From a virus, in IMG/VR virus record IMGVR_UViG_3300005253_000079, positions 1-61,332 of that record: 61,332 nt of DNA; one strand, written 5' to 3'. A model generated the notes under the pieces. That model searched no databases, was not told where the DNA came from, and saw nothing but the letters and a program-made list of their open reading frames with translations. Below are positions 1 to 61,332 of this stretch, piece after piece. The stretch's first letter is position 1. Each line of letters starts with the position of its first letter. Position numbers and translations under genes: made by a program.

Positions 1-125
1 GTATTCTAACTTCACGGCTATAAGACGGGCATCGACTCCAAGATTGTCCCCACTCACATCTCGGTGAACACGAATGAATAGCAGCTCGCCGCCAGCACCA
101 CCTGCCGCAACCGCACTGGTAGCAC
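1..125. repeat. Terminal redundancy, left copy
   Basis: These 125 bases recur at 61208-61332 with a single difference, A at 100 against C at 61307. The repeat lies inside the tail-fibre frame, and the difference is a silent Gly codon change (GGT/GGG). This supports circular closure of the assembly into a unit of about 61,207 bp. It could also reflect a circularly permuted packaged genome. It is too short, and too clearly inside a gene, to be a convincing natural terminal repeat. Confidence 0.9.
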
Positions 126-3100
126 TGGTTATATGTACGTCTCCGGCAGTTGTTAGGGTATCGGTAACAGAAGTTGTTGCAGTCCAGGCTGCGTCAATGG
201 CCTCACCCTCAGCGCGAGAGAGATACTGAATGTTCCACTCCACCGTACCGCTACCACTAGCTGCTGTCCAGTAGAAGACGGCGGTAATTTCGTCTCCGTC
301 CCAGTTGTCGGGCATGGGGATGGGTCCCCAGAAGGCATACTCATCGGCACCTGTAGCAAAATCAAGCACCCAATAATCAACATCGTTGGTGCCTGCTTCT
401 ACCACTGTAGGTGCGGCGCACGGTAAGGTTGTAGACTCCTTGCCACCACCCGCAGTGAGGACAATGGTCTGCTGCATACCTGTTGTGACTATATCTTGAT
501 CATCGACCGTGCCCCAGGAAAGTGTGCCTGCCCCGTCTGTCTGGAGGAATGTACTAGCAGCACCGTCAGCAGTGGGGAGAACCCAGATTTGATTGGCTAC
601 CAGGGCCGGAGCCTCAAAGCCTACATAATTACCGTTGTCATAGAAGCGCAGCTCGTTGTTAGATCGCAGACCCACATAGCCACTAAAATCAGAGTCGCCG
701 CCGACTGCAAGATCGTTGATTGAGAGATTCCCTTCCTTGCTCCAGCTATACTCCACAGTAACCGCTAGCTGTAGGAAGGAGCAGACCGGCTCTGTCGTCA
801 ACGAAGCCCTCTGCCGTGTAATCCTAATAAGGTAGTTACCGCCGATCTGCGTCCACACACCTAAGTCAGATATGTCGGTGTCTTCCCAAACAATGATGCC
901 TGTGTTTCTCATCCCGTTAGTACCGTCTGTCGGCCCAAACTCCGTCCATGCAGGCCCCGCACCAGAAGAGAACTCAAACTTTGGCTTTATCCCTGCGCCC
1001 GACGATCCTGTGGACAGGATGTACTCAAGCTCCTCAAACTTGTCAGCGTTTCCAATGATCATCACATCAGTATCAGCCTCAAAGATATTTACGTTGGTGA
1101 GGGGGTTTACCAGGTCTGCTAGCTTATCTACCCCCTCCACCTCAGCACGATCAGGGTCAATAAACACACCACTCAGTTGTTCGACGGGAGCTACACCTGC
1201 ACCTGCAAACAGAGCCTCCACCTTGACGCCGCCTGTGGTGGTTGTGAGTATTTCAAAAGCGCTGAACCGGCCTCCCGATGCAGCATTCTCGTCTAGGTCA
1301 ACGAGGACAGCTTCGTCGTTCTGACCTGGGGCAAGAGTGCCTGTAACGTATACTATGTCTACAGACTTGATGTCATCGAATCCAGCAGCGTTCGTGTCAA
1401 TTTCTAGGGTGTGACCGTCGTTTTCTGTGGCGGTATGAACAATGTCCATCTCCCCCAGAAGTTTAAGTTCTCCTGACCCGACAGCATCAGGATCGATAAT
1501 CAGATCATTGCCGTCGTAGTAAATCTCCGCATCGTTTCCGGTGCCAAAGATAGCTTTAACATTGTCGGCAAGGTGTAAGTCGTTGGCGATAGTTACGCCT
1601 GCACTGCCGGTGAACTCTGCGATTGTATCTACGTTGAGGGTACCGGATATGTTTTGGTCGCCTACTAGGTCCAGCTCAATACCCCCAGCAGCAGCAGCAT
1701 CGGAGCCTATTGTGACCGCCCCAACCAAGCGTGTGGGACTTGCGTTGCGAAGTCCAATATTAACGGTAGCACTAGTTAAATCGTCAATTTCTATACCAAC
1801 GGCTGTATCAATAGTTGCTCCAAACTGAGCTAAGATATTGGTGATGCGGATCGCTCTTCCTAGTGTAAGAGTCAAGCTACCCGTCTGTATAACGTTCATA
1901 GCACTAACCCAGGCTGTTAGTTCGGCAACCGTTCCGTCTCCTGCTAAGGTTGCCAGTGTTACTGAGGCAGTCTCACTGCCGCTTAGAACAGCGCCACCAC
2001 TGAGAATATAAACGACGCCCTGACGGTTCCATGAATGGTTGGTTGAGTTGTTGGCCGTAAAAGTAGCTTGCGATAAAGTGTCTATGTTATACCCAGTCAC
2101 GCTGGCTGGATCAGTAACATCTCGCCGAATAGCCAGTTGGTTCATACTACCAGGCGTACCGTCCGGCCCAATATGCACCGGGTCGGAGATGATAACGTTA
2201 CCTCTCGTCGCATGGGCCGTGGACTGGAGGGTTAGGTCTTCACCAGAGGCCGTACCACCGATAGCTGTCTGTCCACCTGAGCGACCAGCAAGTAGGAGAT
2301 ATATAGAGTGGTCGTCATCGGACAGTTCAGCAAGAGAACCGTGAGTGCCGTCAAAGAGTATGGTCCCTGTACCTCCACCGCCGGTGGTATTCGTAGTAAC
2401 GTTGATATAGGTGTTACAGCCGGTTATAATGTTCTCGGCACTGCCAGCATCAATTCCAGTACTCCAGTTGTCAATGATGTTACCGCATACGGCTGCCCCT
2501 TCATCTGTGGCCGTAGCAGAGTGGACGAACCGAACAGCCGTACCGCCACCAGCTCCACGGATAGTGCAGTCTCCAATGACTGAGAGGTTATGTTCGCTTG
2601 CACCACTGTTGATGCGGAAGCCATGCCCTGAGGCGTTTCGCTGCTGGATGTAGCAGTCTACGAACCGCCAGGACGATTTATCTAATCCTTCATCACAAAC
2701 GACAGCCGCTGTACCCGCTCCCGAGTTATTTACGTCTACCACACAATGATCGAACCGCGCTCCAACCTGAGCGGATAAGTCTAGCCAGCCCTCAAAGTAG
2801 GTATTAGAAGCAACGAGGCCCGCTGCTAGTCCCAGATCAACGGCCTTCTTCGTATTATCTGAGCCGATCTGACTGTTGTTAATTTCACACGCTGTTGTCG
2901 TACCTAATTGGAGGGCCTCGCTGCTCCCCGATGCCACGAAGCAACGATCAATCTTGAGCGAGACTCGGCTTACGTCAATTGTGATTGACCCCGAGCCATC
3001 GAAGTGCAGGCCGCGCAGTCCGATTTCACCCGTACCTGCGCCGGTCGTTGTCACGGTACCGTCAATCCTCACGGCTCCAGCGTGTGAGGAGTTCTGGCCT

Positions 3101-3816
3101 CCACCAAACTCGCCAATACTGAATGCGGTGGACATGACACCAGAGCAGCCATGCAAGGCATAGCGTTCTGTAGAGTCAAAGACCAGATTTTCCGTATAGG
3201 CTGCATCCTCCTGGAAGACGACTTTGATCATCCAGGGGCGATAGGGGGTACCCAGGTCGAGAGCGTCGATCGCGTCCTGAATTGTCAAGTCGGTCCCTCC
3301 ACCAGACGCATCAACGACCCGATCATAGCAAAGTTCGTCTGGCGTTCCGAGGTGTATCCCAATCCACCGACCGATGTCAAAGTCAAAGACTAGAGGAAGG
3401 AACTCGTTAGGCTCCAGCCTAGCATTACGCCTCTTAGACAGAAACAGGTTAGACGACGCGAGAACCGACTCGTCCTGGAACGTTATATCATTGCTTCCCG
3501 TATTGACGATGAACATGAGCTGGCCTGCTTCACCGTCAGGGATCGTAGGCGTAGAGGTGAGGGTAATGTCCGATCCCGCGTTGATCTGTGACATTGTAGT
3601 GTCAGGGCGGATCGAGCTTCCTGCAACCATAAGGCGCGAGAAGTCGGGCGTGAACATTGTAGCCCCCGACTGCCAAAGTCCCTGAACCTCGAAGTCTTGA
3701 CCGAACTCAGGCATGAGGGAGCGCCAGTCAGTCAGAAGCGTCGTCTTAAACTGGTTGACTGCTTCTCCGACTATAAACTGTTCGCGCTGATTTAGGGTCT
3801 GTCCTGGTAGTGCCAT
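1..3816 (-). CDS. Tail fibre / receptor-binding beta-helix protein (5' part, runs off the window edge)
   Basis: The frame is open from ATG 3816 to the window edge (1,272 codons). Through the circular junction it ends at TGA 61184-61186, giving about 1,279 residues. The N-terminal 160 residues probably attach to the tail. From about residue 166 a GT.LTIQDAID motif opens a Ser/Thr/Gly/Asn-rich region to about 490 that reads as a right-handed parallel beta-helix. A module with FGTGNDAEIYYDG and DLIIDPD follows near 745-775, a repeat I associate with environmental phage appendage proteins. The last 160 residues (WVLDF, WGPIPMPDNWDG, DVHIT) resemble a beta-sandwich tip. No intramolecular chaperone is visible. 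Position after the nozzle-like gene fits a host-recognition fibre. Depolymerase activity is possible but unsupported. Confidence 0.85.
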   Translation of the reverse strand, partial: MALPGQTLNQREQFIVGEAVNQFKTTLLTDWRSLMPEFGQDFEVQGLWQSGATMFTPDFSRLMVAGSSIRPDTTMSQINAGSDITLTSTPTIPDGEAGQLMFIVNTGSNDITFQDESVLASSNLFLSKRRNARLEPNEFLPLVFDFDIGRWIGIHLGTPDELCYDRVVDASGGGTDLTIQDAIDALDLGTPYRPWMIKVVFQEDAAYTENLVFDSTERYALHGCSGVMSTAFSIGEFGGGQNSSHAGAVRIDGTVTTTGAGTGEIGLRGLHFDGSGSITIDVSRVSLKIDRCFVASGSSEALQLGTTTACEINNSQIGSDNTKKAVDLGLAAGLVASNTYFEGWLDLSAQVGARFDHCVVDVNNSGAGTAAVVCDEGLDKSSWRFVDCYIQQRNASGHGFRINSGASEHNLSVIGDCTIRGAGGGTAVRFVHSATATDEGAAVCGNIIDNWSTGIDAGSAENIITGCNTYINVTTNTTGGGGTGTILFDGTHGSLAELSDDDHSIYLLLAGRSGGQTAIGGTASGEDLTLQSTAHATRGNVIISDPVHIGPDGTPGSMNQLAIRRDVTDPASVTGYNIDTLSQATFTANNSTNHSWNRQGVVYILSGGAVLSGSETASVTLATLAGDGTVAELTAWVSAMNVIQTGSLTLTLGRAIRITNILAQFGATIDTAVGIEIDDLTSATVNIGLRNASPTRLVGAVTIGSDAAAAGGIELDLVGDQNISGTLNVDTIAEFTGSAGVTIANDLHLADNVKAIFGTGNDAEIYYDGNDLIIDPDAVGSGELKLLGEMDIVHTATENDGHTLEIDTNAAGFDDIKSVDIVYVTGTLAPGQNDEAVLVDLDENAASGGRFSAFEILTTTTGGVKVEALFAGAGVAPVEQLSGVFIDPDRAEVEGVDKLADLVNPLTNVNIFEADTDVMIIGNADKFEELEYILSTGSSGAGIKPKFEFSSGAGPAWTEFGPTDGTNGMRNTGIIVWEDTDISDLGVWTQIGGNYLIRITRQRASLTTEPVCSFLQLAVTVEYSWSKEGNLSINDLAVGGDSDFSGYVGLRSNNELRFYDNGNYVGFEAPALVANQIWVLPTADGAASTFLQTDGAGTLSWGTVDDQDIVTTGMQQTIVLTAGGGKESTTLPCAAPTVVEAGTNDVDYWVLDFATGADEYAFWGPIPMPDNWDGDEITAVFYWTAASGSGTVEWNIQYLSRAEGEAIDAAWTATTSVTDTLTTAGDVHITSATSAVAAGGAGGELLFIRVHRDVSGDNLGVDARLIAVKLEY

Positions 3817-3825
3817 TTTAGTTTA

Positions 3826-5973
3826 TCAGAAGCGAGGTTGTGTTGCCATAACACGCTCCTGGTCCGTGTCTACGCGATCAGGCAGCTTCTCAAACTCAGC
3901 TTTAGCAGACACTAGTGCTGGCTGAGTTGCTCTTGCAGCTATTGCTGCCTGTGTCCAGCCAAAAGCCCACCTAAAGCTATAGCCTCGCTGTGGCTGCCGG
4001 ATCTCTGTGACCGCAGGGAAGCGTAAGACCTTGAGCGGAGACATATTCCACGGCTCGCCTACGTCCCAGGTGTAGTAGAAGCGACCAAGGAGGTTGGGAT
4101 CAGAGTCAAGTCCAAACAGGGTAACAGACTTCAGACGTGATAGGTGTCCCTCGTTGGGAACAAAGGCAGGGAACTCCATTAGACCCACATCGTTTAGGAA
4201 GGGATGAGACATTGTACCGGGGTGTTCATCTGGAGTAATATCTATGCGCCAAACAGCAAAGCGGCCTATTGCAAGTAAGTTACGGAAGCGGTTTAGGTTT
4301 GTTCCTCCCACGTTACCGTAGATAACCGCACCAATATCATCAGGTTCTGGAATAGTTGCTATATCATGCCAGATCGATTGACCGCCCCCTCCACGCCGAC
4401 CAAGGAGCAGGTGAGGAAACGCACCAGATCGGTCCAGCCCGTCCAGAGGATAGTTAGTATTATCTATACTAGGCGACCACGGCTGAATCTGGATACTAAA
4501 GATTATCACTGGGTCATTACTGAGCGTACCACTGAAGCTAATTCTGATCCAGTAGAGTCCGCTCACCGAGTTTACAGTATCCGTGAGCCAGGACTGGGTA
4601 GCAACCGGATCGGCTGTCATTATGATGTTGCCTGTCTGACCCCACGGGGTCCCAACAGGCTGTGCCGTAAAGTCACGAACTGCGATCGTATTCCAGCCAG
4701 TCGATCCATCACTAACCTCAACCGTCATCGTTCGGGCGGTCGAGTTTAGAGTGCTAAATGCAATCTGAACTCCTATAAACGGCCTAACCCAACCAATGTA
4801 GAGAAAGTCAGTAGTCTGGTCGATCGTAAAAGATGCTGTCGTAGTGAGGCTACCATCTCGGACATTGGTAGAGTGATCCGTGAAGGTAGGTCCAGAAGCA
4901 TCAAAGCTAAACACACGCAAGTCGGAACCGGCTGATATCATCTTGGCATTAGCAAAGGATGCTGTGTTAACCGCCGTCGCCCCGACGATCTCATGCCGCA
5001 GCGATCCCATTGTTGCAAAGAATGATGTGGTGGTATGCAGATTGGGAGTTGACTCAGTCTCATGCGGGTCGAAGGGCTGCGTATTAACGCCATCAAAGGT
5101 AACAGCACCACCATCACCCATAGGGATTACTAGGACGTTACCTAGAGAGAAGGCCCCAATACCATTGCGAGCGTGGGGATATCTCCACCAGGCAGGAGTA
5201 CGGTTGGTCCACCGTAGCCGAGACTCGTTATATGCAAAGATACCTTCCGGCTTAATGGCAATTGGAGCGTTGCCAAGTGCTATTAGGGCGTTTATATTCG
5301 TGCCTGCGTAGCCGACCACTGTACCGGCCGACCAGAGAGTCGCATCCATGCGATCGGCCCCTAGTGGGCAAACGCTTACCGATGCGTTAGCCGATCCCCC
5401 CGACGCAGTAAAGGTGCGGTATAGGCGACCATGAAGGGAGAGGAGGAGACGAGCCTGAATAGTTGTATCGGCAACTAACGTGATTGCCTGAGCAACGTTG
5501 ATCCGTCGTATGACCTGTGCAGACGCTCCACCTCCAAAGCCTACATAGACGTAGGCCACACCAGAGCCGTCATCGTCAAAGGTAGCACCCGTAGCTAGAG
5601 CTGAGGCAGATGCTCCTGCACCGGAGATGAGAAGATCAACACCGCCAGCCTGGATGTTAGTATCGGCACCGAATAGGATCTTGTGGTACTGGGCTCCCGC
5701 AATGTAGAATATTGCAGGACTAATCGTGTCGGTATCAGTCCACTCGAGGGCAAATATAGGGGTATGGGGTAGGTTGGTTGTAGCGATGCTACGAACCTGG
5801 AGACCCATACGAACCTGACCAACCCACCGTGGATCGATCGAGCCGTGGATGCGGTGATAGCGGTGCTCTTTTACTTCAGTCGCATCTCCAAATCCCATAT
5901 GGGATGATTCAAAGAGAGTGACCTCTGTAATAGGACTTTCGGTCTGTTCATCCTGATTTCTAGGTTGGACCAT
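3826..5973 (-). CDS. Large virion protein, probable tail nozzle / beta-propeller type
   Basis: 715 residues, beta-rich, with short repeated strands and many Gly/Ala/Thr turns. The C-terminal part carries RRGGGGQSIWHD and NRFRNLLAIGRFAVW. I do not recognise a named family. It lies between a probable adaptor (5976-7298) and the fibre (starts 3816), the slot occupied by the nozzle protein in podovirus tails, and its length fits. The nozzle role is inferred from gene order. ATG 5973 follows the upstream stop by two bases with no clear Shine-Dalgarno, suggesting translational coupling. It could instead be a fibre-anchoring baseplate-like protein. Confidence 0.6.
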   Translation of the reverse strand: MVQPRNQDEQTESPITEVTLFESSHMGFGDATEVKEHRYHRIHGSIDPRWVGQVRMGLQVRSIATTNLPHTPIFALEWTDTDTISPAIFYIAGAQYHKILFGADTNIQAGGVDLLISGAGASASALATGATFDDDGSGVAYVYVGFGGGASAQVIRRINVAQAITLVADTTIQARLLLSLHGRLYRTFTASGGSANASVSVCPLGADRMDATLWSAGTVVGYAGTNINALIALGNAPIAIKPEGIFAYNESRLRWTNRTPAWWRYPHARNGIGAFSLGNVLVIPMGDGGAVTFDGVNTQPFDPHETESTPNLHTTTSFFATMGSLRHEIVGATAVNTASFANAKMISAGSDLRVFSFDASGPTFTDHSTNVRDGSLTTTASFTIDQTTDFLYIGWVRPFIGVQIAFSTLNSTARTMTVEVSDGSTGWNTIAVRDFTAQPVGTPWGQTGNIIMTADPVATQSWLTDTVNSVSGLYWIRISFSGTLSNDPVIIFSIQIQPWSPSIDNTNYPLDGLDRSGAFPHLLLGRRGGGGQSIWHDIATIPEPDDIGAVIYGNVGGTNLNRFRNLLAIGRFAVWRIDITPDEHPGTMSHPFLNDVGLMEFPAFVPNEGHLSRLKSVTLFGLDSDPNLLGRFYYTWDVGEPWNMSPLKVLRFPAVTEIRQPQRGYSFRWAFGWTQAAIAARATQPALVSAKAEFEKLPDRVDTDQERVMATQPRF

Positions 5974-5975
5974 GT

Positions 5976-7298
5976 CTAAATTTCAAATATTGGTATGCCG
6001 ATAACCCGTGCTCTTTCCTGAACAGGGAAAGGAAGTGGTCCATAGTCACGTTCTGCTGACGCAAGATCGGAAAGCGCGTGTTGGAGGACTGACTGCCAGA
6101 AGTCGGCCTGGCCTGGCTGCTTTACCATATACTGTTCTGCTAGGATGCGAACCATAGCAGGGGCCACATAGTCAGTCGGGCAAAGAGTTGTAGCGGCATC
6201 ACCAACAATCCTCTGAGCGACTGTCTGATAGTTTGTAGACAGAGCAGCATAGAAGTCTCTCTCTAAATAGGAGTGAGGGAACTGACCAATAAGATCCTCA
6301 AATAACAGTCGTACAGCGTCACCAACCTGCTGTCTCCTAATACCCATACGCTCTTCTAGCGTCTCTTCGCCCCAGTGAATCTGCCCGCCTACAATCGGTA
6401 TATTACTCATAAAGTATACAGGGCCGACGTGTTGTCGGCTCAATACTCTAGCAGGAACCTGGATCATCTTCATATCCTGGCCGTGAAAGTAGACTGGTCC
6501 CCACTCAACAACAGCATTAGACTCCTGGCCCCGTAGCTGGACGTTGATCTCGCCACAGGCCGCAGGAATCGTGAAAGTACCCTCGATCCCTGTCCAGCCT
6601 CGCAGAGTCGCTGTTGCCGTTCCACCCAGGCTTATGTCAGCCCCATTGGTAACATCACGGACAACGAGTTCAGCCGTACCTGTACGGACTGACACAGGAA
6701 CGTAGATGTAAAAGAACTGGTTAGGCTGAACGTAGATTGACGGAGACGTGGCACCCTCGTTGCCAGCCGCATTGGTGCCTAGGATCGTATTTGTAGCAAA
6801 CTCATAGGGAAAAGACAAGGTCTGTATAGCAATAGTCGCCCCACCGATCGCCGTCCAGTTAGATGCTCCTACTGCATCAACGTAGCCCGCATTGGGAACT
6901 ATGCTTACCGGATGCATGGACCAGACCGAGCACAGGCGCGTGAGAGCCTCATCTCGTGCCCTATCTACATCATCAGGGTCGATCCCTTCCTTCCAAATCT
7001 CGTAAGTTGTAGCCGAGTCGTCTGTGCCTGAAAAGCTAGGAGTGACGTATAAGCGTCCAAGCGTAGTATCTAGATAGTCTACCTTAACCTGCTCGCCATC
7101 CGTATCTCCAGTGCCGTCACCACCAGAAATGCGGACGTAGCAGTCGTCAAAAGCTGAGGCAGAGAGTGAGTTAGATTGAAGACGGGTTGTGTCCACCAAG
7201 AAAGCAGCTGCCGCTCCTGCAACTGAGGTTGCCGTACCAAGCAACTCTATTAGTCCGTACCTAACTAACTCTTCTCTTATAGTTTGACCGGACGGCAT
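5976..7298 (-). CDS. Probable head-tail adaptor with beta-sandwich insert
   Basis: 440 residues. The N-terminus (IREELVRYGLIELLGTA) and the C-terminal helices (YLERDFYAALSTNYQ, MVRILAEQYMVKQPGQADFW) look like the helical body of podovirus head-tail adaptors. Residues about 140-270 form a beta-rich insert with FFYIYVPVSVRTGTAELVVR, resembling a carbohydrate-binding-like sandwich. ATG 7298 overlaps the stop of the preceding zinc-ribbon gene (TAATG). The adaptor assignment comes from gene order and helical pattern, not from a recognised signature. Confidence 0.55.
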   Translation of the reverse strand: MPSGQTIREELVRYGLIELLGTATSVAGAAAAFLVDTTRLQSNSLSASAFDDCYVRISGGDGTGDTDGEQVKVDYLDTTLGRLYVTPSFSGTDDSATTYEIWKEGIDPDDVDRARDEALTRLCSVWSMHPVSIVPNAGYVDAVGASNWTAIGGATIAIQTLSFPYEFATNTILGTNAAGNEGATSPSIYVQPNQFFYIYVPVSVRTGTAELVVRDVTNGADISLGGTATATLRGWTGIEGTFTIPAACGEINVQLRGQESNAVVEWGPVYFHGQDMKMIQVPARVLSRQHVGPVYFMSNIPIVGGQIHWGEETLEERMGIRRQQVGDAVRLLFEDLIGQFPHSYLERDFYAALSTNYQTVAQRIVGDAATTLCPTDYVAPAMVRILAEQYMVKQPGQADFWQSVLQHALSDLASAERDYGPLPFPVQERARVIGIPIFEI

Positions 7299-7606
7299 TA
7301 GGTTGTTGGCATCCTCTTATTACCCTGTTCGTCAGTGACTATATTGTGGCGAATATGATCAACCGCCCGATCACCGTCCCATCCCTGAGTCTTTAGGTAG
7401 CGTCTATCGGACTCGTTCTGATACTCAGACTCGGAGTTTGGGATCGCAGCATGGTCGTTATTAACAGTCTGCACTGCATAGGCAGTTAGGCGTTGGGCAT
7501 CCTTAGTACACTCGGGACATCCAATTGAATCGACACCTGAAATCATAGACCTCTGCAACTTGTCGGTCTTATGTCCCGACTCACATCTATAGGTGTAAAT
7601 TGGCAC
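7298..7606 (-). CDS. FmdB-type zinc-ribbon protein
   Basis: 102 residues. The N-terminus MPIYTYRCESGHKTDKLQ with a later CPEC follows the FmdB-family zinc-ribbon pattern. The first knuckle is C..GH rather than CxxC, which can still bind zinc. GTG 7606 is preceded by GAGAGG at good spacing. The C-terminal half is hydrophilic and unrecognised. FmdB proteins are usually regulators. Inside a virion operon it may be an assembly factor or a transcription regulator. A second FmdB-like gene sits at 47786. Confidence 0.65.
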   Translation of the reverse strand: MPIYTYRCESGHKTDKLQRSMISGVDSIGCPECTKDAQRLTAYAVQTVNNDHAAIPNSESEYQNESDRRYLKTQGWDGDRAVDHIRHNIVTDEQGNKRMPTT

Positions 7607-7642
7607 AGGATACCTCTCAGGCTAATCTCTAACTGGTATCTA

Positions 7643-7667
7643 GGGACCCTAAGCGGCCTAGAGTCCC
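7643..7667. other. 9-bp intergenic hairpin between structural genes
   Basis: GGGACCCTA (7643-7651) pairs with TAGAGTCCC (7659-7667) with one G.U and a 7-base loop. It lies in the 73-base gap between the 222-aa gene (ends 7680) and the zinc-ribbon gene (starts 7606). There is no U-run, so it is not a typical intrinsic terminator. It could be an mRNA stabiliser or processing site. Confidence 0.45.
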
Positions 7668-7679
7668 ATACTTATGTTG

Positions 7680-8348
7680 TTACTCGATCGCTGAGCTGGG
7701 CAGTTCAACCCACGCAGCGGTGATAAATCCTGTTCCCGCAGTAGCGGGTGAAAACGCAGCCAACTGGGTTGCTCCTTCAAGTACTGGCACAAAGCCGTAC
7801 TTATCCACAGAGAACTCAGGAACAAACTGGGCAGGATTAGTTGCAGCACCAAGAAGTTGCGTAGCAATCTGATCGAAGAAGACTCCCGTTGGCACAATAA
7901 CCGTGCCGCCATCAGCACCCAAGGCCCCAATCGTACACTGACTACCGACACCGGCACTTGGACGAAGGTTGTAGGGTGTGACGGTGACGCCACCATTAAT
8001 GACACCACCTGCGCCATAGAGAAGAACAAGACCCGTTTCACCTACAGCACCCATGCCGACAAATGCAGTAGCAAAGTAGACAGGGAGACAGGTCACATTC
8101 GCCGGAATAGTCTGAAGCCAATCAAACTCGTCAAGGTCAATTACACCAGCCCCAAACGTGCCGACGGCAGTTATGGTTGCGCTAGCAGAACCAACCTGGG
8201 CACCGAACATACGACCTTCTAGGCAGAGAGCCTGAAGCCAGGGCAGTGCCATATAAGAGCCATCGCGTGAAATACGCATTCCTCGCTCTGTACCATCCGA
8301 CGCTCGGCTAACGCTCTGTTGCTGAACAAAGCCGTGTTGGTTTGACAT
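7680..8348 (-). CDS. Virion protein, paralogue B of a tandem pair
   Basis: 222 residues, the same length as and clearly homologous to the product of 8428-9096. Shared blocks are GFVQQQSVSR, WLQALCLEGRMFGAQ, FVPVLEGA/YVPVLEGA and a WxELPSSAI end. The family is not recognised. The beta-rich composition and operon position suggest a structural or decoration protein. ATG 8348 has an AAAGGGG site. The duplicated gene pair keeps similar leader sequence (TAGAAAGG) upstream of both starts. Confidence 0.7.
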   Translation of the reverse strand: MSNQHGFVQQQSVSRASDGTERGMRISRDGSYMALPWLQALCLEGRMFGAQVGSASATITAVGTFGAGVIDLDEFDWLQTIPANVTCLPVYFATAFVGMGAVGETGLVLLYGAGGVINGGVTVTPYNLRPSAGVGSQCTIGALGADGGTVIVPTGVFFDQIATQLLGAATNPAQFVPEFSVDKYGFVPVLEGATQLAAFSPATAGTGFITAAWVELPSSAIE

Positions 8349-8427
8349 ATTTGCTTAACCCCTTTCTAACGCCTAAATTCTAGGATTTTGTGCGCTCAGA
8401 CGCTGGAGCGTACTCCTCAATGTCGTC

Positions 8428-9096
8428 TTAAGAAATGGCAGAACTCGGCAACTCGGCCCACATAGAGGTTAGATACCCCGTACTGGCCTGGCCGTTTGCG
8501 TACATAGCCAACTGCACTGCGCCCTCAAGCACCGGAACATAGCCACATTTCGTTACTGAGAACTCAGGAACGTACTGCTGCGAGGTACCTGCGACACCAG
8601 TGAGCGCCGTAGTAACCTGCTCATAGATAACGCCAGCAACTACAATAATCGTACCGTCGCCATCGTCAAGTGCCGTAACCGTACAATTAGTCGAGTTGCT
8701 TGAACTGGGGCGCATGTTAAACGGCACGAGCGTAATGCTTGTGCCTGCAACGCCCCCAGATCCCCAAACGACGTGGATACCGGCCTCGGCTGCTGTACCA
8801 ACAGCGAGGAACGCTACTGACATATAGACAGGAAGAATGGTCGTATTTACGGGAATAACGTGAAAGTAGTCGAACTCGACTAGCGAGACCGAACCTGCAC
8901 CAAACGTACCTGCACCGACGGGGTCGGTCGTGGCATCGCCGCACTGAGCACCAAACATCCGGCCTTCCAAGCAAAGCGCCTGGAGCCACGGAACCTGGAT
9001 GACGGACCCGTCACGGGTAATACGAATCCCCCGAGACGTGCCGTCTGAGTGTCGGCTAACACTCTGTTGCTGAACAAAACCAACTTGATCAGCCAT
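8428..9096 (-). CDS. Virion protein, paralogue A of a tandem pair
   Basis: 222 residues, roughly half identical by eye to its neighbour at 7680-8348, with conserved ends and a more divergent centre (residues about 60-160). Tandem duplication followed by divergence is the simplest explanation. The two may form a hetero-oligomer, for example alternating positions of a head-fibre or decoration layer. The ATG is preceded by AAAGGAG. No enzymatic motif is visible. Confidence 0.7.
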   Translation of the reverse strand: MADQVGFVQQQSVSRHSDGTSRGIRITRDGSVIQVPWLQALCLEGRMFGAQCGDATTDPVGAGTFGAGSVSLVEFDYFHVIPVNTTILPVYMSVAFLAVGTAAEAGIHVVWGSGGVAGTSITLVPFNMRPSSSNSTNCTVTALDDGDGTIIVVAGVIYEQVTTALTGVAGTSQQYVPEFSVTKCGYVPVLEGAVQLAMYANGQASTGYLTSMWAELPSSAIS

Positions 9097-9120
9097 TATT
9101 CAATTCTCCTTTCTAGCGCC

Positions 9121-9258
9121 TTAATCATACTGACCCCAACACTTACTGTGTGGGTATGCACCAGACGGGCCGCTGTCACCTAGACGCCCAGGTGTCCGCC
9201 CTCGGAGTGCCTTATCAAGATAGGGTCGCCCTTTCCTGCCAAGCTCGAATATAATCAA
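9121..9258 (-). CDS. Possible small gene (about 45 aa) in the structural cluster
   Basis: This frame fills the gap below the 270-aa gene and overlaps its end. Its C-terminus (GPSGAYPHSKCWGQYD) looks protein-like. The start is uncertain: TTG 9258 is the nearest candidate and lacks a good ribosome site. It could be an unused extension of an antisense-of-chance frame. No function is assigned. Confidence 0.3.
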   Translation of the reverse strand: MIIFELGRKGRPYLDKALRGRTPGRLGDSGPSGAYPHSKCWGQYD

Positions 9259-10027
9259 GCCTGACTTCGGGACCGCCCGTACCAAGCCGCTGATCGAATA
9301 GCAGCCAGATCGACAGGGCTGAGTCCCTGTTAGGTCCAGAGCGATTCGTTGCAGCCGGGATTCCATTGATCCAGAGCCGAGACTCCTGCATCTCGTTAGT
9401 TGCTACGAGAACAGTGAACTCGGTCTGTGCTGTAATAGCTTCAGCTCCTGTTGAGTCTGTAACGCTAACGCTACCACCAGATCCTTCACCCGGAGCGGCG
9501 GTGGAGGCAGCGGCAGCTAGGCCAATATTTGTGTCGTCGTCAGTGTCTCTGACGGCTACAGCAAAATTCACTCGGTTTGGGTAGACGCTTGGGGTACTCT
9601 TAATTTCAATAACACCCTGAGCGTCATGCAGATGCTCTGCGTCTATGTCAGCAAAGCCAATCTCGAACTTGCCCCGAGTGATCTCATCAACAGACAGACG
9701 GGAAACTAGAGCGCACCGCCTATCTGCATGCCAGACTTGTCGGGAGCTGATCAGCTTTAGGGTTCGGTTTTCAGGACGACCCTTTATTGCTCCACTTGCG
9801 TAGATAGAGTCGAACTGCCAACCACCCAGATCAGGATCGTCAGGGCGCTCGCCCTGAACCCACCGAGAATCCAGATCATCTGCATCAAAATCGTCATGTA
9901 TAACGTATAGGGAGTCCCAAGCAATCTGCTCAAGAAGCGCCTCGAGAGGCGTTCGAGCTATTGCTGAACGCCTCAGAAGCTTTCTTGTACCGTGGTCGTT
10001 AGGAGTGATTAGAGCTGGTTCGCCCAT
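9215..10027 (-). CDS. Virion protein, shorter member of a paralogous pair
   Basis: 270 residues. The second half matches the 344-aa product encoded immediately upstream: K.FE(I/L)GFAD, AVAV.DTDDD, a late L.I(D/N)G/N hairpin with RSGP, and a C-terminal LDYI(R/K)AWQ(E/N)RA. The repeated aromatic beta-strand pattern suggests a concanavalin-like sandwich, which is inference. The start overlaps the upstream stop by one base. A structural or glycan-binding role is plausible. Confidence 0.65.
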   Translation of the reverse strand: MGEPALITPNDHGTRKLLRRSAIARTPLEALLEQIAWDSLYVIHDDFDADDLDSRWVQGERPDDPDLGGWQFDSIYASGAIKGRPENRTLKLISSRQVWHADRRCALVSRLSVDEITRGKFEIGFADIDAEHLHDAQGVIEIKSTPSVYPNRVNFAVAVRDTDDDTNIGLAAAASTAAPGEGSGGSVSVTDSTGAEAITAQTEFTVLVATNEMQESRLWINGIPAATNRSGPNRDSALSIWLLFDQRLGTGGPEVRLDYIRAWQERATLS

Positions 10028-11061
10028 TACACATCACTCAAGTCTGTACCAGCAGCCGCACGGTTCTGCCACGCCTTAATATAGTCAATACGCAACTCTC
10101 GAGCCGCATTAGAGCGACTCTGGACATAAACCCATATTCCCAACGAGGTAGTCGCATCAGGACCACTACGGACGACACCCTGGAACACGTTGTCAATCCA
10201 CAAACGACAGTCCCTCAGTTCATCAATCGCAACCATGTAGTTGTTAAATGTGGCTGCCACCAAAGAAGCAGGCGGTACTGTCATGGTCCAAGCAACAGCA
10301 TCGCCGGGGTTTCCCCCACCAGACCAGCCTGCGGAACCCGTCATTACAGTAGCAGTATTGCTCGTGACGAACAAGGTCTGACCTTCGGAGGTAATGGTAG
10401 CACCAACAAATTCGTTGACAGTAAAAGCGTGATCGGTGTCTGTTAGGGTTGTGTCGGTAGATGTCATGTTACCCGATGTTCCAACAATGGCACCAGAGTT
10501 GTTCGCAACAATACCTGGTGAGCTAGCAACCGAAGCTACTGCATCAGTACCGCCGTCTGTCTGTAGATCGACCGAAAGGTCGTCGTCTGTGTCAAAGACG
10601 GCAACCGCATAGTCAGCACCTGTTGATGTTGGAGTACCCTTGACTAAAACCTGACCTGCCACTACAGCATCCGCAAACCCTAGCTCAAACTTAGCAAGAG
10701 TAACAGCGTCCTGTAGGGTAGCACGGAAAAGAGCTACGGGTCGGCGATTACCAAGCCAGATCTCGTTGCTGGTCTGGAACATTCGAGCGTCTCGTTCGGT
10801 ATTGGCTCCACCGTCTCCGCCAATAACGCCACCAACCTGGTTAGCGATACGAATAAAGTCGACCTCGGCACCACCAGAGCTATTGCTAACAGTCCAGTCA
10901 TCAGTGTTTAAGACGCCCTGGAAGTCATCAAAGAGCGTGACTACATCTACTGTCTGATAGTCGAGGAGATGGAATAGGGGGTTGGAAGGACCGATTGCAT
11001 CCCGCAGTCTCGATCTGCGAAACATCCTCCCATGAAACTGATTATCGGGTCTCTCTGGCAT
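10027..11061 (-). CDS. Virion protein, longer member of a paralogous pair
   Basis: 344 residues. It shares the GFAD, DTDDD, RSGP and DYIKAWQNRA landmarks with the 270-aa product that follows, plus an extra segment at about residues 200-255 (two 'SxG' strands with TMTVPPAS). That insert has the look of a small added beta-domain. No catalytic motif is seen. ATG 11061 follows AAAAGGAG. Tandem paralogues suggest stacked or alternating structural subunits. Confidence 0.65.
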   Translation of the reverse strand: MPERPDNQFHGRMFRRSRLRDAIGPSNPLFHLLDYQTVDVVTLFDDFQGVLNTDDWTVSNSSGGAEVDFIRIANQVGGVIGGDGGANTERDARMFQTSNEIWLGNRRPVALFRATLQDAVTLAKFELGFADAVVAGQVLVKGTPTSTGADYAVAVFDTDDDLSVDLQTDGGTDAVASVASSPGIVANNSGAIVGTSGNMTSTDTTLTDTDHAFTVNEFVGATITSEGQTLFVTSNTATVMTGSAGWSGGGNPGDAVAWTMTVPPASLVAATFNNYMVAIDELRDCRLWIDNVFQGVVRSGPDATTSLGIWVYVQSRSNAARELRIDYIKAWQNRAAAGTDLSDV

Positions 11062-11102
11062 GACTTATTCTCCTTTTATACGCGCCACTATTTCAGGCGG
11101 AC

Positions 11103-11131
11103 ACTAGTCGATCAGAATGCTCCCGACTAGT
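11103..11131. other. Inverted repeat upstream of the paralogous structural genes
   Basis: ACTAGTCG (11103-11110) and CGACTAGT (11124-11131) form a perfect 8-bp stem with a 13-base loop between the 74-aa gene and the 344-aa gene. There is no U-tract on either strand. It may be an mRNA processing hairpin or a protein-binding palindrome. Confidence 0.45.
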
Positions 11132-11148
11132 TAGAGCTATATGCTAGC

Positions 11149-11373
11149 TTAGAAAGAAAGAGTCGGATCGCTCTGGCTAGTAAGGCCAGTATCGTCCTGG
11201 CTACAACAAACGCGAGCCGAGTTCATTACGAAGACAGTGCCTTTCTTGTCAATGTCTTCGCTGTCGCCCCAGAAGACCACAGCATTACCTTGCACAATAC
11301 GTGATAGGTGTTCTTTCTCTTCATCGGTCTCTGGATGCAACTCAATCCGTTCCGGTACTCCTGCAAGTTTCAT
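11149..11373 (-). CDS. Small conserved-looking acidic protein
   Basis: 74 residues starting MKLAGVPERIELHPETDEE. ATG 11373 is chosen because AGGAGGAG lies just upstream; a longer frame exists but lacks a site. It contains VVFWGDSEDIDKKGTVFVM and a CC pair. It is not recognised. Position between capsid-side genes and paralogous structural genes suggests a minor virion or assembly protein. Confidence 0.6.
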   Translation of the reverse strand: MKLAGVPERIELHPETDEEKEHLSRIVQGNAVVFWGDSEDIDKKGTVFVMNSARVCCSQDDTGLTSQSDPTLSF

Positions 11374-11436
11374 TACCAATCTCCTCCTATGTTGACTATG
11401 CACTAGCTATAAGATACCTTCAGGCTATTATAACCC

Positions 11437-12324
11437 TTATTCGCTCCTAGTGTCAACCTCTTCCTCAAGGATTCCCTTTAGCTCTCCCTGAGCGGCAACC
11501 TTGACAGCTCGCCCCGCAGGAGGCTTGAGACCCTGCTCGGCTATAATTGAGTTAGCTTCCTTACGGCTATAGCCGTGACTGCCATCTCGGTTAGGTCGCC
11601 TGAGGTGTCTCAGACAGACCATCGACAACTCTCGATCACCAGACATAAGGTACATCTCGAAGTCGCAGTCCTCACAGATAAATCGGCCCACCTCGTCAGT
11701 TCGATCTTCGTAGGACGGAAAAGTGAGACCTGAAATGGGAGGATCGACGTGCCACTTGTAGGCAATAACCTGAGCGAGAGGAAACTCCCTCGCACCACCA
11801 TTCTCGAGCATTGGGCAGAAGTCACTGCCAGGAGGTCCCTTACCGAGAGGAATGGGAGCAACTCCATAGGCTGTCAAAGCCTTAAATCCCTTTGATCCGT
11901 AGTTAACATACGATCCTACGTCCCGCCGTCCGCTGCCAGGAGCAGCCCCACCAGGGCCAGTTGTAACCCAACCAGCCATTAAACCACGATCGGGTCGTTT
12001 GTAATACTGCCAGGGCATACCAGACTGTCCAGCTTCCTTTAACTTCTGCTCATCACCCTGTACTTTACGCAGGCTCCCTAGCTCGGCTTGAAGCTGAACG
12101 ATCTGTTGCTGCATTGCAGCTAGTGCCGCTACCTCCCGGCCTTTAGTCAGGTCTGGTTTCGGAGAAACTTCAATCTTAGGCTGATTTAATTGTCTCTGCT
12201 CTGCTTCGGCAGCCTCAATTGACATTGGAGGCTCGTCAGACGTAGGTACGAAGTCAGGAAGCGCCTCGTTTGGATCATCCACTGCTGCGGCGTGTGGATC
12301 TTTTACCTTATTCTTAACTACCAT
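11437..12324 (-). CDS. Hypothetical virion-associated protein with coiled coil and Cys knuckle
   Basis: 295 residues. The Pro/Glu-rich disordered N-terminus (about 1-60) is followed by a coiled coil (AALAAMQQQIVQLQAELGSL, about 65-90). A GPGGAAPGSGRRDVGSYVN segment follows, and then a zinc-knuckle candidate FICEDCDFEMYLMSG ... MVCLRHL. The C-terminal YSRKEANSIIAEQGL looks like a small helix-turn-helix. It does not match a named family. Its location suggests a capsid-associated or DNA-binding role. Confidence 0.55.
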   Translation of the reverse strand: MVVKNKVKDPHAAAVDDPNEALPDFVPTSDEPPMSIEAAEAEQRQLNQPKIEVSPKPDLTKGREVAALAAMQQQIVQLQAELGSLRKVQGDEQKLKEAGQSGMPWQYYKRPDRGLMAGWVTTGPGGAAPGSGRRDVGSYVNYGSKGFKALTAYGVAPIPLGKGPPGSDFCPMLENGGAREFPLAQVIAYKWHVDPPISGLTFPSYEDRTDEVGRFICEDCDFEMYLMSGDRELSMVCLRHLRRPNRDGSHGYSRKEANSIIAEQGLKPPAGRAVKVAAQGELKGILEEEVDTRSE

Positions 12325-12857
12325 TATAATATATCTCCTTCTTTTTCCTTAGCGGAATCATATAGTATGCGACCTTTGTCGATAGGAGGTCCTAATGGAC
12401 CAAATACCATAGGATTGCGTGAGGCTTTTTCCTCAGCGATAATGGCGTCTCGATCCTTCAGGATCTCGATAGATGTCTTTGGACCCCAGAATATGCCTAC
12501 TATGCGATACTCTACTTCGCCCTGGGAGTCCTCGAGTGAAGTCTCTCTCGTTGTGGGAAGCTCGACAATGTCAGTACCAGTTTCAGGATCGTATACTCTC
12601 CTCTCCTTTCTCTTCCGCTTACCCTCCCAATCTATAGCATACCAAGCTGTAAAGTCTCCCTGTTCATTGGTTATCCACTTAGGAGCGATGGCAAGAGTAA
12701 GTCCCTGAAGTTCCATACAACGGACAAACAGCTCCTGGTTGCTTCCTAACTCCTGTTCTAGCTCTCGCCCACGAACACCATACTCAAGAGTGAGACTGCC
12801 AACCTTGGTAACAAAGTCGTACTCAGGAGACGCATCAACCTTTATCTGAATAGGCAT
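12324..12857 (-). CDS. Hypothetical protein of the head operon
   Basis: 177 residues, charged and soluble, with FTAWYAIDWEGKRKRKERR in the middle. Its start sits two bases from the stop of the 56-aa frame, and its stop overlaps the next start. No signature is recognised. The compact arrangement indicates co-translation with the surrounding head genes. Confidence 0.55.
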   Translation of the reverse strand: MPIQIKVDASPEYDFVTKVGSLTLEYGVRGRELEQELGSNQELFVRCMELQGLTLAIAPKWITNEQGDFTAWYAIDWEGKRKRKERRVYDPETGTDIVELPTTRETSLEDSQGEVEYRIVGIFWGPKTSIEILKDRDAIIAEEKASRNPMVFGPLGPPIDKGRILYDSAKEKEGDIL

Positions 12858-12859
12858 TC

Positions 12860-13030
12860 CTAATTTGACCTTATAAGCTGGAGGATCTTATGGTATAGGC
12901 TTGTTGATCCCTTTGCCGATGAAGACTGGCCGGGCTTTGTTACAATGCCCGACACGAGCAGAGCTGATACTACCTTGTCAGTCTGCCGGTTTGCAGACGG
13001 TACAATAGGCATTACGGAAGACCGCTCCAT
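12860..13030 (-). CDS. Small protein (56 aa) overlapping the 109-aa gene
   Basis: ATG 13030 to TAG 12860-12862, beginning MERSSVMPIVPSANRQTDK. A GGGGAG site precedes the ATG by four bases. It overlaps the upstream gene by 19 bases and ends two bases before the next start, exactly filling what would otherwise be a 154-base gap. It contains the hydrophobic stretch VVSALLVSGIV. Function unknown. Confidence 0.45.
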   Translation of the reverse strand: MERSSVMPIVPSANRQTDKVVSALLVSGIVTKPGQSSSAKGSTSLYHKILQLIRSN

Positions 13031-13341
13031 AGAACTCCCCGCACTCGGGGCGTCTCACTAACGGTAACGTTAATGAATGAGACGTTTGTGGATATTTCTA
13101 GTCCTTGATCAGCATACGCGTCTCCCTCCTCCAATAGAAGGTCTGACGTGGTTGCTGTTACGTCAAAGGCTACAGCGATCGCACCTGGTCCCTCATTGAC
13201 TATAGACACAATTCGCCCCTTCTTACCAGAGGGAACTGTTACTAGGTCTTCAGCCGTTCCTGCTACAGCGAGCGTTACGTTAAATGAAGTGTCCTCGTTT
13301 GCAAACTTCTGTCGTAGTACCGGACGAGTCTTTATTACCAT
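13012..13341 (-). CDS. Small beta-rich structural protein, possible capsid decoration
   Basis: 109 residues with alternating strands (VTVPSGKKGRIVSIVNEGPG, ISTNVSFINVTV), the pattern of a small beta-sandwich or head-fibre-like domain. It lies directly downstream of the capsid cluster. The ATG has a GAGGAG site 11 bases upstream that falls inside a predicted hairpin (13353-13367). Decoration function is inferred from size, fold pattern and position. Confidence 0.55.
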   Translation of the reverse strand: MVIKTRPVLRQKFANEDTSFNVTLAVAGTAEDLVTVPSGKKGRIVSIVNEGPGAIAVAFDVTATTSDLLLEEGDAYADQGLEISTNVSFINVTVSETPRVRGVLWSGLP

Positions 13342-13352
13342 ATTAACTTAGT

Positions 13353-13403
13353 CTCCTCTAAGAGGAGGGGGTCCTACTTGTATTTTTATAGCGCGGGACC
13401 CCC
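13353..13403 (-). promoter_or_regulatory. Two stacked hairpins, one sequestering the ribosome site of the 109-aa gene
   Basis: On the minus strand GGGGGTCC (13403-13396) pairs with GGACCCCC (13374-13367). Immediately after it CTCCTC (13367-13362) pairs with GAGGAG (13358-13353) across a TTA loop. The second stem contains the Shine-Dalgarno of the gene starting at 13341. No U-run follows, so translational control or mRNA processing is more likely than termination. Confidence 0.45.
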
Positions 13404-13444
13404 TGTATGTCAGAATAAATCCAACTGGTCGCGCTAATTAAAGG

Positions 13445-13561
13445 CTACTTGGTCTTGGTGCCAATCACCCGACCACCGGAGACGCCCTTGTTGGCAGAGC
13501 CAACTTCACGACTTCCACCGGAGCCTTTATTTTCCTTTCCAACTTGACCATGATCAGCCAT
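13445..13561 (-). CDS. Small Gly/Lys-rich protein (38 aa) downstream of the capsid gene
   Basis: ATG 13561 to TAG 13445, starting MADHGQVGKENKGSGGSRE and ending VIGTKTK. AGGAAAGG lies upstream at good spacing. It is Gly/Lys/Ser-rich and probably unstructured. It shares its MA.HG opening with the 15-codon frame just before it. Possible roles are nucleic-acid binding or capsid-associated peptide, but neither is shown. Confidence 0.55.
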   Translation of the reverse strand: MADHGQVGKENKGSGGSREVGSANKGVSGGRVIGTKTK

Positions 13562-13563
13562 AT

Positions 13564-13611
13564 TTACTTACCTTTCCTGCCTTTCTTACCCTTGTGTCCA
13601 TGTTTAGCCAT
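13564..13611 (-). CDS. Micro-ORF (15 aa) immediately after the capsid gene
   Basis: ATG 13611 begins one base after the capsid stop codon and the frame ends at TAA 13564. The peptide is MAKHGHKGKKGRKGK, extremely basic. There is only a weak AGGG upstream, so it would depend on reinitiation after the capsid gene. It could be real or chance. The similar opening of the next 38-aa product argues mildly for reality. Confidence 0.35.
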   Translation of the reverse strand: MAKHGHKGKKGRKGK

Positions 13612-13612
13612 C

Positions 13613-14521
13613 TTAGTTAGCCCTAATCAGGACTGCACCAAAGTCGCCCGGAGTGGGATCGCTGTCGGTCGGAGGCGTCTCAGCCGCCCAGATAGCCTCA
13701 GAGGCGTTATACAGATCATAGGCAACAACCCCATCAGAGAGGTTATTAAGAACAAACTGCTGACGCACCGTCGGCAGGATCTGGCGGATCAGGATAACCG
13801 CCTCGCGGTGGAGCAGAGCGCAATCGGACTGACCGCTCGCCGGAATCCGGAGCAGATTCGACCGGAAGGACGGAGCCGCGTAGAGCATGGGCAGAGTGGC
13901 CGACTCGATGACCGGCTTGTTGATAAAGTCCTTACTAGAAAACTTGTCGTTACCAAAGAGAGCGGCAACAGCGCCTGGACTCCAGATCCAGGATGTGTCG
14001 CCCTCATCAGCCGCAGCATCGGCAAGAAACTGCCACGACCGTCGCAGCACGGCGTCATCGGGCTCAGCACCCAAAGCACCAGTGATCTGCGAGAAGCTCT
14101 GGAAGAGGTTAGAAATACTGACCTCGACGCCCCTCATAAGAGCGTAACCGAGACCGTCTGCAATGTTCTTCCGTTCCTCATAGTTAGACTGAGCTGCAAC
14201 TACAGCATTCAGAAGAGCAGCCGCATACTCATAAGTCGAGATCGTGATGGACTGGAAGTTAGTCCCCGAACCCGTTGTACCAGGCTGCGACTGGAAGTGA
14301 ATGGTATTTGAGATACCTTCGGTCTTCGTCTGCGTGTCGTAGTTTGCACGGATCGGAATCTGTAGAGTCCGACCAATGCTCATTTCTGCTTCAAACTTGG
14401 TGTTGACGCGCTTGGAGAGCACCTCCTTAAAGGTGATCGCGTTGCGCGTGTCCTTTGACCAGATTGTAGGCAGAAAGGCAGCATGCGTAGTACTTGTCAT
14501 TTCTCTAGTCGTTACTGACAT
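13613..14521 (-). CDS. Major capsid protein (HK97-type fold expected)
   Basis: 302 residues, Ala/Ser/Thr-rich, following an acidic scaffold gene as expected. Landmarks include TFKEVLSKRVNTKFEAEMSI, a long central helix (EERKNIADGLGYALMRGVEV, about 115-140), WSPGAVAALFGNDKF and IRQILPTVRQQFVLNN. This pattern fits capsid proteins of the P22/N4-like HK97-fold group. The identification rests on context and pattern, not on an exact family match. It lacks a long N-terminal delta domain, consistent with a separate scaffold protein. Confidence 0.8.
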   Translation of the reverse strand: MSVTTREMTSTTHAAFLPTIWSKDTRNAITFKEVLSKRVNTKFEAEMSIGRTLQIPIRANYDTQTKTEGISNTIHFQSQPGTTGSGTNFQSITISTYEYAAALLNAVVAAQSNYEERKNIADGLGYALMRGVEVSISNLFQSFSQITGALGAEPDDAVLRRSWQFLADAAADEGDTSWIWSPGAVAALFGNDKFSSKDFINKPVIESATLPMLYAAPSFRSNLLRIPASGQSDCALLHREAVILIRQILPTVRQQFVLNNLSDGVVAYDLYNASEAIWAAETPPTDSDPTPGDFGAVLIRAN

Positions 14522-14550
14522 TTATACACGTACCTTTCTTATTTACTAAA

Positions 14551-15567
14551 TTATGTAGACTCGCCTAACCATCCCTGCTTGGACAGTTGGTCTACGATCG
14601 ACTGGGCGCGGGTCGTATTGCCCGCTGCTACAGCCTTGTCATACTGGTCCTCAAGATTGCCAGTGATCGGACCCGAAGACTTAGGAGTCTTAGGAGGAGC
14701 CTTCTCCTTAGCTAGTTTTGCTTTCGCAGCCGCGACAGCGTTCTTACCAACTATCTTCTCACCCGCAGTCTTGGCCTTTGACGCACGAGACTTTTCAATC
14801 TCCTGACCTTCGGCACGGCCTAGTCCTACAAGGGTTCGGAACAGACTGGTGAAAAAGTATGGTTTCGCGGCTTCAGCTTGTCTGGCGTCACCCTCCATTC
14901 GACGGAAGGTTTCTACCATTTCGGCAAGCTCACCAGCTTGATCCTCCGACAGCTCAGACAGCCCTTCGTCGCCATCAAAGACAGATGCCCAAGCCTTCTC
15001 AACGGCTGAGTCAAACTGTCCAGAGACGTGAGCGGAAACGGCAGTACCGTAGTCGCTCAAGTGCCCAACTACCTTTTCAGGATCGACGATATCGGACCGG
15101 AAGTCCTCTTGTTTCGCCGCCTTAGCTAGTTCAGCACGGGCTTCAGTGGCAAAGTCCGCGACAGCTTTTGCCGCAAGCTTGCCCCGAGTGACCAGATCCC
15201 CAGAGCGCGATTCAGTCTCGACGCTTCGGACTCTCTGAGAGACCTGTCGCTCAACTTCACGGCGAACCTGCTTTGAAACTTCGTCGGCGAGAGGCTTAGA
15301 CTTGAGAAAGCGATCTTTATAAGCTTCCCCAAGGGCATCAATCGTCTCGTCGTCTAGCTCGCCTGCGTCGTCTGCTTCCTCTTCCTCTTTGGTTTCTGCG
15401 TCGGGGTCCGGAGCCGTTTCAGATTCGTCTTCACTAGTCTGATCGGTATCCGGCTCTACCGAGGCTTCTTCCTCTGTGGATTCGGAAGTTGTCTTGGGCG
15501 CATCATCTTCTGCGCTGTCGTCACTAGCGGGCGTATCGCCCGTCTCGTCTGGATACAGACGTAACAT
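14551..15567 (-). CDS. Capsid scaffolding protein
   Basis: 338 residues. The first 75 are almost purely acidic (runs such as DDETIDALGE and KEEEEADDAGE). The middle is helical with long Glu/Arg/Ala segments, and the C-terminus is basic (AKAKLAKEKAPPKTPKSS). Acidic head, helical body and basic capsid-binding tail, directly upstream of the capsid gene, is the classic scaffold layout. The own promoter at 15594-15623 would give strong expression together with capsid protein. Confidence 0.8.
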   Translation of the reverse strand: MLRLYPDETGDTPASDDSAEDDAPKTTSESTEEEASVEPDTDQTSEDESETAPDPDAETKEEEEADDAGELDDETIDALGEAYKDRFLKSKPLADEVSKQVRREVERQVSQRVRSVETESRSGDLVTRGKLAAKAVADFATEARAELAKAAKQEDFRSDIVDPEKVVGHLSDYGTAVSAHVSGQFDSAVEKAWASVFDGDEGLSELSEDQAGELAEMVETFRRMEGDARQAEAAKPYFFTSLFRTLVGLGRAEGQEIEKSRASKAKTAGEKIVGKNAVAAAKAKLAKEKAPPKTPKSSGPITGNLEDQYDKAVAAGNTTRAQSIVDQLSKQGWLGEST

Positions 15568-15593
15568 TAGTTGACCTCCATTTGATCATCTGT

Positions 15594-15623
15594 ATTATAC
15601 ACTATGTCTCTCCTTTGTGTCAA
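15594..15623 (-). promoter_or_regulatory. Consensus sigma70 promoter for scaffold/capsid
   Basis: On the minus strand TTGACA (15623-15618), an 18-base spacer and TATAAT (15599-15594). Both hexamers are perfect. It sits in the 61-base gap before the scaffold gene. The -10 context TAGTGTATAATA is shared with the promoter before TerS. Confidence 0.8.
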
Positions 15624-15628
15624 TAGAG

Positions 15629-18600
15629 CTACCTCTGCTTTCGCTCTAGAATTATATCAGAGACGCTCCGATCACGGTAGCCCCACTTGATTACTAACTC
15701 GTTGATAGACGGATGTGCCTTCTGCCATCTACGGAGTTCCTGAACCATGATCTGATCAAAGCCTCGCACAATCGGGTCTCTCTTAACTAGAACTTCGGCT
15801 GGTTTAGCACCAAATCTCTTAGCTAGTTCCAGTTCACGCGATGCAACGTAGGCATTAACATCTTCAAACTGTGCAAGCTCTGGCTTCTTTGCCGTAACAA
15901 TATCCCAGGCTTGATCCTTACGATCAAAGTAGCCTGACTCGCGGATGACTTGACGGTCATCCTTTAGTTCCTTATATTCGGGAATCTTTTTAAGATCAAT
16001 CCCCAAATTCTCCACAATCGCGTCATTCCGCAGTGGTCCAACTTGAGCAAGAAAAGTATCCAACTCATCAAACAAAAGCTCGGCAGCATTGGGATCGGTG
16101 TCAGCGGTAGGATGCTTGTCAAAAATTTCAAAGTAGTCAAACATATCCTGTTTGAGGCCGGGTTCGTCAGGACGCTCAGCTTCCCTTAGACCAAAATTCT
16201 CGCGTAAGGAGTTGATTGCTGATCTCCCGCCCCTCGTGCGAAGAGCAACTGTATTTGCAGCCTCTCTAAACTGTCTCCCTGCATCCGGACCTCCTCGACG
16301 GAACGCTTCAGCAGCAGTAGTCAGATCTGCAACAGCCTGATCTGTCAACTCTCTTGACAACTCTCCAAGAATACGGCCCTTTACTCTCTCACCAATAGCT
16401 CCAAGCGCATCTTCGGATCGCTTCTCATATTCCTCTATAATCTCAGGGTGGCGATCCTCAAACCCATCCCGATCAAGAGGATGAAGTTCACCAATCCTCC
16501 GAGGTCCCCGCCCACCTAATTCTGGATAATCCTCTATATTGATAAGGCCCTGAAAAATATCATTGTCTAGCTCCTCAGCAACCTCGACAGATATAGGCGT
16601 GTAGGACTGCGATCCAATACCGACTGTTTCACTCAACCCAAGAGGAGTAGAGGGCCAACCACCTTCCTGGATTGCCTCAATTAGCGACTGTATTGCTAGT
16701 GGAACTATACGGTTAAAGGTTTCCGTTCGCACACTCTCCCAGCTCCCCTCAAGACGCTCTCCCAGGAAGTTCGTACCAGAATACAAGTCAGCTCCCAGAC
16801 CAGGGAAAGGAGCCATTTTAGAACGAATAAAGCGTCCCATAGTTTCAATAAAGCCTATATCTCTGGCCTCGCCGAGAGGATCGATCGTTGTGTTGGTTGC
16901 GATACGACCTGCAAGACGAATCATAGGCCCAAAACCGGCAGTAAGATCAATCCGAGTTGGTCCAATCTTCAGCTTACCCCAATCAGCAGAACGAGGATCC
17001 CACTCAACCTCAGCCAGCCCAGACGCATCAAACAGAGCGAGAGTTGTCATAACCGTTCCCGCATAACCAAGAAAGTGTTTGGCCGCAACCCTACGAACAT
17101 AAGGCGATGAGTGAAGTAGCTGCATGGGAGCCTGAACGCGAGAGGCCTGGAGACGAGCAGCATATAATATCTGGTTCCACAGCCGCGCCTCCTGTTCGAG
17201 AGGACCAAGAGTTCCGCGCCCAGTAAGACGGCTAATGCCACGGCCCATTGCTGTAACATCTTCGAGTGTACCAGCACCGAGACCTTTAGCTATTCCTGTT
17301 CCGCTCAAAATATCCTTACGATACATTTTATATAGATCGAGTCGGAGTTTTGCAAGGAAGAGGCTATAAGAGTCAGCAGTAGCACGGATGACTGGAGGCA
17401 GTTTGAGACCAAGAATCTCAGGCTCGAGTAGGAAGCGTCCTACGAATGAATGCTCAGCATCAGTGAGAATCGTCTCTTCAATAAGCTCGACTCCCGCACC
17501 GCGCTTAGATATTTTTTCGGCAACCTCAACTGCAACTCCATCCGCCTTGGCCGACTCATATAGAGCATCATCAACTATCCCACGCGCATAAGCAACGGTC
17601 CACTCTCTATTCCCAAGACTACTAGCCCATACCCGAACAGATCCTACAGCAGATCTTGTCCACTCTTTAGGAGCCATTAGACCCAACGCGCCCTGCCTAA
17701 GCCAAGCCGAGAAGTCCAGCGGCCCAAACCCGGATAAGAAGACACGCTGGATGTTCACAATCTGGAACAACTCACGCCCTGCCTGTTTAAGAGGACTATC
17801 AAGTGCCTTAATCATAGATCTGGAAAAGTCTTCACCGAAGACATTGCGAAGAAGAGTTCGCTCACCACTGGCAACATCGTAGCCATCGAGCAGCTTAGTT
17901 AGTGCATCAATTGCATTACCTGCTGAGAGCCTTTGTCCAGGCCCATAGTGATTTGCAATCTGAGTCTCCAGATCAACAATCTCATCGGCTGTAAAGAACT
18001 GACGTGGCGGGTCGATCGTAGGCAGCTTTCGCTTACCTTTCAATCCACCATAGAGAGCACTAGTTAGTTCACCAGGCTTACGCCCCTCTTTAGTCAGGAC
18101 CGCCTCGAACTGTCGAGACGCCTTTGCAACTGCGGCCTCTAGACGCTTCTGGGCGATCGCACGTTGCTCTGAGCCAAGACGCTGAGCACCGCGAAGAACC
18201 TGCTTTAAGCGATCGACCGGACTACCAGTCTGATTGGGCTGGAGACGGTGCAAACGTCCACCAGGGAGAGCCGAAGCAGCCTCATCTTGTAGTCGTCCTA
18301 ACTCCTCAGCCCCTTCGGGGGGCTCTGCCCGTGCTCGTTCACTAGTAACCTGGTCCAGATCCTTCTTGGCCTTGTCTACAGCCTTTTTCGCACGAGTAAC
18401 CACCTGCTTGTTTTTCTTAGCTGCCTTTGTTCCAATACCAGGGACTCTCTTAGCCTGTGCCGCAGCGAGACGAGCTTGAGCGTTCTGAAAGCGACCTTCC
18501 GCAGTTGATACAGCTTCACGAGCCGGAGCAGCTCGTTGGAGAGGCACCTCTACGGTTTCGGTTGCCTCAGAAGCAGCAGCTCCCTGAGGGCGAGAGGGAA

Positions 18601-20929
18601 GAGCCTCAGCAGCAGGACGACCCTCTAGTTCTGCGAATCTAGCCTGGGCCTCTGGGGATAGTTGCTCTGCCCCTCGACCCCCCCGACTTATGGCACGACC
18701 CGTAGCAAGAGTCTCAGGATCGAAGACATCTGTGATTGGAGTCTGGGATATCAGATCTAGATCGTCGGGATTGTATTGGGTTGTTGGCCTACGCCGGGGG
18801 CCTCGAGGCTCAGTCGGAGCACCAATAACCTCACCTGATACAGATATCGGCTTGGCCTCCGGCTTGACGCGAAAGGTGAAAATAACATCATCCAGTTCGC
18901 CGGTGTTAGCAACTCCCCTAATGTCAGGAGCCGTAAAGAGACCCCTAGTTCTTGTACCTTGGATTATCTCCTCAGTTCTGTCCGCATGACCGGCCCAATA
19001 AACAATATCATCGCCTGTGTCTACATCGACACGGCTGACAACGGGAACCTCAGCCAGAGTACGGGTTTCGGGACTGACTGCCAGACGTGGAGCGGGTGGA
19101 GCCTCTTCAGCTACCTCAGCAGCAGCCCTCGCAGGAGCACCGGGTGGAAGTTCCAGCTCTCCAGGACGACCAGGCTCGACTCGGCCAGGAACCTCAACAT
19201 CAACTCGTGGCGGAGCACGGCCAGGGATTTCCAGCTCCGCTGCTGTCACAGGAACACGAGGAGGGGCACCAGGGACGGTTATAGCCTCACTAATGTCAGG
19301 TCCCTTTATTAGAGGACCACTAACGTCAATCCCTTTGAAAAAATCGTCAAAAGCATCACCAAACTTAGTGGTTAAGATGCGACGGACACGAGGCGCAGAC
19401 GTAAGAGCACTACGAAAGGCAGGACTTGCTACACGAAACAACTCAGGAGCGCCCGATCCAGCAATGCCACCACCAACAAATATGAGAGCCTTCTCAATAT
19501 CTGAGAGGGGAGTCTCACCACGAACACGGGCACCGGCCATAGCCTGTTCGATATTAACAAAGCCTTCAATAAGAAAACGTTTTCCCATTCGTGCAATAAG
19601 TGGGCCTTTCGACACAATACCAAAAGCAGCCGATGTGGGCACCGCAAACTCAGCAATAAGCTCAGACGCACGCTCCGCAGCCGGTATTCTAAGTGCCTGA
19701 AGACCCGTCTCAATAACAGGCCTCGTAAACGGTGTAATAGCAACCTGCTCAACCTCAAACAGGGCCTCTACAACATCTTTGGCGTATTGCGGGATAATCT
19801 CAGGATTATTTATAACGTGTTGGATACCACCAAATAGCGACCACTCGTCATCAAGACCCTCTGGTACTGTCTGCCAAATGCCTTTGGCCCGCCACTCACT
19901 AGCAGGTACAGCATCAACAGAACCGTGAGTCCGAACAAGATCTTTTATTGTTTCAGTGCGACGATCTCGCTCAACTTGAAACTCCTCCTGCCGTGCTGCC
20001 AGACCAGGATCAAAGCCCTTAACACCTTCGCGTATAAAAGCTTCCGGAGCCGGTCTTAGTTCAGCTTCGCCCGGCACAGGTGGAGGAATCGTAGAAAGGA
20101 CAACTCTATTGACCTTTTCAATAGTCGCGGGATCGAGACCTTTACCACCTACCTCAAGAGCTGTTGCATCACCCGATAGAATATCTAGCCCCTCAAACCC
20201 AAATCTCTTATACTGCGATACAACGCTATTAAACGTATCAATATCAAGGCCCTCTTTCTGAAGACCGGCGCTTAGACGCACTAAGCCCTCACGCCCCTCC
20301 TCAGGGAGATTCATAATAGACTTGCCAAAGTCTCTAACGCGCTGACCGCCCTCGATCATGCGAGCACGTTCTATAGCATCCTCCGGATTAACGTCCGGAC
20401 GGGCCAATAATCCCTGAAGAATTGCATCATTAGGCTGGTCGGGCGAGAAATCCGACACCATATCCTTTAACTGCTCGCGTTGAACAATGTCTTGATCGGC
20501 CTCCTTTATACGATGCGCCCCCGCCTCTATAGCCTGACCTTCAGCCAATGTCTGCTCGGACTCTTCTTTAATCTTAGTTGCTTCACCTAAGAGAGCGAGT
20601 GGAGGAGTCAGAAGGGCACTTTCCTCAGACTGACGGCTCTGCATTTCAGCATCACGCTGCCGCCCTATCGCTGCGGTCCTTAGAGCGGTATCAATGACAA
20701 ACTGGGAGAACTCGCCACTCCTGCGCTGAGTCTTTACCTCACGGGCAAAGTCAATAGGGATAGTCGGAGAGACAGTAGGAACTGGACGTGTCGGAGGACG
20801 AGTTGGAGTAGGCGTAGGAGTTCTTGTAGGACGAGGAGTTGGTGTTGGAGTAGTAGGAATACCTAGACCGGCCTCTTCCAGAGCCCGGCGTGTCTCCTTC
20901 TCGTTGAGGCCGGGAATTAGAAGCGCCAC
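15629..20929 (-). CDS. Giant polyvalent virion / ejection-type protein (1,766 aa)
   Basis: Longest gene in the window, starting at GTG 20929. After a short N-terminal helix there is a Thr-Pro repeat linker (about 26-55), then helical segments, a Pro/Ala/Glu-rich stretch (about 555-650) and a basic helical hinge. Residues about 1050-1330 contain FSAWLRQGALGLM, RATADSYSLFLAKLRLDLYK, GTLGPLEQEARLWNQILYAA and GPTRIDLTAGFGPMIRLAGR. These match the 'large polyvalent-protein-associated' domain that I know from phage polyproteins and internal virion proteins. It is probably packed in the capsid and injected with DNA. No protease or lytic-transglycosylase motif was seen. An ADP-ribosyltransferase-like patch near residue 640-700 is only a guess. 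Confidence 0.75.
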   Translation of the reverse strand: MALLIPGLNEKETRRALEEAGLGIPTTPTPTPRPTRTPTPTPTRPPTRPVPTVSPTIPIDFAREVKTQRRSGEFSQFVIDTALRTAAIGRQRDAEMQSRQSEESALLTPPLALLGEATKIKEESEQTLAEGQAIEAGAHRIKEADQDIVQREQLKDMVSDFSPDQPNDAILQGLLARPDVNPEDAIERARMIEGGQRVRDFGKSIMNLPEEGREGLVRLSAGLQKEGLDIDTFNSVVSQYKRFGFEGLDILSGDATALEVGGKGLDPATIEKVNRVVLSTIPPPVPGEAELRPAPEAFIREGVKGFDPGLAARQEEFQVERDRRTETIKDLVRTHGSVDAVPASEWRAKGIWQTVPEGLDDEWSLFGGIQHVINNPEIIPQYAKDVVEALFEVEQVAITPFTRPVIETGLQALRIPAAERASELIAEFAVPTSAAFGIVSKGPLIARMGKRFLIEGFVNIEQAMAGARVRGETPLSDIEKALIFVGGGIAGSGAPELFRVASPAFRSALTSAPRVRRILTTKFGDAFDDFFKGIDVSGPLIKGPDISEAITVPGAPPRVPVTAAELEIPGRAPPRVDVEVPGRVEPGRPGELELPPGAPARAAAEVAEEAPPAPRLAVSPETRTLAEVPVVSRVDVDTGDDIVYWAGHADRTEEIIQGTRTRGLFTAPDIRGVANTGELDDVIFTFRVKPEAKPISVSGEVIGAPTEPRGPRRRPTTQYNPDDLDLISQTPITDVFDPETLATGRAISRGGRGAEQLSPEAQARFAELEGRPAAEALPSRPQGAAASEATETVEVPLQRAAPAREAVSTAEGRFQNAQARLAAAQAKRVPGIGTKAAKKNKQVVTRAKKAVDKAKKDLDQVTSERARAEPPEGAEELGRLQDEAASALPGGRLHRLQPNQTGSPVDRLKQVLRGAQRLGSEQRAIAQKRLEAAVAKASRQFEAVLTKEGRKPGELTSALYGGLKGKRKLPTIDPPRQFFTADEIVDLETQIANHYGPGQRLSAGNAIDALTKLLDGYDVASGERTLLRNVFGEDFSRSMIKALDSPLKQAGRELFQIVNIQRVFLSGFGPLDFSAWLRQGALGLMAPKEWTRSAVGSVRVWASSLGNREWTVAYARGIVDDALYESAKADGVAVEVAEKISKRGAGVELIEETILTDAEHSFVGRFLLEPEILGLKLPPVIRATADSYSLFLAKLRLDLYKMYRKDILSGTGIAKGLGAGTLEDVTAMGRGISRLTGRGTLGPLEQEARLWNQILYAARLQASRVQAPMQLLHSSPYVRRVAAKHFLGYAGTVMTTLALFDASGLAEVEWDPRSADWGKLKIGPTRIDLTAGFGPMIRLAGRIATNTTIDPLGEARDIGFIETMGRFIRSKMAPFPGLGADLYSGTNFLGERLEGSWESVRTETFNRIVPLAIQSLIEAIQEGGWPSTPLGLSETVGIGSQSYTPISVEVAEELDNDIFQGLINIEDYPELGGRGPRRIGELHPLDRDGFEDRHPEIIEEYEKRSEDALGAIGERVKGRILGELSRELTDQAVADLTTAAEAFRRGGPDAGRQFREAANTVALRTRGGRSAINSLRENFGLREAERPDEPGLKQDMFDYFEIFDKHPTADTDPNAAELLFDELDTFLAQVGPLRNDAIVENLGIDLKKIPEYKELKDDRQVIRESGYFDRKDQAWDIVTAKKPELAQFEDVNAYVASRELELAKRFGAKPAEVLVKRDPIVRGFDQIMVQELRRWQKAHPSINELVIKWGYRDRSVSDIILERKQR

Positions 20930-20933
20930 TTAG

Positions 20934-21101
20934 TTACTTTCTTGCCGGACGGCCAGTTGGCTTAAATCCGTGCTTGATTCCTCTCAATAAATTAAGCTGT
21001 CTTTGGCCCTTTATCTTGGACTCGTGAGTACCCTTTACCTGGCCTGTATCGGTGTTGACAACCTTCCACACGTCTCCCCTTTTTTGTAGCGCAAACGGCA
21101 T
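20934..21101 (-). CDS. Small basic protein (55 aa)
   Basis: ATG 21101, three bases after the stop of the 181-aa gene, to TAA 20934. It begins MPFALQKRGDVWKVVNTDTG and ends HGFKPTGRPARK. The pattern 'VVNTDTG..KGTH.SK...Q..LL.G..HG..PTG' is one I associate with small phage proteins of unknown role. It is very basic, which fits nucleic-acid binding. It fills the gap before the giant gene. Confidence 0.65.
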   Translation of the reverse strand: MPFALQKRGDVWKVVNTDTGQVKGTHESKIKGQRQLNLLRGIKHGFKPTGRPARK

Positions 21102-21103
21102 GG

Positions 21104-21649
21104 CTACAATCCGGGAATACGAGTAGATTCAAAGAAGAACTGCACGTCCTCAGGTCTCATACCCATAGACTGAAATAGTCCCAGAAGCGCCCGCTGCACT
21201 GTCGGACTTGTAGTACCAAAGAACGTAGGATCAATTTCACTCAGTAGCGGCGCTCTACCTGACATAAGCCTTGCCTGACCCATCTCATTGATAAACGGAT
21301 TACCACGAACGGCACCAGACAGAAGTCTAGCCGCATCTGCTGTCGGGCTTGAAGGGGCCATTCCTAGAGACTCGCCCTCTGAACCAAGTAGGCCACCAGA
21401 TGCAAGGCGTAGACGGGCTCTTTCCTCAACCGGACTTAGTATACCAGGAACACCCGCTAGTCCACCAGAGTTTATCAGGTCTAGAATACCAGGCTGAGCC
21501 TGCGTTCGACGAGCAAACTCCTCAAGAGGTGATCCTAGTCCAAGTGTCGTTACTGCCGGAGGACGAGGCTGGAAGACTGGAGTAGGAAACAACGAAGCCC
21601 GCTGGTTCTTGCTTGTCTTCTGACGCGGGAACAGTTCACCAACAGCCAC
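21104..21649 (-). CDS. Hypothetical head-operon protein (181 aa)
   Basis: Pro/Leu/Gly-rich, with repeated short motifs (LINSGGLAGVPGILSP, LRLASGGLLGSEGESLG) and low predicted order. Its start shares a base with the stop of the preceding gene. It belongs to a run of three proteins between portal and the giant protein with similar composition, possibly internal or minor capsid components. No family recognised. Confidence 0.55.
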   Translation of the reverse strand: MAVGELFPRQKTSKNQRASLFPTPVFQPRPPAVTTLGLGSPLEEFARRTQAQPGILDLINSGGLAGVPGILSPVEERARLRLASGGLLGSEGESLGMAPSSPTADAARLLSGAVRGNPFINEMGQARLMSGRAPLLSEIDPTFFGTTSPTVQRALLGLFQSMGMRPEDVQFFFESTRIPGL

Positions 21650-22221
21650 TATCGCGCAACCCCCAATCTACCTGGCTGCACCTTTCGCCGCCGTAGAAAC
21701 TGTCCGCCTAAGAGACGAGGCACTATTTCTCGCCTAGCGTTGCGGACATTGTTACGTGGCGAGGTAAGACCAAGCAGTGATGGTGTAGGCGTTCCAGTCG
21801 CAGTTGGTGTAGGAGTAGGAGCCTCCACCTGTCCGGCTGCAAAGCCAGCCAAGTCATCAAGCAGTCGATCAACTAGACCACCAAAGGGAGACGGAGCACC
21901 TGCACCACCAGTAGCGCCAAACGCACCTACTGGAGCTTGAACACCACCACCGGCTGCGTTAAACGCCTGAAGCGCAGGCACGATCGAGAACGGATCCTGT
22001 TGCACACCAAATAGCTGCCCGAGTAGTCCGAGGCCAACACTCTTTCGACCGCCTCGTGCCAACTCAGTAGCCTGAAAGATATCAAGTAGCCGATCGGCAT
22101 CTGCCGAACCACCTCCCACATTAAAGATTTGACTAAGTGGGTTAATTGGATCAAAGACATTGCCAAGCCCGGCAAAGCCACCACCACCACCAGTTTCACT
22201 TACGAGAAGATGCCTAGACAT
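21649..22221 (-). CDS. Gly-rich hypothetical head-operon protein (190 aa)
   Basis: ATG 22221 is preferred over an upstream start because GGAGGGA precedes it. A Gly run near the N-terminus is followed by hydrophobic and Ala/Gly-rich segments, a TPTPTATGTPTPS linker (about residue 145) and a basic C-terminus (FLRRRKVQPGRLG). The TP-linker echoes that of the giant protein. Function unknown; likely virion-associated. Confidence 0.55.
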   Translation of the reverse strand: MSRHLLVSETGGGGGFAGLGNVFDPINPLSQIFNVGGGSADADRLLDIFQATELARGGRKSVGLGLLGQLFGVQQDPFSIVPALQAFNAAGGGVQAPVGAFGATGGAGAPSPFGGLVDRLLDDLAGFAAGQVEAPTPTPTATGTPTPSLLGLTSPRNNVRNARREIVPRLLGGQFLRRRKVQPGRLGVAR

Positions 22222-22792
22222 TTCTGATTCCCTCCAACATAGCGGCAATCTCCGGACTTAATGGTCCCTCCTGAGCAATAGCTCCTGGCCGAAGCTGCTT
22301 ATGCTGAATGCGCACCGGATCGAACGGTAGGTCAAACTCCTCAGAGAATGAGCTGAGCAACCCTCCTGGTCCGAGTCCTGAGAAGAACTCCTGACTAGGA
22401 TCAACAAGGAAGGGCAGAAGGCCCTGAGCTGTCTCTAGGGCTCCCTTTCTGCGACTTGCAATGTCTTTAGTAGCGTCAAGGTATCCAGTTAATGCAACCC
22501 TTGCTGTATCCAACGATAGCTGCCTAAGTCCGAGAGCTTCCATAGCCTTGTTATGGCGTATAGACTCTGCACTATCACCGCCTAGTGAGGGGGATTTAAT
22601 AGATGTCGCCAGTGTAAACTGACCAAACACGTCCTTCTCATAGATCCCAATCCGATCAGTGCCAGGAATTACAGCCTGCCACACATCAGGAAATAGTTCT
22701 ATAGCTTCAGGAGGAACTCCAGGAGGTCTCTCTCCATTACCATCCTCCTCAAGCAGAGGAATAACAGGTCTTTGTCCAGATATGCCAGCCAA
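22214..22792 (-). CDS. Hypothetical head-operon protein (192 aa)
   Basis: Begins MAGISGQRPVIPLLEEDGNG. The middle has a predicted beta-strand pair (VWQAVIPGTDRIGIYEKDVF) and the second half is helical. Its last codons overlap the following start by eight bases. It is not recognised. Placement directly after portal and the 101-aa gene suggests a head-completion or internal protein. Confidence 0.5.
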   Translation of the reverse strand: MAGISGQRPVIPLLEEDGNGERPPGVPPEAIELFPDVWQAVIPGTDRIGIYEKDVFGQFTLATSIKSPSLGGDSAESIRHNKAMEALGLRQLSLDTARVALTGYLDATKDIASRRKGALETAQGLLPFLVDPSQEFFSGLGPGGLLSSFSEEFDLPFDPVRIQHKQLRPGAIAQEGPLSPEIAAMLEGIRNV

Positions 22793-22793
22793 C

Positions 22794-23099
22794 TTATAAC
22801 TCCTGCTCTGGTCTAATCCCTAGTATATCATTTATCGTATCCAGAGACAAGTCTAGCATCTCAAGTATCTTGATCCGCTCCTCAGGTGTCTCCATAGTTC
22901 CTAGTATAGCGATAACCTGTTGCGGAGTCATTCGTTTGATAAGGTCCTTAGTGATCGGCTCTGAAAGAGGAGCATACCCTGAGCTTAGTAAGCCTTCAAA
23001 GATAATCCGGTCCAAAAGCGAGTCTACACGATCGAGTACGTTATCTACTCTTTCGTTCACCCACTCACCACTCAAGAGGCTAGGTGCTTCGTGTGACAT
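22794..23099 (-). CDS. Small helical protein after portal (101 aa)
   Basis: Almost entirely helical and charged (ERVDNVLDRVDSLLDRI, PEERIKILEMLDLSLDTIND). Its start shares a base with the portal stop. It may be a portal-associated or assembly factor. The family is not recognised. Confidence 0.55.
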   Translation of the reverse strand: MSHEAPSLLSGEWVNERVDNVLDRVDSLLDRIIFEGLLSSGYAPLSEPITKDLIKRMTPQQVIAILGTMETPEERIKILEMLDLSLDTINDILGIRPEQEL

Positions 23100-25129
23100 T
23101 ATACCGTTATCGGCTGATCCCCGCCACCTTCCATCACAGGCGGGCCTTGATCAGTTACTGATGGAGCAACAGGCATATTTACTCCGGGTAATCTTATAAT
23201 ATCCTCAATACCTCCACCTTGACCGCCTCCCTCAGCTAGACCTGATCCCGGAGTCGGTCCCATAGCAAGTTGGAGCTTCTGCTGCGCTCGCTGTATAACC
23301 ATCTTCACAATCTCAGGCATGACGCCTTCCATTGTAGCCTTTAGCATCTTACCCTCAAAGACACGAGCAATCTCATCCTCAGGGTTCTCAACATCTGACT
23401 GCTCCATCATGGTTAGATAGCCCAGAGAACCTTCAGCCTCCCGTTGTGACGTAGCCTGCCACTTAGCATACTTAGTTACAGCAGTCTCAGCACCTAACGT
23501 AACTAGAAGATCGAAGTTCAGATCAGCCATTTCGGGTGTAATAACAGCAGGTTCCGATACCCTAAGCTTCTTGCCTGATCGAGCAGAGTTTGGTAGTGTA
23601 GGAATATACACAGGCAAACCGTGCTTTCGTACCGAGTATATAATGCCCTTCATCAGTTCGGCTAGCGCATCTGCTCTGGCGTTCTGATAGGGCACTGCCT
23701 GAATGTCAGCCTGTGCAATCTGGAGCGCCAGCCTGTGACCAGATGTATCCGACGTGGCATCACCCTGTAGCGCCTCCTGGAAGGTATAGATCCCCTGTTC
23801 CTGAAGTATGCGACTAGATACCCTCTCTACAGAGGTCTTTGGAGTCTCGACTTTCTTGATATCTCCCTGAACGACAGCAATTTCTCTACCCTGCTGTACG
23901 TCAGGAGCCTTGGACTCGTCTGTTGCCGGAAGTCGTGCCTCTGGCGACACCTTAACATAGGACGGCGCAAGGGCCTCTTCAACAGCAGCCGAGAGCAGAG
24001 CTGTAGCGAGCACGTTATCCGGCTGTGCCAGGTTTAGTAATCCGAGAATAGGCGGCTGAAACTCATCAGCAGGATCGGCCTCAGTCGTAATGTCTCCATA
24101 GACGAGAGCATAGCCGGTTGTATATGGACCAAAGGGATTAGGAAATACCAGGTGTACGCCCCGATCGCTACTCTTCATATCCGGAGTAACGTCCTTAATA
24201 TCAGGGTGCTCAATCAGAAGGACAATCTCATTACGAGTGCGTATCTCTGCATAGCCAACTTCCATCGACAAGTCTCTGACAATGCTGACGTAGTCCGGAG
24301 CCGTCCTGCCACTAACCACATCTGATCCTTCCCCACCTAAAATCAGCCTATTGTTCTTAACCTCGATTGGGTATCCCGCACTGTTTAGTGCCTCTAGGAG
24401 AGGATGAAGTGACTTCTTACCTGCCTCAACTATAGTAGCAATCCCATCACCGTCCCGAAAGAAAGAACACGTTAGGGGATCGACAGCCGATAGCCTGTAA
24501 GGAGGCAACTCCGCACGTAGAGCACGATCAGTTGCCTTTCCAAACGCCAACGCCTCAGGGTTATCCTTATCTTGAGCAGCCTCAAGCTCTTCCCGAAACA
24601 TTCGCCGTGCCTTATTACGTTCGACAGCATCATCATCATCTTCTGGTTCATCATCTTTTTCAATGTCGTCCAGATCGAAGTGCGCTAGAGACGCCCCATG
24701 ATCGGGCAGGAAGTCGATCTTAGCGATACCGAGACCGTCGCCCTGTTGATACTCAACAACCTGCCACTCGAATGCAGGATTAGAGCGAGTCATCCACTTG
24801 TAGAGAGCCTTCAGTCCGTCCTCAAGTTTCTGTCCCATCGACTGCTCGGACGTATTACCACTAGACAGAACTATCTCAAAGCGAGGTTTGTTAGCTATTA
24901 GTCGCTTGACTCGCTTGTGGCAATCCTGATTAGGCAGCTCGGTCTGCTGCACAATGAGAGCCGTGTCAGAGACTAGAGAGTTGAGAGGAAGCTTCTTCAG
25001 TTCCTGCGTCATACGCCTATAGCGTATATCACGACGACGCCGCCACTTAGTTGTGCGGTTCTCGAATTGATTGACGAGCGTATCACGCAGACGCCATAGT
25101 TCGTCAGCAGACGCAGTATCTAAAGGCAT
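23099..25129 (-). CDS. Portal protein
   Basis: 676 residues. The N-terminal helices (WRLRDTLVNQFENRT, RRDIRYRRMTQELKK), central region with GDGLGIAKIDFLP, an acidic loop (DLDDIEKDDEPEDDDD) and C-terminal helical tail (VFEGKMLKATMEGVMPEIVK) are typical of large podovirus-type portal proteins. It lies two genes downstream of TerL. Twelve copies would form the DNA gate at one capsid vertex. The assignment rests on size, order and general sequence character. Confidence 0.8.
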   Translation of the reverse strand: MPLDTASADELWRLRDTLVNQFENRTTKWRRRRDIRYRRMTQELKKLPLNSLVSDTALIVQQTELPNQDCHKRVKRLIANKPRFEIVLSSGNTSEQSMGQKLEDGLKALYKWMTRSNPAFEWQVVEYQQGDGLGIAKIDFLPDHGASLAHFDLDDIEKDDEPEDDDDAVERNKARRMFREELEAAQDKDNPEALAFGKATDRALRAELPPYRLSAVDPLTCSFFRDGDGIATIVEAGKKSLHPLLEALNSAGYPIEVKNNRLILGGEGSDVVSGRTAPDYVSIVRDLSMEVGYAEIRTRNEIVLLIEHPDIKDVTPDMKSSDRGVHLVFPNPFGPYTTGYALVYGDITTEADPADEFQPPILGLLNLAQPDNVLATALLSAAVEEALAPSYVKVSPEARLPATDESKAPDVQQGREIAVVQGDIKKVETPKTSVERVSSRILQEQGIYTFQEALQGDATSDTSGHRLALQIAQADIQAVPYQNARADALAELMKGIIYSVRKHGLPVYIPTLPNSARSGKKLRVSEPAVITPEMADLNFDLLVTLGAETAVTKYAKWQATSQREAEGSLGYLTMMEQSDVENPEDEIARVFEGKMLKATMEGVMPEIVKMVIQRAQQKLQLAMGPTPGSGLAEGGGQGGGIEDIIRLPGVNMPVAPSVTDQGPPVMEGGGDQPITV

Positions 25130-25392
25130 TAGACCTCATTCTTATGATAGTCACACAAAGGGGTCGGTTCTCCGTTGGTAAGAAAAGCAAGCGAAAGGTA
25201 CGCTTTACGCAGGCAGTTCTCAAAAACACAAGGATCTGTTCGCTTCCGTTTCTCAAAAGCAAACGCTAGAAAGCCCGCCACAAAATGCCAGCGCCCCCAA
25301 CACCAACCAACCGAAAATGGATTTATCCTAGTAGATACGCCCATAATTCCATACGTAGGACTGATCCTAAACCTTACATATACAGTTTTCAT
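25129..25392 (-). CDS. Small aromatic/Cys protein between TerL and portal
   Basis: 87 residues with an unusual aromatic segment (VGWCWGRWHFVAGFLAFAFE), then a Cys/His tail (CVFENCLRKAY ... LCDYHK) that could bind a metal. The ATG has GGGAGGTAGAA and overlaps the TerL end. Either a membrane-associated peptide or a zinc-binding assembly factor; not recognised. Confidence 0.55.
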   Translation of the reverse strand: MKTVYVRFRISPTYGIMGVSTRINPFSVGWCWGRWHFVAGFLAFAFEKRKRTDPCVFENCLRKAYLSLAFLTNGEPTPLCDYHKNEV

Positions 25393-25394
25393 TT

Positions 25395-26906
25395 CTACCT
25401 CCCATGACTAGCTATCAGACCCTCTAGTGTCAAGAGCGTCTCCTCTGGAGTATACACCTTTGGCCGTCCTACGGAAAGCCCCTTTGGTCCTATGTAGTAT
25501 TTTGGGGCGTCCCCAACCTGACCACTACCCTGGAATATGTGACGAACCAGGTATCGTGCTGCATCAGGAGCGTGATCCTCTAGTTTAGTATCAATGTCCT
25601 CGATGTTATGCTTATCAGATATCATAAGAGGCAGAGTACGAGCAAGGTTAGGACACGACTTCATAATATACATTCGAGGCGGCGTGAGAACCCCACCATC
25701 AGGAGCTTCCTTCCAGTCGAGGAGTTCTCTAATTAGCTTCCATCCAGGAATACGCTCATTGTTACCACGATAGACAGTTGTCGTCTTCCCAAATGTGTCA
25801 TCCCAATCCTCTGCCATGCTTTTGATTCGCTCACCCTTTACATTCACCTTGCTGAACAGAGACGGATCTAAGACTACTCCCTTTAGTTTCTCAGATGAAT
25901 CTGTAGTTACCTGCCAAGCCTTGAAAATCTGCTCCTGGGCAGTAACCCCTTCTCCATACTGTTCTCGATAGAACCATACGCTCTGGGTTCCTGGCGGTCT
26001 AGCTGCCCATAGAGTCGCATGAGGAGCGTTAAACCCATAGTCGTGACCAATCCAACGATCCCAGTCAGGAGGGATATCGAAAGGCTCAACGATGTGAATT
26101 TCTGAGCGCCACCTCTGGAAGAACTGCCCTGTAAATATATTCCAGTTGCCGTATAGTTTAGCCTGTTGCTCTTCGTATGGAAGACCTCGTAGCGTGTCCC
26201 TATAAGTCGGGTCGCTCTTCATCAGCGTGTAATTATCTTCAACGCTTGCAGGTATAAAGACTCTAGTATATGATCCACTCTGACGAGGCGTCCTCCAGAC
26301 TGTCATAGGCGGATACTGATCAACAAAATACTCCTTGACCCAAGAGTGACCGATTCCCAGAGGTGTAGCAGCCGATCGTATTCGGCGTCCGGGCCACCAA
26401 GGTTTAGTTGATCGGCACCGCGATCGTAAGTATGTGTAGGTATATTCCGAAAAGTGAGTCAGCTCATCAAATCCCATTGCATCAAATTCTGATGTGTCGT
26501 AGGTTCTAGCTTCCTCGTCGCGCTCACAGAACCGTAAGAAGAACATTGATCCGTTGTCAAAATGCATGACGTGAGAGCCAGAGGAGTACGTTGCTATAGA
26601 CGAGGGTATTTCCTGCTGAAGAGCGATGATGTGAGTATCTTCTAGTTGGCGATAAGACTGACGGAAGAGCACAACCTGAGCACCAGGATATGTCATACAG
26701 TAGGTAACAAACCATGCACGGAGAGCGTAAGACTTACCGCCTCCCGCAGCTCCCCCATAGAGGACTTCTTCAGCATCCGCTTGCATAAACGCTGTCTGCT
26801 TACCCTCATGGATCGGATAGAGCAGACCCCGCTCCTCAGACGGACCGGACTTACGAACCAGTTGCTGCTGCCGACTAAGTCTAGGACGTTGTGGCTTCGT
26901 CGGCAT
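25395..26906 (-). CDS. terL: Terminase large subunit
   Basis: 503 residues. Walker A GGAAGGGKS (residues 51-59), Walker B region FDAMGFDELTHF, and a C-terminal RNase H-like nuclease with acidic landmarks GHDYGFNAPHATLW, VLDPSLF and EDHAPDAARYLV. It motors DNA through the portal and cuts headful or site-specific ends. It follows TerS with a 26-base overlap. The family length is normal and both domains are complete. Confidence 0.95.
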   Translation of the reverse strand: MPTKPQRPRLSRQQQLVRKSGPSEERGLLYPIHEGKQTAFMQADAEEVLYGGAAGGGKSYALRAWFVTYCMTYPGAQVVLFRQSYRQLEDTHIIALQQEIPSSIATYSSGSHVMHFDNGSMFFLRFCERDEEARTYDTSEFDAMGFDELTHFSEYTYTYLRSRCRSTKPWWPGRRIRSAATPLGIGHSWVKEYFVDQYPPMTVWRTPRQSGSYTRVFIPASVEDNYTLMKSDPTYRDTLRGLPYEEQQAKLYGNWNIFTGQFFQRWRSEIHIVEPFDIPPDWDRWIGHDYGFNAPHATLWAARPPGTQSVWFYREQYGEGVTAQEQIFKAWQVTTDSSEKLKGVVLDPSLFSKVNVKGERIKSMAEDWDDTFGKTTTVYRGNNERIPGWKLIRELLDWKEAPDGGVLTPPRMYIMKSCPNLARTLPLMISDKHNIEDIDTKLEDHAPDAARYLVRHIFQGSGQVGDAPKYYIGPKGLSVGRPKVYTPEETLLTLEGLIASHGR

Positions 26907-27279
26907 CTTCCTCTATCACCTTAGCCTTAACATCAATAATATCAGAGTCATCCTTAGGAATAGTAGCCCAGGGAGTTATACCTACCGGACCTCCGCCTTC
27001 ACCAGTGAACTCAAACCTCTGAGGAGGCTTACCCATTCCCCTATCAATAAGGTATTCAAGAGCCTGACGATCCGGAGGAGTTGTGTATACTGTAGGCTCC
27101 CCCCTCTTGCTAGGCTTCATTATAGTAACACCCCTAGCTAGTTCCTCTAGTTTCTTGAGGTAGCGAGGGAGGTTCTTAGTAACGTATAGCTCGGCTTTGC
27201 GAATAGCCTCATGTTGCGATACCTTGACTAGCTTCCCGCCTTCACGGACAGGGACTAGTTCTGTGCTTTCGTCAGTCAA
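26881..27279 (-). CDS. terS: Probable terminase small subunit
   Basis: 132 residues starting at TTG 27279 with AGGAGC upstream. The segment DRQALEYLIDRGMGKPPQRFE, ending in PxQ, resembles phage terminase small-subunit-like DNA-binding proteins. The N-terminal helices (EAIRKAELYVTKNLPRYLKK) could oligomerise. It overlaps TerL. The role would be recognition of the packaging site. Assignment is from position and pattern. Confidence 0.65.
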   Translation of the reverse strand: MTDESTELVPVREGGKLVKVSQHEAIRKAELYVTKNLPRYLKKLEELARGVTIMKPSKRGEPTVYTTPPDRQALEYLIDRGMGKPPQRFEFTGEGGGPVGITPWATIPKDDSDIIDVKAKVIEEDADEATTS

Positions 27280-27302
27280 TAACAGTTGCTCCTAAATGAG
27301 CG

Positions 27303-27341
27303 CTGTGGGAGCAGACGGGAGGCAAGCGTCCACCCCCACAG
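27303..27341 (-). promoter_or_regulatory. 5' leader hairpin of the TerS-TerL transcript
   Basis: CTGTGGG (27303-27309) pairs with CCCACAG (27335-27341). The stem lies in the leader between the promoter at 27381-27409 and the TTG start at 27279. It may stabilise the mRNA or delay translation. Confidence 0.4.
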
Positions 27342-27380
27342 ACCATCTAGCATTGCACCAGACGGCACTTCGCCAGTCCT

Positions 27381-27409
27381 ATTATACACTAAGATGTTAC
27401 TGGTGTAAA
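27381..27409 (-). promoter_or_regulatory. Sigma70 promoter for terminase and downstream virion genes
   Basis: Minus strand TTTACA (27409-27404), 17-base spacer, TATAAT (27386-27381). The -10 is perfect and the -35 is 5/6. It overlaps the 3' end of the 150-aa gene and shares TAGTGTATAATA with the scaffold promoter. It probably starts the late transcript. Confidence 0.8.
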
Positions 27410-27841
27410 GGTTAAATCATCCGGAGGCCACGGACCATCCGTCCTGCCCTTGGGATTGTTGTCTCCATCAGCAGAGATCTTTTTCAGATCCTCAAACGAG
27501 ACGTCATCTTTAGTTGCAATTTCAGCGGGTAAGCCATACCTTATTCCCCAGAAGCCTCTATATATCTGAATAAGCAGCTTGGTCCCATCCCCACCAAAAC
27601 CATCAAACTCTATTGCCTGATCAATCAACCATCCTTCCATTACCGTAATATCTATATCAATCGACTTAAGATTGTCACCTTCATCAACAAACCTTAGTAT
27701 AGCATCATCGATCTTATGTCGGAAGGTTTCAATATCCTCACGTCCACCAAACGGAAATGGACCAGGCGTAATCCTCTTTCTCAATGTCCACGCTAGATCA
27801 TGGATTAGAGATATTTTCAGAGTGTCCTCAACATCTTTCAT
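27389..27841 (-). CDS. Hypothetical protein (150 aa)
   Basis: Start set at ATG 27841 (MKDVEDTLKISL), which overlaps the TGA of the small membrane frame as ATGA; a start at 27862 is possible. Helical, with DAILRFVDEGDNLKSIDIDI and LLIQIYRGFWGIRYGLP. The acidic C-terminus is Pro-rich. It is not recognised. Confidence 0.55.
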   Translation of the reverse strand: MKDVEDTLKISLIHDLAWTLRKRITPGPFPFGGREDIETFRHKIDDAILRFVDEGDNLKSIDIDITVMEGWLIDQAIEFDGFGGDGTKLLIQIYRGFWGIRYGLPAEIATKDDVSFEDLKKISADGDNNPKGRTDGPWPPDDLTFTPVTS

Positions 27842-27939
27842 TTGGCCTGCCTCGTTCTCCATAATGCAAACATCACCAGGGCTAGTGTTACTACGTCCCC
27901 GGCTGAGAATATGCTACCTATTGCAACGTCTATCCCCAC
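27838..27939 (-). CDS. Possible 33-aa single-span membrane peptide
   Basis: GTG 27939 to TGA 27838. The central segment (IFSAGDVVTLALVMFALW) is one hydrophobic span followed by basic residues (RTRQAK). The stop overlaps the next ATG, which favours coupling. The nearest GGAGG is about 13 bases upstream of the GTG, longer than usual, so the call is tentative. Confidence 0.4.
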   Translation of the reverse strand: MGIDVAIGSIFSAGDVVTLALVMFALWRTRQAK

Positions 27940-27989
27940 ACATCTAGTCTGTCCCTCCTTAGTCTAAGACTACCTTACTTGTTATACTA

Positions 27990-28346
27990 CTACAGATTCG
28001 CTAGTAAGTCAAGATCAGCAATAAGAGAGACGTACTCCCTAGCTCGCTCCTCAGCCCACGGACCAGAGAAGATTGTCACATATACTTGTCCATCTCGATC
28101 ATAGTCGATCGCCTCTACTATCCACTCATCGCGTGATCTATCGCTGGGAAATATTTCGTGTTCTATCCTCATCACTCGATCAACCTCTCTATAAGCTTGT
28201 CTGCTAGCTAGTCCCCGACTACTTGACATAACGCCGTTCCCTGCCGCCTTCGGCGCTAATCTTACGACTAACGATTGTACCGTGTCCATTGTGATGGTAC
28301 CATCATACTGTGAACTTTCAGAATCTCTACACATGATATAGATCAT
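27990..28346 (-). CDS. Hypothetical protein (118 aa)
   Basis: The start overlaps the end of the endonuclease VII-like gene. C-terminal half WIVEAIDYDRDGQVYVTIFS resembles a small alpha/beta domain, and this 'G.vyv..fsGP.Ae..A.eY' ending is one I associate with unknown phage proteins. No catalytic residues are evident. Confidence 0.55.
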   Translation of the reverse strand: MIYIMCRDSESSQYDGTITMDTVQSLVVRLAPKAAGNGVMSSSRGLASRQAYREVDRVMRIEHEIFPSDRSRDEWIVEAIDYDRDGQVYVTIFSGPWAEERAREYVSLIADLDLLANL

Positions 28347-28651
28347 AAGAGATCGGCCTCAATGTATTTTGCCGCCGTCCGTAAAAGATCCGGATCGTCA
28401 AGAAATAGGCCCAAGCCGGAATTACATTTCCCGCAGAGTAGCCCACGAACCTTACCAGTACGGTGGTTGTGATCCACACCAAGTTTTCTCTCGTCGGGAA
28501 AGGGAGTAACGTGACAAATAGCACAGCCCCCCTCTTGTTCAACAAGCAGGTCCTCATACTCCCCCTCAACAATACCATATTGAACATACAGTCTATAGTC
28601 TCTTTCCGACAGCTTCCTTACCGGAACCCTTTCAATATCATTATCATCCAT
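28343..28651 (-). CDS. Endonuclease VII-family HNH nuclease
   Basis: 102 residues. CAICH and CGKC supply four zinc ligands, and LGVDHNHRTGKVRGLLCGKC is the family core with the DHxH catalytic pair. The C-terminal FLDDPDLLRTAAKYIE is also typical. Family members resolve branched DNA before packaging, and the gene sits in the packaging operon. Length is that of the minimal domain. Confidence 0.9.
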   Translation of the reverse strand: MDDNDIERVPVRKLSERDYRLYVQYGIVEGEYEDLLVEQEGGCAICHVTPFPDERKLGVDHNHRTGKVRGLLCGKCNSGLGLFLDDPDLLRTAAKYIEADLL

Positions 28652-28684
28652 TCAACTTATACTCCTACTAACGCGGGCTAGAGA

Positions 28685-28870
28685 TCATAAGTAGAAGACT
28701 AGCCAAGTCCGTATTGCCTTATATGCAGCCTGGAACTTGGTGTCGCCCGAACAGGTCATTCCACGAGAGCCAAAGACGAACGTGGCTTCCCAACTATCCC
28801 AGTTGCCGTAATAAACCTTACGATGATGCGGGATCCGGCTAATTTCAAGACGAGGCCAGATTAGTTTCAT
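28685..28870 (-). CDS. Small protein (61 aa) upstream of the endonuclease
   Basis: ATG 28870 is preceded by AAAGGAGG, so it is preferred to a longer frame. Sequence starts MKLIWPRLEISRIPHHRKVY and ends with a helix (FQAAYKAIRTWLVFYL). It overlaps the preceding gene's 3' end by 26 bases. Not recognised. Confidence 0.55.
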   Translation of the reverse strand: MKLIWPRLEISRIPHHRKVYYGNWDSWEATFVFGSRGMTCSGDTKFQAAYKAIRTWLVFYL

Positions 28871-29591
28871 CCTGACTACCTCCTTTAGTATATTCCAAAT
28901 GCGGCAGGTCCGACTTCTCTGCCCATCGCCCGTCCTCACTAGTCCATCGTCGGAGATAGACTTCTCCTCTTGATTTGGCTAGCTCGTCATAGAGATCGTC
29001 TACGAGTACAGCATAGACTAAACAGAGTCGTTTGGATGAGTAGTAGTCTTCCTGATCGTGCGAGGGGCACTTGCCGTCAGGCTCTGCTCGTGTGCATGTT
29101 CTTTTGGTAATGTGAGCCTTATACCGACGTTCGGCCATTGCTAGCGAACTCGGCATAGTCCTAACGAAGTGTAGTTCCGCTGCTGTTACCCTATGACGCT
29201 CAACTAGCCAGCCGCCACTAGCGTTCTGACGATGTTCGTAGAGACGGTTGTGATAGTTGTGAGCACACGTTCGATGGCAGAATTGCTTTAGCACCCCAGG
29301 GTTTAGGCTCTCCCCGACTAAATTGTTACAGCGGTCATTCTTACAGAGTATTTCGGTCCCTAGCGGCTTAACCCCTTTATAGAGAGGAGTCGTGCGCGCC
29401 GGGTGCATTGCCGCCGCTGCGTCCTCATCAGCCATAGTGTCTTCGTCTCGGGGATGAGGTGAGTTGTCTTCTTCTAGTCCGCTATCTACTTCGTATGTTT
29501 CTAGGATAGCCTCCTTCTGACTAGGGTCTATAACGACTCGCTCCCCTCCTATGTCTACCTCATATGGCTTAGTCTTATCTTCATTCATCAT
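28845..29591 (-). CDS. Zinc-finger-like early leftward protein (248 aa)
   Basis: Acidic N-terminus (about 1-60), then CKNDRCNNL ... FCHRTCAHNYHNRLYEH, a probable CxxxxC/CxxxC treble-clef, and a second Cys/His group (RTCTRAEPDGKCPSHDQ). The C-terminal half is helical with many Tyr/Arg. Two adjacent ATGs (29591, 29588) follow the 52-aa gene's end. It is probably a DNA- or RNA-binding regulator. No family match. Confidence 0.55.
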   Translation of the reverse strand: MMNEDKTKPYEVDIGGERVVIDPSQKEAILETYEVDSGLEEDNSPHPRDEDTMADEDAAAAMHPARTTPLYKGVKPLGTEILCKNDRCNNLVGESLNPGVLKQFCHRTCAHNYHNRLYEHRQNASGGWLVERHRVTAAELHFVRTMPSSLAMAERRYKAHITKRTCTRAEPDGKCPSHDQEDYYSSKRLCLVYAVLVDDLYDELAKSRGEVYLRRWTSEDGRWAEKSDLPHLEYTKGGSQDETNLASS

Positions 29592-29739
29592 CGTGGCCCC
29601 TTGTGTCCCCCTTGTATTTTGGTTGGTTCTGCCACCAGTACCAGTTACTTTCGTCCATACTCAAAGCACCCTTCCATGCTTCCAATATAAACTTCCACAG
29701 ACTCATCTTATGAAACGGCTTAGTCTTCGTCTCTGTCAC
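29581..29739 (-). CDS. First leftward gene: 52-aa Trp-rich protein
   Basis: GTG 29739 preceded by GGAGGT at five bases; TGA 29581. The peptide begins MTETKTKPFHKMSLWKF and contains NWYWWQNQPKYKG. It is the first gene after the leftward promoter and overlaps the following ATG. Trp density suggests membrane-interface or protein binding. Unknown function. Confidence 0.65.
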   Translation of the reverse strand: MTETKTKPFHKMSLWKFILEAWKGALSMDESNWYWWQNQPKYKGDTRGHDDE

Positions 29740-29832
29740 TGGCTACCTCCTTATTACTTACTATCCTCTTTAGAGATCGCTTCCTGGTACATTACTGTAT
29801 AATATACACGACACGACCTCGTCATCATCATC

Positions 29833-29861
29833 ATAATAGCACAGTCCCCTCCCTCTGTCAA
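29833..29861 (-). promoter_or_regulatory. Main leftward sigma70 promoter
   Basis: Minus strand TTGACA (29861-29856), 17-base spacer, TATTAT (29838-29833). Consensus -35, 5/6 -10, ideal spacing. The predicted start near 29826 lies about 87 bases before the first leftward gene. Confidence 0.85.
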
Positions 29862-30666
29862 CCCCTAATCTCTGACAAGTTGCCATTAACCTCTCTCTCT
29901 ACCTTATCATTAGCTCTCTATCTACCTTGCCACCAGCTAACCTCCTCCCAGTCCCAACTAGCACGTATGTTCTGACTATGTTTCAAAAATTGTCAAAACC
30001 CTGTACGTTTGTAAGAAACCCTCTACCTAGGCGCGCGATCCAGGGTCGCCCCCCTTACGCATGTGATCAACCCGGCTGCGCAGGTGTGTTCTCGCATGGG
30101 CGTATTCGCGCGCGCGGGCCTCCCGACCCTATTCATCAATAAATTAGCGGCCCACCTAGTCCGGACTAGCAAGCTAGCACACTAGCCCACTCACATGCTA
30201 GGTTGATCACCGACTAGCTAGCACGTTGCATGATTCGTGCGAAGTGAGGTCCGAGTGTGAGGTACATACATTTAGATTCAAGGCCAGCCCTTAGCCACCA
30301 ACACACACAGTCGCGCTTGAATCAGTGACCAATTGCTACCGGGTTAATTGCGACTTGTTGCAGTTACATATAGTCGCAGTTAGCCTCGCTAGTCCGGGGC
30401 AAGGCGAGAGGCAGACCATCCGACTCGCGCAAGGCCCATCACGGTAGCCTAGCACGATTCCATTAAGTTTGTCCGTAAGCGAGTTCTTATACGAATCAAA
30501 CCCCGGCCTACCGGGTCACTGGTCTGTAGACGAAGGACCGCATGTTGGGTAGCATTTGACAGCAACTAAGCCTAGAAAGTTAGGATGGCTACGATTCAGC
30601 CAAGCTAAACTGTCCTAGTCGGCGGCCGGGCTTTGGATCCACAGACCACAGCTACCGACAGCACCG
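29862..30666. other. ORF-free divergent control region, candidate origin
   Basis: About 800 bases without a convincing gene on either strand, between the two divergent promoters. It contains a pyrimidine-rich run near 29881-29950, GCGC-rich tracts near 30031-30120 and a phased CTAG cluster (30156-30221). There is also a GCACG/CGTGC hairpin (30221-30240), a GATTCAAG/CTTGAATC inverted repeat (30275-30323) and a TGGTCTGT/ACAGACCA inverted repeat (30520-30648). A regulatory or replication-origin role is inferred from position only. Confidence 0.5.
30156..30221. repeat. Phased CTAG cluster
   Basis: Seven CTAG tetramers start at 30156, 30166, 30174, 30182, 30198, 30214 and 30218. Four of the six intervals are 8 or 16 bases, and four copies are in CTAGC context. 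This looks like an iteron or operator array for a dimeric binding protein. Confidence 0.5.
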
Positions 30667-30695
30667 TTGCAAAGGGCAATCGGACATGATATGAT
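30667..30695 (+). promoter_or_regulatory. Rightward sigma70 promoter
   Basis: TTGCAA (30667-30672), 17-base spacer, TATGAT (30690-30695) with a TGA extension before the -10. The -10 is 5/6 and the -35 is 4/6. The first rightward gene begins about 70 bases downstream of the expected start. Confidence 0.65.
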
Positions 30696-30769
30696 AGTTG
30701 CGTCGAATCGGTGGTCGGCCAGGGCGGTCGGCAGCCAGTCAAGTCCTAGCACATGAAGGGGGATAGGCT

Positions 30770-30910
30770 ATGGTCAAGTGCAAATGTGGGGCTGTGGCTC
30801 TACACAACTACAGCACGTATCCCTGGGTGGGCAGCGAAAAGCTAGAGGTATGGATACCGTGTTGCGGCCAGTCGTGCTGCTGCCCGTATGCCCGCAAGGG
30901 AGGGGGTTAG
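30770..30910 (+). CDS. Small Cys-rich protein (46 aa), first rightward gene
   Basis: ATG 30770 with GGGGGA upstream; TAG 30908-30910. MVKCKCGAVAL opens with CxC, and the C-terminal half has PCCGQSCCCPY. Seven cysteines in 46 residues suggest a compact zinc-binding peptide. No homologue family recognised. Confidence 0.6.
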   Translation: MVKCKCGAVALHNYSTYPWVGSEKLEVWIPCCGQSCCCPYARKGGG

Positions 30911-30913
30911 GCT

Positions 30914-31012
30914 ATGACATGTCCTGTGATGTGGGGTAGGAGGCATCAGTGCACACGCCTCAAAGCACACCTTGGAGTATGCGTGTGTAGCTGTGGGGAT
31001 GAAACGCTGTAG
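30914..31012 (+). CDS. Small Cys/His peptide (32 aa)
   Basis: ATG 30914, three bases after the previous stop, with GGGAGGGGG upstream. It contains MTCPVMWGRRHQC and VCVCSCGDE, giving five Cys and two His. It is probably a minimal zinc-binding peptide. Short, so existence is less certain. Confidence 0.45.
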   Translation: MTCPVMWGRRHQCTRLKAHLGVCVCSCGDETL

Positions 31013-31058
31013 GGTTGAACCTATACAAGCAAACAACGTAGCATAGGAGGTATTAGTG

Positions 31059-31649
31059 ATGACTAAAGCAACAGACAAGGCAATCCTGGACGCATTAGGC
31101 GCAATACGCGAGGGACAGGATGTACTGAGCGAGCGCCTTGACACCCTCGAGGGCAACGGTAGCGCAAGCGTAGCTGCAACACGCACTCCGAAGCGGCCTA
31201 GTGGCATTACGCAAGTGCAGATACCTGAAACGCCAGAGCTGCTAGCCCTCAAGGGCCAGTGTTCGCCATCGGCGCAACGCATAGTCGAACGCCACATGCG
31301 GGTGGGAGTCGCTGACCACACCGAATACGTGGCGAAGCTGGAGACGTTCACGACTAGCGCAGGCCCTAGTGCTAGGCTGAAGTATGCGTCTCTAGGCTTG
31401 CGACTCATGGTGGCTGGCAAGTCTACGCCTGTTCGTAAGGCTAAGGCTACAGCCAAGTCGGTCGCCTCGCCCAAGGCTGGCGGACTAGGTATGCTACAGC
31501 CTGCACTTGATGCGCCTACGTCAGACTGGCGTGATTTCATCCGTGCCACTACCGACACGTCAAGCATCGGTACGTCTGCCATAGCTGGACGTGCGTGGAG
31601 GGCGAGGAACGTAGCTAACGGGCGTGACCCGAACGCTGCTGCCTCGTAA
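31059..31649 (+). CDS. Hypothetical early protein (196 aa)
   Basis: ATG 31059 lies eight bases after AGGAGG; an in-frame GTG at 31056 is the alternative. The N-terminus is a coiled coil (ILDALGAIREGQDVLSERLD). A basic linker (TRTPKRPSGITQVQ) precedes a helical region with QRIVERHMRVGVADHTEYV. The C-terminus is Ala/Arg-rich. An unknown DNA-binding or regulatory role is possible. A long antisense frame over the same bases is a shadow. Confidence 0.6.
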   Translation: MTKATDKAILDALGAIREGQDVLSERLDTLEGNGSASVAATRTPKRPSGITQVQIPETPELLALKGQCSPSAQRIVERHMRVGVADHTEYVAKLETFTTSAGPSARLKYASLGLRLMVAGKSTPVRKAKATAKSVASPKAGGLGMLQPALDAPTSDWRDFIRATTDTSSIGTSAIAGRAWRARNVANGRDPNAAAS

Positions 31650-31670
31650 GACATAGACGACATACCCGCA

Positions 31671-31749
31671 CGGGCCTGTGAGCTGGAAGATCGTTGTAGA
31701 TCAGGGATGCGAAAATCGCCAGACGTGGGAGGCGACCCCACCAGGCCCG
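31671..31749 (+). ncRNA. Predicted structured RNA element R1 (tRNA-like geometry)
   Basis: CGGGCCTG (31671-31678) pairs perfectly with CAGGCCCG (31742-31749). Just inside the 3' strand is a 5-bp stem, GTGGG/CCCAC (31725-31729, 31737-31741), with a 7-base loop that abuts the closing stem exactly as a T arm abuts an acceptor. A GCGA/TCGC hairpin (31709-31719) lies upstream. The T-loop and anticodon-loop consensus are absent, so it is not called a tRNA. Confidence 0.45.
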
Positions 31750-31758
31750 ATTATTAGC

Positions 31759-31821
31759 AGGGACACAGGATTGCATCCCCCTCTGTGTTAGGTGACACTA
31801 GCACGGCGATCCTGTGTCCCT
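31759..31821 (+). ncRNA. Predicted structured RNA element R2 (13-bp stem)
   Basis: AGGGACACAGGAT (31759-31771) and ATCCTGTGTCCCT (31809-31821) are perfectly complementary around a 37-base loop that holds a GTGT/ACAC mini-stem. It ends 21 bases before the next start codon and has no U-tract. Likely a leader element or mRNA-processing structure. Confidence 0.55.
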
Positions 31822-31842
31822 CCTACATACACGGAGGCGACC

Positions 31843-31944
31843 ATGATGACAACCTGTAGATGTCGCAAGCCTATAATCATCCTGTCATTCGGGCGTTTCC
31901 ATTGCGCTAAGTGTAAGGGTACGCTACCCATTAGTCGGAAGTAA
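31843..31944 (+). CDS. Minimal zinc-ribbon peptide (33 aa)
   Basis: ATG 31843 with CGGAGGCG upstream; TAA 31942-31944. The peptide carries TCRCRK and, after a hydrophobic strand, FHCAKCKGTLP. The two Cys pairs form a plausible zinc ribbon. Its leader contains hairpin R2. Confidence 0.55.
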   Translation: MMTTCRCRKPIIILSFGRFHCAKCKGTLPISRK

Positions 31945-31959
31945 GGAGGGGGTTGGACG

Positions 31960-32196
31960 ATGGAAAGGTGGTTTGAATATCACTGCTACGAGGGTGAGGA
32001 TTCAGCCGACGCTGAATTATGGCATCACACCCACCAGCGCGTAATAGTCATTGGCACCGTAGCCGACGTGGATCAGCCGATGTACCGCGTTAGGTTCAAG
32101 GACGGACTAGAGTACGATGTGTTCGATGACGAACTACTCCAGTCTCCAAGTGAGTTTGAACGTCCTAGCTACGAGGAGGTAACTAGCTATGACTAG
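31960..32196 (+). CDS. Small acidic protein (78 aa)
   Basis: ATG 31960 with AAGGAGGGGG upstream. The core VIVIGTVADVDQPMYRVRFK followed by DGLEYDVFDDELL resembles a small SH3-like or Tudor-like beta barrel. That likeness is inference. The stop overlaps the next start by eight bases. Confidence 0.6.
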   Translation: MERWFEYHCYEGEDSADAELWHHTHQRVIVIGTVADVDQPMYRVRFKDGLEYDVFDDELLQSPSEFERPSYEEVTSYD

Positions 32197-32407
32197 CAAC
32201 AGATACACGCTAAACAAAGACGCGAACGGCGATACCATGCCTCGCATAATGCCTGTCACTGGTACTACGCTAGCTGATCTATACAAGCGCATCGGTTATG
32301 AGGCTGCTAGCCAGAGGCATGATGGAGGCATGAGTAAGGCGCAGCTAGAGAAGCTGATGGAGGAGATGCGAAAGTCCGATAGGCCACGTAGGATAGGACG
32401 GAGGTAA
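32189..32407 (+). CDS. Hypothetical protein (72 aa)
   Basis: Begins MTSNRYTLNKDANGDTMPR with an AGGAGG site. The C-terminal helix KAQLEKLMEEMRKSDRPRR is strongly charged. No family recognised. Part of the compact early gene string. Confidence 0.6.
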   Translation: MTSNRYTLNKDANGDTMPRIMPVTGTTLADLYKRIGYEAASQRHDGGMSKAQLEKLMEEMRKSDRPRRIGRR

Positions 32408-32410
32408 CTG

Positions 32411-32593
32411 ATGGTTGACTGGAGCAAAGAACACACTGGCGCACTACATGGTAAGTATGGCGATAAGGGCCATGCTGGTTGTCCTGGTTGTATGAGCGCA
32501 GGCATGCACCTAGGCGGTACATGTGTGCTGGCCTACAGCTACGGACTACACCTAGTCAGCTTATGCCCGTTTCCAGACCCGAGGGCTGGATAG
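32411..32593 (+). CDS. Cys/His-containing small protein (60 aa)
   Basis: Contains GHAGCPGCMSAGMHLGG, a CxxC with nearby His, and two later Cys, so metal binding is possible. It starts three bases after the preceding stop. Unknown role. Confidence 0.5.
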   Translation: MVDWSKEHTGALHGKYGDKGHAGCPGCMSAGMHLGGTCVLAYSYGLHLVSLCPFPDPRAG

Positions 32594-32606
32594 AGAGGTA
32601 GCTGTC

Positions 32607-32834
32607 ATGCCTAAAATGGTCAAGCTAATCAGCCAAGCAAAGCAATCTGCCAAGGATCAAGGCCATAACATGCTACCCTTCCAGGTTGATGGAGGCTATG
32701 CCTGGGCGCTATGTAAGACGTGTGGTAGGGAGGCATACCTAGTAGCGCGACCCAAAAATCCCAATGAGACAGATGTGAGCGGCGAGGCAGTAGCAGTAAG
32801 CTGCGGAAGTATCTATCGCAGGAGGATAGCATAG
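32607..32834 (+). CDS. Small CxxC protein (75 aa)
   Basis: ATG 32607 after GAGAGGTAGCTGTC, a variant of the recurrent start cassette. The middle has WALCKTCGREAYLVARP and a later SCGS, a probable half zinc ribbon. The N-terminus is basic. Function unknown. Confidence 0.6.
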   Translation: MPKMVKLISQAKQSAKDQGHNMLPFQVDGGYAWALCKTCGREAYLVARPKNPNETDVSGEAVAVSCGSIYRRRIA

Positions 32835-32850
32835 TAGTCAGGAGGTAGTC

Positions 32851-32946
32851 ATGAGCAACGAATCCTTTGAACGCACAGTGACATTCCTTATGTTCCTGAT
32901 TCTGACTATGCAGTTTGCCATTTTCCTAGCCATCAAGGGAAGCTAG
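32851..32946 (+). CDS. Single-span membrane peptide (31 aa)
   Basis: ATG 32851 preceded by AGGAGGTAGTC; TAG 32944-32946. After MSNESFERTV comes one hydrophobic span (FLMFLILTMQFAIFLAI) and a short KGS tail. Typical of tiny phage membrane proteins. Role unknown. Confidence 0.55.
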   Translation: MSNESFERTVTFLMFLILTMQFAIFLAIKGS

Positions 32947-32961
32947 CTAGGAGGTAGCTAG

Positions 32962-33114
32962 ATGGAATCTATAGGCAAGGCGGTAAAAAAGGCTGAGGCC
33001 AAGGGTATGATAGATCATGCACACTGGGACACAGCGACGTGTCAATGGGTAGCATGTCTCAGTGCCCGCTGTCCCCTTTATATAAGCATTCGGAGGTACT
33101 TACGTGTCAGCTGA
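32962..33114 (+). CDS. Small protein (50 aa)
   Basis: ATG 32962 after GGAGGTAGCTAG. MESIGKAVKKAEAKGMIDHA forms an amphipathic helix, followed by three Cys (TCQWVACLSARCP). It overlaps the next GTG start by 11 bases. The coding sequence contains a GGGACACAGCG/CGCTGTCCC imperfect hairpin related in sequence to R2. Confidence 0.5.
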   Translation: MESIGKAVKKAEAKGMIDHAHWDTATCQWVACLSARCPLYISIRRYLRVS

Positions 33115-33436
33115 TACCCTAACGAACATGCTAAAGCTGATGTGCATACCTACCAGTATGTATGATGGCGTAGTTAGGACAAGTGACGGATACTACACGG
33201 CCCACATCAAGGGCGACGTTGGCTACAACGCATTCCTCGGCAAGCCTGGGCCTAGACATGGCGGGCCTGGTAGGAAGTGGATGCTTGATACTTGGAACGG
33301 GCTGTCACTAGACGAGAAGCGAGCTGTAGTCTACCTATCCGCTCATCCGGGAGACGGTAGTCCTATACGACTGAAGGATGACTTCGGTGTACCAGTTGAA
33401 GACGCAAGGTCGCTGTCAGGTGCATTGCCTGGGTAG
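33104..33436 (+). CDS. Hypothetical protein (110 aa)
   Basis: GTG 33104 with CGGAGGTA upstream. The sequence has YYTAHIKGDVGYNAFLG, a basic loop (GPRHGGPGRKW) and LSLDEKRAVVYLSAHPGDG. Compact and soluble, not recognised. Confidence 0.6.
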   Translation: MSADTLTNMLKLMCIPTSMYDGVVRTSDGYYTAHIKGDVGYNAFLGKPGPRHGGPGRKWMLDTWNGLSLDEKRAVVYLSAHPGDGSPIRLKDDFGVPVEDARSLSGALPG

Positions 33437-33469
33437 ACGTAGGCTATTATAGGATTGGAGGTAGCTGTA

Positions 33470-33862
33470 ATGCAAGATACAAACCTGATCGACCTGAGTA
33501 CCCGAGATGGATACGACATCGCTGCTGCCATAAGAGGACCAGACTTTTGGAATGATGGCGAAGCGATCAAGAGGGTCTTTACGGAGCGCATTCGCTGGCT
33601 AGCTGGCGTTAGGGGGGGATTTTCTACCAGGCGATACCTTGTTAGTCTCAGCACAGTAGCACTAATGCGGAGGGAAATTAGGCAAGCGTCTGTGTCTGGT
33701 ATAATTCCGTTAATCACTCACTACATGAGGCATGTGCGTGATGCTGCATCTGCCCTGAACGACAAGAATCTAGAACACCTTGCGGCGATCGTGCTCTTAG
33801 GACGACCAGAACTAGACTCGCTTTCGGATGAACGCATCATCGAACTAGCAGGAGGTGAGTAG
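33470..33862 (+). CDS. Hypothetical helical protein (130 aa)
   Basis: Start set at ATG 33470 (MQDTNLIDLSTRDG) because GGAGGTAGCTGTA precedes it; the longer frame from 33455 includes that ribosome site. Mostly helical (DAASALNDKNLEHLAAIVLL). No signature. Confidence 0.6.
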   Translation: MQDTNLIDLSTRDGYDIAAAIRGPDFWNDGEAIKRVFTERIRWLAGVRGGFSTRRYLVSLSTVALMRREIRQASVSGIIPLITHYMRHVRDAASALNDKNLEHLAAIVLLGRPELDSLSDERIIELAGGE

Positions 33863-33890
33863 CTGTCACATTAGTAAGGGAGGTAGACGG

Positions 33891-34115
33891 ATGAGGTGTC
33901 CTAAGTGTAAGAATCCATGCACTGAGTCAGACCTCGTGCCTGATATAGCCTATGACAAATCAGGTGCATTCAACGTAGTCAAGGACGAGGACGATCAGAT
34001 AGTCGAGGCAGACTACTACATAAGAGAGCGACGAGGTAGCATATGCCGGGTGTGCATAGACGAGATGCGTGGCAGGCTGAGGCCTAGGCATATGAGGGAA
34101 GGAAGGAGGCTGTAG
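33891..34115 (+). CDS. Zinc-ribbon protein (74 aa)
   Basis: ATG 33891 after AAGGGAGGT. The N-terminus MRCPKCKNPCTESDL pairs with a distal ICRVCIDEMRGR, giving a CxxC...CxxC ribbon with a beta insert between. The basic C-terminus suggests nucleic-acid binding. Function not known. Confidence 0.65.
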   Translation: MRCPKCKNPCTESDLVPDIAYDKSGAFNVVKDEDDQIVEADYYIRERRGSICRVCIDEMRGRLRPRHMREGRRL

Positions 34116-34117
34116 TC

Positions 34118-34273
34118 ATGAATAGCCTAGTACCATTACTAGCCGGTATATCGCTAGGTTATAGTCTAGCACAGGCTGGTGATGTACCATACATAATAGC
34201 AGCCAACATAGGAGTGCTAGTATTTATTATTACAGCACAGCTAGAGCGTATTGCAGGTAGGAGGAAGCTGTAA
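34118..34273 (+). CDS. Two-span membrane peptide (51 aa)
   Basis: ATG 34118 after GGAGGCTGTAGTC; TAA 34271-34273 shares bases with the next ATG. Two hydrophobic segments (LVPLLAGISLGYSLA and YIIAANIGVLVFIITA) with a basic end (RIAGRRKL). Holin-like topology, but it lies among early genes. Confidence 0.55.
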   Translation: MNSLVPLLAGISLGYSLAQAGDVPYIIAANIGVLVFIITAQLERIAGRRKL

Positions 34274-34482
34274 TGGTAGCACCTATAGCGGTAGCAGGTC
34301 AAGATGAGAAGGTCTTTGACTTGCGCTTTACGCTGCGCAAGAGTAGTAGTATTGAGTCGGCTAGCATGTTAATTGTGTTGCTAGTCAGGCTGTTTGAGGA
34401 CTGGAGTATACTTGAGGATCCGACCATCGAAGACATAACAAATAGGCATGATCGTAAGCTAGATTTCGGGGATTGGAGGTAG
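34273..34482 (+). CDS. Hypothetical protein (69 aa)
   Basis: The start overlaps the previous stop (TAATG) with GGAGGAAGCTG upstream. It has a hydrophobic helix (SASMLIVLLVRLFEDW) and a charged tail. Function unknown. Confidence 0.5.
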   Translation: MVAPIAVAGQDEKVFDLRFTLRKSSSIESASMLIVLLVRLFEDWSILEDPTIEDITNRHDRKLDFGDWR

Positions 34483-34487
34483 CTGTC

Positions 34488-34553
34488 ATGTTAGCCTGGA
34501 TTGCCGGATTCATCATCGGTTTCTTAATCAGCCTATGGCTGGCTAGTAGATAG
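34488..34553 (+). CDS. Micro membrane peptide (21 aa)
   Basis: ATG 34488 directly after the full start cassette GGAGGTAGCTGTC; TAG 34551-34553. The peptide is one hydrophobic helix (WIAGFIIGFLISLWLA) ending SR. Despite its length, the strong ribosome site and exact packing between neighbours argue for translation. Confidence 0.5.
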   Translation: MLAWIAGFIIGFLISLWLASR

Positions 34554-34565
34554 GAGGTAGCTGTC

Positions 34566-34820
34566 ATGACTCAAGGTAAATTATCAGACATAAACTACAA
34601 GGTATGGATACAGCTCGAGAAGATCGTAACTAGTAAGGGAGGTCATAAGGATAACCCCCAAAATCGTAGCTCATATGAGAACGTTGGCCCACCAGTGGAG
34701 CTACTAGACACCAATGACTTCGAGGATGCCAACTCATTCTTAGCTGACGTTGAGCGGTTCTCAAATGAGATAGATGATAGTGAAGTCGGTAGCGTACCCG
34801 GCCTATATAACACACCATAA
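34566..34820 (+). CDS. Hypothetical acidic protein (84 aa)
   Basis: ATG 34566 after AGGAGGTAGCTGTC. The acidic C-terminal half (DANSFLADVERFSNEIDDSE) is helical. It is the last small gene before structured element R3. Not recognised. Confidence 0.55.
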   Translation: MTQGKLSDINYKVWIQLEKIVTSKGGHKDNPQNRSSYENVGPPVELLDTNDFEDANSFLADVERFSNEIDDSEVGSVPGLYNTP

Positions 34821-34852
34821 GTACAAGCAAACACAAGTAAGCACAAGATTGG

Positions 34853-35018
34853 AGGTTGGTATACTCAAGTCTTATCCAAGGGGGAAGCGGAGTATTTCCC
34901 TGGTAGACTAGGCTAATGGCTCCATGCCATATTGTCTGATAATATAAGTGGAGACGTAAGCCTTATAAGCTGCTATATGAAACGTCATCTCTTGGGTAAG
35001 GCTTGATTATACCAACCT
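34853..35018 (+). ncRNA. Large multi-branched RNA element R3
   Basis: Arms 34853-34880 and 34991-35018 pair over 28 positions with only one mismatch and two G.U pairs. Inside are three further helices: GGGAA/TTCCC (34882-34900), AGAC/GTCT (34905-34937) capped by ATGGC/GCCAT, and GACGT/ACGTC (34953-34986). The 166-base segment is free of plausible coding. A four-way junction closed by a long stem suggests a stable regulatory or decoy RNA. It does not match any RNA family I can identify by eye. Confidence 0.65.
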
Positions 35019-35031
35019 AGTATAGTATAAC
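35003..35031 (+). promoter_or_regulatory. Promoter overlapping the 3' arm of R3
   Basis: TTGATT (35003-35008), 17-base spacer, TATAAC (35026-35031), 15 bases before the swivel-domain start. The -35 lies within the 3' arm of R3, so the RNA and the promoter share sequence. Confidence 0.5.
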
Positions 35032-35045
35032 AGGAGGTAGCTGTC

Positions 35046-35393
35046 ATGCCAGTCAGTAACAAACTAATAGGAAGAGCAGCCAGTCCAGGTATAGTACAGG
35101 GAGAGGCGTTTGTTGTTGAGTTACCCAAGACTAAGGGATTCCCTAGTAATGGAGCAGTGCTAGTGTCGCATATGACGACACCTGATCTCCTACCTGCAAT
35201 GTTAAAGTCAACTGCTATTGTTACTCAAGTAGGGGGTATAACCTGCCATGCTGCTATAGTAGCTAGAGAGTTTAGCATTCCCTGCGTTGTTGGAGTTAGG
35301 AAACTACTAGATAGGGTGAAGACAGGAACAAGGCTGATAGTAGACGGGAGCAAAGGCACAGTCGAAATCGTAGAAATCGTCGAGTCGTCATGA
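35046..35393 (+). CDS. Stand-alone PEP-utilising-enzyme swivel (phosphohistidine) domain
   Basis: 115 residues that are almost exactly one mobile domain: GRAASPGIVQGEAFVV, GAVLVSHMTTPDLLPAM, then the signature QVGGITCHAAIVAREFSIP with the phospho-acceptor His at residue 68, and a C-terminal DGSKGTVEIVE strand. In pyruvate phosphate dikinase, PEP synthase and rifampin phosphotransferase this domain carries a phosphoryl group between two catalytic domains. Those partner domains are absent here. It starts after the full start cassette. A host phosphotransfer partner or a swivel used in trans is inferred. Confidence 0.85.
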   Translation: MPVSNKLIGRAASPGIVQGEAFVVELPKTKGFPSNGAVLVSHMTTPDLLPAMLKSTAIVTQVGGITCHAAIVAREFSIPCVVGVRKLLDRVKTGTRLIVDGSKGTVEIVEIVESS

Positions 35394-35557
35394 CTGAGCT
35401 ATTGCTAGTGCTGGCTGTCGCCTTTACGGTGGGCCACGTCATTGTAGACACCCATCGTATCAGACACATACACGAGCTGATACCTGCGGGCCTCCTAATC
35501 GGACATATCATATTTACAGGTGAACTAGCTCGGTGGCTGAGTTATATACCTTACTAA
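35390..35557 (+). CDS. Two-span membrane peptide (55 aa)
   Basis: ATG 35390 overlaps the swivel-gene stop (ATGA). Hydrophobic segments LLLVLAVAFTVGHVIV and LIPAGLLIGHIIFTG flank a His/Arg-rich loop (DTHRIRHIHE). Coupled translation with the swivel protein suggests the two act together, perhaps at the membrane. Confidence 0.6.
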   Translation: MTELLLVLAVAFTVGHVIVDTHRIRHIHELIPAGLLIGHIIFTGELARWLSYIPY

Positions 35558-35574
35558 CTTACTAACTTACTAAC
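35551..35574. repeat. Three tandem TTACTAAC repeats
   Basis: Three perfect 8-base copies span the stop codon of the membrane-peptide gene and the leader of the next gene. They give stops in several frames and may be a binding site or slippage product. Confidence 0.6.
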
Positions 35575-35594
35575 TGAGAGGAGTGGACATAATC

Positions 35595-36617
35595 ATGACC
35601 ACTAAGGTTAGAAAACCAAAGTCGGCGAAGAAGACGAAGGATGCACCTAGTGGCTCGGTAGGTGGTACATATGCTATGCCTATGACTATGCCTATGCCTG
35701 TGCTGCCCTCTTATCCTTCAATCGGGGGTAACTTCATTGATGCAGTGTTACCTAAGCCTAAGCCTAAGCCTAAGACTAAAGCTAAGACTAAGACTAAAGC
35801 TAAGACTAAGATTGATGTGACACTAACACCACCCGTTGCGTGTGACATCCCGGATTGCTCGGTGTGTAAGCAAGCAGGGGCCAAAGGTGCAAACCTCTCA
35901 ATCCGATCATACCCTAAAGCTTTGAGGACTGATATCGGTCTCCTTAACGAGCTTCCACTAGCCATGCATGCTGCTGACTTCTACCTACGCATGGCAATGA
36001 CAGTCCAGGGCAGGGGCGATCTTAGAGCTGGGCTAGAGTACCACGCAAACATGCTCGCGTCTGAGTTCTGTCGATACTTGAAGATAGCAACAACAGGAGA
36101 AGCGCGTCATGTATTTGGTCACGCAAATGTGAGTTCTCTAAGATATTATGGCAAGCATATGAAGGTAAAGGGCAATTATCCAGGGTTTATATCTTTCATT
36201 AGGCGTCTGGATATGATGACTTATACCGTAGCGAGAGTTGGCCGTGGTCAGGTATACAGAAACGCTGATAATATATGGGAGGGCTACGGAAAACTAGCTC
36301 CTCTATACCTTATGTTTATCTTTACGAGGCCTTCATGGAACAAAGGCTATGGAGGAGAGAAGTGGGGTCTATGTCTCAAAGTGCTTATGAACTACCTGCG
36401 AGGAAGACTCACTCCTATTGCATTTGTTGATCAGGCGTTCTCTCTTGAGCATAACGGGAGTATAGTGTACGACAAGACCGGCTGGAACCTGACTGGCCTC
36501 AAAAGAGTTCTTACCCGAGCACAGACAGGCTCATACAAATCTATAGCTGATAACTATGCTTCGAGTGATGTTGCTAAGATGTGGTATGATCACAAGGGCG
36601 GAGGTAAGAAAACATGA
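35595..36617 (+). CDS. Basic protein of unknown function upstream of the phosphatase (340 aa)
   Basis: ATG 35595 follows GAGAGGAG. The N-terminus is basic, followed by a Met/Pro repeat and ten alternating Lys-Pro/Lys-Thr/Lys-Ala pairs encoded by a hexamer array. A DIPDCSVCKQAG Cys pair follows. The remaining 240 residues are helical and Tyr/Trp-rich (LEYHANMLASEFCRYLKI, FTRPSWNKGYGGEKWGLCL). No family recognised. The stop overlaps the phosphatase start by four bases, so the two proteins probably work together. Confidence 0.6.
   Translation: MTTKVRKPKSAKKTKDAPSGSVGGTYAMPMTMPMPVLPSYPSIGGNFIDAVLPKPKPKPKTKAKTKTKAKTKIDVTLTPPVACDIPDCSVCKQAGAKGANLSIRSYPKALRTDIGLLNELPLAMHAADFYLRMAMTVQGRGDLRAGLEYHANMLASEFCRYLKIATTGEARHVFGHANVSSLRYYGKHMKVKGNYPGFISFIRRLDMMTYTVARVGRGQVYRNADNIWEGYGKLAPLYLMFIFTRPSWNKGYGGEKWGLCLKVLMNYLRGRLTPIAFVDQAFSLEHNGSIVYDKTGWNLTGLKRVLTRAQTGSYKSIADNYASSDVAKMWYDHKGGGKKT
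35751..35810 (+). repeat. Hexanucleotide (N)CTAAR array inside the 340-aa gene
   Basis: Ten consecutive hexamers, four CCTAAG followed by ACTAAR/GCTAAG variants, encode alternating Pro-Lys, Thr-Lys and Ala-Lys. The array probably expands and contracts by slippage and forms a flexible basic tether. Confidence 0.8.
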
Positions 36618-37624
36618 TCCAAAGAAAGATAATGTTCGACGGTCATGCTCCTCGATGGTGGAATAAGAGGAACAGACGACTACGCAGGAAGTATGAGAAA
36701 GACGGGGATATTAGTAATGACAACAGCGGTAAGGGAGGCTTTGTTAGTAAGCTGACAGATAAAGTAACAGGTTTCATTGGAGGAGGCTACCATTATAGGT
36801 CATGTGATCACTGGCGGACTGTTGTTAAGATTGGGGACAGTCATATCTTAGCAAGTGGGTTAATGGACCGGCCTAAACACCCGTTTGTGATGCCTGGACC
36901 TAAGCCCTGGCCCGACAAGGGCTTATACCTAGACGACTTATGGTCTCGACAATTAGGGGGTATATCATCGGCTGGAGTTAAGTGCCCGATCGATCCCTGG
37001 TGGCCGTATGTCATAGTTGATTGGAGTGATCGTGCAGCCATTGATGATAAGTGGTACACGCTGATTGTAAACCTGATCATCAAGTGGATGAAGTCAGGGG
37101 ATAAGGTAGAGATAGCCTGTCAGGGCGGACACGGACGTACTGGTACGCTGGTTGCAGGCGTGTTAGCTAAGGTCGAGGGCCTGTCTGCTAATGACGCTAT
37201 AGAGGCTCTGCGTGATAGGTACTGTAAACAAGTTGTCGAGTCTCACTCTCAGATATGTCAAATATACCGCTTCTTAGGCGAGAAGGAGCCAGATAAGCCG
37301 CCTATTGTACCGGCTACACCCTACTATATCGCGTTCGGGTATAAGCCACCACCAAGTAAATCTTATTTCCCGACGGGAGATACCGATCGTAAAGAGAGAC
37401 TAACAGGAGGGGTGAATAGGAAGGAAGGAACGTCAATCACAAAAAAACACGACCAGTATTATGGTAGTGACGATGATGATGATGAGTGTTTCTGTCGGCA
37501 CGACCGATGGAACCATTGGGGAGGAGGTGATGGTGTATGTAAGATGTGTCCCGCTGCGGGTGGTCAAGCCTGTAATAAGTTTAGGCTTATAGACCGCCTG
37601 ACTAATAGACCACGCTTATATTAA
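36614..37624 (+). CDS. Cys-based protein-tyrosine/dual-specificity phosphatase-like protein with zinc tail
   Basis: 336 residues. The C-x5-R loop is CQGGHGRTG (C169 to R175), followed by TLVAGVLAKVEGLSANDAIE and a helix, as in tyrosine phosphatases. The basic N-terminus (WWNKRNRRLRRKYEK) may bind nucleic acid or membrane. A DDDDDECFCRHDRWNHW...CKMC tail looks like a zinc-binding module. It could dephosphorylate protein, RNA 5' ends or phospholipid. The general-acid Asp cannot be fixed by eye. It is coupled to the 340-aa gene. Confidence 0.75.
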   Translation: MIQRKIMFDGHAPRWWNKRNRRLRRKYEKDGDISNDNSGKGGFVSKLTDKVTGFIGGGYHYRSCDHWRTVVKIGDSHILASGLMDRPKHPFVMPGPKPWPDKGLYLDDLWSRQLGGISSAGVKCPIDPWWPYVIVDWSDRAAIDDKWYTLIVNLIIKWMKSGDKVEIACQGGHGRTGTLVAGVLAKVEGLSANDAIEALRDRYCKQVVESHSQICQIYRFLGEKEPDKPPIVPATPYYIAFGYKPPPSKSYFPTGDTDRKERLTGGVNRKEGTSITKKHDQYYGSDDDDDECFCRHDRWNHWGGGDGVCKMCPAAGGQACNKFRLIDRLTNRPRLY

Positions 37625-37646
37625 CGTTAGTATAGGAGGAGACAAA

Positions 37647-37961
37647 GTGACTAGAAGAATAGATCTGTTTGTAACAGTTGACAAGACCGGAAGCAAGGGT
37701 GGAGGGGTTGCTAATTTTAGTGCCTCTATCACATCGGGCTCCTTTCCCGAAGGAGAGGTAAGTCTAGCCCGAAAGCCGGACCATTGTTTCTTTGGTCTTG
37801 CCAATCTAGAGTCCCATAAGGGTCATGCGCCCAACTTTGCAACAAAGGCAGACTTGCAGGGATACATAGACCGTGTTAAGAAGTCTGTCGATAGCCTAGT
37901 CGAAGACTATCTTGACGCTGTCAATGTTGGGCCTACCCTGCTGAGTAGCTGGGAGATTTAG
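37647..37961 (+). CDS. Hypothetical protein (104 aa)
   Basis: GTG 37647 after GGAGGAGACAAA. A beta-rich start (RRIDLFVTVDKTGSKGGGV) is followed by a helical end (LQGYIDRVKKSVDSLVEDYL). It closes the swivel/phosphatase module before R4. Not recognised. Confidence 0.55.
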   Translation: MTRRIDLFVTVDKTGSKGGGVANFSASITSGSFPEGEVSLARKPDHCFFGLANLESHKGHAPNFATKADLQGYIDRVKKSVDSLVEDYLDAVNVGPTLLSSWEI

Positions 37962-37970
37962 TCTATAGTA

Positions 37971-37987
37971 TAGTCTAGTATAGACTA
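37971..37987. promoter_or_regulatory. Palindrome TAGTCTA-gta-TAGACTA
   Basis: Perfect 7-base arms in the gap after the 104-aa gene. CTAGTATAGACTAGAGC (37975-37991) is shared, apart from a 3-base indel, with 49225-49244 at the later promoter, suggesting a common operator. Confidence 0.4.
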
Positions 37988-37988
37988 G

Positions 37989-38162
37989 AGCGAGGGGTTC
38001 ACCTCTCGCTTGGAGGACCGGAAGGTAATTGTTAGTCAACGCATCACCACAACCAATCTCGTAGCTCTGTCAACGCTAACGTGTGCTGAGTTAGGATATG
38101 GCGACGGGGCATACGTTAGTATAAGGGTTCCCCGACTAGCAGGTTGCTTCCGATCCTCCAAG
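37989..38162 (+). ncRNA. Structured RNA element R4 with upstream hairpin
   Basis: A 9-bp hairpin, AGCGAGGGG-TTCA-CCTCTCGCT (37989-38010), leads into a long closing stem of 16 bases (38009-38024 with 38147-38162) with one mismatch. CAACC (38050-38054)/GGTTG (38142-38146) stacks directly on it, and two hairpins lie inside: CTAAC/GTTAG (38076-38094) and CGGGG/CCCCG (38105-38134). It is free of plausible coding. No terminator U-run is seen. Similar in plan, not in sequence, to R3. Confidence 0.55.
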
Positions 38163-38193
38163 TAAGAGGTGAATAGGTTATAAGGAGGGTGCG

Positions 38194-38475
38194 ATGAACA
38201 GTGAGAAAGCGTGGGTAGATCTTTGTGACACCATCGACTCTGTTGGTGTCGATTATGCCCTAGCAGAAGACGATTTTAACTCGACTAAAGAAGTGTTGCG
38301 GGTCGCTGCCAACGCCTACGCCCTGACGTTACTGGACGAACTCCAGACTTACCTCACTGATGCGGCGCGTAGGAGTTCCCGCTCCGGGTCTGACTACCCT
38401 TACGGTGGCGAGTCTGGAATCGATGTGCCTTGGCTTATAAACCTCTTCCGCAAAGAGCGCATCAAAGGAGGGTAA
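38194..38475 (+). CDS. Hypothetical protein (93 aa)
   Basis: ATG 38194 after AAGGAGGG. Mostly helical (KEVLRVAANAYALTLLDELQ) with a Ser/Arg loop. It ends five bases before the next start. Not recognised. Confidence 0.55.
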   Translation: MNSEKAWVDLCDTIDSVGVDYALAEDDFNSTKEVLRVAANAYALTLLDELQTYLTDAARRSSRSGSDYPYGGESGIDVPWLINLFRKERIKGG

Positions 38476-38480
38476 GACTA

Positions 38481-38723
38481 ATGACTAGTGATACGCCAAA
38501 GTGTAGCTATTACGAGGGTAAGACTTACGGACTAAGTGATTGCCTGCGCGAAGTTAGCGCGTGTCCGTGTTGCAAAGGTAATGGTACGCACACCCAGGAG
38601 TGTAGGGGATATAATACGATTGACAAAATCACAGTTGACAACATCTGTCATAGTTGTCTAGGATCGGGATGGAGCGAACTATGCGACAAGCACCAAGATA
38701 AGGAGGTAGGTGGTATTGATTAA
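38481..38723 (+). CDS. DnaJ-type zinc-finger protein (80 aa)
   Basis: Start at ATG 38481 (MTSDTPKCSYYEG) after AAAGGAGGG. It contains ACPCCKGNGTHTQEC and ICHSCLGSGWSELC, two CxxC.G.G knuckles like the DnaJ zinc centre. In phages such proteins are often of unknown function. A similar gene lies at 43610. Confidence 0.7.
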   Translation: MTSDTPKCSYYEGKTYGLSDCLREVSACPCCKGNGTHTQECRGYNTIDKITVDNICHSCLGSGWSELCDKHQDKEVGGID

Positions 38724-39408
38724 TGGCTATGCTAATATAGGATCAGTTAGACATGGTACTACAGGAGAGGCTATCAAGGATATATTCGATATACATTTTC
38801 CTAACGCTGGCGGAGTTGCTGATTTAACTTGGGGCAAGGGAGGGTTTTGGAGTAAGCTAGGTAGTAGTGGATTGCCTCCTAACTATATTCAGGTCATTGG
38901 CCTAGACATAGACGTATCAGGTAAGGCTCAGATCAAGTCTGACTACAGATTAGTCCCATTACAGACTCAGAGTGTAGACGTAGCGGTATTTGATCCTCCC
39001 TTTATATTCACGCCGGGCATACGAGGACTAGTGGGGGCTAAACGTTTCTTCCTCGGATCAGAGGCAGCTACAGATGGTCGCTTCTATAGCGGTAGCAAGT
39101 CAGACTCTCGCATACTAGCACCTCGCAACGCTGAAGACTTGCGGGTCCAGACCCTGTTAGTCATGATCGAGATGAGACGTATAGCTAGGATGGGCTGTAT
39201 ACTAAAGGGACAGAATCTTATTACGTCGAAGCATCCTAACTGGTGGACATACCAGGTGATCGATCACGGACATAAGCTGTGGGGTCTAGAGCCGGAGGAT
39301 GAGCTAATACAGATCAGCCCGGCTGCAAGGATGGTTGATCCTCGTTGGAAGAGACAGTACCACTTTCGCAGGCATCATGCATATTATCTTGTATATAAAT
39401 GGGATTGA
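38710..39408 (+). CDS. DNA methyltransferase (N4/N6 type)
   Basis: 232 residues. DLTWGKGGFWSKL fits an S-adenosylmethionine-binding motif region, QVIGLDIDVS the following acidic strand, and VAVFDPPF the DPPY/F catalytic motif, giving a beta-class arrangement. The C-terminal WTYQVIDHGHKLWGLEPED lacks an obvious target domain. The start is uncertain (GTG 38710 or TTG 38716). It could protect phage DNA from restriction. Confidence 0.75.
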   Translation: MVLINGYANIGSVRHGTTGEAIKDIFDIHFPNAGGVADLTWGKGGFWSKLGSSGLPPNYIQVIGLDIDVSGKAQIKSDYRLVPLQTQSVDVAVFDPPFIFTPGIRGLVGAKRFFLGSEAATDGRFYSGSKSDSRILAPRNAEDLRVQTLLVMIEMRRIARMGCILKGQNLITSKHPNWWTYQVIDHGHKLWGLEPEDELIQISPAARMVDPRWKRQYHFRRHHAYYLVYKWD

Positions 39409-39416
39409 GGTGATCT

Positions 39417-39620
39417 ATGTTAGATCTGTGGGATTATGAGGGACTGATCGTCACTCCGCTCAATTGGATGCACGAGAAGTTTATCAAGGGTCGATTATTA
39501 CTACGGTGGTGGTGCCTTCTGTTCTCACACGCAAGGAGTTGGCACTATAACGGGTGCAGGCAGCTAGCTGAAAAGCACTGGCACTGTACTGTTTGTAATG
39601 GAGTTAAATGTGATGACTAG
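39417..39620 (+). CDS. Small Trp/Cys/His protein (67 aa)
   Basis: ATG 39417 after GAGGTGATCT. An aromatic and hydrophobic stretch (LLLRWWCLLFSHARSWHY) is followed by HWHCTVCNGVKC, a CxxC with His that may bind zinc. It overlaps the next gene. Not recognised. Confidence 0.55.
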   Translation: MLDLWDYEGLIVTPLNWMHEKFIKGRLLLRWWCLLFSHARSWHYNGCRQLAEKHWHCTVCNGVKCDD

Positions 39621-39825
39621 GAAGACTTGTCCTCGCTGTAATGGTAAGCTTGATTACTTAGTTGATGAGTGGGGAAGCTATTGGAACTGTCTATATTGTG
39701 GTGGTATCTGGGATGATCTAGTTGGCCCTAGGGAATTGCCAAAGCTGCACCGAGAACAGAGAATAATAGAGAGAGAGAACGAGCGCAAGGCGAGGTTAGC
39801 AAGGGAGTTAGAAGGGAGTGACTAA
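39613..39825 (+). CDS. Zinc-ribbon protein (70 aa)
   Basis: ATG 39613 preferred over 39598 because GGAG lies at suitable distance. It has KTCPRCNGKLDYLVDEWG then WNCLYCGGIW, a classic CxxC...CxxC ribbon, and a charged helical tail (REQRIIERENERKARLAREL). Confidence 0.65.
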   Translation: MTRKTCPRCNGKLDYLVDEWGSYWNCLYCGGIWDDLVGPRELPKLHREQRIIERENERKARLARELEGSD

Positions 39826-40076
39826 TGGGACTGAGCATCTATAGAGACGAGCAAGGTAGACTCAGTGGCATCGATCTCAATCTACCTGGACACCGTTTTG
39901 CGTGGATAGGCAGATCAGGGATGGGATCGGGATCAAATGTAGTCTACAACTCACACTGGTATGATCTACAACATCCTCTCCAGCGTTATAGTCGAGGGGA
40001 AACCCGATTCATGATGTTCTGGTCACAGCTAGGTAGAGGGATAAGGGAGTTCGTGCGCGGGAGTCAGTATGATTAG
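39825..40076 (+). CDS. Hypothetical protein (83 aa)
   Basis: Start overlaps the preceding stop (TAATGG). It contains LSIYRDEQGRLSGIDLN and a Gly/Ser loop followed by a basic/aromatic end. No signature. Confidence 0.5.
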   Translation: MGLSIYRDEQGRLSGIDLNLPGHRFAWIGRSGMGSGSNVVYNSHWYDLQHPLQRYSRGETRFMMFWSQLGRGIREFVRGSQYD

Positions 40077-40116
40077 TCTTCTTATGATCTCTATCCCGCG
40101 TTGAGGAAACCGAAAG

Positions 40117-40146
40117 GGTACAGTACAATGGTACAATCACGGTACA
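40117..40146. repeat. Three GGTACA direct repeats
   Basis: GGTACA at 40117, 40130 and 40141, in the 97-base gap before the 115-aa gene. Possibly an operator; no promoter consensus is visible here. Confidence 0.35.
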
Positions 40147-40173
40147 GTCTTAGTCAGAAGGAGGTAAAACGAA

Positions 40174-40521
40174 ATGGGTGATCGAGGTAACATTGTAATA
40201 CTACAGTCAGGGATGAGAGGCAGGGACTCAGGCGATCGGATATATCTATATACACATTGGCGAGGTTCCGGTCTACCGGATATACTAGCAGCAGCTCTAG
40301 CAAGGTCAGGTAATCGTTGGAATGATGCACCCTACCTAGCTCGTGTTATCTTTAGAGAGATGATACGGGGGGATGAGGAGGGTGTAGCAGGATTTGGAAT
40401 ATCCACCTATGAGCAGGATAACGAGAACGCTATCCTCGAGGTGGACTGCGATAAGCAGGAGGTCAACGGAGTAGCGTTTGATAAGTTTATCAAGGCACAC
40501 GAGGAAGGAGGCAACTGGTGA
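40174..40521 (+). CDS. Conserved phage protein of the MGDRGNI type (115 aa)
   Basis: ATG 40174 after AAGGAGGTAAAAC. It begins MGDRGNIVILQSGM and has YLYTHWRGSGLPDILAAAL, a pattern I recognise as a widespread small phage/actinobacterial protein of unknown role. The family length is normal. Its function is not established. Confidence 0.7.
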   Translation: MGDRGNIVILQSGMRGRDSGDRIYLYTHWRGSGLPDILAAALARSGNRWNDAPYLARVIFREMIRGDEEGVAGFGISTYEQDNENAILEVDCDKQEVNGVAFDKFIKAHEEGGNW

Positions 40522-40745
40522 CTAACATAGACATACTAGCCCTAGCGTTTGGGATCAACCTGATCACTATAGGGATCGGCTACTGGCGAGGTAGGGAGAG
40601 AGGATGGAGTGAGGGATACGAAGAAGCGTGGGGGGATGAGCAGAACTGCTGCTACCCGAGCGGTTGGGACGAGGGATACGCAATAGGCTACGAGACTGGT
40701 AGGCAAGACGAGTACGATGATCCTGAGCCAAGAGGAGACAGGTAA
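40518..40745 (+). CDS. N-terminal membrane-anchored protein (75 aa)
   Basis: GTG 40518 overlaps the previous stop. The hydrophobic segment IDILALAFGINLITIGIGYW is followed by a Glu/Tyr/Gly-rich soluble part with a CC pair. Likely a type of small inner-membrane protein. Confidence 0.55.
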   Translation: MTNIDILALAFGINLITIGIGYWRGRERGWSEGYEEAWGDEQNCCYPSGWDEGYAIGYETGRQDEYDDPEPRGDR

Positions 40746-41098
40746 TGACTGAGGCAGGACGAGTGAAGAAGATATACTTTAGCATCCATCCGAACGATCA
40801 CATATATATAAAGGACGAACATCTGAAGCTAACAGAGTGCTTCGACTGTGGCGCGCTTATTAGAACCGAGCGATCGAAGAGTGTAACGCACGAGCTTTTC
40901 CGAGTAGACAATAGTAGGTCATGTCGGAAATATTGCGGACGATGTAAGCCAGCTTACGATCGGGTCGAGTACTGGTCGAATACTTATGGTGAAAATGAGC
41001 CTCTCCGCTTCTACCGTTTCGTGGCTCAGCCGGTAGCTCCTTATGTTCGCATTAACGAAGACGGTACATCTTATAGTCAGGATGATAAGGATGACTAA
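40745..41098 (+). CDS. Cys-containing hypothetical protein (117 aa)
   Basis: ATG 40745 overlaps the preceding stop. It contains LTECFDCGALIRTERS and SCRKYCGRCKPAYDR, a probable four-Cys zinc site. The C-terminal part is polar. Unknown function. Confidence 0.6.
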   Translation: MTEAGRVKKIYFSIHPNDHIYIKDEHLKLTECFDCGALIRTERSKSVTHELFRVDNSRSCRKYCGRCKPAYDRVEYWSNTYGENEPLRFYRFVAQPVAPYVRINEDGTSYSQDDKDD

Positions 41099-41528
41099 GC
41101 CTAACCCTCGTAATTACCAGTCTCACTTTGATAGTAGCCTGTTTGCTAGGTATCATCGTGATATATACATGCCTGATAACGTTTATGCAGGAGCGTTAGG
41201 GTTTCTACCCCCATCTAGCTCAAGCCTAATTCTCAGCAGTCATTACCTAGATGTTATGGCTGATCGGCACTTACCTAAGAAGCTCCATATGCCTTCGAGC
41301 AGCTTTGATCTAGACATTGTAGATGTAACAGTAGTCAGGACTACATGGGCTGTGTATAGGGTAATGATCCGGACTCCCTGGTTCTGGTCTAAAGGCAGAC
41401 AGGCGAGGCATGACCTGTGTATAGTCTTAGAAGGAGACTACTCGGTAGTCACAGCATACTGGATCAGTCGGAACGATCAGCACGAGACACTAGACGGGGA
41501 TCTATATGAGAAGGAGGTAGTAGAATGA
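41091..41528 (+). CDS. Hypothetical protein, possible toxin-like fold (145 aa)
   Basis: ATG 41091 with AAGG upstream, overlapping the preceding gene end by eight bases. The C-terminal half (VYRVMIRTPWFWSKGRQ, LCIVLEGDYSVVTAYW, then DQHETLDGDLY) resembles small RNase-like or BrnT-like beta proteins found in phages. This is a weak likeness only. Confidence 0.5.
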   Translation: MTKPNPRNYQSHFDSSLFARYHRDIYMPDNVYAGALGFLPPSSSSLILSSHYLDVMADRHLPKKLHMPSSSFDLDIVDVTVVRTTWAVYRVMIRTPWFWSKGRQARHDLCIVLEGDYSVVTAYWISRNDQHETLDGDLYEKEVVE

Positions 41529-41698
41529 GAGTCCAGATAGAGTTTGATGGTGTTATAGAGGTAGACGTTAACGCTAGCCCCAAAGACGATAGGGAAAAAA
41601 AAGACCAGGCTGTACATGATGCCTGGATAAAGGCTTCAATACACCGTATAGCAGACGCTGCTGAAATGATCGACTATGACGAGGTTACGGAGGATTAG
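41525..41698 (+). CDS. Small acidic protein (57 aa)
   Basis: ATG 41525 overlaps the previous stop (ATGA) after GGAGGTAGTAGA. MRVQIEFDGVIEVDVNASP looks like two beta strands, followed by a helix. Unknown function. Confidence 0.55.
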   Translation: MRVQIEFDGVIEVDVNASPKDDREKKDQAVHDAWIKASIHRIADAAEMIDYDEVTED

Positions 41699-41700
41699 TA

Positions 41701-41748
41701 ATGTCTGACTTCTGCTGGCCGTGCGTAAGTGATGAGCTGTCTAGCTGA
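41701..41748 (+). CDS. 15-aa leader ORF overlapping the UDG start
   Basis: ATG 41701 sits after ACGGAGG, the best ribosome site in this gap, and the frame ends at TGA 41746-41748, 17 bases beyond the glycosylase ATG. MSDFCWPCVSDELSS contains a CxxC. It may deliver ribosomes to the poorly initiated glycosylase gene. Confidence 0.35.
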   Translation: MSDFCWPCVSDELSS

Positions 41749-42301
41749 TCAGGATCACCTAACCTGCACCCTCTGCCCACTCAAGGACCACAGGCAGAAC
41801 GTTGTGCCTGGGCATGGTAACGTATTAGCTAGGATTATGCTAGTCGGTGAGGCACCTGGTGAGGATGAGGATAAGTCGAGCAAGCCGTTTGTTGGCAAGG
41901 CAGGTAGTAAGTTAGACAGATTGCTTGAGGTGGTTGGACTCAGTCGTCTAGAAATATGGCTGACCAACTTGGTGATGTGCCGACCGCCCAATAACGACCT
42001 AAGAGCCTATGCTGGTAGCACGATAACATGTCCTAGTCATTGGCTAGAACGTGAGCTGTCTATTATTAGGCCAGCATGTGTGGTAACATTAGGTGCATAC
42101 TCAGGCTCCTACTTCTTTCCCGGACTCACATCGGCACATGAGATGGCAGGTACGATTAGATCAGTGGGTAAGAGAGACTGGGAGATGTATGCTATAGGTA
42201 GCTATCATCCAGCATATGTATTCAGGCCGGGCGGAGGACGTTGGGTTGAGGCGTCAATAATATCGTCGTTGAAGAAAGCAAAGGAGTTATCCTATGATTG
42301 A
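41732..42301 (+). CDS. udg: Uracil-DNA glycosylase, family 4/5 type with Fe-S cysteines
   Basis: 189 residues. Catalytic motif VGEAPGEDED (about 38-47), PFVGKAG, and the HPA..-type motif SYHPAYVFR. Cys12 and Cys15 (CTLC) with two later Cys in VMCRPPNND and ITCPSHW match the 4Fe-4S pattern. It removes uracil from DNA, here presumably phage DNA repair. GTG 41729 is an alternative start. Overlaps a 15-codon leader frame. Confidence 0.9.
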   Translation: MSCLADQDHLTCTLCPLKDHRQNVVPGHGNVLARIMLVGEAPGEDEDKSSKPFVGKAGSKLDRLLEVVGLSRLEIWLTNLVMCRPPNNDLRAYAGSTITCPSHWLERELSIIRPACVVTLGAYSGSYFFPGLTSAHEMAGTIRSVGKRDWEMYAIGSYHPAYVFRPGGGRWVEASIISSLKKAKELSYD

Positions 42302-42743
42302 GGTAAAGGGCAACCTGTGGAATCATCCGGCTGATGCAAGGGTGATAACAACTAACGGCTTTGTCAAGAAGGACGGTCGAGCTGTGATGGGTAGGGGTAT
42401 TGCTTATGAGGCAAAGCAACGCTACCCTGACATTGACTTATGGTTAGGAGCAATGATACGCCGGGAGGGAAATATAGTATCCCCTCTTTATTGGGGCCTT
42501 GGAGATTGGGGTAGGGAGGCTTTAGTCAGCTTTCCAGTCAAGCACAACTGGTGGGAGAAGGCTGATACGTTTCTAATTACCAGGAGCGCCTTCCAGCTAA
42601 TGAGCCTTGCAGACCTCCAGCCTAGCTGGAAGATTATATGTATGCCTCGGCCCGGATGTGGGAACGGTAGGCTAGACTGGGTTGATGTCAAGATGATGAT
42701 TGATCCTATACTAGACGATAGGTTCCATGTCTTTAGTTTCTAA
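42294..42743 (+). CDS. Macro domain protein
   Basis: 149 residues, one macro fold: MIEVKGNLWNHPADARVITTN, the loop GRAVMGRGIAYEAKQRYP, and the second phosphate loop MPRPGCGNGRLDWVDVK. These match ADP-ribose-binding macro domains, close in pattern to the DarG/ADP-ribosylglycohydrolase group. It may remove ADP-ribose from nucleic acid or protein, for example against DarT-like toxins; that role is inferred. Confidence 0.85.
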   Translation: MIEVKGNLWNHPADARVITTNGFVKKDGRAVMGRGIAYEAKQRYPDIDLWLGAMIRREGNIVSPLYWGLGDWGREALVSFPVKHNWWEKADTFLITRSAFQLMSLADLQPSWKIICMPRPGCGNGRLDWVDVKMMIDPILDDRFHVFSF

Positions 42744-42754
42744 GGAGTTAGTTA

Positions 42755-42958
42755 ATGGCTAAAGGTAAGCAGCTTAGTTTCCCTATTACGAACGTAGAGT
42801 GGGAGATAAGGTATAACGAAGAGGTCGAACGTAGGGAGAGAGCAGAGGATACCCTTGATGATATACAGGAAGCGATTGACAGGCTGCTCTGTAAATACTA
42901 TGGTCACGCGGACACTACGGATCATGGTGAGTGTAAGCGTTGTTGGGAGAAGGTATGA
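42755..42958 (+). CDS. Coiled-coil protein with C-terminal Cys/His cluster (67 aa)
   Basis: ATG 42755 after AAGGAG. The helix (WEIRYNEEVERRERAEDTLD) is followed by LLCKYYGHADTTDHGECKRC, which could bind zinc. Unknown function. Overlaps the next start. Confidence 0.55.
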   Translation: MAKGKQLSFPITNVEWEIRYNEEVERRERAEDTLDDIQEAIDRLLCKYYGHADTTDHGECKRCWEKV

Positions 42959-43134
42959 TGGTAGAGCTAATTGTGGTGGTACATAAGCTAGGGTTTGCAG
43001 AGGAGAGGTGTGGTGCCTACTACCAACTCCTTGATCTAGTAAGAGAAATACACGAGACAATGCTTAAGTCCGTACATCCATGCTATCCTATCCTGCTACG
43101 CAAGAAGATTGAGGAAGCTCTACAGGACGCATAA
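42955..43134 (+). CDS. Hypothetical protein (59 aa)
   Basis: ATG 42955 or 42958 after GGGAGAAGG. MMVELIVVVHKLGFAEERCG then a helical end (ILLRKKIEEALQDA). Not recognised. Confidence 0.5.
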   Translation: MMVELIVVVHKLGFAEERCGAYYQLLDLVREIHETMLKSVHPCYPILLRKKIEEALQDA

Positions 43135-43151
43135 GACTTGGAGGTGTCGTA

Positions 43152-43634
43152 CTGTTAGCCAAACTAGTTGTAGTCTTAGTCGGGATGATCCTAACTAGTA
43201 TGGGACAGGTAGCAGAGGAGGCAGTTAGCAATTATGGAATCCACTCATCTAGACAACCCTCGGCTACGCAGATCCAGCGTGATATCCAGGCGCTTGGATT
43301 TGCTAGAGGAGTGGGCGGAGGGAGTACAGAAGGTATTGGAGAAGCTGAATACCAAGTCCGATACTCTATCGCCCTCCTATGGCCTGAACGAGAGTGGGCC
43401 AGGGCTGTGTGCATATCATATTGGGAGACTGGTGAAAGCTTCGATCCTCTTAGAGTCGGAGCAGCCGGTGAGCGTGGGGTATTCCAGGTGCATCCTGTGC
43501 ATATCAATAGGTTTATTTCCTATGGAGGCTGGGGCTCAGCCTTCATTGTCTCGGTGAACGCATCCGTTGCATACGAAATATGGCTAGACGACGGAGGGAG
43601 TTTTAAGCAATGGACAACAGCAAGTCTGTGTTAG
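43152..43634 (+). CDS. Lysozyme / lytic transglycosylase-like enzyme, probable exported form
   Basis: The core WAVCISYWETGESFDP is preceded by LLWPEREWARA, and VGAAGERGVFQVHPVHINRF matches SLT-like lytic domains with the catalytic Glu in the first helix. The conventional ATG is 43185. However, a strong GGAGG (43140-43144) is spaced seven bases before an in-frame CTG (43152), which would add LAKLVVVLVG, making a signal-anchor with MILTSMG. No ATG/GTG/TTG lies in frame there. The product probably degrades peptidoglycan at lysis. Confidence 0.6.
   Translation: MLAKLVVVLVGMILTSMGQVAEEAVSNYGIHSSRQPSATQIQRDIQALGFARGVGGGSTEGIGEAEYQVRYSIALLWPEREWARAVCISYWETGESFDPLRVGAAGERGVFQVHPVHINRFISYGGWGSAFIVSVNASVAYEIWLDDGGSFKQWTTASLC
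43234..43557 (+). CDS. Possible overlapping gene inside the lytic-enzyme frame (107 aa)
   Basis: ATG 43234 in another frame encodes a coiled-coil-like N-terminus (SVISRRLDLLEEWAEGVQKV) with natural-looking codons. The later part overlaps the conserved lytic domain and looks less protein-like. GAGGAGG lies about 13 bases upstream. It may be chance. Nested lysis genes are known in phages. Confidence 0.3.
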   Translation: MESTHLDNPRLRRSSVISRRLDLLEEWAEGVQKVLEKLNTKSDTLSPSYGLNESGPGLCAYHIGRLVKASILLESEQPVSVGYSRCILCISIGLFPMEAGAQPSLSR

Positions 43635-43918
43635 ACTGGGAAGATGAAGGAGGTTTAGTTGTGACTAGTCGAGACGAGGGTAGCAAGTGTCCCTGTTGTG
43701 GAGGATTAGGAGCACACGGCAAAGTTCCGACAGTAGAAGACCTTGAAAACGAGAGGCGTTGTAATACGTGCGAAGGCTCTGGTAAGGTAGTAACGTGCCC
43801 GTCATGCTCGGGACTGGGTCACATGTCTATGCGAGAAGCAGGACTCATCGCTTCAGCAAACACTCGTATAGAAGCACTAGAGCGCGATGAGGCCGAGCGT
43901 CCGTGGAGATATTCGTGA
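43610..43918 (+). CDS. DnaJ-type zinc-finger protein (102 aa)
   Basis: ATG 43610 overlaps the preceding gene. Three CxxC knuckles: KCPCCGGLGAHG, RCNTCEGSGKV and TCPSCSGLGHMSM, the CxxCxGxG rhythm of DnaJ. The C-terminal helix is charged. It lies directly upstream of DNA polymerase and overlaps its start. It could be a polymerase or replisome accessory, which is inference. Confidence 0.7.
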   Translation: MDNSKSVLDWEDEGGLVVTSRDEGSKCPCCGGLGAHGKVPTVEDLENERRCNTCEGSGKVVTCPSCSGLGHMSMREAGLIASANTRIEALERDEAERPWRYS

Positions 43919-46380
43919 CTACCTATAACGACCTCACGTCTCTAGGTCCTAGTCAGCCTGTAGCAGAGCTTAGGTGCAAGCTGCTCAAACTAGACGGGAC
44001 TAACCTATGGGAAGACGGCAGACTGCCTATCCTAGCTAACCTATTACCTGGCGATGTTGTGCGCTGTCGTCCCTCAGCTCTACCCTTCTGGCGTGGCGCT
44101 CCCTTCGGTGTCATCGTCCAGGTAATAGAAGATCCTCCTTATGAGGATCCGATTAGATACCGCTACGGTAGCTGGCTGGTTTGGGCATTAGTCCAGGAGG
44201 GACTAGAATCATCTGTAGCTAAGGCTCTGGTGAAAAGTCCGCCCAAGTCCGATAAGCACCAGCACTGGGATGCATACCAGAGGGGCATAGGGACTGCTGT
44301 AGCGGTGTTGGATGCTCCACGTCAGGAGGCCGAGAGCGTTGCTGGACCTCCGCTCTCAAGCAAAACCTCATCAGACGTTGATGATCCGTTCTCTTGGCGT
44401 GTAGCCTCTAACAACGCTCCCAAAGGATCTATGTCGGCTAGCTATATACATGACCTGGAGCACCTGCTTAAAGATGTAAATTCCAGAGAAATAGTCGGCG
44501 TAGACGTAGAGACTGACATAGCTGGCGCTGAGCCTAACGAGGTCAAGGATACCCTAGTTGGCCTATCCCTGGTAGTCGGTAACAAGGGGGTTTACTATAC
44601 TAGAGAGTTGCTTGGAGAGTTGTGGCCCCTGTTGCAACGCGCTAGACTAGTTGGTGCCAACATCAAGTATGACCTAACGGTCATGACTAGGGCTGCTGCC
44701 GAGGACGGGTACGAGCTATCATTTACTAAGGACAACGTAGCCGGGGATAGCATGGTAGCGGCCTACCTCCTGTGCCTCCCCTCGGGCAGACTAAAGGACA
44801 CGGTTAAGTCAGAGTATGGTCATACTATGATGACCTATGACGACGTGACTGGTGGTGGGAAGCTGAAGATCTCTGAGGTTGATCCCAAGGTTACAGCCTC
44901 CTACTGCGTAGCCGATGCGTGGTGGGCTAAGAAGTTAGAAGCTGACCTCTGGGATAGGATGGTAGCAGAAGGAAGCCATAATGGTAGCTCACGGTCCTGT
45001 GTATTGTATAAGGATGTAGACCTACCTCTAATCCCTGTGTTAGTTGGGATGGAACTGAGAGGTATGAGGTTTGACAGGGATAAGGCAACCCTAGAGCTAA
45101 ATGAGACTATAGGTAATATCGATCGCACAACCTATTACATCAATATGAGGGCAAAGGGAACAGGCTTTAGCGTACCCGATCAGCGCAACGTATGCAGATC
45201 CTGTCGCAATGGTAAGAAGAAGCGAGCTACCTGCACCGAGTGTAGTGGTGTTGGAGCGCTCTTCTCCCACACGCCTGTTAACCCAGGATCAGGTCAGCAG
45301 ATCAGTCAGTGGCTTTTTGGCACAGACAAGAGCCTCGGCCATCTAGGACTACCAATACAGCGTGTCAGCCGGAAGACTAAGACTCCATCAACTGATAGTC
45401 TATCTCTACTCCGAAGCAAAGACCTACACCCTGTAGTTGGGATGCTATTGAGCTACAAACACTTAGTCAAATATAGGGGCTACCTTGAGTCTTGGCTAGA
45501 GGAGTCAGAACGTGATGGTAGGCTACACTCAGTCTTCTCCAATGCTACCGTGGTGAGTGGTCGGTTAAGCTCTAAGGAGCCTAACTTGCAGCAGGTCAGT
45601 GGGAGCTGGCGGTCCATGTTCACTGCTTCGGAGGGTAAGGTCTTACTTGCTGCCGACGAGAGTCAGTTTGAGGTGCGGATTGCTGCGTTCCAGTCACGCG
45701 ATCCTCAGCTAATGAAACTTGTTAACGCCCCCTCTGGTACGTTCGAGGGTGACTTACACGCTCAGACCATGTATCACGTATTCGGTATTCCCATTAGTCA
45801 GCATAAGGAGTTTAGTCATATCCGACAGACTGCTAAGGTCTACAACTTTATGGGCCTGTTCTATGGTGCCAAGCCTCCGTCCTTGGTGGAGCGTATTGAG
45901 AAGCTTGCACTAGAGAACCCTGAACTTAACATTAAAATTCCAACTGTTAAGGAGGCAGCCAAGGCCCTGGCCGGTGTCAAAGAACTATATAAAGTCTATA
46001 GCCAGGAGTACGTGCCAACTACAATAGCACGGGCGAGGGACAGAGGTAATATATTCTACACCGCATTTGGTAGGCCGCGAGTGATCGACTACCTTACGTC
46101 AGGTTACAAGGAAGAGAGGGAGGCGGGCGAGAGGGAGGGTGTCAACCATACGATCCAAGGCACAGCCGCAGATTTAATGAGGAAGGCTATGAATCTGGCT
46201 GATACACTGGAACATGGAAGCCTGCTAGCACAGAACCATGACGAGCTAATCTTCGATGTAGATCCAGACTGGCTAGAGTGGTATACTAATAGGGTGCGGA
46301 CGGTGATGGAATTAGGGCAGCCACTAGAGGGTGTGCCTTTAGTTGTTGATATAAGAAGCGGGCCGACGTGGGCCAAGTAG
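43915..46380 (+). CDS. polA: Family A DNA polymerase with zinc-ribbon insertion
   Basis: GTG 43915 is preferred to 43903 because GGAG lies six bases upstream; 821 residues. An N-terminal extension of about 170 residues is beta-rich and unassigned. A complete 3'-5' exonuclease follows: VDVETD (about 195), NIKYDL and SYCVAD. The polymerase has motif A ADESQFEVR (about 578), motif B RQTAKVYNFMGLFYG (about 636) and motif C NHDEL (about 774). Between finger-side helices, at about 425-445, CRSCRNGKKKRATCTEC forms a zinc ribbon not normal for the family. It replicates the phage genome. 5' nuclease domain is absent. Confidence 0.95.
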   Translation: MTTYNDLTSLGPSQPVAELRCKLLKLDGTNLWEDGRLPILANLLPGDVVRCRPSALPFWRGAPFGVIVQVIEDPPYEDPIRYRYGSWLVWALVQEGLESSVAKALVKSPPKSDKHQHWDAYQRGIGTAVAVLDAPRQEAESVAGPPLSSKTSSDVDDPFSWRVASNNAPKGSMSASYIHDLEHLLKDVNSREIVGVDVETDIAGAEPNEVKDTLVGLSLVVGNKGVYYTRELLGELWPLLQRARLVGANIKYDLTVMTRAAAEDGYELSFTKDNVAGDSMVAAYLLCLPSGRLKDTVKSEYGHTMMTYDDVTGGGKLKISEVDPKVTASYCVADAWWAKKLEADLWDRMVAEGSHNGSSRSCVLYKDVDLPLIPVLVGMELRGMRFDRDKATLELNETIGNIDRTTYYINMRAKGTGFSVPDQRNVCRSCRNGKKKRATCTECSGVGALFSHTPVNPGSGQQISQWLFGTDKSLGHLGLPIQRVSRKTKTPSTDSLSLLRSKDLHPVVGMLLSYKHLVKYRGYLESWLEESERDGRLHSVFSNATVVSGRLSSKEPNLQQVSGSWRSMFTASEGKVLLAADESQFEVRIAAFQSRDPQLMKLVNAPSGTFEGDLHAQTMYHVFGIPISQHKEFSHIRQTAKVYNFMGLFYGAKPPSLVERIEKLALENPELNIKIPTVKEAAKALAGVKELYKVYSQEYVPTTIARARDRGNIFYTAFGRPRVIDYLTSGYKEEREAGEREGVNHTIQGTAADLMRKAMNLADTLEHGSLLAQNHDELIFDVDPDWLEWYTNRVRTVMELGQPLEGVPLVVDIRSGPTWAK

Positions 46381-46400
46381 TTAGGACGAGGAGGTAAGCA

Positions 46401-46634
46401 ATGTTAAAGTATATTAGTCTCAGGATTAGCGAGAACGGTCATCTTTCTCTACTAGCCTACAGTAGTACTGTTGATCTAGCTGTAGCCATCGAGAAAAAGG
46501 CGGCTGATTATGGAGGTAGTAAGGTTAGGGTTTTTAGGATCAACGTTATTGATGAAGACCAAATTGACCTTACTGAGCGGGTGAAAAGAGATAGTTATTA
46601 TTATACCTCTCCAGAGAGATCCTTTATTCAGTAG
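46401..46634 (+). CDS. Hypothetical protein (77 aa)
   Basis: ATG 46401 after AGGAGGTAAGC. An alpha/beta-like sequence (SLRISENGHLSLLAYSS, LAVAIEKKAADYGG). Not recognised. Between polymerase and RNA ligase. Confidence 0.55.
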   Translation: MLKYISLRISENGHLSLLAYSSTVDLAVAIEKKAADYGGSKVRVFRINVIDEDQIDLTERVKRDSYYYTSPERSFIQ

Positions 46635-46647
46635 GAGGTAACCGACA

Positions 46648-47574
46648 ATGACTGACTCGTGGCATAGCTACCCATCCGTCTACGCTCTAGGACACAGCGC
46701 CTTAGTCGGACTATTAGAAGGTGATGTTGTTGTCCAGGAGAAGATAGACGGCTCACAGTTTAGCTTCGGAATCATTGACGGTGAGCTTAAGGTCAGGTCT
46801 AAGGGCAAACTCATGGAGATTGACGCTCCTGAGAAGATGTTTGCAGGAGCTGTCAAGACAGTCAAGAACATAGCTAGTGATCTAATACCTGACTGGACGT
46901 ATAGGGCTGAGGTCCTATCGAAGCCTAAGCACAACGCCTTGAAGTATGATCGTGTACCAGAAGGGAACCTTATCCTCTTTGACATCAACATTGGGCTTGA
47001 AAAGTACAAGAGGCCGTCTGGACTTGCGAAAGAGGCTCATCGTCTAGGTCTTGAGTTTGTTCCAACGTTCTATAGTGATGATGGTGTTAGCATAACAATA
47101 GACGTGATCACCGAGTTCCTCCTCGAGGATTCCTGCCTCGGTGGCACGAAGATCGAAGGCATAGTCATAAAGAACTATAGCCGCTTTGGTAAGGACAAGA
47201 AGGTCCTCATGGGCAAGTACGTCAGTGAAGCCTTCAAGGAAGTCCATAGGACGGCATGGAGTAAGGCTAACCCTCACGCTAAGGACATTGTGCAGTCACT
47301 AGTCGAGACCTATCGGACAGAGTCAAGGTGGCAGAAGGCTGTGCAGCACCTGCAAGAACGGGGTGAGTTGGAAGGCAGCCCACGAGATATAGGTAAGTTG
47401 ATCAAGGAGACCCAAGAAGATATATACAAAGAGAGCAGTGATGATATTAAGTTTGCGTTGTTCGTATGGGCTTGGCCTAAAGTGCAGCGAGCTGTCATTG
47501 CCGGTCTGCCTGAGTGGTACAAGGAAAGTCTGTTAGCGAAGCAGTTTGAGTCGGAGGAAGATACAGATGCCTAA
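46648..47574 (+). CDS. RNA ligase, Rnl2-like
   Basis: 308 residues. The nucleotidyl-transfer Lys is K32 in EKIDGSQFSF (motif I). Motif III-like TYRAEVL, motif IV EGIVIKNY (170-177) and motif V VLMGKYV follow. The C-terminal helical part (DIVQSLVETYRTESRW) is longer than the adenylation core. These enzymes seal nicked RNA or tRNA. No polynucleotide kinase/phosphatase partner is recognised here, so its substrate may be a phage RNA or a host tRNA repaired by others. Confidence 0.9.
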   Translation: MTDSWHSYPSVYALGHSALVGLLEGDVVVQEKIDGSQFSFGIIDGELKVRSKGKLMEIDAPEKMFAGAVKTVKNIASDLIPDWTYRAEVLSKPKHNALKYDRVPEGNLILFDINIGLEKYKRPSGLAKEAHRLGLEFVPTFYSDDGVSITIDVITEFLLEDSCLGGTKIEGIVIKNYSRFGKDKKVLMGKYVSEAFKEVHRTAWSKANPHAKDIVQSLVETYRTESRWQKAVQHLQERGELEGSPRDIGKLIKETQEDIYKESSDDIKFALFVWAWPKVQRAVIAGLPEWYKESLLAKQFESEEDTDA

Positions 47575-47776
47575 GAACCATCCTATCGTAGATCGCTACC
47601 CCTTAGGGCAGGGCGGACTCCAGATCAGCTATTGGACCGAGCCTGGCGAGTACGGAATTGGGGGTATATTTGATCTTAAGTTATTCCATTCAATAGTTGG
47701 CTGGAGGCTGTCAGGTGAGGTTGGGCTACGCATTTGGACGTTTAGTTTATGGTTAAACTTCCCTACCCCACCGTAG
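47567..47776 (+). CDS. Hypothetical protein (69 aa)
   Basis: ATG 47567 after GGAGGAAG, overlapping the ligase end by eight bases. It begins MPKNHPIVDRYPLGQGGLQI and is beta-rich and aromatic. Not recognised. Confidence 0.55.
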   Translation: MPKNHPIVDRYPLGQGGLQISYWTEPGEYGIGGIFDLKLFHSIVGWRLSGEVGLRIWTFSLWLNFPTPP

Positions 47777-47785
47777 GAGAGACTA

Positions 47786-48166
47786 ATGCCCAACTACGTT
47801 TACAGATGCAGCAATGGTCACGTCTTTGAGAGGAGGGCAGGCTTCAATGCTAAAGAAACCTCTTGCTCGTTCTGCGGAAGTCTTGCCGTGCGAGATGAGG
47901 TCTACAAAGACCAAGGCGTCATATTCAAGGGAGGGGGGTGGGGAGGTAAGTCGGCGATCGCCTCGCCGCCGGAAAGTCCGTCACCCCCGTCGAGCGAAGG
48001 AGAGTCGCCCGATGTCAACTTCGAGAAGCTCGATCAGTTCGCGCAAGAAAACTACGACCACGACCGAAACGTTAGACCCTACGTCAAAGAGGAAGCAGAT
48101 AAAGAGCGACGACGAAAGAGACGTAGACAACGACGTTCTGATCTACAGGCCGGTAGTCAGGGATGA
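47786..48166 (+). CDS. FmdB-type zinc-ribbon protein (126 aa)
   Basis: ATG 47786 after AGGAGAG. MPNYVYRCSNGHVFERR and CSFCGS follow the FmdB pattern, with the first knuckle again C..GH. The C-terminus is a Ser/Pro linker and an Arg/Lys-rich helix (EADKERRRKRRRQRRS). A separate frame overlaps its 3' half. Confidence 0.7.
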   Translation: MPNYVYRCSNGHVFERRAGFNAKETSCSFCGSLAVRDEVYKDQGVIFKGGGWGGKSAIASPPESPSPPSSEGESPDVNFEKLDQFAQENYDHDRNVRPYVKEEADKERRRKRRRQRRSDLQAGSQG

Positions 48167-48269
48167 GGATCTACCAGGCTACCAAGAGAGTCTGGAATTC
48201 TGGCAGTCTCTCAAGCCGCTGCATACAAGTGAATGTATGTGTAGCCGATGTAGTATAAGCAGGAGGTGA
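48012..48269 (+). CDS. Overlapping small gene with terminal Cys motif (85 aa)
   Basis: ATG 48012 with AAGGAGAG upstream. It overlaps the FmdB gene by 155 bases in another frame and continues beyond it for 103 bases. Ser/Thr/Lys-rich first half, then a more ordered VLIYRPVVRDEDLPGYQESL and a SECMCSRCSISRR end. The non-overlapping tail argues for a real product. Confidence 0.5.
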   Translation: MSTSRSSISSRKKTTTTTETLDPTSKRKQIKSDDERDVDNDVLIYRPVVRDEDLPGYQESLEFWQSLKPLHTSECMCSRCSISRR

Positions 48270-48273
48270 GTAT

Positions 48274-48429
48274 ATGACTGACTTGCTAGTACATGACTGC
48301 TCAGTTGATAGCATAGATATGGCTTATGAGCTGAGGAGGATAGAAAATCTTATAGAAAGACATTTTGAGAAGAGGGATCTCTTGCTTATTGTACTTGAGA
48401 GAATGGTTGAGAGGATGCGAACTAGCTAA
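48274..48429 (+). CDS. Small helical protein (51 aa)
   Basis: ATG 48274 after AGGAGGTGAGT; its stop overlaps the next ATG (TAATGG). A heptad-like helix (ELRRIENLIERHFEKRDLLL) suggests a coiled coil. Function unknown. Confidence 0.6.
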   Translation: MTDLLVHDCSVDSIDMAYELRRIENLIERHFEKRDLLLIVLERMVERMRTS

Positions 48430-49097
48430 TGGACAACAAGCCAGCAGTCGTCCCTCCTACCTACCCGCTCGTTGACGTTACGATTGACCCGCAGTTTGCG
48501 GCGATCAGCCAGTTCCTCGGTATGCTCGAGGAGTCCGAACGGAAGCGGACCGTCAAGCGGTCCTACTCCGTCAACATACCACGCGATCTAGACGATGGTA
48601 TTGATCGCATAGTACATGATACTCGCTGTGGCTATGATCACAATCTAGCTGTATTCATACTGCATGCTGTCTGGTTACTTGCTAACGCTTATAACGAGCT
48701 GGGCTACCCAGACGTTAACATAGGTGCCGAGCTAGTCCATGAGAAGCGAGTCAGGGAGGATGCTGAGCAAGCAAGGAAGCGCAATGCCTACATTGACGCC
48801 CTCCACCAGTACGATGATGAGATGAACCTAGCTAGGCGTAACGGTGATTGGCAGTCAATCGACGCGCATCTTAATATAGTTGAGTCCTACATTAGCAATG
48901 CTCCTACTGCGGCTGCTAGGCAACGGGTGCTCGGGGCATCAGCTAGTAGCTTTAGTTTGCAGCAGGCTGTCATCTTCCTAGACGAGCGTAGTCGGGACGA
49001 TCCTGACATACCTGATGTAGTCAGAGAGAGAGTGGCTAGGTGGAGGGCATACTTGGAAGACGTTAGCCTGGAGAAGTATCACATTAGTTTAGCCTAG
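48429..49097 (+). CDS. Ribbon-helix-helix-like DNA-binding protein (222 aa)
   Basis: Residues about 40-90 (KRSYSVNIPRDLDDGIDRIV followed by NLAVFILHAVWLLANAY) fit a strand-helix-helix RHH pattern. The remainder is a helical, Arg/Glu-rich C-terminal domain. It could be a transcription regulator acting on the palindromic sites at 49235 or 37971. That pairing is inference. Confidence 0.6.
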   Translation: MDNKPAVVPPTYPLVDVTIDPQFAAISQFLGMLEESERKRTVKRSYSVNIPRDLDDGIDRIVHDTRCGYDHNLAVFILHAVWLLANAYNELGYPDVNIGAELVHEKRVREDAEQARKRNAYIDALHQYDDEMNLARRNGDWQSIDAHLNIVESYISNAPTAAARQRVLGASASSFSLQQAVIFLDERSRDDPDIPDVVRERVARWRAYLEDVSLEKYHISLA

Positions 49098-49109
49098 AAG
49101 GAGTATGAT

Positions 49110-49214
49110 ATGGACAACGAAGCGCAGATATGGTTGATTATAGCTGTTACTACATTTGGTTATGGGTGAGGCCTGTTCGTTGGCTGGATTATCTGGGGCC
49201 AGCTAGGGGGTTGA
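49110..49214 (+). pseudogene. Small membrane protein interrupted by in-frame TGA
   Basis: ATG 49110 after AAGGAG encodes MDNEAQIWLIIAVTTFGYG, then TGA 49167-49169. Reading on in frame gives GLFVGWIIWGQLGG and TGA 49212-49214. The joined 34-codon product would be one hydrophobic span with a Trp-rich end. TGA is used as an ordinary stop elsewhere in this genome, so a nonsense mutation, sequencing error or rare readthrough are the options. Confidence 0.4.
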
Positions 49215-49239
49215 CACCGACTTTCTAGTATGGTAGACT
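49211..49239 (+). promoter_or_regulatory. Promoter for the helicase operon
   Basis: TTGACA (49211-49216), 17-base spacer, TAGACT (49234-49239). The -35 is perfect and the -10 is 4/6. It would transcribe the gene at 49289 onward. An inverted repeat overlaps the -10. Confidence 0.55.
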
Positions 49240-49255
49240 AGAGCTGAACTAGTCT
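49235..49255. promoter_or_regulatory. Operator-like inverted repeat over the -10
   Basis: AGACTAG (49235-49241) and CTAGTCT (49249-49255) with a 7-base centre. Overlap with the -10 and transcription start suggests a repressor site or a leader hairpin. Related sequence lies at 37975-37991. Confidence 0.45.
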
Positions 49256-49288
49256 GAATGAATCTAACTGACTAAAGGGAGGCATACC

Positions 49289-49600
49289 TTGTCTGAAAAC
49301 GTACCCGATCTTTCTAACATCGCATCCGAACAGCAGAAGAAAGCTGCTACCGATCCGGCACTCCAGGGGGCAGCAGATCTTAGTAACCCTCTACTCGAGA
49401 AGCTTCGTAGCTTCATAACAGACATAGCACCTTACAAGCCCGTGACCGTGTTTGCTATTGCAATGACTGAGAATGGTCAGATTGTTTCGACGGGTGACGG
49501 AGTAGGAGGTCCTGTTCAAATACTCGGAATGTTACAAATAGGCGAGTACCTGGTTATGCAGAGACTTTCGAGTGCCAGACCGCCTAACATGCCCAACTAG
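49289..49600 (+). CDS. Hypothetical protein (103 aa)
   Basis: TTG 49289 after GGGAGGCATACC. The helical N-terminal half is followed by a beta region (TVFAIAMTENGQIVSTGDG). Not recognised. First gene after the 49211 promoter. Confidence 0.55.
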   Translation: MSENVPDLSNIASEQQKKAATDPALQGAADLSNPLLEKLRSFITDIAPYKPVTVFAIAMTENGQIVSTGDGVGGPVQILGMLQIGEYLVMQRLSSARPPNMPN

Positions 49601-49619
49601 TCAAGGATAGGATGTTACA

Positions 49620-49826
49620 ATGAGGCTTCCAAGACTTGCTCACCGCGTTTATGCTTGGTTTTTCGGCTACTACTGGCTTCCTTGTCCTTGGTGCCACCAT
49701 CATTTTGGAGGCCATGAGCGGCATGGGATTTGGTGGCAGACTACCTACAAGGATGGGTCAAAAAAGGGAGTTTCCATCTGTACGTCCTGCCAAAGTCGGG
49801 TTGAAGAACTGAGCGTCAATCTATAG
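49620..49826 (+). CDS. Zinc-binding protein (68 aa)
   Basis: ATG 49620. CPWCHHHFGGHERHG and ICTSCQSRVEEL give two CxxC knuckles plus several His, a likely HNH-like or ribbon scaffold without an obvious catalytic set. Directly upstream of the helicase. Unknown function. Confidence 0.6.
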   Translation: MRLPRLAHRVYAWFFGYYWLPCPWCHHHFGGHERHGIWWQTTYKDGSKKGVSICTSCQSRVEELSVNL

Positions 49827-49828
49827 TC

Positions 49829-51478
49829 ATGCGAGTACCTGATCGTCCTAGCGAACTCGGTATCGACACAGCCGATGGCCTCGACTCGTGGCGTCCTACG
49901 CAGGTCGAGACGATCGAAGCTATCATCGACGCCTACGAGGTTGAAGGTAAACGCTTTGTTCTTGCTAACATGCCGACAGGCGCAGGCAAGACTATAGTTG
50001 CCACGGCGGTACAGAGACTACTTGACTGCTCGTCTGTTAGCCTGACTCATACGATAGCATTGGAGAAACAATATGCAGAGACTATGCCCTGGGCTACTGT
50101 GGTTACAGGCAGACGGAACCATCCGTGTGATCTACCCAACGACATACCCGGACTTGATCTTGACGGTGACACGCTCATGGCCGACCGCGCTCCGTGTGCC
50201 CACGGAGACGACTGCGAATATATACGTCCAGATGGCTGCTCGTATTATCGCATGCTTTACCGAGCATCAGACAGCCGCCAGATAATAACTAACTATGCCT
50301 ACGCTACTCGAATATTCCAAGCGTACAGGCTCCGAGGCATGGGTGATCGTAACCCATTCCACCGCCAACTCCTAGTCTGTGACGAAGGTGACCTGGCCGA
50401 GGATGCGGTGGTTGCAGCAGCACAGATCAGGATCACAGCTAAGACGTGGGCTCCTCATGGGGCTCCTATGCAGAGTCGGGACGTGGGTATCTGGGCTGAT
50501 TGGGCGAGGTCGCTACGACCTCGTATACAGAAAGAACTTGACGGACTCAAGGATAAGTCTCTAGGTGAGCTAGAAGCTGGTGAGATCAAGAGGCGTAGTA
50601 CACTGCGCTGGATGGTTAACACAGTCTCATCTATAGCTGGCATAAACGTCGAGCAGCAGGACGAGTACATAGTAGGCCCATACGAAGGAGGTGTAGACAT
50701 TAGACCACTATGGGGCTGGACTGTAGCTCAACGTCTGTTATGGGGTTACTTTCCTCGCATTCTATTCATGTCTGCTACATTGGGAGATCCGAATGTATTA
50801 GTCCGGAAGCTAGGGATCCCAACTAGCGAGGTAAAGTACATTGACGTACCGTCTACGTTTAGTCCGGCTAATAGGCCGGTGTTTTACTGGCCCTTAGTCA
50901 GTGTTAGCCGAAAGACTAGTGAGTCGGAATGGGATAGGCTAGCTGATGCTATTAACTACCTAGCTAATCAGCCCGGCTTAGTTGATAAGAAGGGAGTTAT
51001 ACATACAGCATCGTTCGCTGTAGCCTCTAAGCTTAACGATAGACTACAGTCTAACCCTAGATTCATGACTCATAGTCGGGCTAGTCAGGACGGATCTGAG
51101 GGGCTATCGTTTGACCAAGCGTTAATGGTGTTCGAGAATACCAACTCGCCGTCCATCCTAATATCACCTAGCATGTCACACGGTATAGACTTACCGTATG
51201 TGATTGGCTGGCAGGCTATAGCTAAGGTTCCGTTTGCTAACCTGGGCGACCCAGTAGTCAAGGCTAGGAGAGACTATCGTGAAGGCAAGGACTCGTTTGG
51301 TAGGAGGAGCTATGATGCCGATGCGCTTAACAACGTGATACAGGCTACTGGTAGGGCGGTCAGAAGCCCTACTGATCGGGGAGTTAGCTATGTACTAGAT
51401 AGTAATTTCTACCCGCTCTATAAGAGAGCCTATAGTCCTAAGTCCTTTAGAGATGCGTTTAGGTGGTTAAAGAGATAA
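49829..51478 (+). CDS. XPD/DinG-like superfamily 2 helicase with Fe-S cysteines
   Basis: 549 residues. Motif I MPTGAGKT (about 48-55) is followed by four Cys (HPCDLPN, APCAHGDDCEY, DGCSYY) in the place of the XPD/DinG iron-sulfur cluster. Motif II is CDEGD rather than DEAH, which keeps Asp-Glu. SATLGD is motif III, and QATGRAVRSPTDRGV is motif VI with the arginine fingers. It unwinds DNA 5'-3' in family members. Role in replication or repair of phage DNA is inferred. Confidence 0.9.
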   Translation: MRVPDRPSELGIDTADGLDSWRPTQVETIEAIIDAYEVEGKRFVLANMPTGAGKTIVATAVQRLLDCSSVSLTHTIALEKQYAETMPWATVVTGRRNHPCDLPNDIPGLDLDGDTLMADRAPCAHGDDCEYIRPDGCSYYRMLYRASDSRQIITNYAYATRIFQAYRLRGMGDRNPFHRQLLVCDEGDLAEDAVVAAAQIRITAKTWAPHGAPMQSRDVGIWADWARSLRPRIQKELDGLKDKSLGELEAGEIKRRSTLRWMVNTVSSIAGINVEQQDEYIVGPYEGGVDIRPLWGWTVAQRLLWGYFPRILFMSATLGDPNVLVRKLGIPTSEVKYIDVPSTFSPANRPVFYWPLVSVSRKTSESEWDRLADAINYLANQPGLVDKKGVIHTASFAVASKLNDRLQSNPRFMTHSRASQDGSEGLSFDQALMVFENTNSPSILISPSMSHGIDLPYVIGWQAIAKVPFANLGDPVVKARRDYREGKDSFGRRSYDADALNNVIQATGRAVRSPTDRGVSYVLDSNFYPLYKRAYSPKSFRDAFRWLKR

Positions 51479-51492
51479 GGAGGACACAGACT

Positions 51493-51681
51493 ATGTTGTC
51501 TAGAAAACTAGCAGGAGCGATAGCCGGTATGGTTGGGGTTAACACCATCATCGCTCTCACAGCCTACCAAGGTGTGCCGGTTGAGATAGCTCTCTCAGGC
51601 ATAGCCGCAGTTGCGGGTCTAGGAGGCTTCCAGGTGTTTCGACAGGCTAGGATTGATGAAGCAGGAGGAGGTGCCAACTAG
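51493..51681 (+). CDS. Two-span membrane protein, possible holin (62 aa)
   Basis: ATG 51493 is chosen because GGAGG precedes it. LAGAIAGMVGVNTIIALTAY and VEIALSGIAAVAGLGGFQVF are two hydrophobic segments with charged ends (FRQARIDEAGG). Topology fits a small class II-like holin. No lysis gene is adjacent, so this is tentative. Confidence 0.5.
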   Translation: MLSRKLAGAIAGMVGVNTIIALTAYQGVPVEIALSGIAAVAGLGGFQVFRQARIDEAGGGAN

Positions 51682-51734
51682 CTAATACCAACCTTACAAG
51701 CCAGATTAGTAATAGACTATAGGAGGATATAATA

Positions 51735-52544
51735 GTGACTGAAGAAACACAAGCCACAAACCCCGACGACTTTGGGGTAAGCATTGACCCGGCATCGTGG
51801 GAGGATCCAAAGGAGACCTTTCCTGGCGTAGTTGAGGTCAGTGAGAAGCGATGGGCTTCTGACAAGTACAAGGAGAGCAAGACATTCTGGGAGGGGTTCG
51901 ATCCTGCGACTCCGATCCCTCAGTGGGACCTTAGAGTCCGTAGGCTAGATGCTGTGCTCGTACTCCCTGATGGTACGCAGGCTCCAGCAGTCCGCTATGG
52001 GACTATCGATCTGAAGAAGTGGTCGAATCGGGATCGTAAGCTAGTTCCTCTCTCAAGTGCCTATAAGAAGGAATGGCTTATTGTCAACGAGTGGAAGAGA
52101 ATCTTTGGTAAGGTCGAACCGCCCGAGGTTATTGTCGGCAAGATTGCCATGTTTGACTTCTTCCGATCAAAGGCTCTACCTGGTAGTAGTATGCCAGCTA
52201 CCAACGTCCTGCTTCCAGTAACTGTCCTTCCACCCGACTACACGTTCGATGGCGAGGTACGTCTATTCCAAGTGCGTGAGCGGGCGGATGATAGCACATC
52301 TGAGACGGCAGACGAATCGGGTGTAAAGGAAGCCGCTGTCATTACTACCATTGATCCCAATGCAATCCTACCCTTTATCAATGGCAAGAACCGTAAGGAT
52401 GCAACAGGGATCATAACAAGTCTGCCTGAGGAGTTGCGACAGCCAACTCTCCTTTCGCAGATTGCTACAGGCGCACTCTTTGAGCAGCTCGCTTCTGACA
52501 AGAAGATTGAGATTGCCCCTGACGGAACCATTAGTCTGGTATAA
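51735..52544 (+). CDS. Unrecognised replication-region protein, possible ssDNA-binding protein (269 aa)
   Basis: GTG 51735 after TAGGAGG. A beta-rich centre (DLRVRRLDAVLVLPDGTQAP, AVRYGTIDL) and strands such as TNVLLPVTVLPPDYTFDG look like an OB-type domain, and the C-terminus is acidic then helical. It sits upstream of nuclease, ATPase and ERCC4 genes. ssDNA-binding role is inference only. Confidence 0.5.
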   Translation: MTEETQATNPDDFGVSIDPASWEDPKETFPGVVEVSEKRWASDKYKESKTFWEGFDPATPIPQWDLRVRRLDAVLVLPDGTQAPAVRYGTIDLKKWSNRDRKLVPLSSAYKKEWLIVNEWKRIFGKVEPPEVIVGKIAMFDFFRSKALPGSSMPATNVLLPVTVLPPDYTFDGEVRLFQVRERADDSTSETADESGVKEAAVITTIDPNAILPFINGKNRKDATGIITSLPEELRQPTLLSQIATGALFEQLASDKKIEIAPDGTISLV

Positions 52545-52573
52545 AACTGAATCAACTTGAGGAGGATAAAACA

Positions 52574-52819
52574 ATGTCACCAGGTACAGCAGAAGTAAAC
52601 AGACCACCAACTGTGGAGGATCGTATTAGCCAAATCCGCACGGCTCTTATAGAAGCACACAATATTCTAGATGAGGTTGTGCCGAGAGATGACAAGCAGC
52701 CCGTCGAAGGCGAACCAAATCTCGGAATCCTAAGTGGGATTATTTCCTGCCAGGACAGACTGGACGAACTTCTGACTCGGCTACGCGATGTGGCGAACAC
52801 GGTAGGGCGTGTGAAGTAG
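52574..52819 (+). CDS. Small helical protein (81 aa)
   Basis: ATG 52574 after GAGGAGG. Helices ISQIRTALIEAHNILDEVVP and CQDRLDELLTRLRDVANTVG form a likely helical hairpin. Not recognised. Upstream of element R5. Confidence 0.55.
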   Translation: MSPGTAEVNRPPTVEDRISQIRTALIEAHNILDEVVPRDDKQPVEGEPNLGILSGIISCQDRLDELLTRLRDVANTVGRVK

Positions 52820-52825
52820 GGACTA

Positions 52826-52888
52826 ACCTGGGGTGTCTGTAGCGTAAGCGCAGAGGTCAACATGATGTTGATGTATTACGCCCCAGGT
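52826..52888 (+). ncRNA. Compact three-way-junction RNA element R5
   Basis: ACCTGGGGTGT (52826-52836) pairs with ACGCCCCAGGT (52878-52888), 11 pairs with one G.U. Inside lie two hairpins: CTG...CAG with GC/GC closing a GTAA loop of GNRA type (52837-52853), and TCAACA-tga-TGTTGA (52857-52871). About 63 bases in a gap with no gene. The geometry suggests a riboswitch- or ribozyme-like RNA, but no known consensus was identified. Confidence 0.55.
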
Positions 52889-52928
52889 GGTGCGGACGCG
52901 GTGGGAGGGAGCTATTTGGCATAGTAAT

Positions 52929-53081
52929 ATGGCAACCAACCCCTCCCTCCCGCCGATTAGTAGGAGACCGATTATAATGCTAATCATAATGCTTATCTTA
53001 GGTATCGCCATAGGACTTCTCGTAGGCTTTGTTGTATTAGTTGTGGCTCTGGCAAAGATAGGAGGTAGTTTTCTTAGCTGA
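52929..53081 (+). CDS. Single-span membrane protein (50 aa)
   Basis: ATG 52929; ATG 52977 after AGGAGAC is an alternative. NPSLPPISRRPIIMLIIML leads into a long hydrophobic helix (ILGIAIGLLVGFVVLVVAL). Candidate holin or membrane anchor. The start is not well supported by a ribosome site. Confidence 0.5.
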   Translation: MATNPSLPPISRRPIIMLIIMLILGIAIGLLVGFVVLVVALAKIGGSFLS

Positions 53082-53082
53082 T

Positions 53083-53517
53083 ATGAAGATATACCTTATA
53101 GGCTCTCTCCGAAACCCTGCTGTTCCTCTCCTTGGCAATGAGCTAAGGAAACTAGGGTTTGAAGTGTTCGACGAGTGGTTCGGAGCAGGTCCAGAGGCCG
53201 ATGACTATTGGCAGAAGTATGAGCAGACTCGTGGGCGTCACTATAAGGAGGCCCTGTACGGCCTTGAGGCTGAGAACATATACTTGTTCGACCGACGCAA
53301 TCTCGACGCATCGGATCTCGCTGTTATGCTACTCCCTGCGGGCAAGTCTGGTCATATCGAGTTTGGCTATGCGATCGGTCAAGGGAAGCCTGGTTACATT
53401 TTATTTGATGAGGAGCCGGAACGTTGGGACGTTATGTATCAGTTTGCTTCGGGTGTTTTCTTTAATCAACAGGAGTTACTTTCTTCTATAAGTTCATGGG
53501 TAAGTGTTAGCCAATGA
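53083..53517 (+). CDS. Nucleoside 2-deoxyribosyltransferase-like protein (144 aa)
   Basis: MKIYLIGSLRNPAVPLLGNE with FDEWFGAGPEADDYWQ and LPAGKSGHIEFGYAIGQGK fits the Rossmann-like family, the Glu in HIEFGYA being the expected nucleophile. It may recycle deoxynucleosides. The ATG follows the previous stop closely, suggesting coupling. Confidence 0.7.
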   Translation: MKIYLIGSLRNPAVPLLGNELRKLGFEVFDEWFGAGPEADDYWQKYEQTRGRHYKEALYGLEAENIYLFDRRNLDASDLAVMLLPAGKSGHIEFGYAIGQGKPGYILFDEEPERWDVMYQFASGVFFNQQELLSSISSWVSVSQ

Positions 53518-54353
53518 GTGACTTCACAATAGTCCACGATGACGCCTATACTACCCGTCTCAACGAGAAGATCGTTGATAAGTATGGGCCTAAGGATGAC
53601 AGGCCAGGACTACATGCAACTGACTTGATCATGTGCCTCCGAAAAGCTTGGGCTAAGAAGCATATCCCAACTGAGCAGCAGACTCAGGTATCAGAAGATA
53701 CCATCTTAACATGGAGCGGTGGCCTAATATTCGAGGACCTGATCTCAACAGGTGAGAAGCAGAAGCAGGCCGCGTATTGCTTTCACTGCCTCCAAGTCAG
53801 TTCTGTTATCCAGCCAGAGCCGGTCAACTGTCCTGTATGCAACCATCCCTGGATCATCTTTACTCCTGATTACATAGATGAGGAGATTATTCACGAGGTA
53901 AAGCAAACACGCAAATCTAGTCGTAAGGGACCCGAGAACGCTCCCTGGTGGATTGACCAGCTACGCACATACCTGCTGTTTGCTAGACGTGCAGGATGGA
54001 CTGATACGCAGGTTACTAGGTTAGTAGTCAACTGGCTAATGGGCGACTATGGGAGTAAGAAGAAAGGTGAGATACCTCGACCTCCACAGTCAACCCTAGA
54101 CGCCTACTTGGTAATCTTCAATGATGGATTTGAGAACGACTGGGAGTTGGAGTTACAGCGACGAGCGCAGGTAGTCTTAGGTGAGGATATGCCTATGCTA
54201 AAAGGTATGGGTGAGGAGTTTGGGTCTGACGGGCTTAGTCCTCAGTACGATTGGGAGTGTGCGAGTTGTCCAGTCGGTGATATAATCGACTGCGAACTAA
54301 GGAAGCAGTGGGATGTAGTCGATGAGAAGGAGGTGGTTGGTGATGAAGAGTAA
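53514..54353 (+). CDS. Cas4-like PD-(D/E)XK nuclease with zinc ribbon
   Basis: 279 residues. HATDLIMCLRKAW has the first Cys (C41); D119 in FTPDYID and E128-x-K130 in IIHEVKQ form the PD-(D/E)XK centre; QLRTYL is the following Gln-Tyr motif; C-terminal WECASCPVGDIIDC supplies further Cys, as in Cas4/AddB-like Fe-S nucleases. CFHC and CPVC (89-109) add a zinc ribbon. It is probably an exonuclease for recombination. No CRISPR array or other cas gene is present. Confidence 0.85.
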   Translation: MSDFTIVHDDAYTTRLNEKIVDKYGPKDDRPGLHATDLIMCLRKAWAKKHIPTEQQTQVSEDTILTWSGGLIFEDLISTGEKQKQAAYCFHCLQVSSVIQPEPVNCPVCNHPWIIFTPDYIDEEIIHEVKQTRKSSRKGPENAPWWIDQLRTYLLFARRAGWTDTQVTRLVVNWLMGDYGSKKKGEIPRPPQSTLDAYLVIFNDGFENDWELELQRRAQVVLGEDMPMLKGMGEEFGSDGLSPQYDWECASCPVGDIIDCELRKQWDVVDEKEVVGDEE

Positions 54354-54564
54354 AGAGGAGGAGTGGGAAGATTGGGAGGAGCGCCAATGGTCGATTTTTA
54401 TGGTAGCAAGGCGAAAGGAGAACGCTGAGGCTAGCGTCGCTCTTAGTCATGAAGCAGACTGTGATTGTGGTACGTGTAAGAGGGTGAGGAGACGTGCATT
54501 AGAGGAGGAGTTAAAGATGGAGATGCAGAAGGTGGAGGATGAAGGAGGGCATCACTTTGAGTGA
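54343..54564 (+). CDS. Small charged Cys protein (73 aa)
   Basis: Start at ATG 54343 after AAGGAGGTGG. A Glu/Trp-rich helix (EEEWEDWEERQWSIFMVARR) is followed by ADCDCGTCKRVRRR with four Cys. Overlaps nuclease and ATPase genes. Possibly an adaptor between the two; inference. Confidence 0.55.
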   Translation: MKSKEEEWEDWEERQWSIFMVARRKENAEASVALSHEADCDCGTCKRVRRRALEEELKMEMQKVEDEGGHHFE

Positions 54565-55420
54565 GGACGTAAGATCTAAGTATGGTGCTGTAGACGGATC
54601 GAAGCTGAATGGTGCACCTCCTATCCTCCCCTTTAGTATAAGCGTAGAGGGTCAAGAAGGAACTGGCAAATCACAGTTTGGCCTACTCACCTGCCCAACA
54701 CCGATCGTCCATATAAACTTCGGTGACAGAGACGCTACTGCCTTTCTCTATGATATGTCTGAGGATCGTAGATCTAAGACCACTCTCTACTCTTTCGCAC
54801 CGTCTGGTCCGGATGGTTGGACCCGTGCTGAGGCAAAGCAGTCTCTTCTAGGACTCAGTGATATTGCTAAGTCAGAACTAGCTGATAACAAACTAGCTGG
54901 CGGTACGTTTATACTGGACTCTGGATCGTCATGGTGGGACTCAGTACAAGAGGTTTATGTAGCGCCTCTTGAGGAGGAACGTGACGCAGAAGGCAAGAAG
55001 AGGTCTGGCGGGCTGATCTATGGCAAGGGCAACCTGGTCGTGTCTGGTGTTGTGTCTTGGATCAAGAACCAGGGCTGTTTCTTTGTCCTGACACATCAGA
55101 AGTCTCAGTCATGGGACTCACAGGGGCCAATACCCGGACAATATAAAGCCCGTATTAACTCTAAGGTTCCCTACCTAGTAGAGATTAGACTAGACTTGCG
55201 GCTTGAATGTGTATCCTGTGCTGTTAAATCACCTATAGTTGGTGAGCAGGATTGTCGTAAGCAGGGGCATATTGGTAGGAACCACGTTGCTAGGATTATC
55301 AAGTTTGGCCGATCAACTGCACTAATAGGAGTTGAGTTTTCAAATAGCGATATATCGTTTAGCAATATATACTCCCTGTATGCGAGGGGTGATTTCCCTG
55401 GGCAAGAGAGGTTAGTATGA
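54557..55420 (+). CDS. Sak4/RecA-like ATPase
   Basis: TTG 54557 with GGAGGG at about eight bases is preferred; ATG 54539 is an alternative. 287 residues. Walker A EGQEGTGKSQF, a Walker B-like GTFILDSGSSWW, and FFVLTHQKSQSWD resemble Sak4-type single-strand annealing or recombinase ATPases. A Cys group (LECVSCAVKS, QDCRKQGH) sits in the C-terminal part. It would work with the Cas4-like nuclease in phage recombination. Confidence 0.8.
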   Translation: MSEDVRSKYGAVDGSKLNGAPPILPFSISVEGQEGTGKSQFGLLTCPTPIVHINFGDRDATAFLYDMSEDRRSKTTLYSFAPSGPDGWTRAEAKQSLLGLSDIAKSELADNKLAGGTFILDSGSSWWDSVQEVYVAPLEEERDAEGKKRSGGLIYGKGNLVVSGVVSWIKNQGCFFVLTHQKSQSWDSQGPIPGQYKARINSKVPYLVEIRLDLRLECVSCAVKSPIVGEQDCRKQGHIGRNHVARIIKFGRSTALIGVEFSNSDISFSNIYSLYARGDFPGQERLV

Positions 55421-56136
55421 GTGGGCCGTTAGTTATAGTCGATGATCGAGAGCCTTCTAATGCGGTTGATAGACTACAAGCATACGGACTACAAGCAATC
55501 TCGGGCCGACTAGAGGCTGGCGACTATACATTCTATCCGCATGGGCTTACCGCAATCATAGAGCGCAAGACTATTTCTAACTTACTCCAGTCCCTATCGG
55601 ACAAGCAGATGGTAGCTCAGGCACATAGGATGGTTGATATAGGAGACATCTCCTTCCTCTTACGCGAAGGAGCCTTTCGTCGATCACCAGGCGGTGCAGT
55701 AGAATACTACTCACCTAAAGACCCACGACAGGTCGATAGTTGGGTGCTGTCAGGCTGGTCGTGGGATAGCTTCCAGGGCATGATGCTAGACCTACAACTC
55801 ATGGGCATTAGAATTACCGACTGCCCTGTTCTCGGTGAATACCCATCAGAAGTAGCCCGACTAGTGATAAACCTATCAAAAGATGAGCATAGATGGATTA
55901 GGGAGCGTCAGCGTCCTGATGTCACTGTGATCGATCCACAGTACAAAAACGCCCTATGGTCATTAAGTGCCTTCACAGGTATAGGTCCAGGGACAGCCGA
56001 GGCGTTGCTTAGTAGTTTAGGGTCGATTAAGGCTATCAGTGATGCAGACGTAAAGGAGTTACAGAAGGCGGATGGAGTGGGTCCTAAGCTGGCACAGTCG
56101 CTCTATGATGAGATGAGGGAAGAATGGCGGGCGTGA
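55417..56136 (+). CDS. ERCC4/XPF-type nuclease with HhH domain
   Basis: 239 residues. DDREPS (9-14), GDYTF (35-39) and IERKT (48-52) are the ERCC4 active site; the position usually Asp in ERKxxxD is Asn here. The C-terminal FTGIGPGTAEALLSSLGSIK and ADGVGPKLAQSLY form a helix-hairpin-helix pair. It cuts branched or flapped DNA in family members. Confidence 0.9.
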   Translation: MSGPLVIVDDREPSNAVDRLQAYGLQAISGRLEAGDYTFYPHGLTAIIERKTISNLLQSLSDKQMVAQAHRMVDIGDISFLLREGAFRRSPGGAVEYYSPKDPRQVDSWVLSGWSWDSFQGMMLDLQLMGIRITDCPVLGEYPSEVARLVINLSKDEHRWIRERQRPDVTVIDPQYKNALWSLSAFTGIGPGTAEALLSSLGSIKAISDADVKELQKADGVGPKLAQSLYDEMREEWRA

Positions 56137-56438
56137 TTATCCACGACGATAGACAGCAGCGGTGGTACGTCACTGAGGACGATCCTGCCTGGAAGCTAGT
56201 CAGTACCCTAATTCGTCTGGGGTATAGAAAGATAGAACTGCCAACCATGTCAATTAGGATTGGTAGTGTTCCCAATTTAGGTAGAATGGCAGAGGATATG
56301 GTTCCTCTGGTGGAAGCTTATGAGAAGATAGAGGCATCGTCGTCGGATCCTAAACTTCTAAATAGTATGGGTGTTGCCCTTGCACAGCTTTCGACTTTAT
56401 GGGACTGTTGCCTTGCACTACAGAATGAGGTATACTAG
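56124..56438 (+). CDS. Hypothetical protein (104 aa)
   Basis: Starts within the ERCC4 gene end (ATG 56124). A beta-rich start (GVIIHDDRQQRWYVTEDD) and helical end. Not recognised; coupled to the nuclease. Confidence 0.55.
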   Translation: MAGVIIHDDRQQRWYVTEDDPAWKLVSTLIRLGYRKIELPTMSIRIGSVPNLGRMAEDMVPLVEAYEKIEASSSDPKLLNSMGVALAQLSTLWDCCLALQNEVY

Positions 56439-56466
56439 CTTATAGTAGACTAAAGGAGGTGGCTAA

Positions 56467-56895
56467 TTGACAGATGCTAAACGGGCAAGGCGAGTCAGAC
56501 CTATTATCGACTCCTGGGCAGAGTTCTTAGGAATATCGCACACCTGGGAAATCAAGTTTGGCTTCACCGACGAGCTTGGCTCAGTAATAAGTGGTGGTGA
56601 GGCGGCTGCTACCATAGCGTTCCAACACCCTTATCGACAGGCAATTATTCAGTTCAGCCGAACGCAGGTCGATCGCTTCAGCAACGATGACCTTGAGTCT
56701 TGCATTTTACACGAGCTTATTCATATTATTGTAGAAGAAGTAAACGGACCAATAAAAGTATTGATTGGAGATGACGGTAGCGTATATAGCGAACTACATA
56801 ATCACATAGAATCTCTGGTTGACGCGCTGACTAGAATTATACTGCGGATCGATACAGCTAAGGGGAGGAAGGGAGTTAAGTTTGGAAGTTACTGA
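56467..56895 (+). CDS. Zincin-type metalloprotease-like protein (142 aa)
   Basis: TTG 56467 after AAAGGAGGTGG. HELIH (82-86) inside ESCILHELIHIIVEE is the HExxH zinc site, and the N-terminal TWEIKFGFTDE plus strands fit a SprT/zincin-like minimal fold. A third ligand cannot be assigned confidently. It may process a phage or host protein. Confidence 0.75.
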   Translation: MTDAKRARRVRPIIDSWAEFLGISHTWEIKFGFTDELGSVISGGEAAATIAFQHPYRQAIIQFSRTQVDRFSNDDLESCILHELIHIIVEEVNGPIKVLIGDDGSVYSELHNHIESLVDALTRIILRIDTAKGRKGVKFGSY

Positions 56896-57748
56896 TTTCG
56901 TCCCACAGAAGTTTGCATCTAAACGTTTCCCGTTTGAGGAACTCCGCCTAATGCCTATTGGAGACATCCAGTTCACCGGCCTTCCCGATGATCCGTGCGA
57001 CATCAAACGCTTAAAGCGTCATATTGAATGGGGAGTTGAGAACGATGTCATCTTTATTGGTATGGGAGACTATACTGACTTTGCGTCACCATCTAATCGG
57101 GCTCGCCTCAAGTCTGCTGGTCTCTACGACACGGCGCAAATAGTACTCGAACAGGCCGCTGAGACCGGCTTAGATAAACTAAAGAAGATCCTCGAGCCGA
57201 CTAAGGGAAGATGGCTTGGCCTTCTCGAAGGTCATCACTTCTATGAATTCGACGATGGTACGACTACAGATATGCAGCTCGCCAGATTTCTTGATGCACC
57301 ATTCCTAGGCAACTGTGCAATGATTCGTCTGACGTTTGTTCGTGGTGAATCGTCAGGAGTCAACTGTGTGATCTGGGCTCATCATGGGGTTGGTAGTGGC
57401 ATTACTGCTGCTGCTCCTCTAAACAGGCTTGAGCGCGTGGCTACCCACTTCGACGCTGACATATACCTTATGGGACACCACCACAAGGCTGCTAGTGCCT
57501 TGCTGGATAGGCTGTGCCTTACGTCTAGAGGTAGGCCAAGGCTCGTTGATCGGACTAAGGCGCTCGTGGCAACCGGATCGTTTCTACGAGGCTATATGCA
57601 AGGCTCCGGGCGCAAGTATGGACGGGCTCAGGGGACATATGTAGAGCAAAAGATGCTTATGCCAGTAGCCCTTGGCGGCCCCCTAATTACTATTACTCCA
57701 AGAAGTCATCAGAGTTTCAAGGATGTAGATATAAAGGTGTCGGTCTAA
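56882..57748 (+). CDS. Calcineurin-like metallophosphoesterase
   Basis: TTG 56882 after GGGAG. 288 residues with the five metal-binding blocks: MPIGDIQF, GMGDYTD, EGHHFY, WAHHGVG and GHHHKA. This is the Mre11/SbcD-like family at large. DNA nuclease or phosphodiesterase roles are both possible. Proximity to recombination genes favours DNA. Confidence 0.85.
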   Translation: MEVTDFVPQKFASKRFPFEELRLMPIGDIQFTGLPDDPCDIKRLKRHIEWGVENDVIFIGMGDYTDFASPSNRARLKSAGLYDTAQIVLEQAAETGLDKLKKILEPTKGRWLGLLEGHHFYEFDDGTTTDMQLARFLDAPFLGNCAMIRLTFVRGESSGVNCVIWAHHGVGSGITAAAPLNRLERVATHFDADIYLMGHHHKAASALLDRLCLTSRGRPRLVDRTKALVATGSFLRGYMQGSGRKYGRAQGTYVEQKMLMPVALGGPLITITPRSHQSFKDVDIKVSV

Positions 57749-58335
57749 TGAAAACTCCACCTGAATTAAGTTTCCCAACAGTTAATTTTATACAGTTCCA
57801 TAATGCAAACAGGAATATCTTTATCCACTCAACACGCTCGGGCCGGGACTGGCCTGCTATTATGGACTTTGAGCCAACGATCCAGTGGTTCCAGGGCGAC
57901 AGCGGCCTCTCTAGCCACCTAGTTATAGGGGGCCGGATTGCCCGAATGGTTGACGATGACGATAGTGCTATACATGCTGGAGGTGCCAACAATCTTAAAA
58001 GCCTCGCAATAGAGATTGTGCAGCCAAAGATTGACACTCCCTTTATTCCTGCTAGTCTCGACTTAGCTGCCTGGTCGTGTGCTGTCTGGTGTCTCAAGTA
58101 CGGTATCCCACCAGTCCGTATATTCAGTCAGACAGAGGTCGGTATAATCGGTCATGAGGATAGTGAGCAGGGTAGGTCTAGTGGTAAGTCTGATCCTGGT
58201 CCTCTGTTCCCCTGGAATATGTTTATTAAGAGAGTGAAGACACTGATGCTATTTGGGAGTCTTGAGCCCCATATTCTAAAGGGTGATTACCTAAAGATTC
58301 TGGGCATTTTGCGGTATGTAGGAGTGGAGGTATAG
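57748..58335 (+). CDS. N-acetylmuramoyl-L-alanine amidase (endolysin)
   Basis: 195 residues, amidase-2 fold. FIHSTRSGRDW carries the first zinc His (H27); SHLVIGGRIARMVDDDDSAI and HAGGANNLKSLAIEIVQ are typical; GHEDSEQGRSSGKSDPG brings the second His and terminal ligand. No signal peptide, so export needs a holin. Together with the lytic enzyme at 43152 it would give two peptidoglycan activities. Confidence 0.9.
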   Translation: MKTPPELSFPTVNFIQFHNANRNIFIHSTRSGRDWPAIMDFEPTIQWFQGDSGLSSHLVIGGRIARMVDDDDSAIHAGGANNLKSLAIEIVQPKIDTPFIPASLDLAAWSCAVWCLKYGIPPVRIFSQTEVGIIGHEDSEQGRSSGKSDPGPLFPWNMFIKRVKTLMLFGSLEPHILKGDYLKILGILRYVGVEV

Positions 58336-58340
58336 GCAGA

Positions 58341-58730
58341 TTGAAAGTAGTTTATGTTGTAGGACCGTATACAGGCGAAACGCACGATAGTCGATCTCAC
58401 TTCGAGATATCTAGACATATCCTAGATGCATCAGAGATGGCAAGGGCCTTGTGTGAGCAGGGGATTGGTTACTTCTGTCCTCATCTACATGGTGCCCACT
58501 TCGAGTCTATTGCTCCAGACGTAAAACCTAACTACTGGTACGAGTTGGATAATTTCTTTCTAGACTTCTGCCATGCTGGTCTATTCCTACCTGCTTGGGG
58601 TAAGAGTACAGGGAGTCGGGACGAACATCAGAGACTAAAGGATCAGGGCAAGCCTATATTCTTTGCTCGCCATACAGGTAAGGTTCCAGAGGATTTGCTT
58701 AAATGGGCTAAAGGAGGTAGCAATGGCTGA
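58341..58730 (+). CDS. DUF4406/deoxyribosyltransferase-like protein (129 aa)
   Basis: TTG 58341. MKVVYVVGPYTGETHDSRSH opens the Rossmann-like fold, and SEMARALCEQGIGYFCPHLH and GKSTGSRDEHQRLKDQGKP fit the family. It may act on nucleosides. It overlaps the next start by eight bases. Confidence 0.7.
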   Translation: MKVVYVVGPYTGETHDSRSHFEISRHILDASEMARALCEQGIGYFCPHLHGAHFESIAPDVKPNYWYELDNFFLDFCHAGLFLPAWGKSTGSRDEHQRLKDQGKPIFFARHTGKVPEDLLKWAKGGSNG

Positions 58731-59271
58731 GACACCTGGAAAACTTGGTTATGAGGGGTACGAAACAAAGGAATCTGGTAAGCGTGAGGAGTTTGGCACA
58801 GGCTCAATTAGAGACACACGAGAGGGCAAGGGACGCTATGACCTAATCACTCCACTCGGTCTCAAGCGTGTAGCCGGTGTCTACGAACGAGGTGCCGCTA
58901 AGTACGGTGATCGTAATTGGGAGAAAGGTCAGCCGATTAGTCGCTACCTAGACTCAGCCTTACGACACATATATGAACACCTTGAGGGGCTACGAGACGA
59001 GGATCACCTAGCTCAAGCTGCCTGGAATATACTAGCTGCTACTCATACCGATGAGATGATCAAGCGGGGGCTGTTTAGTTCAAAACTAGATGACTTAGTT
59101 AGCTACCAGATCGATGACGAAGCTTCACAGAGCAAGCTTATAAAAGTGTGGGCACAGTATTTTGCAAAGCGCACGAAGGTAATTGAGGCTACCAGGCTAA
59201 AAAGAGAAGCGGCTGAGCATCTCAACAGCCCCATAAATAATACTTGCTGCGGCGGCGACAAGTGCCGTTAG
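58723..59271 (+). CDS. DUF5664-family dATP/dGTP diphosphohydrolase-like protein
   Basis: ATG 58723 after AAAGGAGGTAGC. GSIRDTREGKGRYDLITPLG, GAAKYGDRNWEKG and ALRHIYEHLEGLRDEDHLAQ are the core of a MazG-like nucleotide pyrophosphohydrolase family. A MazZ relative of this family occurs in diaminopurine phages, but no PurZ or DatZ is seen here. A Cys-rich tail (NTCCGGDKC) is extra. It probably adjusts dNTP pools. Confidence 0.8.
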   Translation: MAETPGKLGYEGYETKESGKREEFGTGSIRDTREGKGRYDLITPLGLKRVAGVYERGAAKYGDRNWEKGQPISRYLDSALRHIYEHLEGLRDEDHLAQAAWNILAATHTDEMIKRGLFSSKLDDLVSYQIDDEASQSKLIKVWAQYFAKRTKVIEATRLKREAAEHLNSPINNTCCGGDKCR

Positions 59272-59421
59272 TTTGACTTGCGACTTACGTCCGTGATGGT
59301 TTGTACTATGGTATGTATGAGAATCTATAAGGCTGTCAATACGCTCTTCGATCCGGTTAAGGCGATCGTCGAGGCGGTCCTCAAGCCTGTCAACCCGATC
59401 ACTAACGTCTTTAACTCTCAT
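59197..59421 (-). CDS. Antisense coiled-coil plus membrane-span protein, holin/XhlA-like (74 aa)
   Basis: Minus-strand gene among rightward genes. ATG 59421 with GGGAG seven bases upstream and a TATAAT (59443-59438) just beyond. VKDVSDRVDRLEDRLDDRLN is a clear coiled coil, followed by TALVAAAASIIYGAVEML, one membrane span. That plan fits XhlA/hemolysin-type lysis proteins. It overlaps the 3' end of the DUF5664 gene by 75 bases. Confidence 0.65.
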   Translation of the reverse strand: MRVKDVSDRVDRLEDRLDDRLNRIEERIDSLIDSHTYHSTNHHGRKSQVKLTALVAAAASIIYGAVEMLSRFSF

Positions 59422-59437
59422 AACATATCTCCCGCTA

Positions 59438-59443
59438 ATTATA
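59438..59443 (-). promoter_or_regulatory. Minus-strand -10 for the antisense membrane gene
   Basis: TATAAT on the minus strand, about 17 bases upstream of the ATG at 59421, with TGTGG immediately before it. No good -35 is visible, so it could depend on an activator or on the TG-type context. Confidence 0.4.
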
Positions 59444-59510
59444 CCACATAGAGGCTATAATGAACAGAAGACAGAGACGAGATCTGAAGTTTCACCAAAG
59501 GAGGATTTCT

Positions 59511-59855
59511 GTGGAAAACCGTGAAGAGAGAATCCAGAGATTACTTGAGAAGATCGATCCGACTATTAGGAAAAACAAACTGGAGGAGCAGAAGAAGCAG
59601 CTCGAGGATCGACTAATGGATGCTCAGTCCAACTTCGAGAGCCAGACTAGGCTCACCGAGCGTCACAAGCAGGCTCTCAAGACTGCGAAGAATGACGACG
59701 GCAAGATCAGGAAAGAGATAGATCTAGAGCGGGCTGAGGCGGCACTTGGTCAGACCGAAGACTTCCTGGAGTTGGTTGTCGAGCAGCTCGAAGAGACTGA
59801 CGAGAAGCTAGAGGAGCTGAAGAAGGCCGGTACTACGAAGAAGGGTAAGTCCTAG
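59511..59855 (+). CDS. Long coiled-coil protein (114 aa), last rightward gene
   Basis: GTG 59511 is preferred (AAAGGAGG six bases upstream); ATG 59460 is an alternative with a basic extension. Continuous heptads (KLEEQKKQLEDRLMDAQSN, AEAALGQTEDFLELVVEQLE) end in a Lys-rich tail. Scaffold-like or anti-host function unknown. Its stop overlaps the convergent dockerin gene by four bases. Confidence 0.6.
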   Translation: MENREERIQRLLEKIDPTIRKNKLEEQKKQLEDRLMDAQSNFESQTRLTERHKQALKTAKNDDGKIRKEIDLERAEAALGQTEDFLELVVEQLEETDEKLEELKKAGTTKKGKS

Positions 59856-60091
59856 TCTTCACAAACTAGTAGTCCGAAGTATGGAGCTACGTGCTTCAAC
59901 GTATAGTTTAGACCACGCTGATCAGCAGACATCATAACATCTAATATGGAGATCGTCCCGTCTCCGTTGAAGTCTGCTGTGGGGCGGTTGTCTGCGCACT
60001 CAACAGCGGATACACTGGTATAGGTGGCTACTGGCAGTGCAGTGCTTACAGCCAGGATCATTGCTACAATTAGATTCGTCATTGGCTTCAA
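59852..60091 (-). CDS. Secreted dockerin-like protein (79 aa), last virion-operon gene
   Basis: TTG 60091 (or ATG 60082). A signal peptide (NLIVAMILAVSTALPVATYT) is followed by DFNGDGTISILDVMMSADQR, matching the calcium-binding dockerin type I repeat D.NGDG.I.I.D. Only one repeat is present, half of a normal dockerin. It may attach to the particle or cell surface. It belongs to the leftward operon through the circular junction. Confidence 0.7.
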   Translation of the reverse strand: MKPMTNLIVAMILAVSTALPVATYTSVSAVECADNRPTADFNGDGTISILDVMMSADQRGLNYTLKHVAPYFGLLVCED

Positions 60092-60105
60092 TATAACATA
60101 CCTTT

Positions 60106-60711
60106 CTACAGTATCGCAGGACTCATGCCAGCGAGCGTTCCCGCCGGTCGAGCCGCTGCTACTACTGCCGCCGAGTGGTCGATGTCGAGTTTGGGCGCGA
60201 GCGCCGCATCCTGAAAGTAGTTTAATGCTACACGCTCTCCAGTACCTGACGTGAAGATGTGCAGGAGAACGATGGTCGAGGGATCATAGCTGTCGGCGAG
60301 TTCCTGGATGATGTCCGCGATGGTGTTGACGCCGTCGCCGGTGAAGGTCTCGTCGGCACCACTAGTCCAGTTGCCAAAGTCCGTCCCGTCACCTTCACAG
60401 GTAGCGGTGGTCTGGGTCCGGTCCGTTATATTATTAACGGTCGTGGTGAACGTCGGCGGAGCTTCCGCGTCCTCTGCAAACCAGTCACCGATGAATGCTC
60501 CAGAGTCAGTTGCCGATGCACGGAAAGTAAGCGTGGCGCTGTCAATGGTGGATCCTGACAAGCCCGAAACGCCCGTAAATCTTATACCGTTGTGTTCCTC
60601 ACTTAAATCACTACCAAATGCGACGGGGTCAAAGAGGTTCATGCCTCCGCTCGAAACAAACTGGACGGCATCGTCACTGTTCACCGCCACCTGTAGGTTC
60701 AGCGTCGTCAC
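60106..60711 (-). CDS. Beta-sandwich virion protein (201 aa)
   Basis: GTG 60711 overlaps the previous stop. SGSTIDSATLTFRASATDSG and STIVLLHIFTSGTGERVALN with APKLDID resemble a DNRLRE/carbohydrate-binding-type beta sandwich seen in structural phage proteins. It probably forms a surface appendage near the fibre. Assignment is from pattern. Confidence 0.6.
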   Translation of the reverse strand: MTTLNLQVAVNSDDAVQFVSSGGMNLFDPVAFGSDLSEEHNGIRFTGVSGLSGSTIDSATLTFRASATDSGAFIGDWFAEDAEAPPTFTTTVNNITDRTQTTATCEGDGTDFGNWTSGADETFTGDGVNTIADIIQELADSYDPSTIVLLHIFTSGTGERVALNYFQDAALAPKLDIDHSAAVVAAARPAGTLAGMSPAIL

Positions 60712-61187
60712 GGCCCCATGACCTCTATATCCGCCCCCACCAAGGCCCTAACCTCTGGCTTCGCCAGCACCCCCTCTGGGTCGCTCTGGTCACGATGGAT
60801 GCGCGGGTCTAGCTTGCTTCCGATATCACCACGCGCCTGCGCCCTCTTCCAGTACGCCTCAATGTTGGCCTTCATCTCATCAGGGAGATCGTGGTCCACC
60901 GTCTCGCGATCGAACTGGTCATTGGGAATATCCCTAGTCGTCTCTGCTTTAGGATCAACAAAAGTGCCATCCAGGAGCTTCAGCCGCCCATCGGCCCGAG
61001 TGACAATCCGGACAGAAGTTGTATGTAGTTGCATAAGGAAGTCGTTAATCAGAATAGGTGGTTTGCCGCGCTCAAAATTCGCGCGGCCAGTCCAGAAGTC
61101 TACCAAAACGTAAGTGAGTCTACTGTCCTTCACCGTACTGATCTCCCTGATCTTATATAACACACCGGCAATGACTGGAAGAATCAT
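60708..61187 (-). CDS. Hypothetical protein after the tail fibre (159 aa)
   Basis: ATG 61187 overlaps the tail-fibre TGA (TCATGA). An alpha/beta start (MILPVIAGVLYKIREISTVK) is followed by a charged helix (DEMKANIEAYWKRAQARGDI). Could be a fibre-assembly chaperone by position; not recognised. Confidence 0.55.
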   Translation of the reverse strand: MILPVIAGVLYKIREISTVKDSRLTYVLVDFWTGRANFERGKPPILINDFLMQLHTTSVRIVTRADGRLKLLDGTFVDPKAETTRDIPNDQFDRETVDHDLPDEMKANIEAYWKRAQARGDIGSKLDPRIHRDQSDPEGVLAKPEVRALVGADIEVMGP

Positions 61188-61332
61188 GACGAGAGCGCGC
61201 TCACTGTGTATTCTAACTTCACGGCTATAAGACGGGCATCGACTCCAAGATTGTCCCCACTCACATCTCGGTGAACACGAATGAATAGCAGCTCGCCGCC
61301 AGCACCCCCTGCCGCAACCGCACTGGTAGCAC
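61184..61332 (-). CDS. Tail fibre, 3' end (continuation of 1-3816)
   Basis: Last codons of the fibre frame, ending DARLIAVKLEYTVSALSS and TGA 61184-61186. Positions 61208-61332 repeat 1-125, so only 24 bases here are unique. The gene is therefore intact across the circular junction. Confidence 0.85.
   Translation of the reverse strand, partial: ATSAVAAGGAGGELLFIRVHRDVSGDNLGVDARLIAVKLEYTVSALSS
61208..61332. repeat. Terminal redundancy, right copy
   Basis: 125 bases repeating 1-125 with C at 61307 in place of A at 100, a synonymous difference in the tail-fibre frame. Shows that the contig closes on itself. Confidence 0.9.

Follow-up and report, generated by a model that had tools for sequence, protein, structure and literature searches.

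What does a virus do with a phosphohistidine swivel domain that is encoded on its own, beside a protein of no assigned function and a phosphatase-like protein? The question is raised by a short gene block in a linear virus record of 61,332 bases, possibly incomplete, which was analysed as a whole (hereafter, the window). The swivel, 55-aa, 340-aa (hereafter f340) and 336-aa ORFs are contiguous and all on the + strand (region reading and ORF listing), the three larger are each preceded by a good Shine-Dalgarno sequence, and the start of the 55-aa hydrophobic peptide overlaps the swivel stop codon (ATGA) (Table 1). A preliminary description of this DNA had seen here a self-contained system for moving or removing phosphate, bracketed by two large structured RNAs (R3 and R4), and reading of the sequence and its ORFs located every feature that it names, both RNAs included, where it had placed them.

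Table 1. Features of the gene block and its flanks (positions in the window)
Feature	Position	Strand	Evidence or remark
Free phosphohistidine swivel domain, 115 aa	35046..35393	+	PF00391 (E 1.5e-25); phrog_18609
Hydrophobic peptide, 55 aa	35390..35557	+	ORF listing; not conserved in relatives
f340, 340 aa	35595..36617	+	phrog_20946 (E 3.5e-9); alignment A3; AF2 model
DSP/PTP-type phosphatase, 336 aa	36614..37624	+	DSPc (E 9.3e-8); phrog_17568 (E 7.8e-15)
104-aa protein	37647..37961	+	homologue in L097
R3, long hairpin	34853..35018	+	28-31 bp basal stem; just 5' of the swivel Shine-Dalgarno sequence; not conserved
R4, long hairpin	about 37997..38174	+	3' of the 104-aa ORF, before the next gene; not conserved

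Two of the proteins can be placed by profile searches. The swivel ORF matches, besides PF00391, the kinase family phrog_18609 in its swivel part; its motif (TQVGGITCHAAIVAR) contains the catalytic His68 (codon at 35247-35249), and both Thr66 and His68 are conserved. The nearest solved relatives are the swivel domains of PEP synthase and rifampin phosphotransferase, the former being nearest in sequence. The phosphatase carries CQGGHGRTG, i.e., the CX5R[TS] signature of a PTP domain with Cys169 and Arg175, and a Cys-containing C-terminal tail. Its best Pfam matches are DSP/PTP phosphatases (PF00782, PF22784 PTP-SAK, PF22785 Tc-R-P), with which it has CX5R in common; unlike them, however, it stays below threshold (about one bit under the curated Pfam cut-off for DSPc) and falls in a phage family of its own, PHROG 17568, whose name "thymidylate synthase" is doubtful for this phosphatase. 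CX5R is present in 175 of 179 PTP matches, the misses being short or truncated ORFs.

The 340-aa protein is less easily placed. It matches phrog_20946 only, as a divergent member of that family without assigned function, and no Pfam or NCBIfam model. What the preliminary description took for a separate Lys-repeat basic protein is a real Lys-rich stretch, but one that forms the N-terminal tail of this same ORF and is of low confidence in the AF2 model. The structure prediction suggested there gave a confident, all-helical core (about residues 110-335, i.e., about 35922-36599, mostly pLDDT >90), and a main-lineage homologue (see below) was modelled as nearly all helix with a mean pLDDT of 95.3. 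In a PDB fold search neither the window nor the main-lineage model found a match (best E 1.3 and 0.57, with low TM-scores), and none was seen to the RIF-binding type of acceptor-binding domain of RPH, which that search included. A sequence search of the PDB also yielded nothing, its best hit (an annexin, E 1.2) being attributable to chance, and BFVD returned four unnamed viral proteins only. f340 is a protein family without a solved relative. It defines a large phage family; a plasmid search found none. Ten columns are invariant across 78 sequences (alignment A3), among them E169, G253, G254, W257, D279, H286, N287 and K294 (window numbering), with R171 and H172 nearly so, and these E, D, H, N, K and GG-W residues have more the look of a site for binding or catalysis than of a passive target.

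Owing to two alignment scans of IMG/VR, which gave 135 and 103 confirmed relatives, and to profile searches over all their loci, the gene neighbourhood of f340 could be followed widely. In the main lineage the order is a PPDK-like ATP-grasp+swivel kinase, a CsrA-like ORF, a PTP, f340 and a second PTP, and among non-redundant, testable IMG/VR loci the kinase and the upstream PTP were found in 51 of 51, the CsrA-like ORF in 48 of 51 and the downstream PTP in 67 of 67. In all main-lineage relatives that could be tested, the genes of this cassette are adjacent and point the same way. The name "CsrA-like" derives from one member with a PF02599 match below cut-off (4e-4) and from the published annotation in phage J26 (PMC12038007). 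Isolated phages repeat the picture: tblastn matches to the swivel, the 340-aa protein and the phosphatase fall in the same genomes, where a PPDK-like gene, small ORF(s), a PTP, a protein of about 340 aa and then usually a second PTP lie upstream of the DNA polymerase and, in most, also downstream of the terminase. The same order was read in Rhodobacter RcZahn, Vibrio Ares1 (one PTP only found), Vibrio V-YDF132, Stenotrophomonas Summit and Rhizobium RHph_TM16, and alignment with the downstream phosphatase (PTP2) of isolated phages identifies the window phosphatase as its counterpart. In RcZahn the kinase is gp6, f340 is gp10 and the two PTPs are gp9 and gp11. f340 occurs in 33 Vibrio, 4 Stenotrophomonas, 2 Rhizobium and 1 Rhodobacter phage records, and a reciprocal search with the kinase returned the same groups in the same counts. 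It additionally matched Bacillus phage G, whose kinase is 371 aa long and has no f340 near it in the 18 kb read, and gut, Listeria and Enterococcus records without annotation, which may be bacterial DNA. A genome scan added two unusual f340 carriers and four bacterial-MAG loci with the same block, the latter likely phage sequence.

Given that dozens of phages, only distantly related, have retained the cassette as a unit, swivel, f340 and phosphatase very likely work together. The conservation of the catalytic His (in all listed swivels except one split ORF pair in L021) and of CX5R almost throughout suggests that these are probably active enzymes. The proposed phosphate-handling module is borne out, and broadened, for its genes, a contiguous set in main-lineage relatives, but neither for the RNA bracket nor for the membrane peptide, the 55-aa ORF not being conserved among relatives. 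In the main lineage the cassette looks like a core gene block beside terminase, DNA polymerase and portal, not an optional accessory. Co-divergence with f340 (mirror-tree) was r 0.82 for the kinase and 0.78 for the DNA polymerase (partial correlation 0.53), mostly vertical descent and little beyond it, and we do not use it as evidence of a link.

Close relatives of the window itself are scarce: a DNA-level search in phages found none, and IMG/VR scans with the phosphatase or the swivel alone confirmed none. The nearest are L096 to L109, mostly at 23-29% identity, with L102-L105 near-copies of L101 and L109 a near-copy of L108. L096 and L098 have the arrangement of the window, i.e., a free swivel (108-127 aa), then f340, then PTP, and profile searches found no ATP-grasp in either record. 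In L097, L099-L105 and L107-L109 the cassette is down to f340 and PTP. No swivel was detectable in at least seven window-type records with this pair, although they may be fragments. In the window, f340 adjoins a CX5R phosphatase and the block contains a swivel, in the free form; the CsrA-like small ORF and the second PTP of the main lineage are absent from it, and ATP-grasp (PF01326) had no match at E<=1 anywhere in the record, which may be incomplete, while positive controls matched. Since no ATP-grasp kinase was found, we class the window, by gene content, as a minimal or reduced variant (free swivel, f340, PTP), not a full cassette member. In L106 a single chain of 796 aa comprises ATP-grasp, swivel and, after the swivel, f340, a fusion that reads as a direct link of f340 to kinase and swivel. 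A joint alignment of this fusion with kinases and f340 (A4) was misaligned and was left out.

We consider it an even bet that the window holds the minimal form of a split, rifampin-phosphotransferase-like phosphorelay cassette with reversal by phosphatase. All 37 phage PPDK-like proteins scanned have the PPDK_N and swivel (PEP-utilizers) domains and none of the 37 has the PEP/pyruvate-binding C-terminal domain, so another acceptor site is needed; f340, a conserved partner that can be fused right after the swivel, is the candidate for binding the acceptor or being it. From the gene set, its order, the fusion and the active-site residues we infer the relay, the role of f340 and the direction of transfer as follows. 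In the full cassette, the ATP-grasp domain would load phosphate from ATP onto the swivel His, the swivel would pass it on to an acceptor that helical f340 binds or presents, as the acceptor-binding domain does in dikinases of the rifampin phosphotransferase type, and one or two DSP/PTP phosphatases would remove or process it. With ATP-grasp absent from the window, His68 must obtain its phosphate from elsewhere; the donor might be a kinase of the host or one not linked to the block, or a phosphorylated compound acting by back-transfer. Such chemistry has precedent: split ATP-grasp/swivel dikinases are biochemically proven, i.e., HpeHI (PMC12167813) and RPH (PMC4844700), their swivel ferries phosphate from the ATP-grasp site to an unrelated acceptor domain, and when the ATP-grasp partner is missing, a swivel protein can still shift phosphate between acceptors (PMC4844700, PMC12167813).

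The likeness to these enzymes extends to their architecture. RPH and other small-molecule dikinases have ATP-grasp, a phosphohistidine swivel and a separate acceptor-binding part without a PEP/pyruvate barrel, and of these the window has the swivel with its catalytic His; the acceptor-binding part of RPH had no structural homologue when solved. Here, by contrast, the part presumed to take the acceptor belongs to another family and is an all-helical protein in its own right, the gene block includes phosphatases, and the window lacks ATP-grasp. HpeHI, CreHI and PpsAB are likewise kinases split over polypeptides with ATP-grasp separable from the swivel, and HpeH alone can move phosphate between substrates; their swivel is fused to the substrate-binding domain, however, whereas that of the window is free beside f340, and the cassette is phage-borne and without a phenolic pathway.

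Several observations weigh against the phosphorelay. The records with f340 and PTP without swivel suggest that this pair may act without it, in a job needing no swivel. The stretch of 180+ aa after the swivel motif in full-length phage kinases, partly C-terminal tail, might serve as the acceptor domain in place of f340. Moreover, the window and its nearest relatives (L106 apart) are without ATP-grasp, and the co-divergence of f340 and kinase barely exceeds that of the DNA polymerase. It is possible, though we would not favor it, that f340 represents the first of a new fold, acceptor or catalytic, which receives phosphate from the swivel His and, with a dedicated phosphatase, modifies a target specific to phage or host (e.g., DNA, the ends of RNA or a regulatory protein). 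This would be a phosphorelay of a hitherto undescribed kind, and the window form, having no ATP-using domain of its own, would draw its phosphate from the host.

Rather unlikely, in our judgment, is a regulatory circuit instead of small-molecule chemistry, in which kinase and swivel would phosphorylate f340 or another host or phage protein and the DSP/PTP enzymes would reverse it. Proteins are the usual targets of such phosphatases, two of which flank f340 in nearly all main-lineage loci, and the CsrA-like gene of the block, for all its sub-threshold match, fits regulation. The Thr two residues before the catalytic His is a regulatory phosphorylation site in PPDK and PEP synthase (PMC12167813), and the window retains it as Thr66; L096, however, has Leu at the equivalent position, no kinase for a regulatory Thr was recognised nearby, and the invariant residues of f340 resemble a binding or active site more than a passive target. 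We think it improbable that the free swivel of the window acts as a decoy, redirecting host phosphate flow by competition with PEP synthase, PPDK or PTS enzyme I of the host or by draining them. Its closeness in sequence to the PEP synthase swivel and the lack of an ATP-grasp partner in the record agree with this, but where free swivels occur (L096, L098) they adjoin f340 and PTP, and the main-lineage swivel is fused to its own ATP-grasp, which makes an ancestral role with the phage kinase likely.

The hairpins call for a separate account. R3 has a stem of 28-31 bp and R4 arms of 40 bp at 80% (an imperfect stem); no other inverted repeat in the 61 kb scores as high (28 and 26, with 17 for the next), and both fold better than shuffled sequence (z -7.1 and -4.7, 0 of 200 shuffles as good). 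No Rfam family reached gathering score in R3, R4 or the window, an 18-nt match beside R4 at E<=10 being at chance level. The terminator scan did not call them as intrinsic terminators, and as mobile elements they were discounted, each being single-copy with no flanking target duplication seen by eye. A pattern scan of IMG/VR had zero matches for R3 and, for R4, three single-arm matches taken as chance. That R3 and R4 form one ribonucleoprotein system with the genes, as the preliminary description had it, seems very improbable. It is true that the two strongest hairpins of the window both flank the module, that L106 has a hairpin (28-bp stem) 184 nt 3' of its PTP and that L107 has a 27-bp inverted repeat upstream of f340; yet the repeat in L107 is of a different kind, with a small ORF inside it, no comparable hairpin lies beside the cassette in L096, L098, L100, L101 or about 80 main-lineage loci, and among about ten window-type loci such a hairpin is near the cassette in only one or two. 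With relatives that do without them, the RNAs are, by the criterion of the preliminary description itself, not constitutive; going by these comparisons, R3 and R4 are real sequence features that are not part of the conserved unit, and local regulators at most. Rfam searches of window-type loci gave tRNAs in L108 and nothing else at threshold, and a microRNA-type match below threshold in the hairpin of L106 is explained by that hairpin being long.

Hardly credible is a boost to host PEP/pyruvate metabolism, the reading under which Vibrio phage homologues were published as glycolytic PPDK (PMC12038007, annotation and docking; PMC9229204, annotation), considering that the PEP/pyruvate domain is missing throughout, that TIGR01828, 865 positions long, is matched no further than position 523, that the window has, of ATP-grasp, swivel and PEP/pyruvate domain, the swivel only, and that f340 and the PTPs have no place in the reaction. 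The cassette kinases are homologous to PPDK and PEP synthase in ATP-grasp and swivel; the J26 paper gives residues 1-527 as overlapping with real PPDK and places the PEP docking in residues 524-691 (PMC12038007), a part with no family match here. Based on the missing domain, we consider the glycolytic-AMG label for phage "PPDK" doubtful.

To the preliminary description no phage system with this set was known; its parts are in fact present in described phages, annotated piecemeal as "PPDK", "tyrosine phosphatase", "thymidylate synthase" or "hypothetical", but no paper found describes the set as a system. In the literature searched the cassette is undescribed as such, though its genes are deposited in many phage genomes. 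It would belong with swivel-type dikinase phosphotransfer, centred on a protein family lacking a known fold class. The block is intact in the main-lineage relatives that could be tested, across phages of several proteobacterial hosts and many metagenomic viruses, yet stands annotated as scattered, partly doubtful genes; viewed as one cassette, it supplies a set open to test, made up of a kinase, dedicated phosphatases and a protein whose fold the PDB does not contain, and calls a recurring auxiliary-metabolism claim into question. The free-swivel form is a natural, stripped-down version in which the core pair, f340 and phosphatase, is set apart from the kinase.

As to known anti-phage defence, PADLOC models matched no window protein and, among the relatives, gave one Cas10 match only, at chance level (0.004). 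The 104-aa protein downstream of the phosphatase has its homologue in L097 between PTP and f340, and by this position it is possibly an optional member of the module.

The proteins of phrog_17568 examined here, among them the window copy encoded directly after f340 (the 340-aa all-helical family), carry the CX5R signature of phosphatases, and because of this the PHROG label of the family, "thymidylate synthase", appears to be wrong, a name that several phage records have already taken over. Two actinomycete chromosomal proteins also have an f340-like domain, each with a cyclophilin-type prolyl isomerase domain after it; for the Umezawaea endophytica protein of the pair, Pfam confirms the isomerase domain. 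The f340 family is thus not restricted to phages.

A partial f340 core lies within a giant open frame of a viral contig (L167), in whose record neither an ATP-grasp nor a swivel match was found. Bacillus phage G gp139 is a minimal ATP-grasp and swivel protein adjoining an FtsZ-like gene, with no f340 found nearby.

Several relatives carry inverted repeats. In L106, where ATP-grasp, swivel and f340 are fused, a hairpin lies 184 nt past the phosphatase gene, resembling in position R4, the inverted repeat beyond the window phosphatase. The repeat upstream of f340 in L107 could, together with its enclosed ORF, be a small mobile element, and the duplication close to the contig end of L075 may reflect either misassembly or a genuine hairpin end. 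The third strongest inverted repeat of the window is close to the switch between minus-strand structural and plus-strand early genes, and the structural region of the window contains tandem paralogues with near-identical starts.

Coordinates of features in the window and at related loci
Sequence	Position	Feature	Details
Window	7680-8348, 8428-9096	Tandem paralogues	222 aa each
Window	31755-31825	Hairpin	20-bp arms
Window	36614-37624	CX5R phosphatase	phrog_17568
Window	46648-47574	RNA-ligase-like protein	phrog_548, 3e-24
Window	55417-56136	ERCC4/helix-hairpin-helix nuclease protein, XPF-like architecture	Pfam
L075	14448-15143	Inverted duplication	346 bp, near-perfect
L106	10553-10670	Hairpin	118 nt, stem 28 bp, z -7.5
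L107	6501-6801	Inverted repeat around 69-aa ORF	27 bp
L167	3438-15062	Open frame with partial f340 core	3,874 aa; core at residues 1509-1580, E 1.4e-15
L178 (U. endophytica)	6762-8957	f340-like/cyclophilin-type protein	
L187 (actinomycete)	652-2835	f340-like/cyclophilin-type protein	
L188 (Bacillus phage G)	7881-8978	gp139	371 aa
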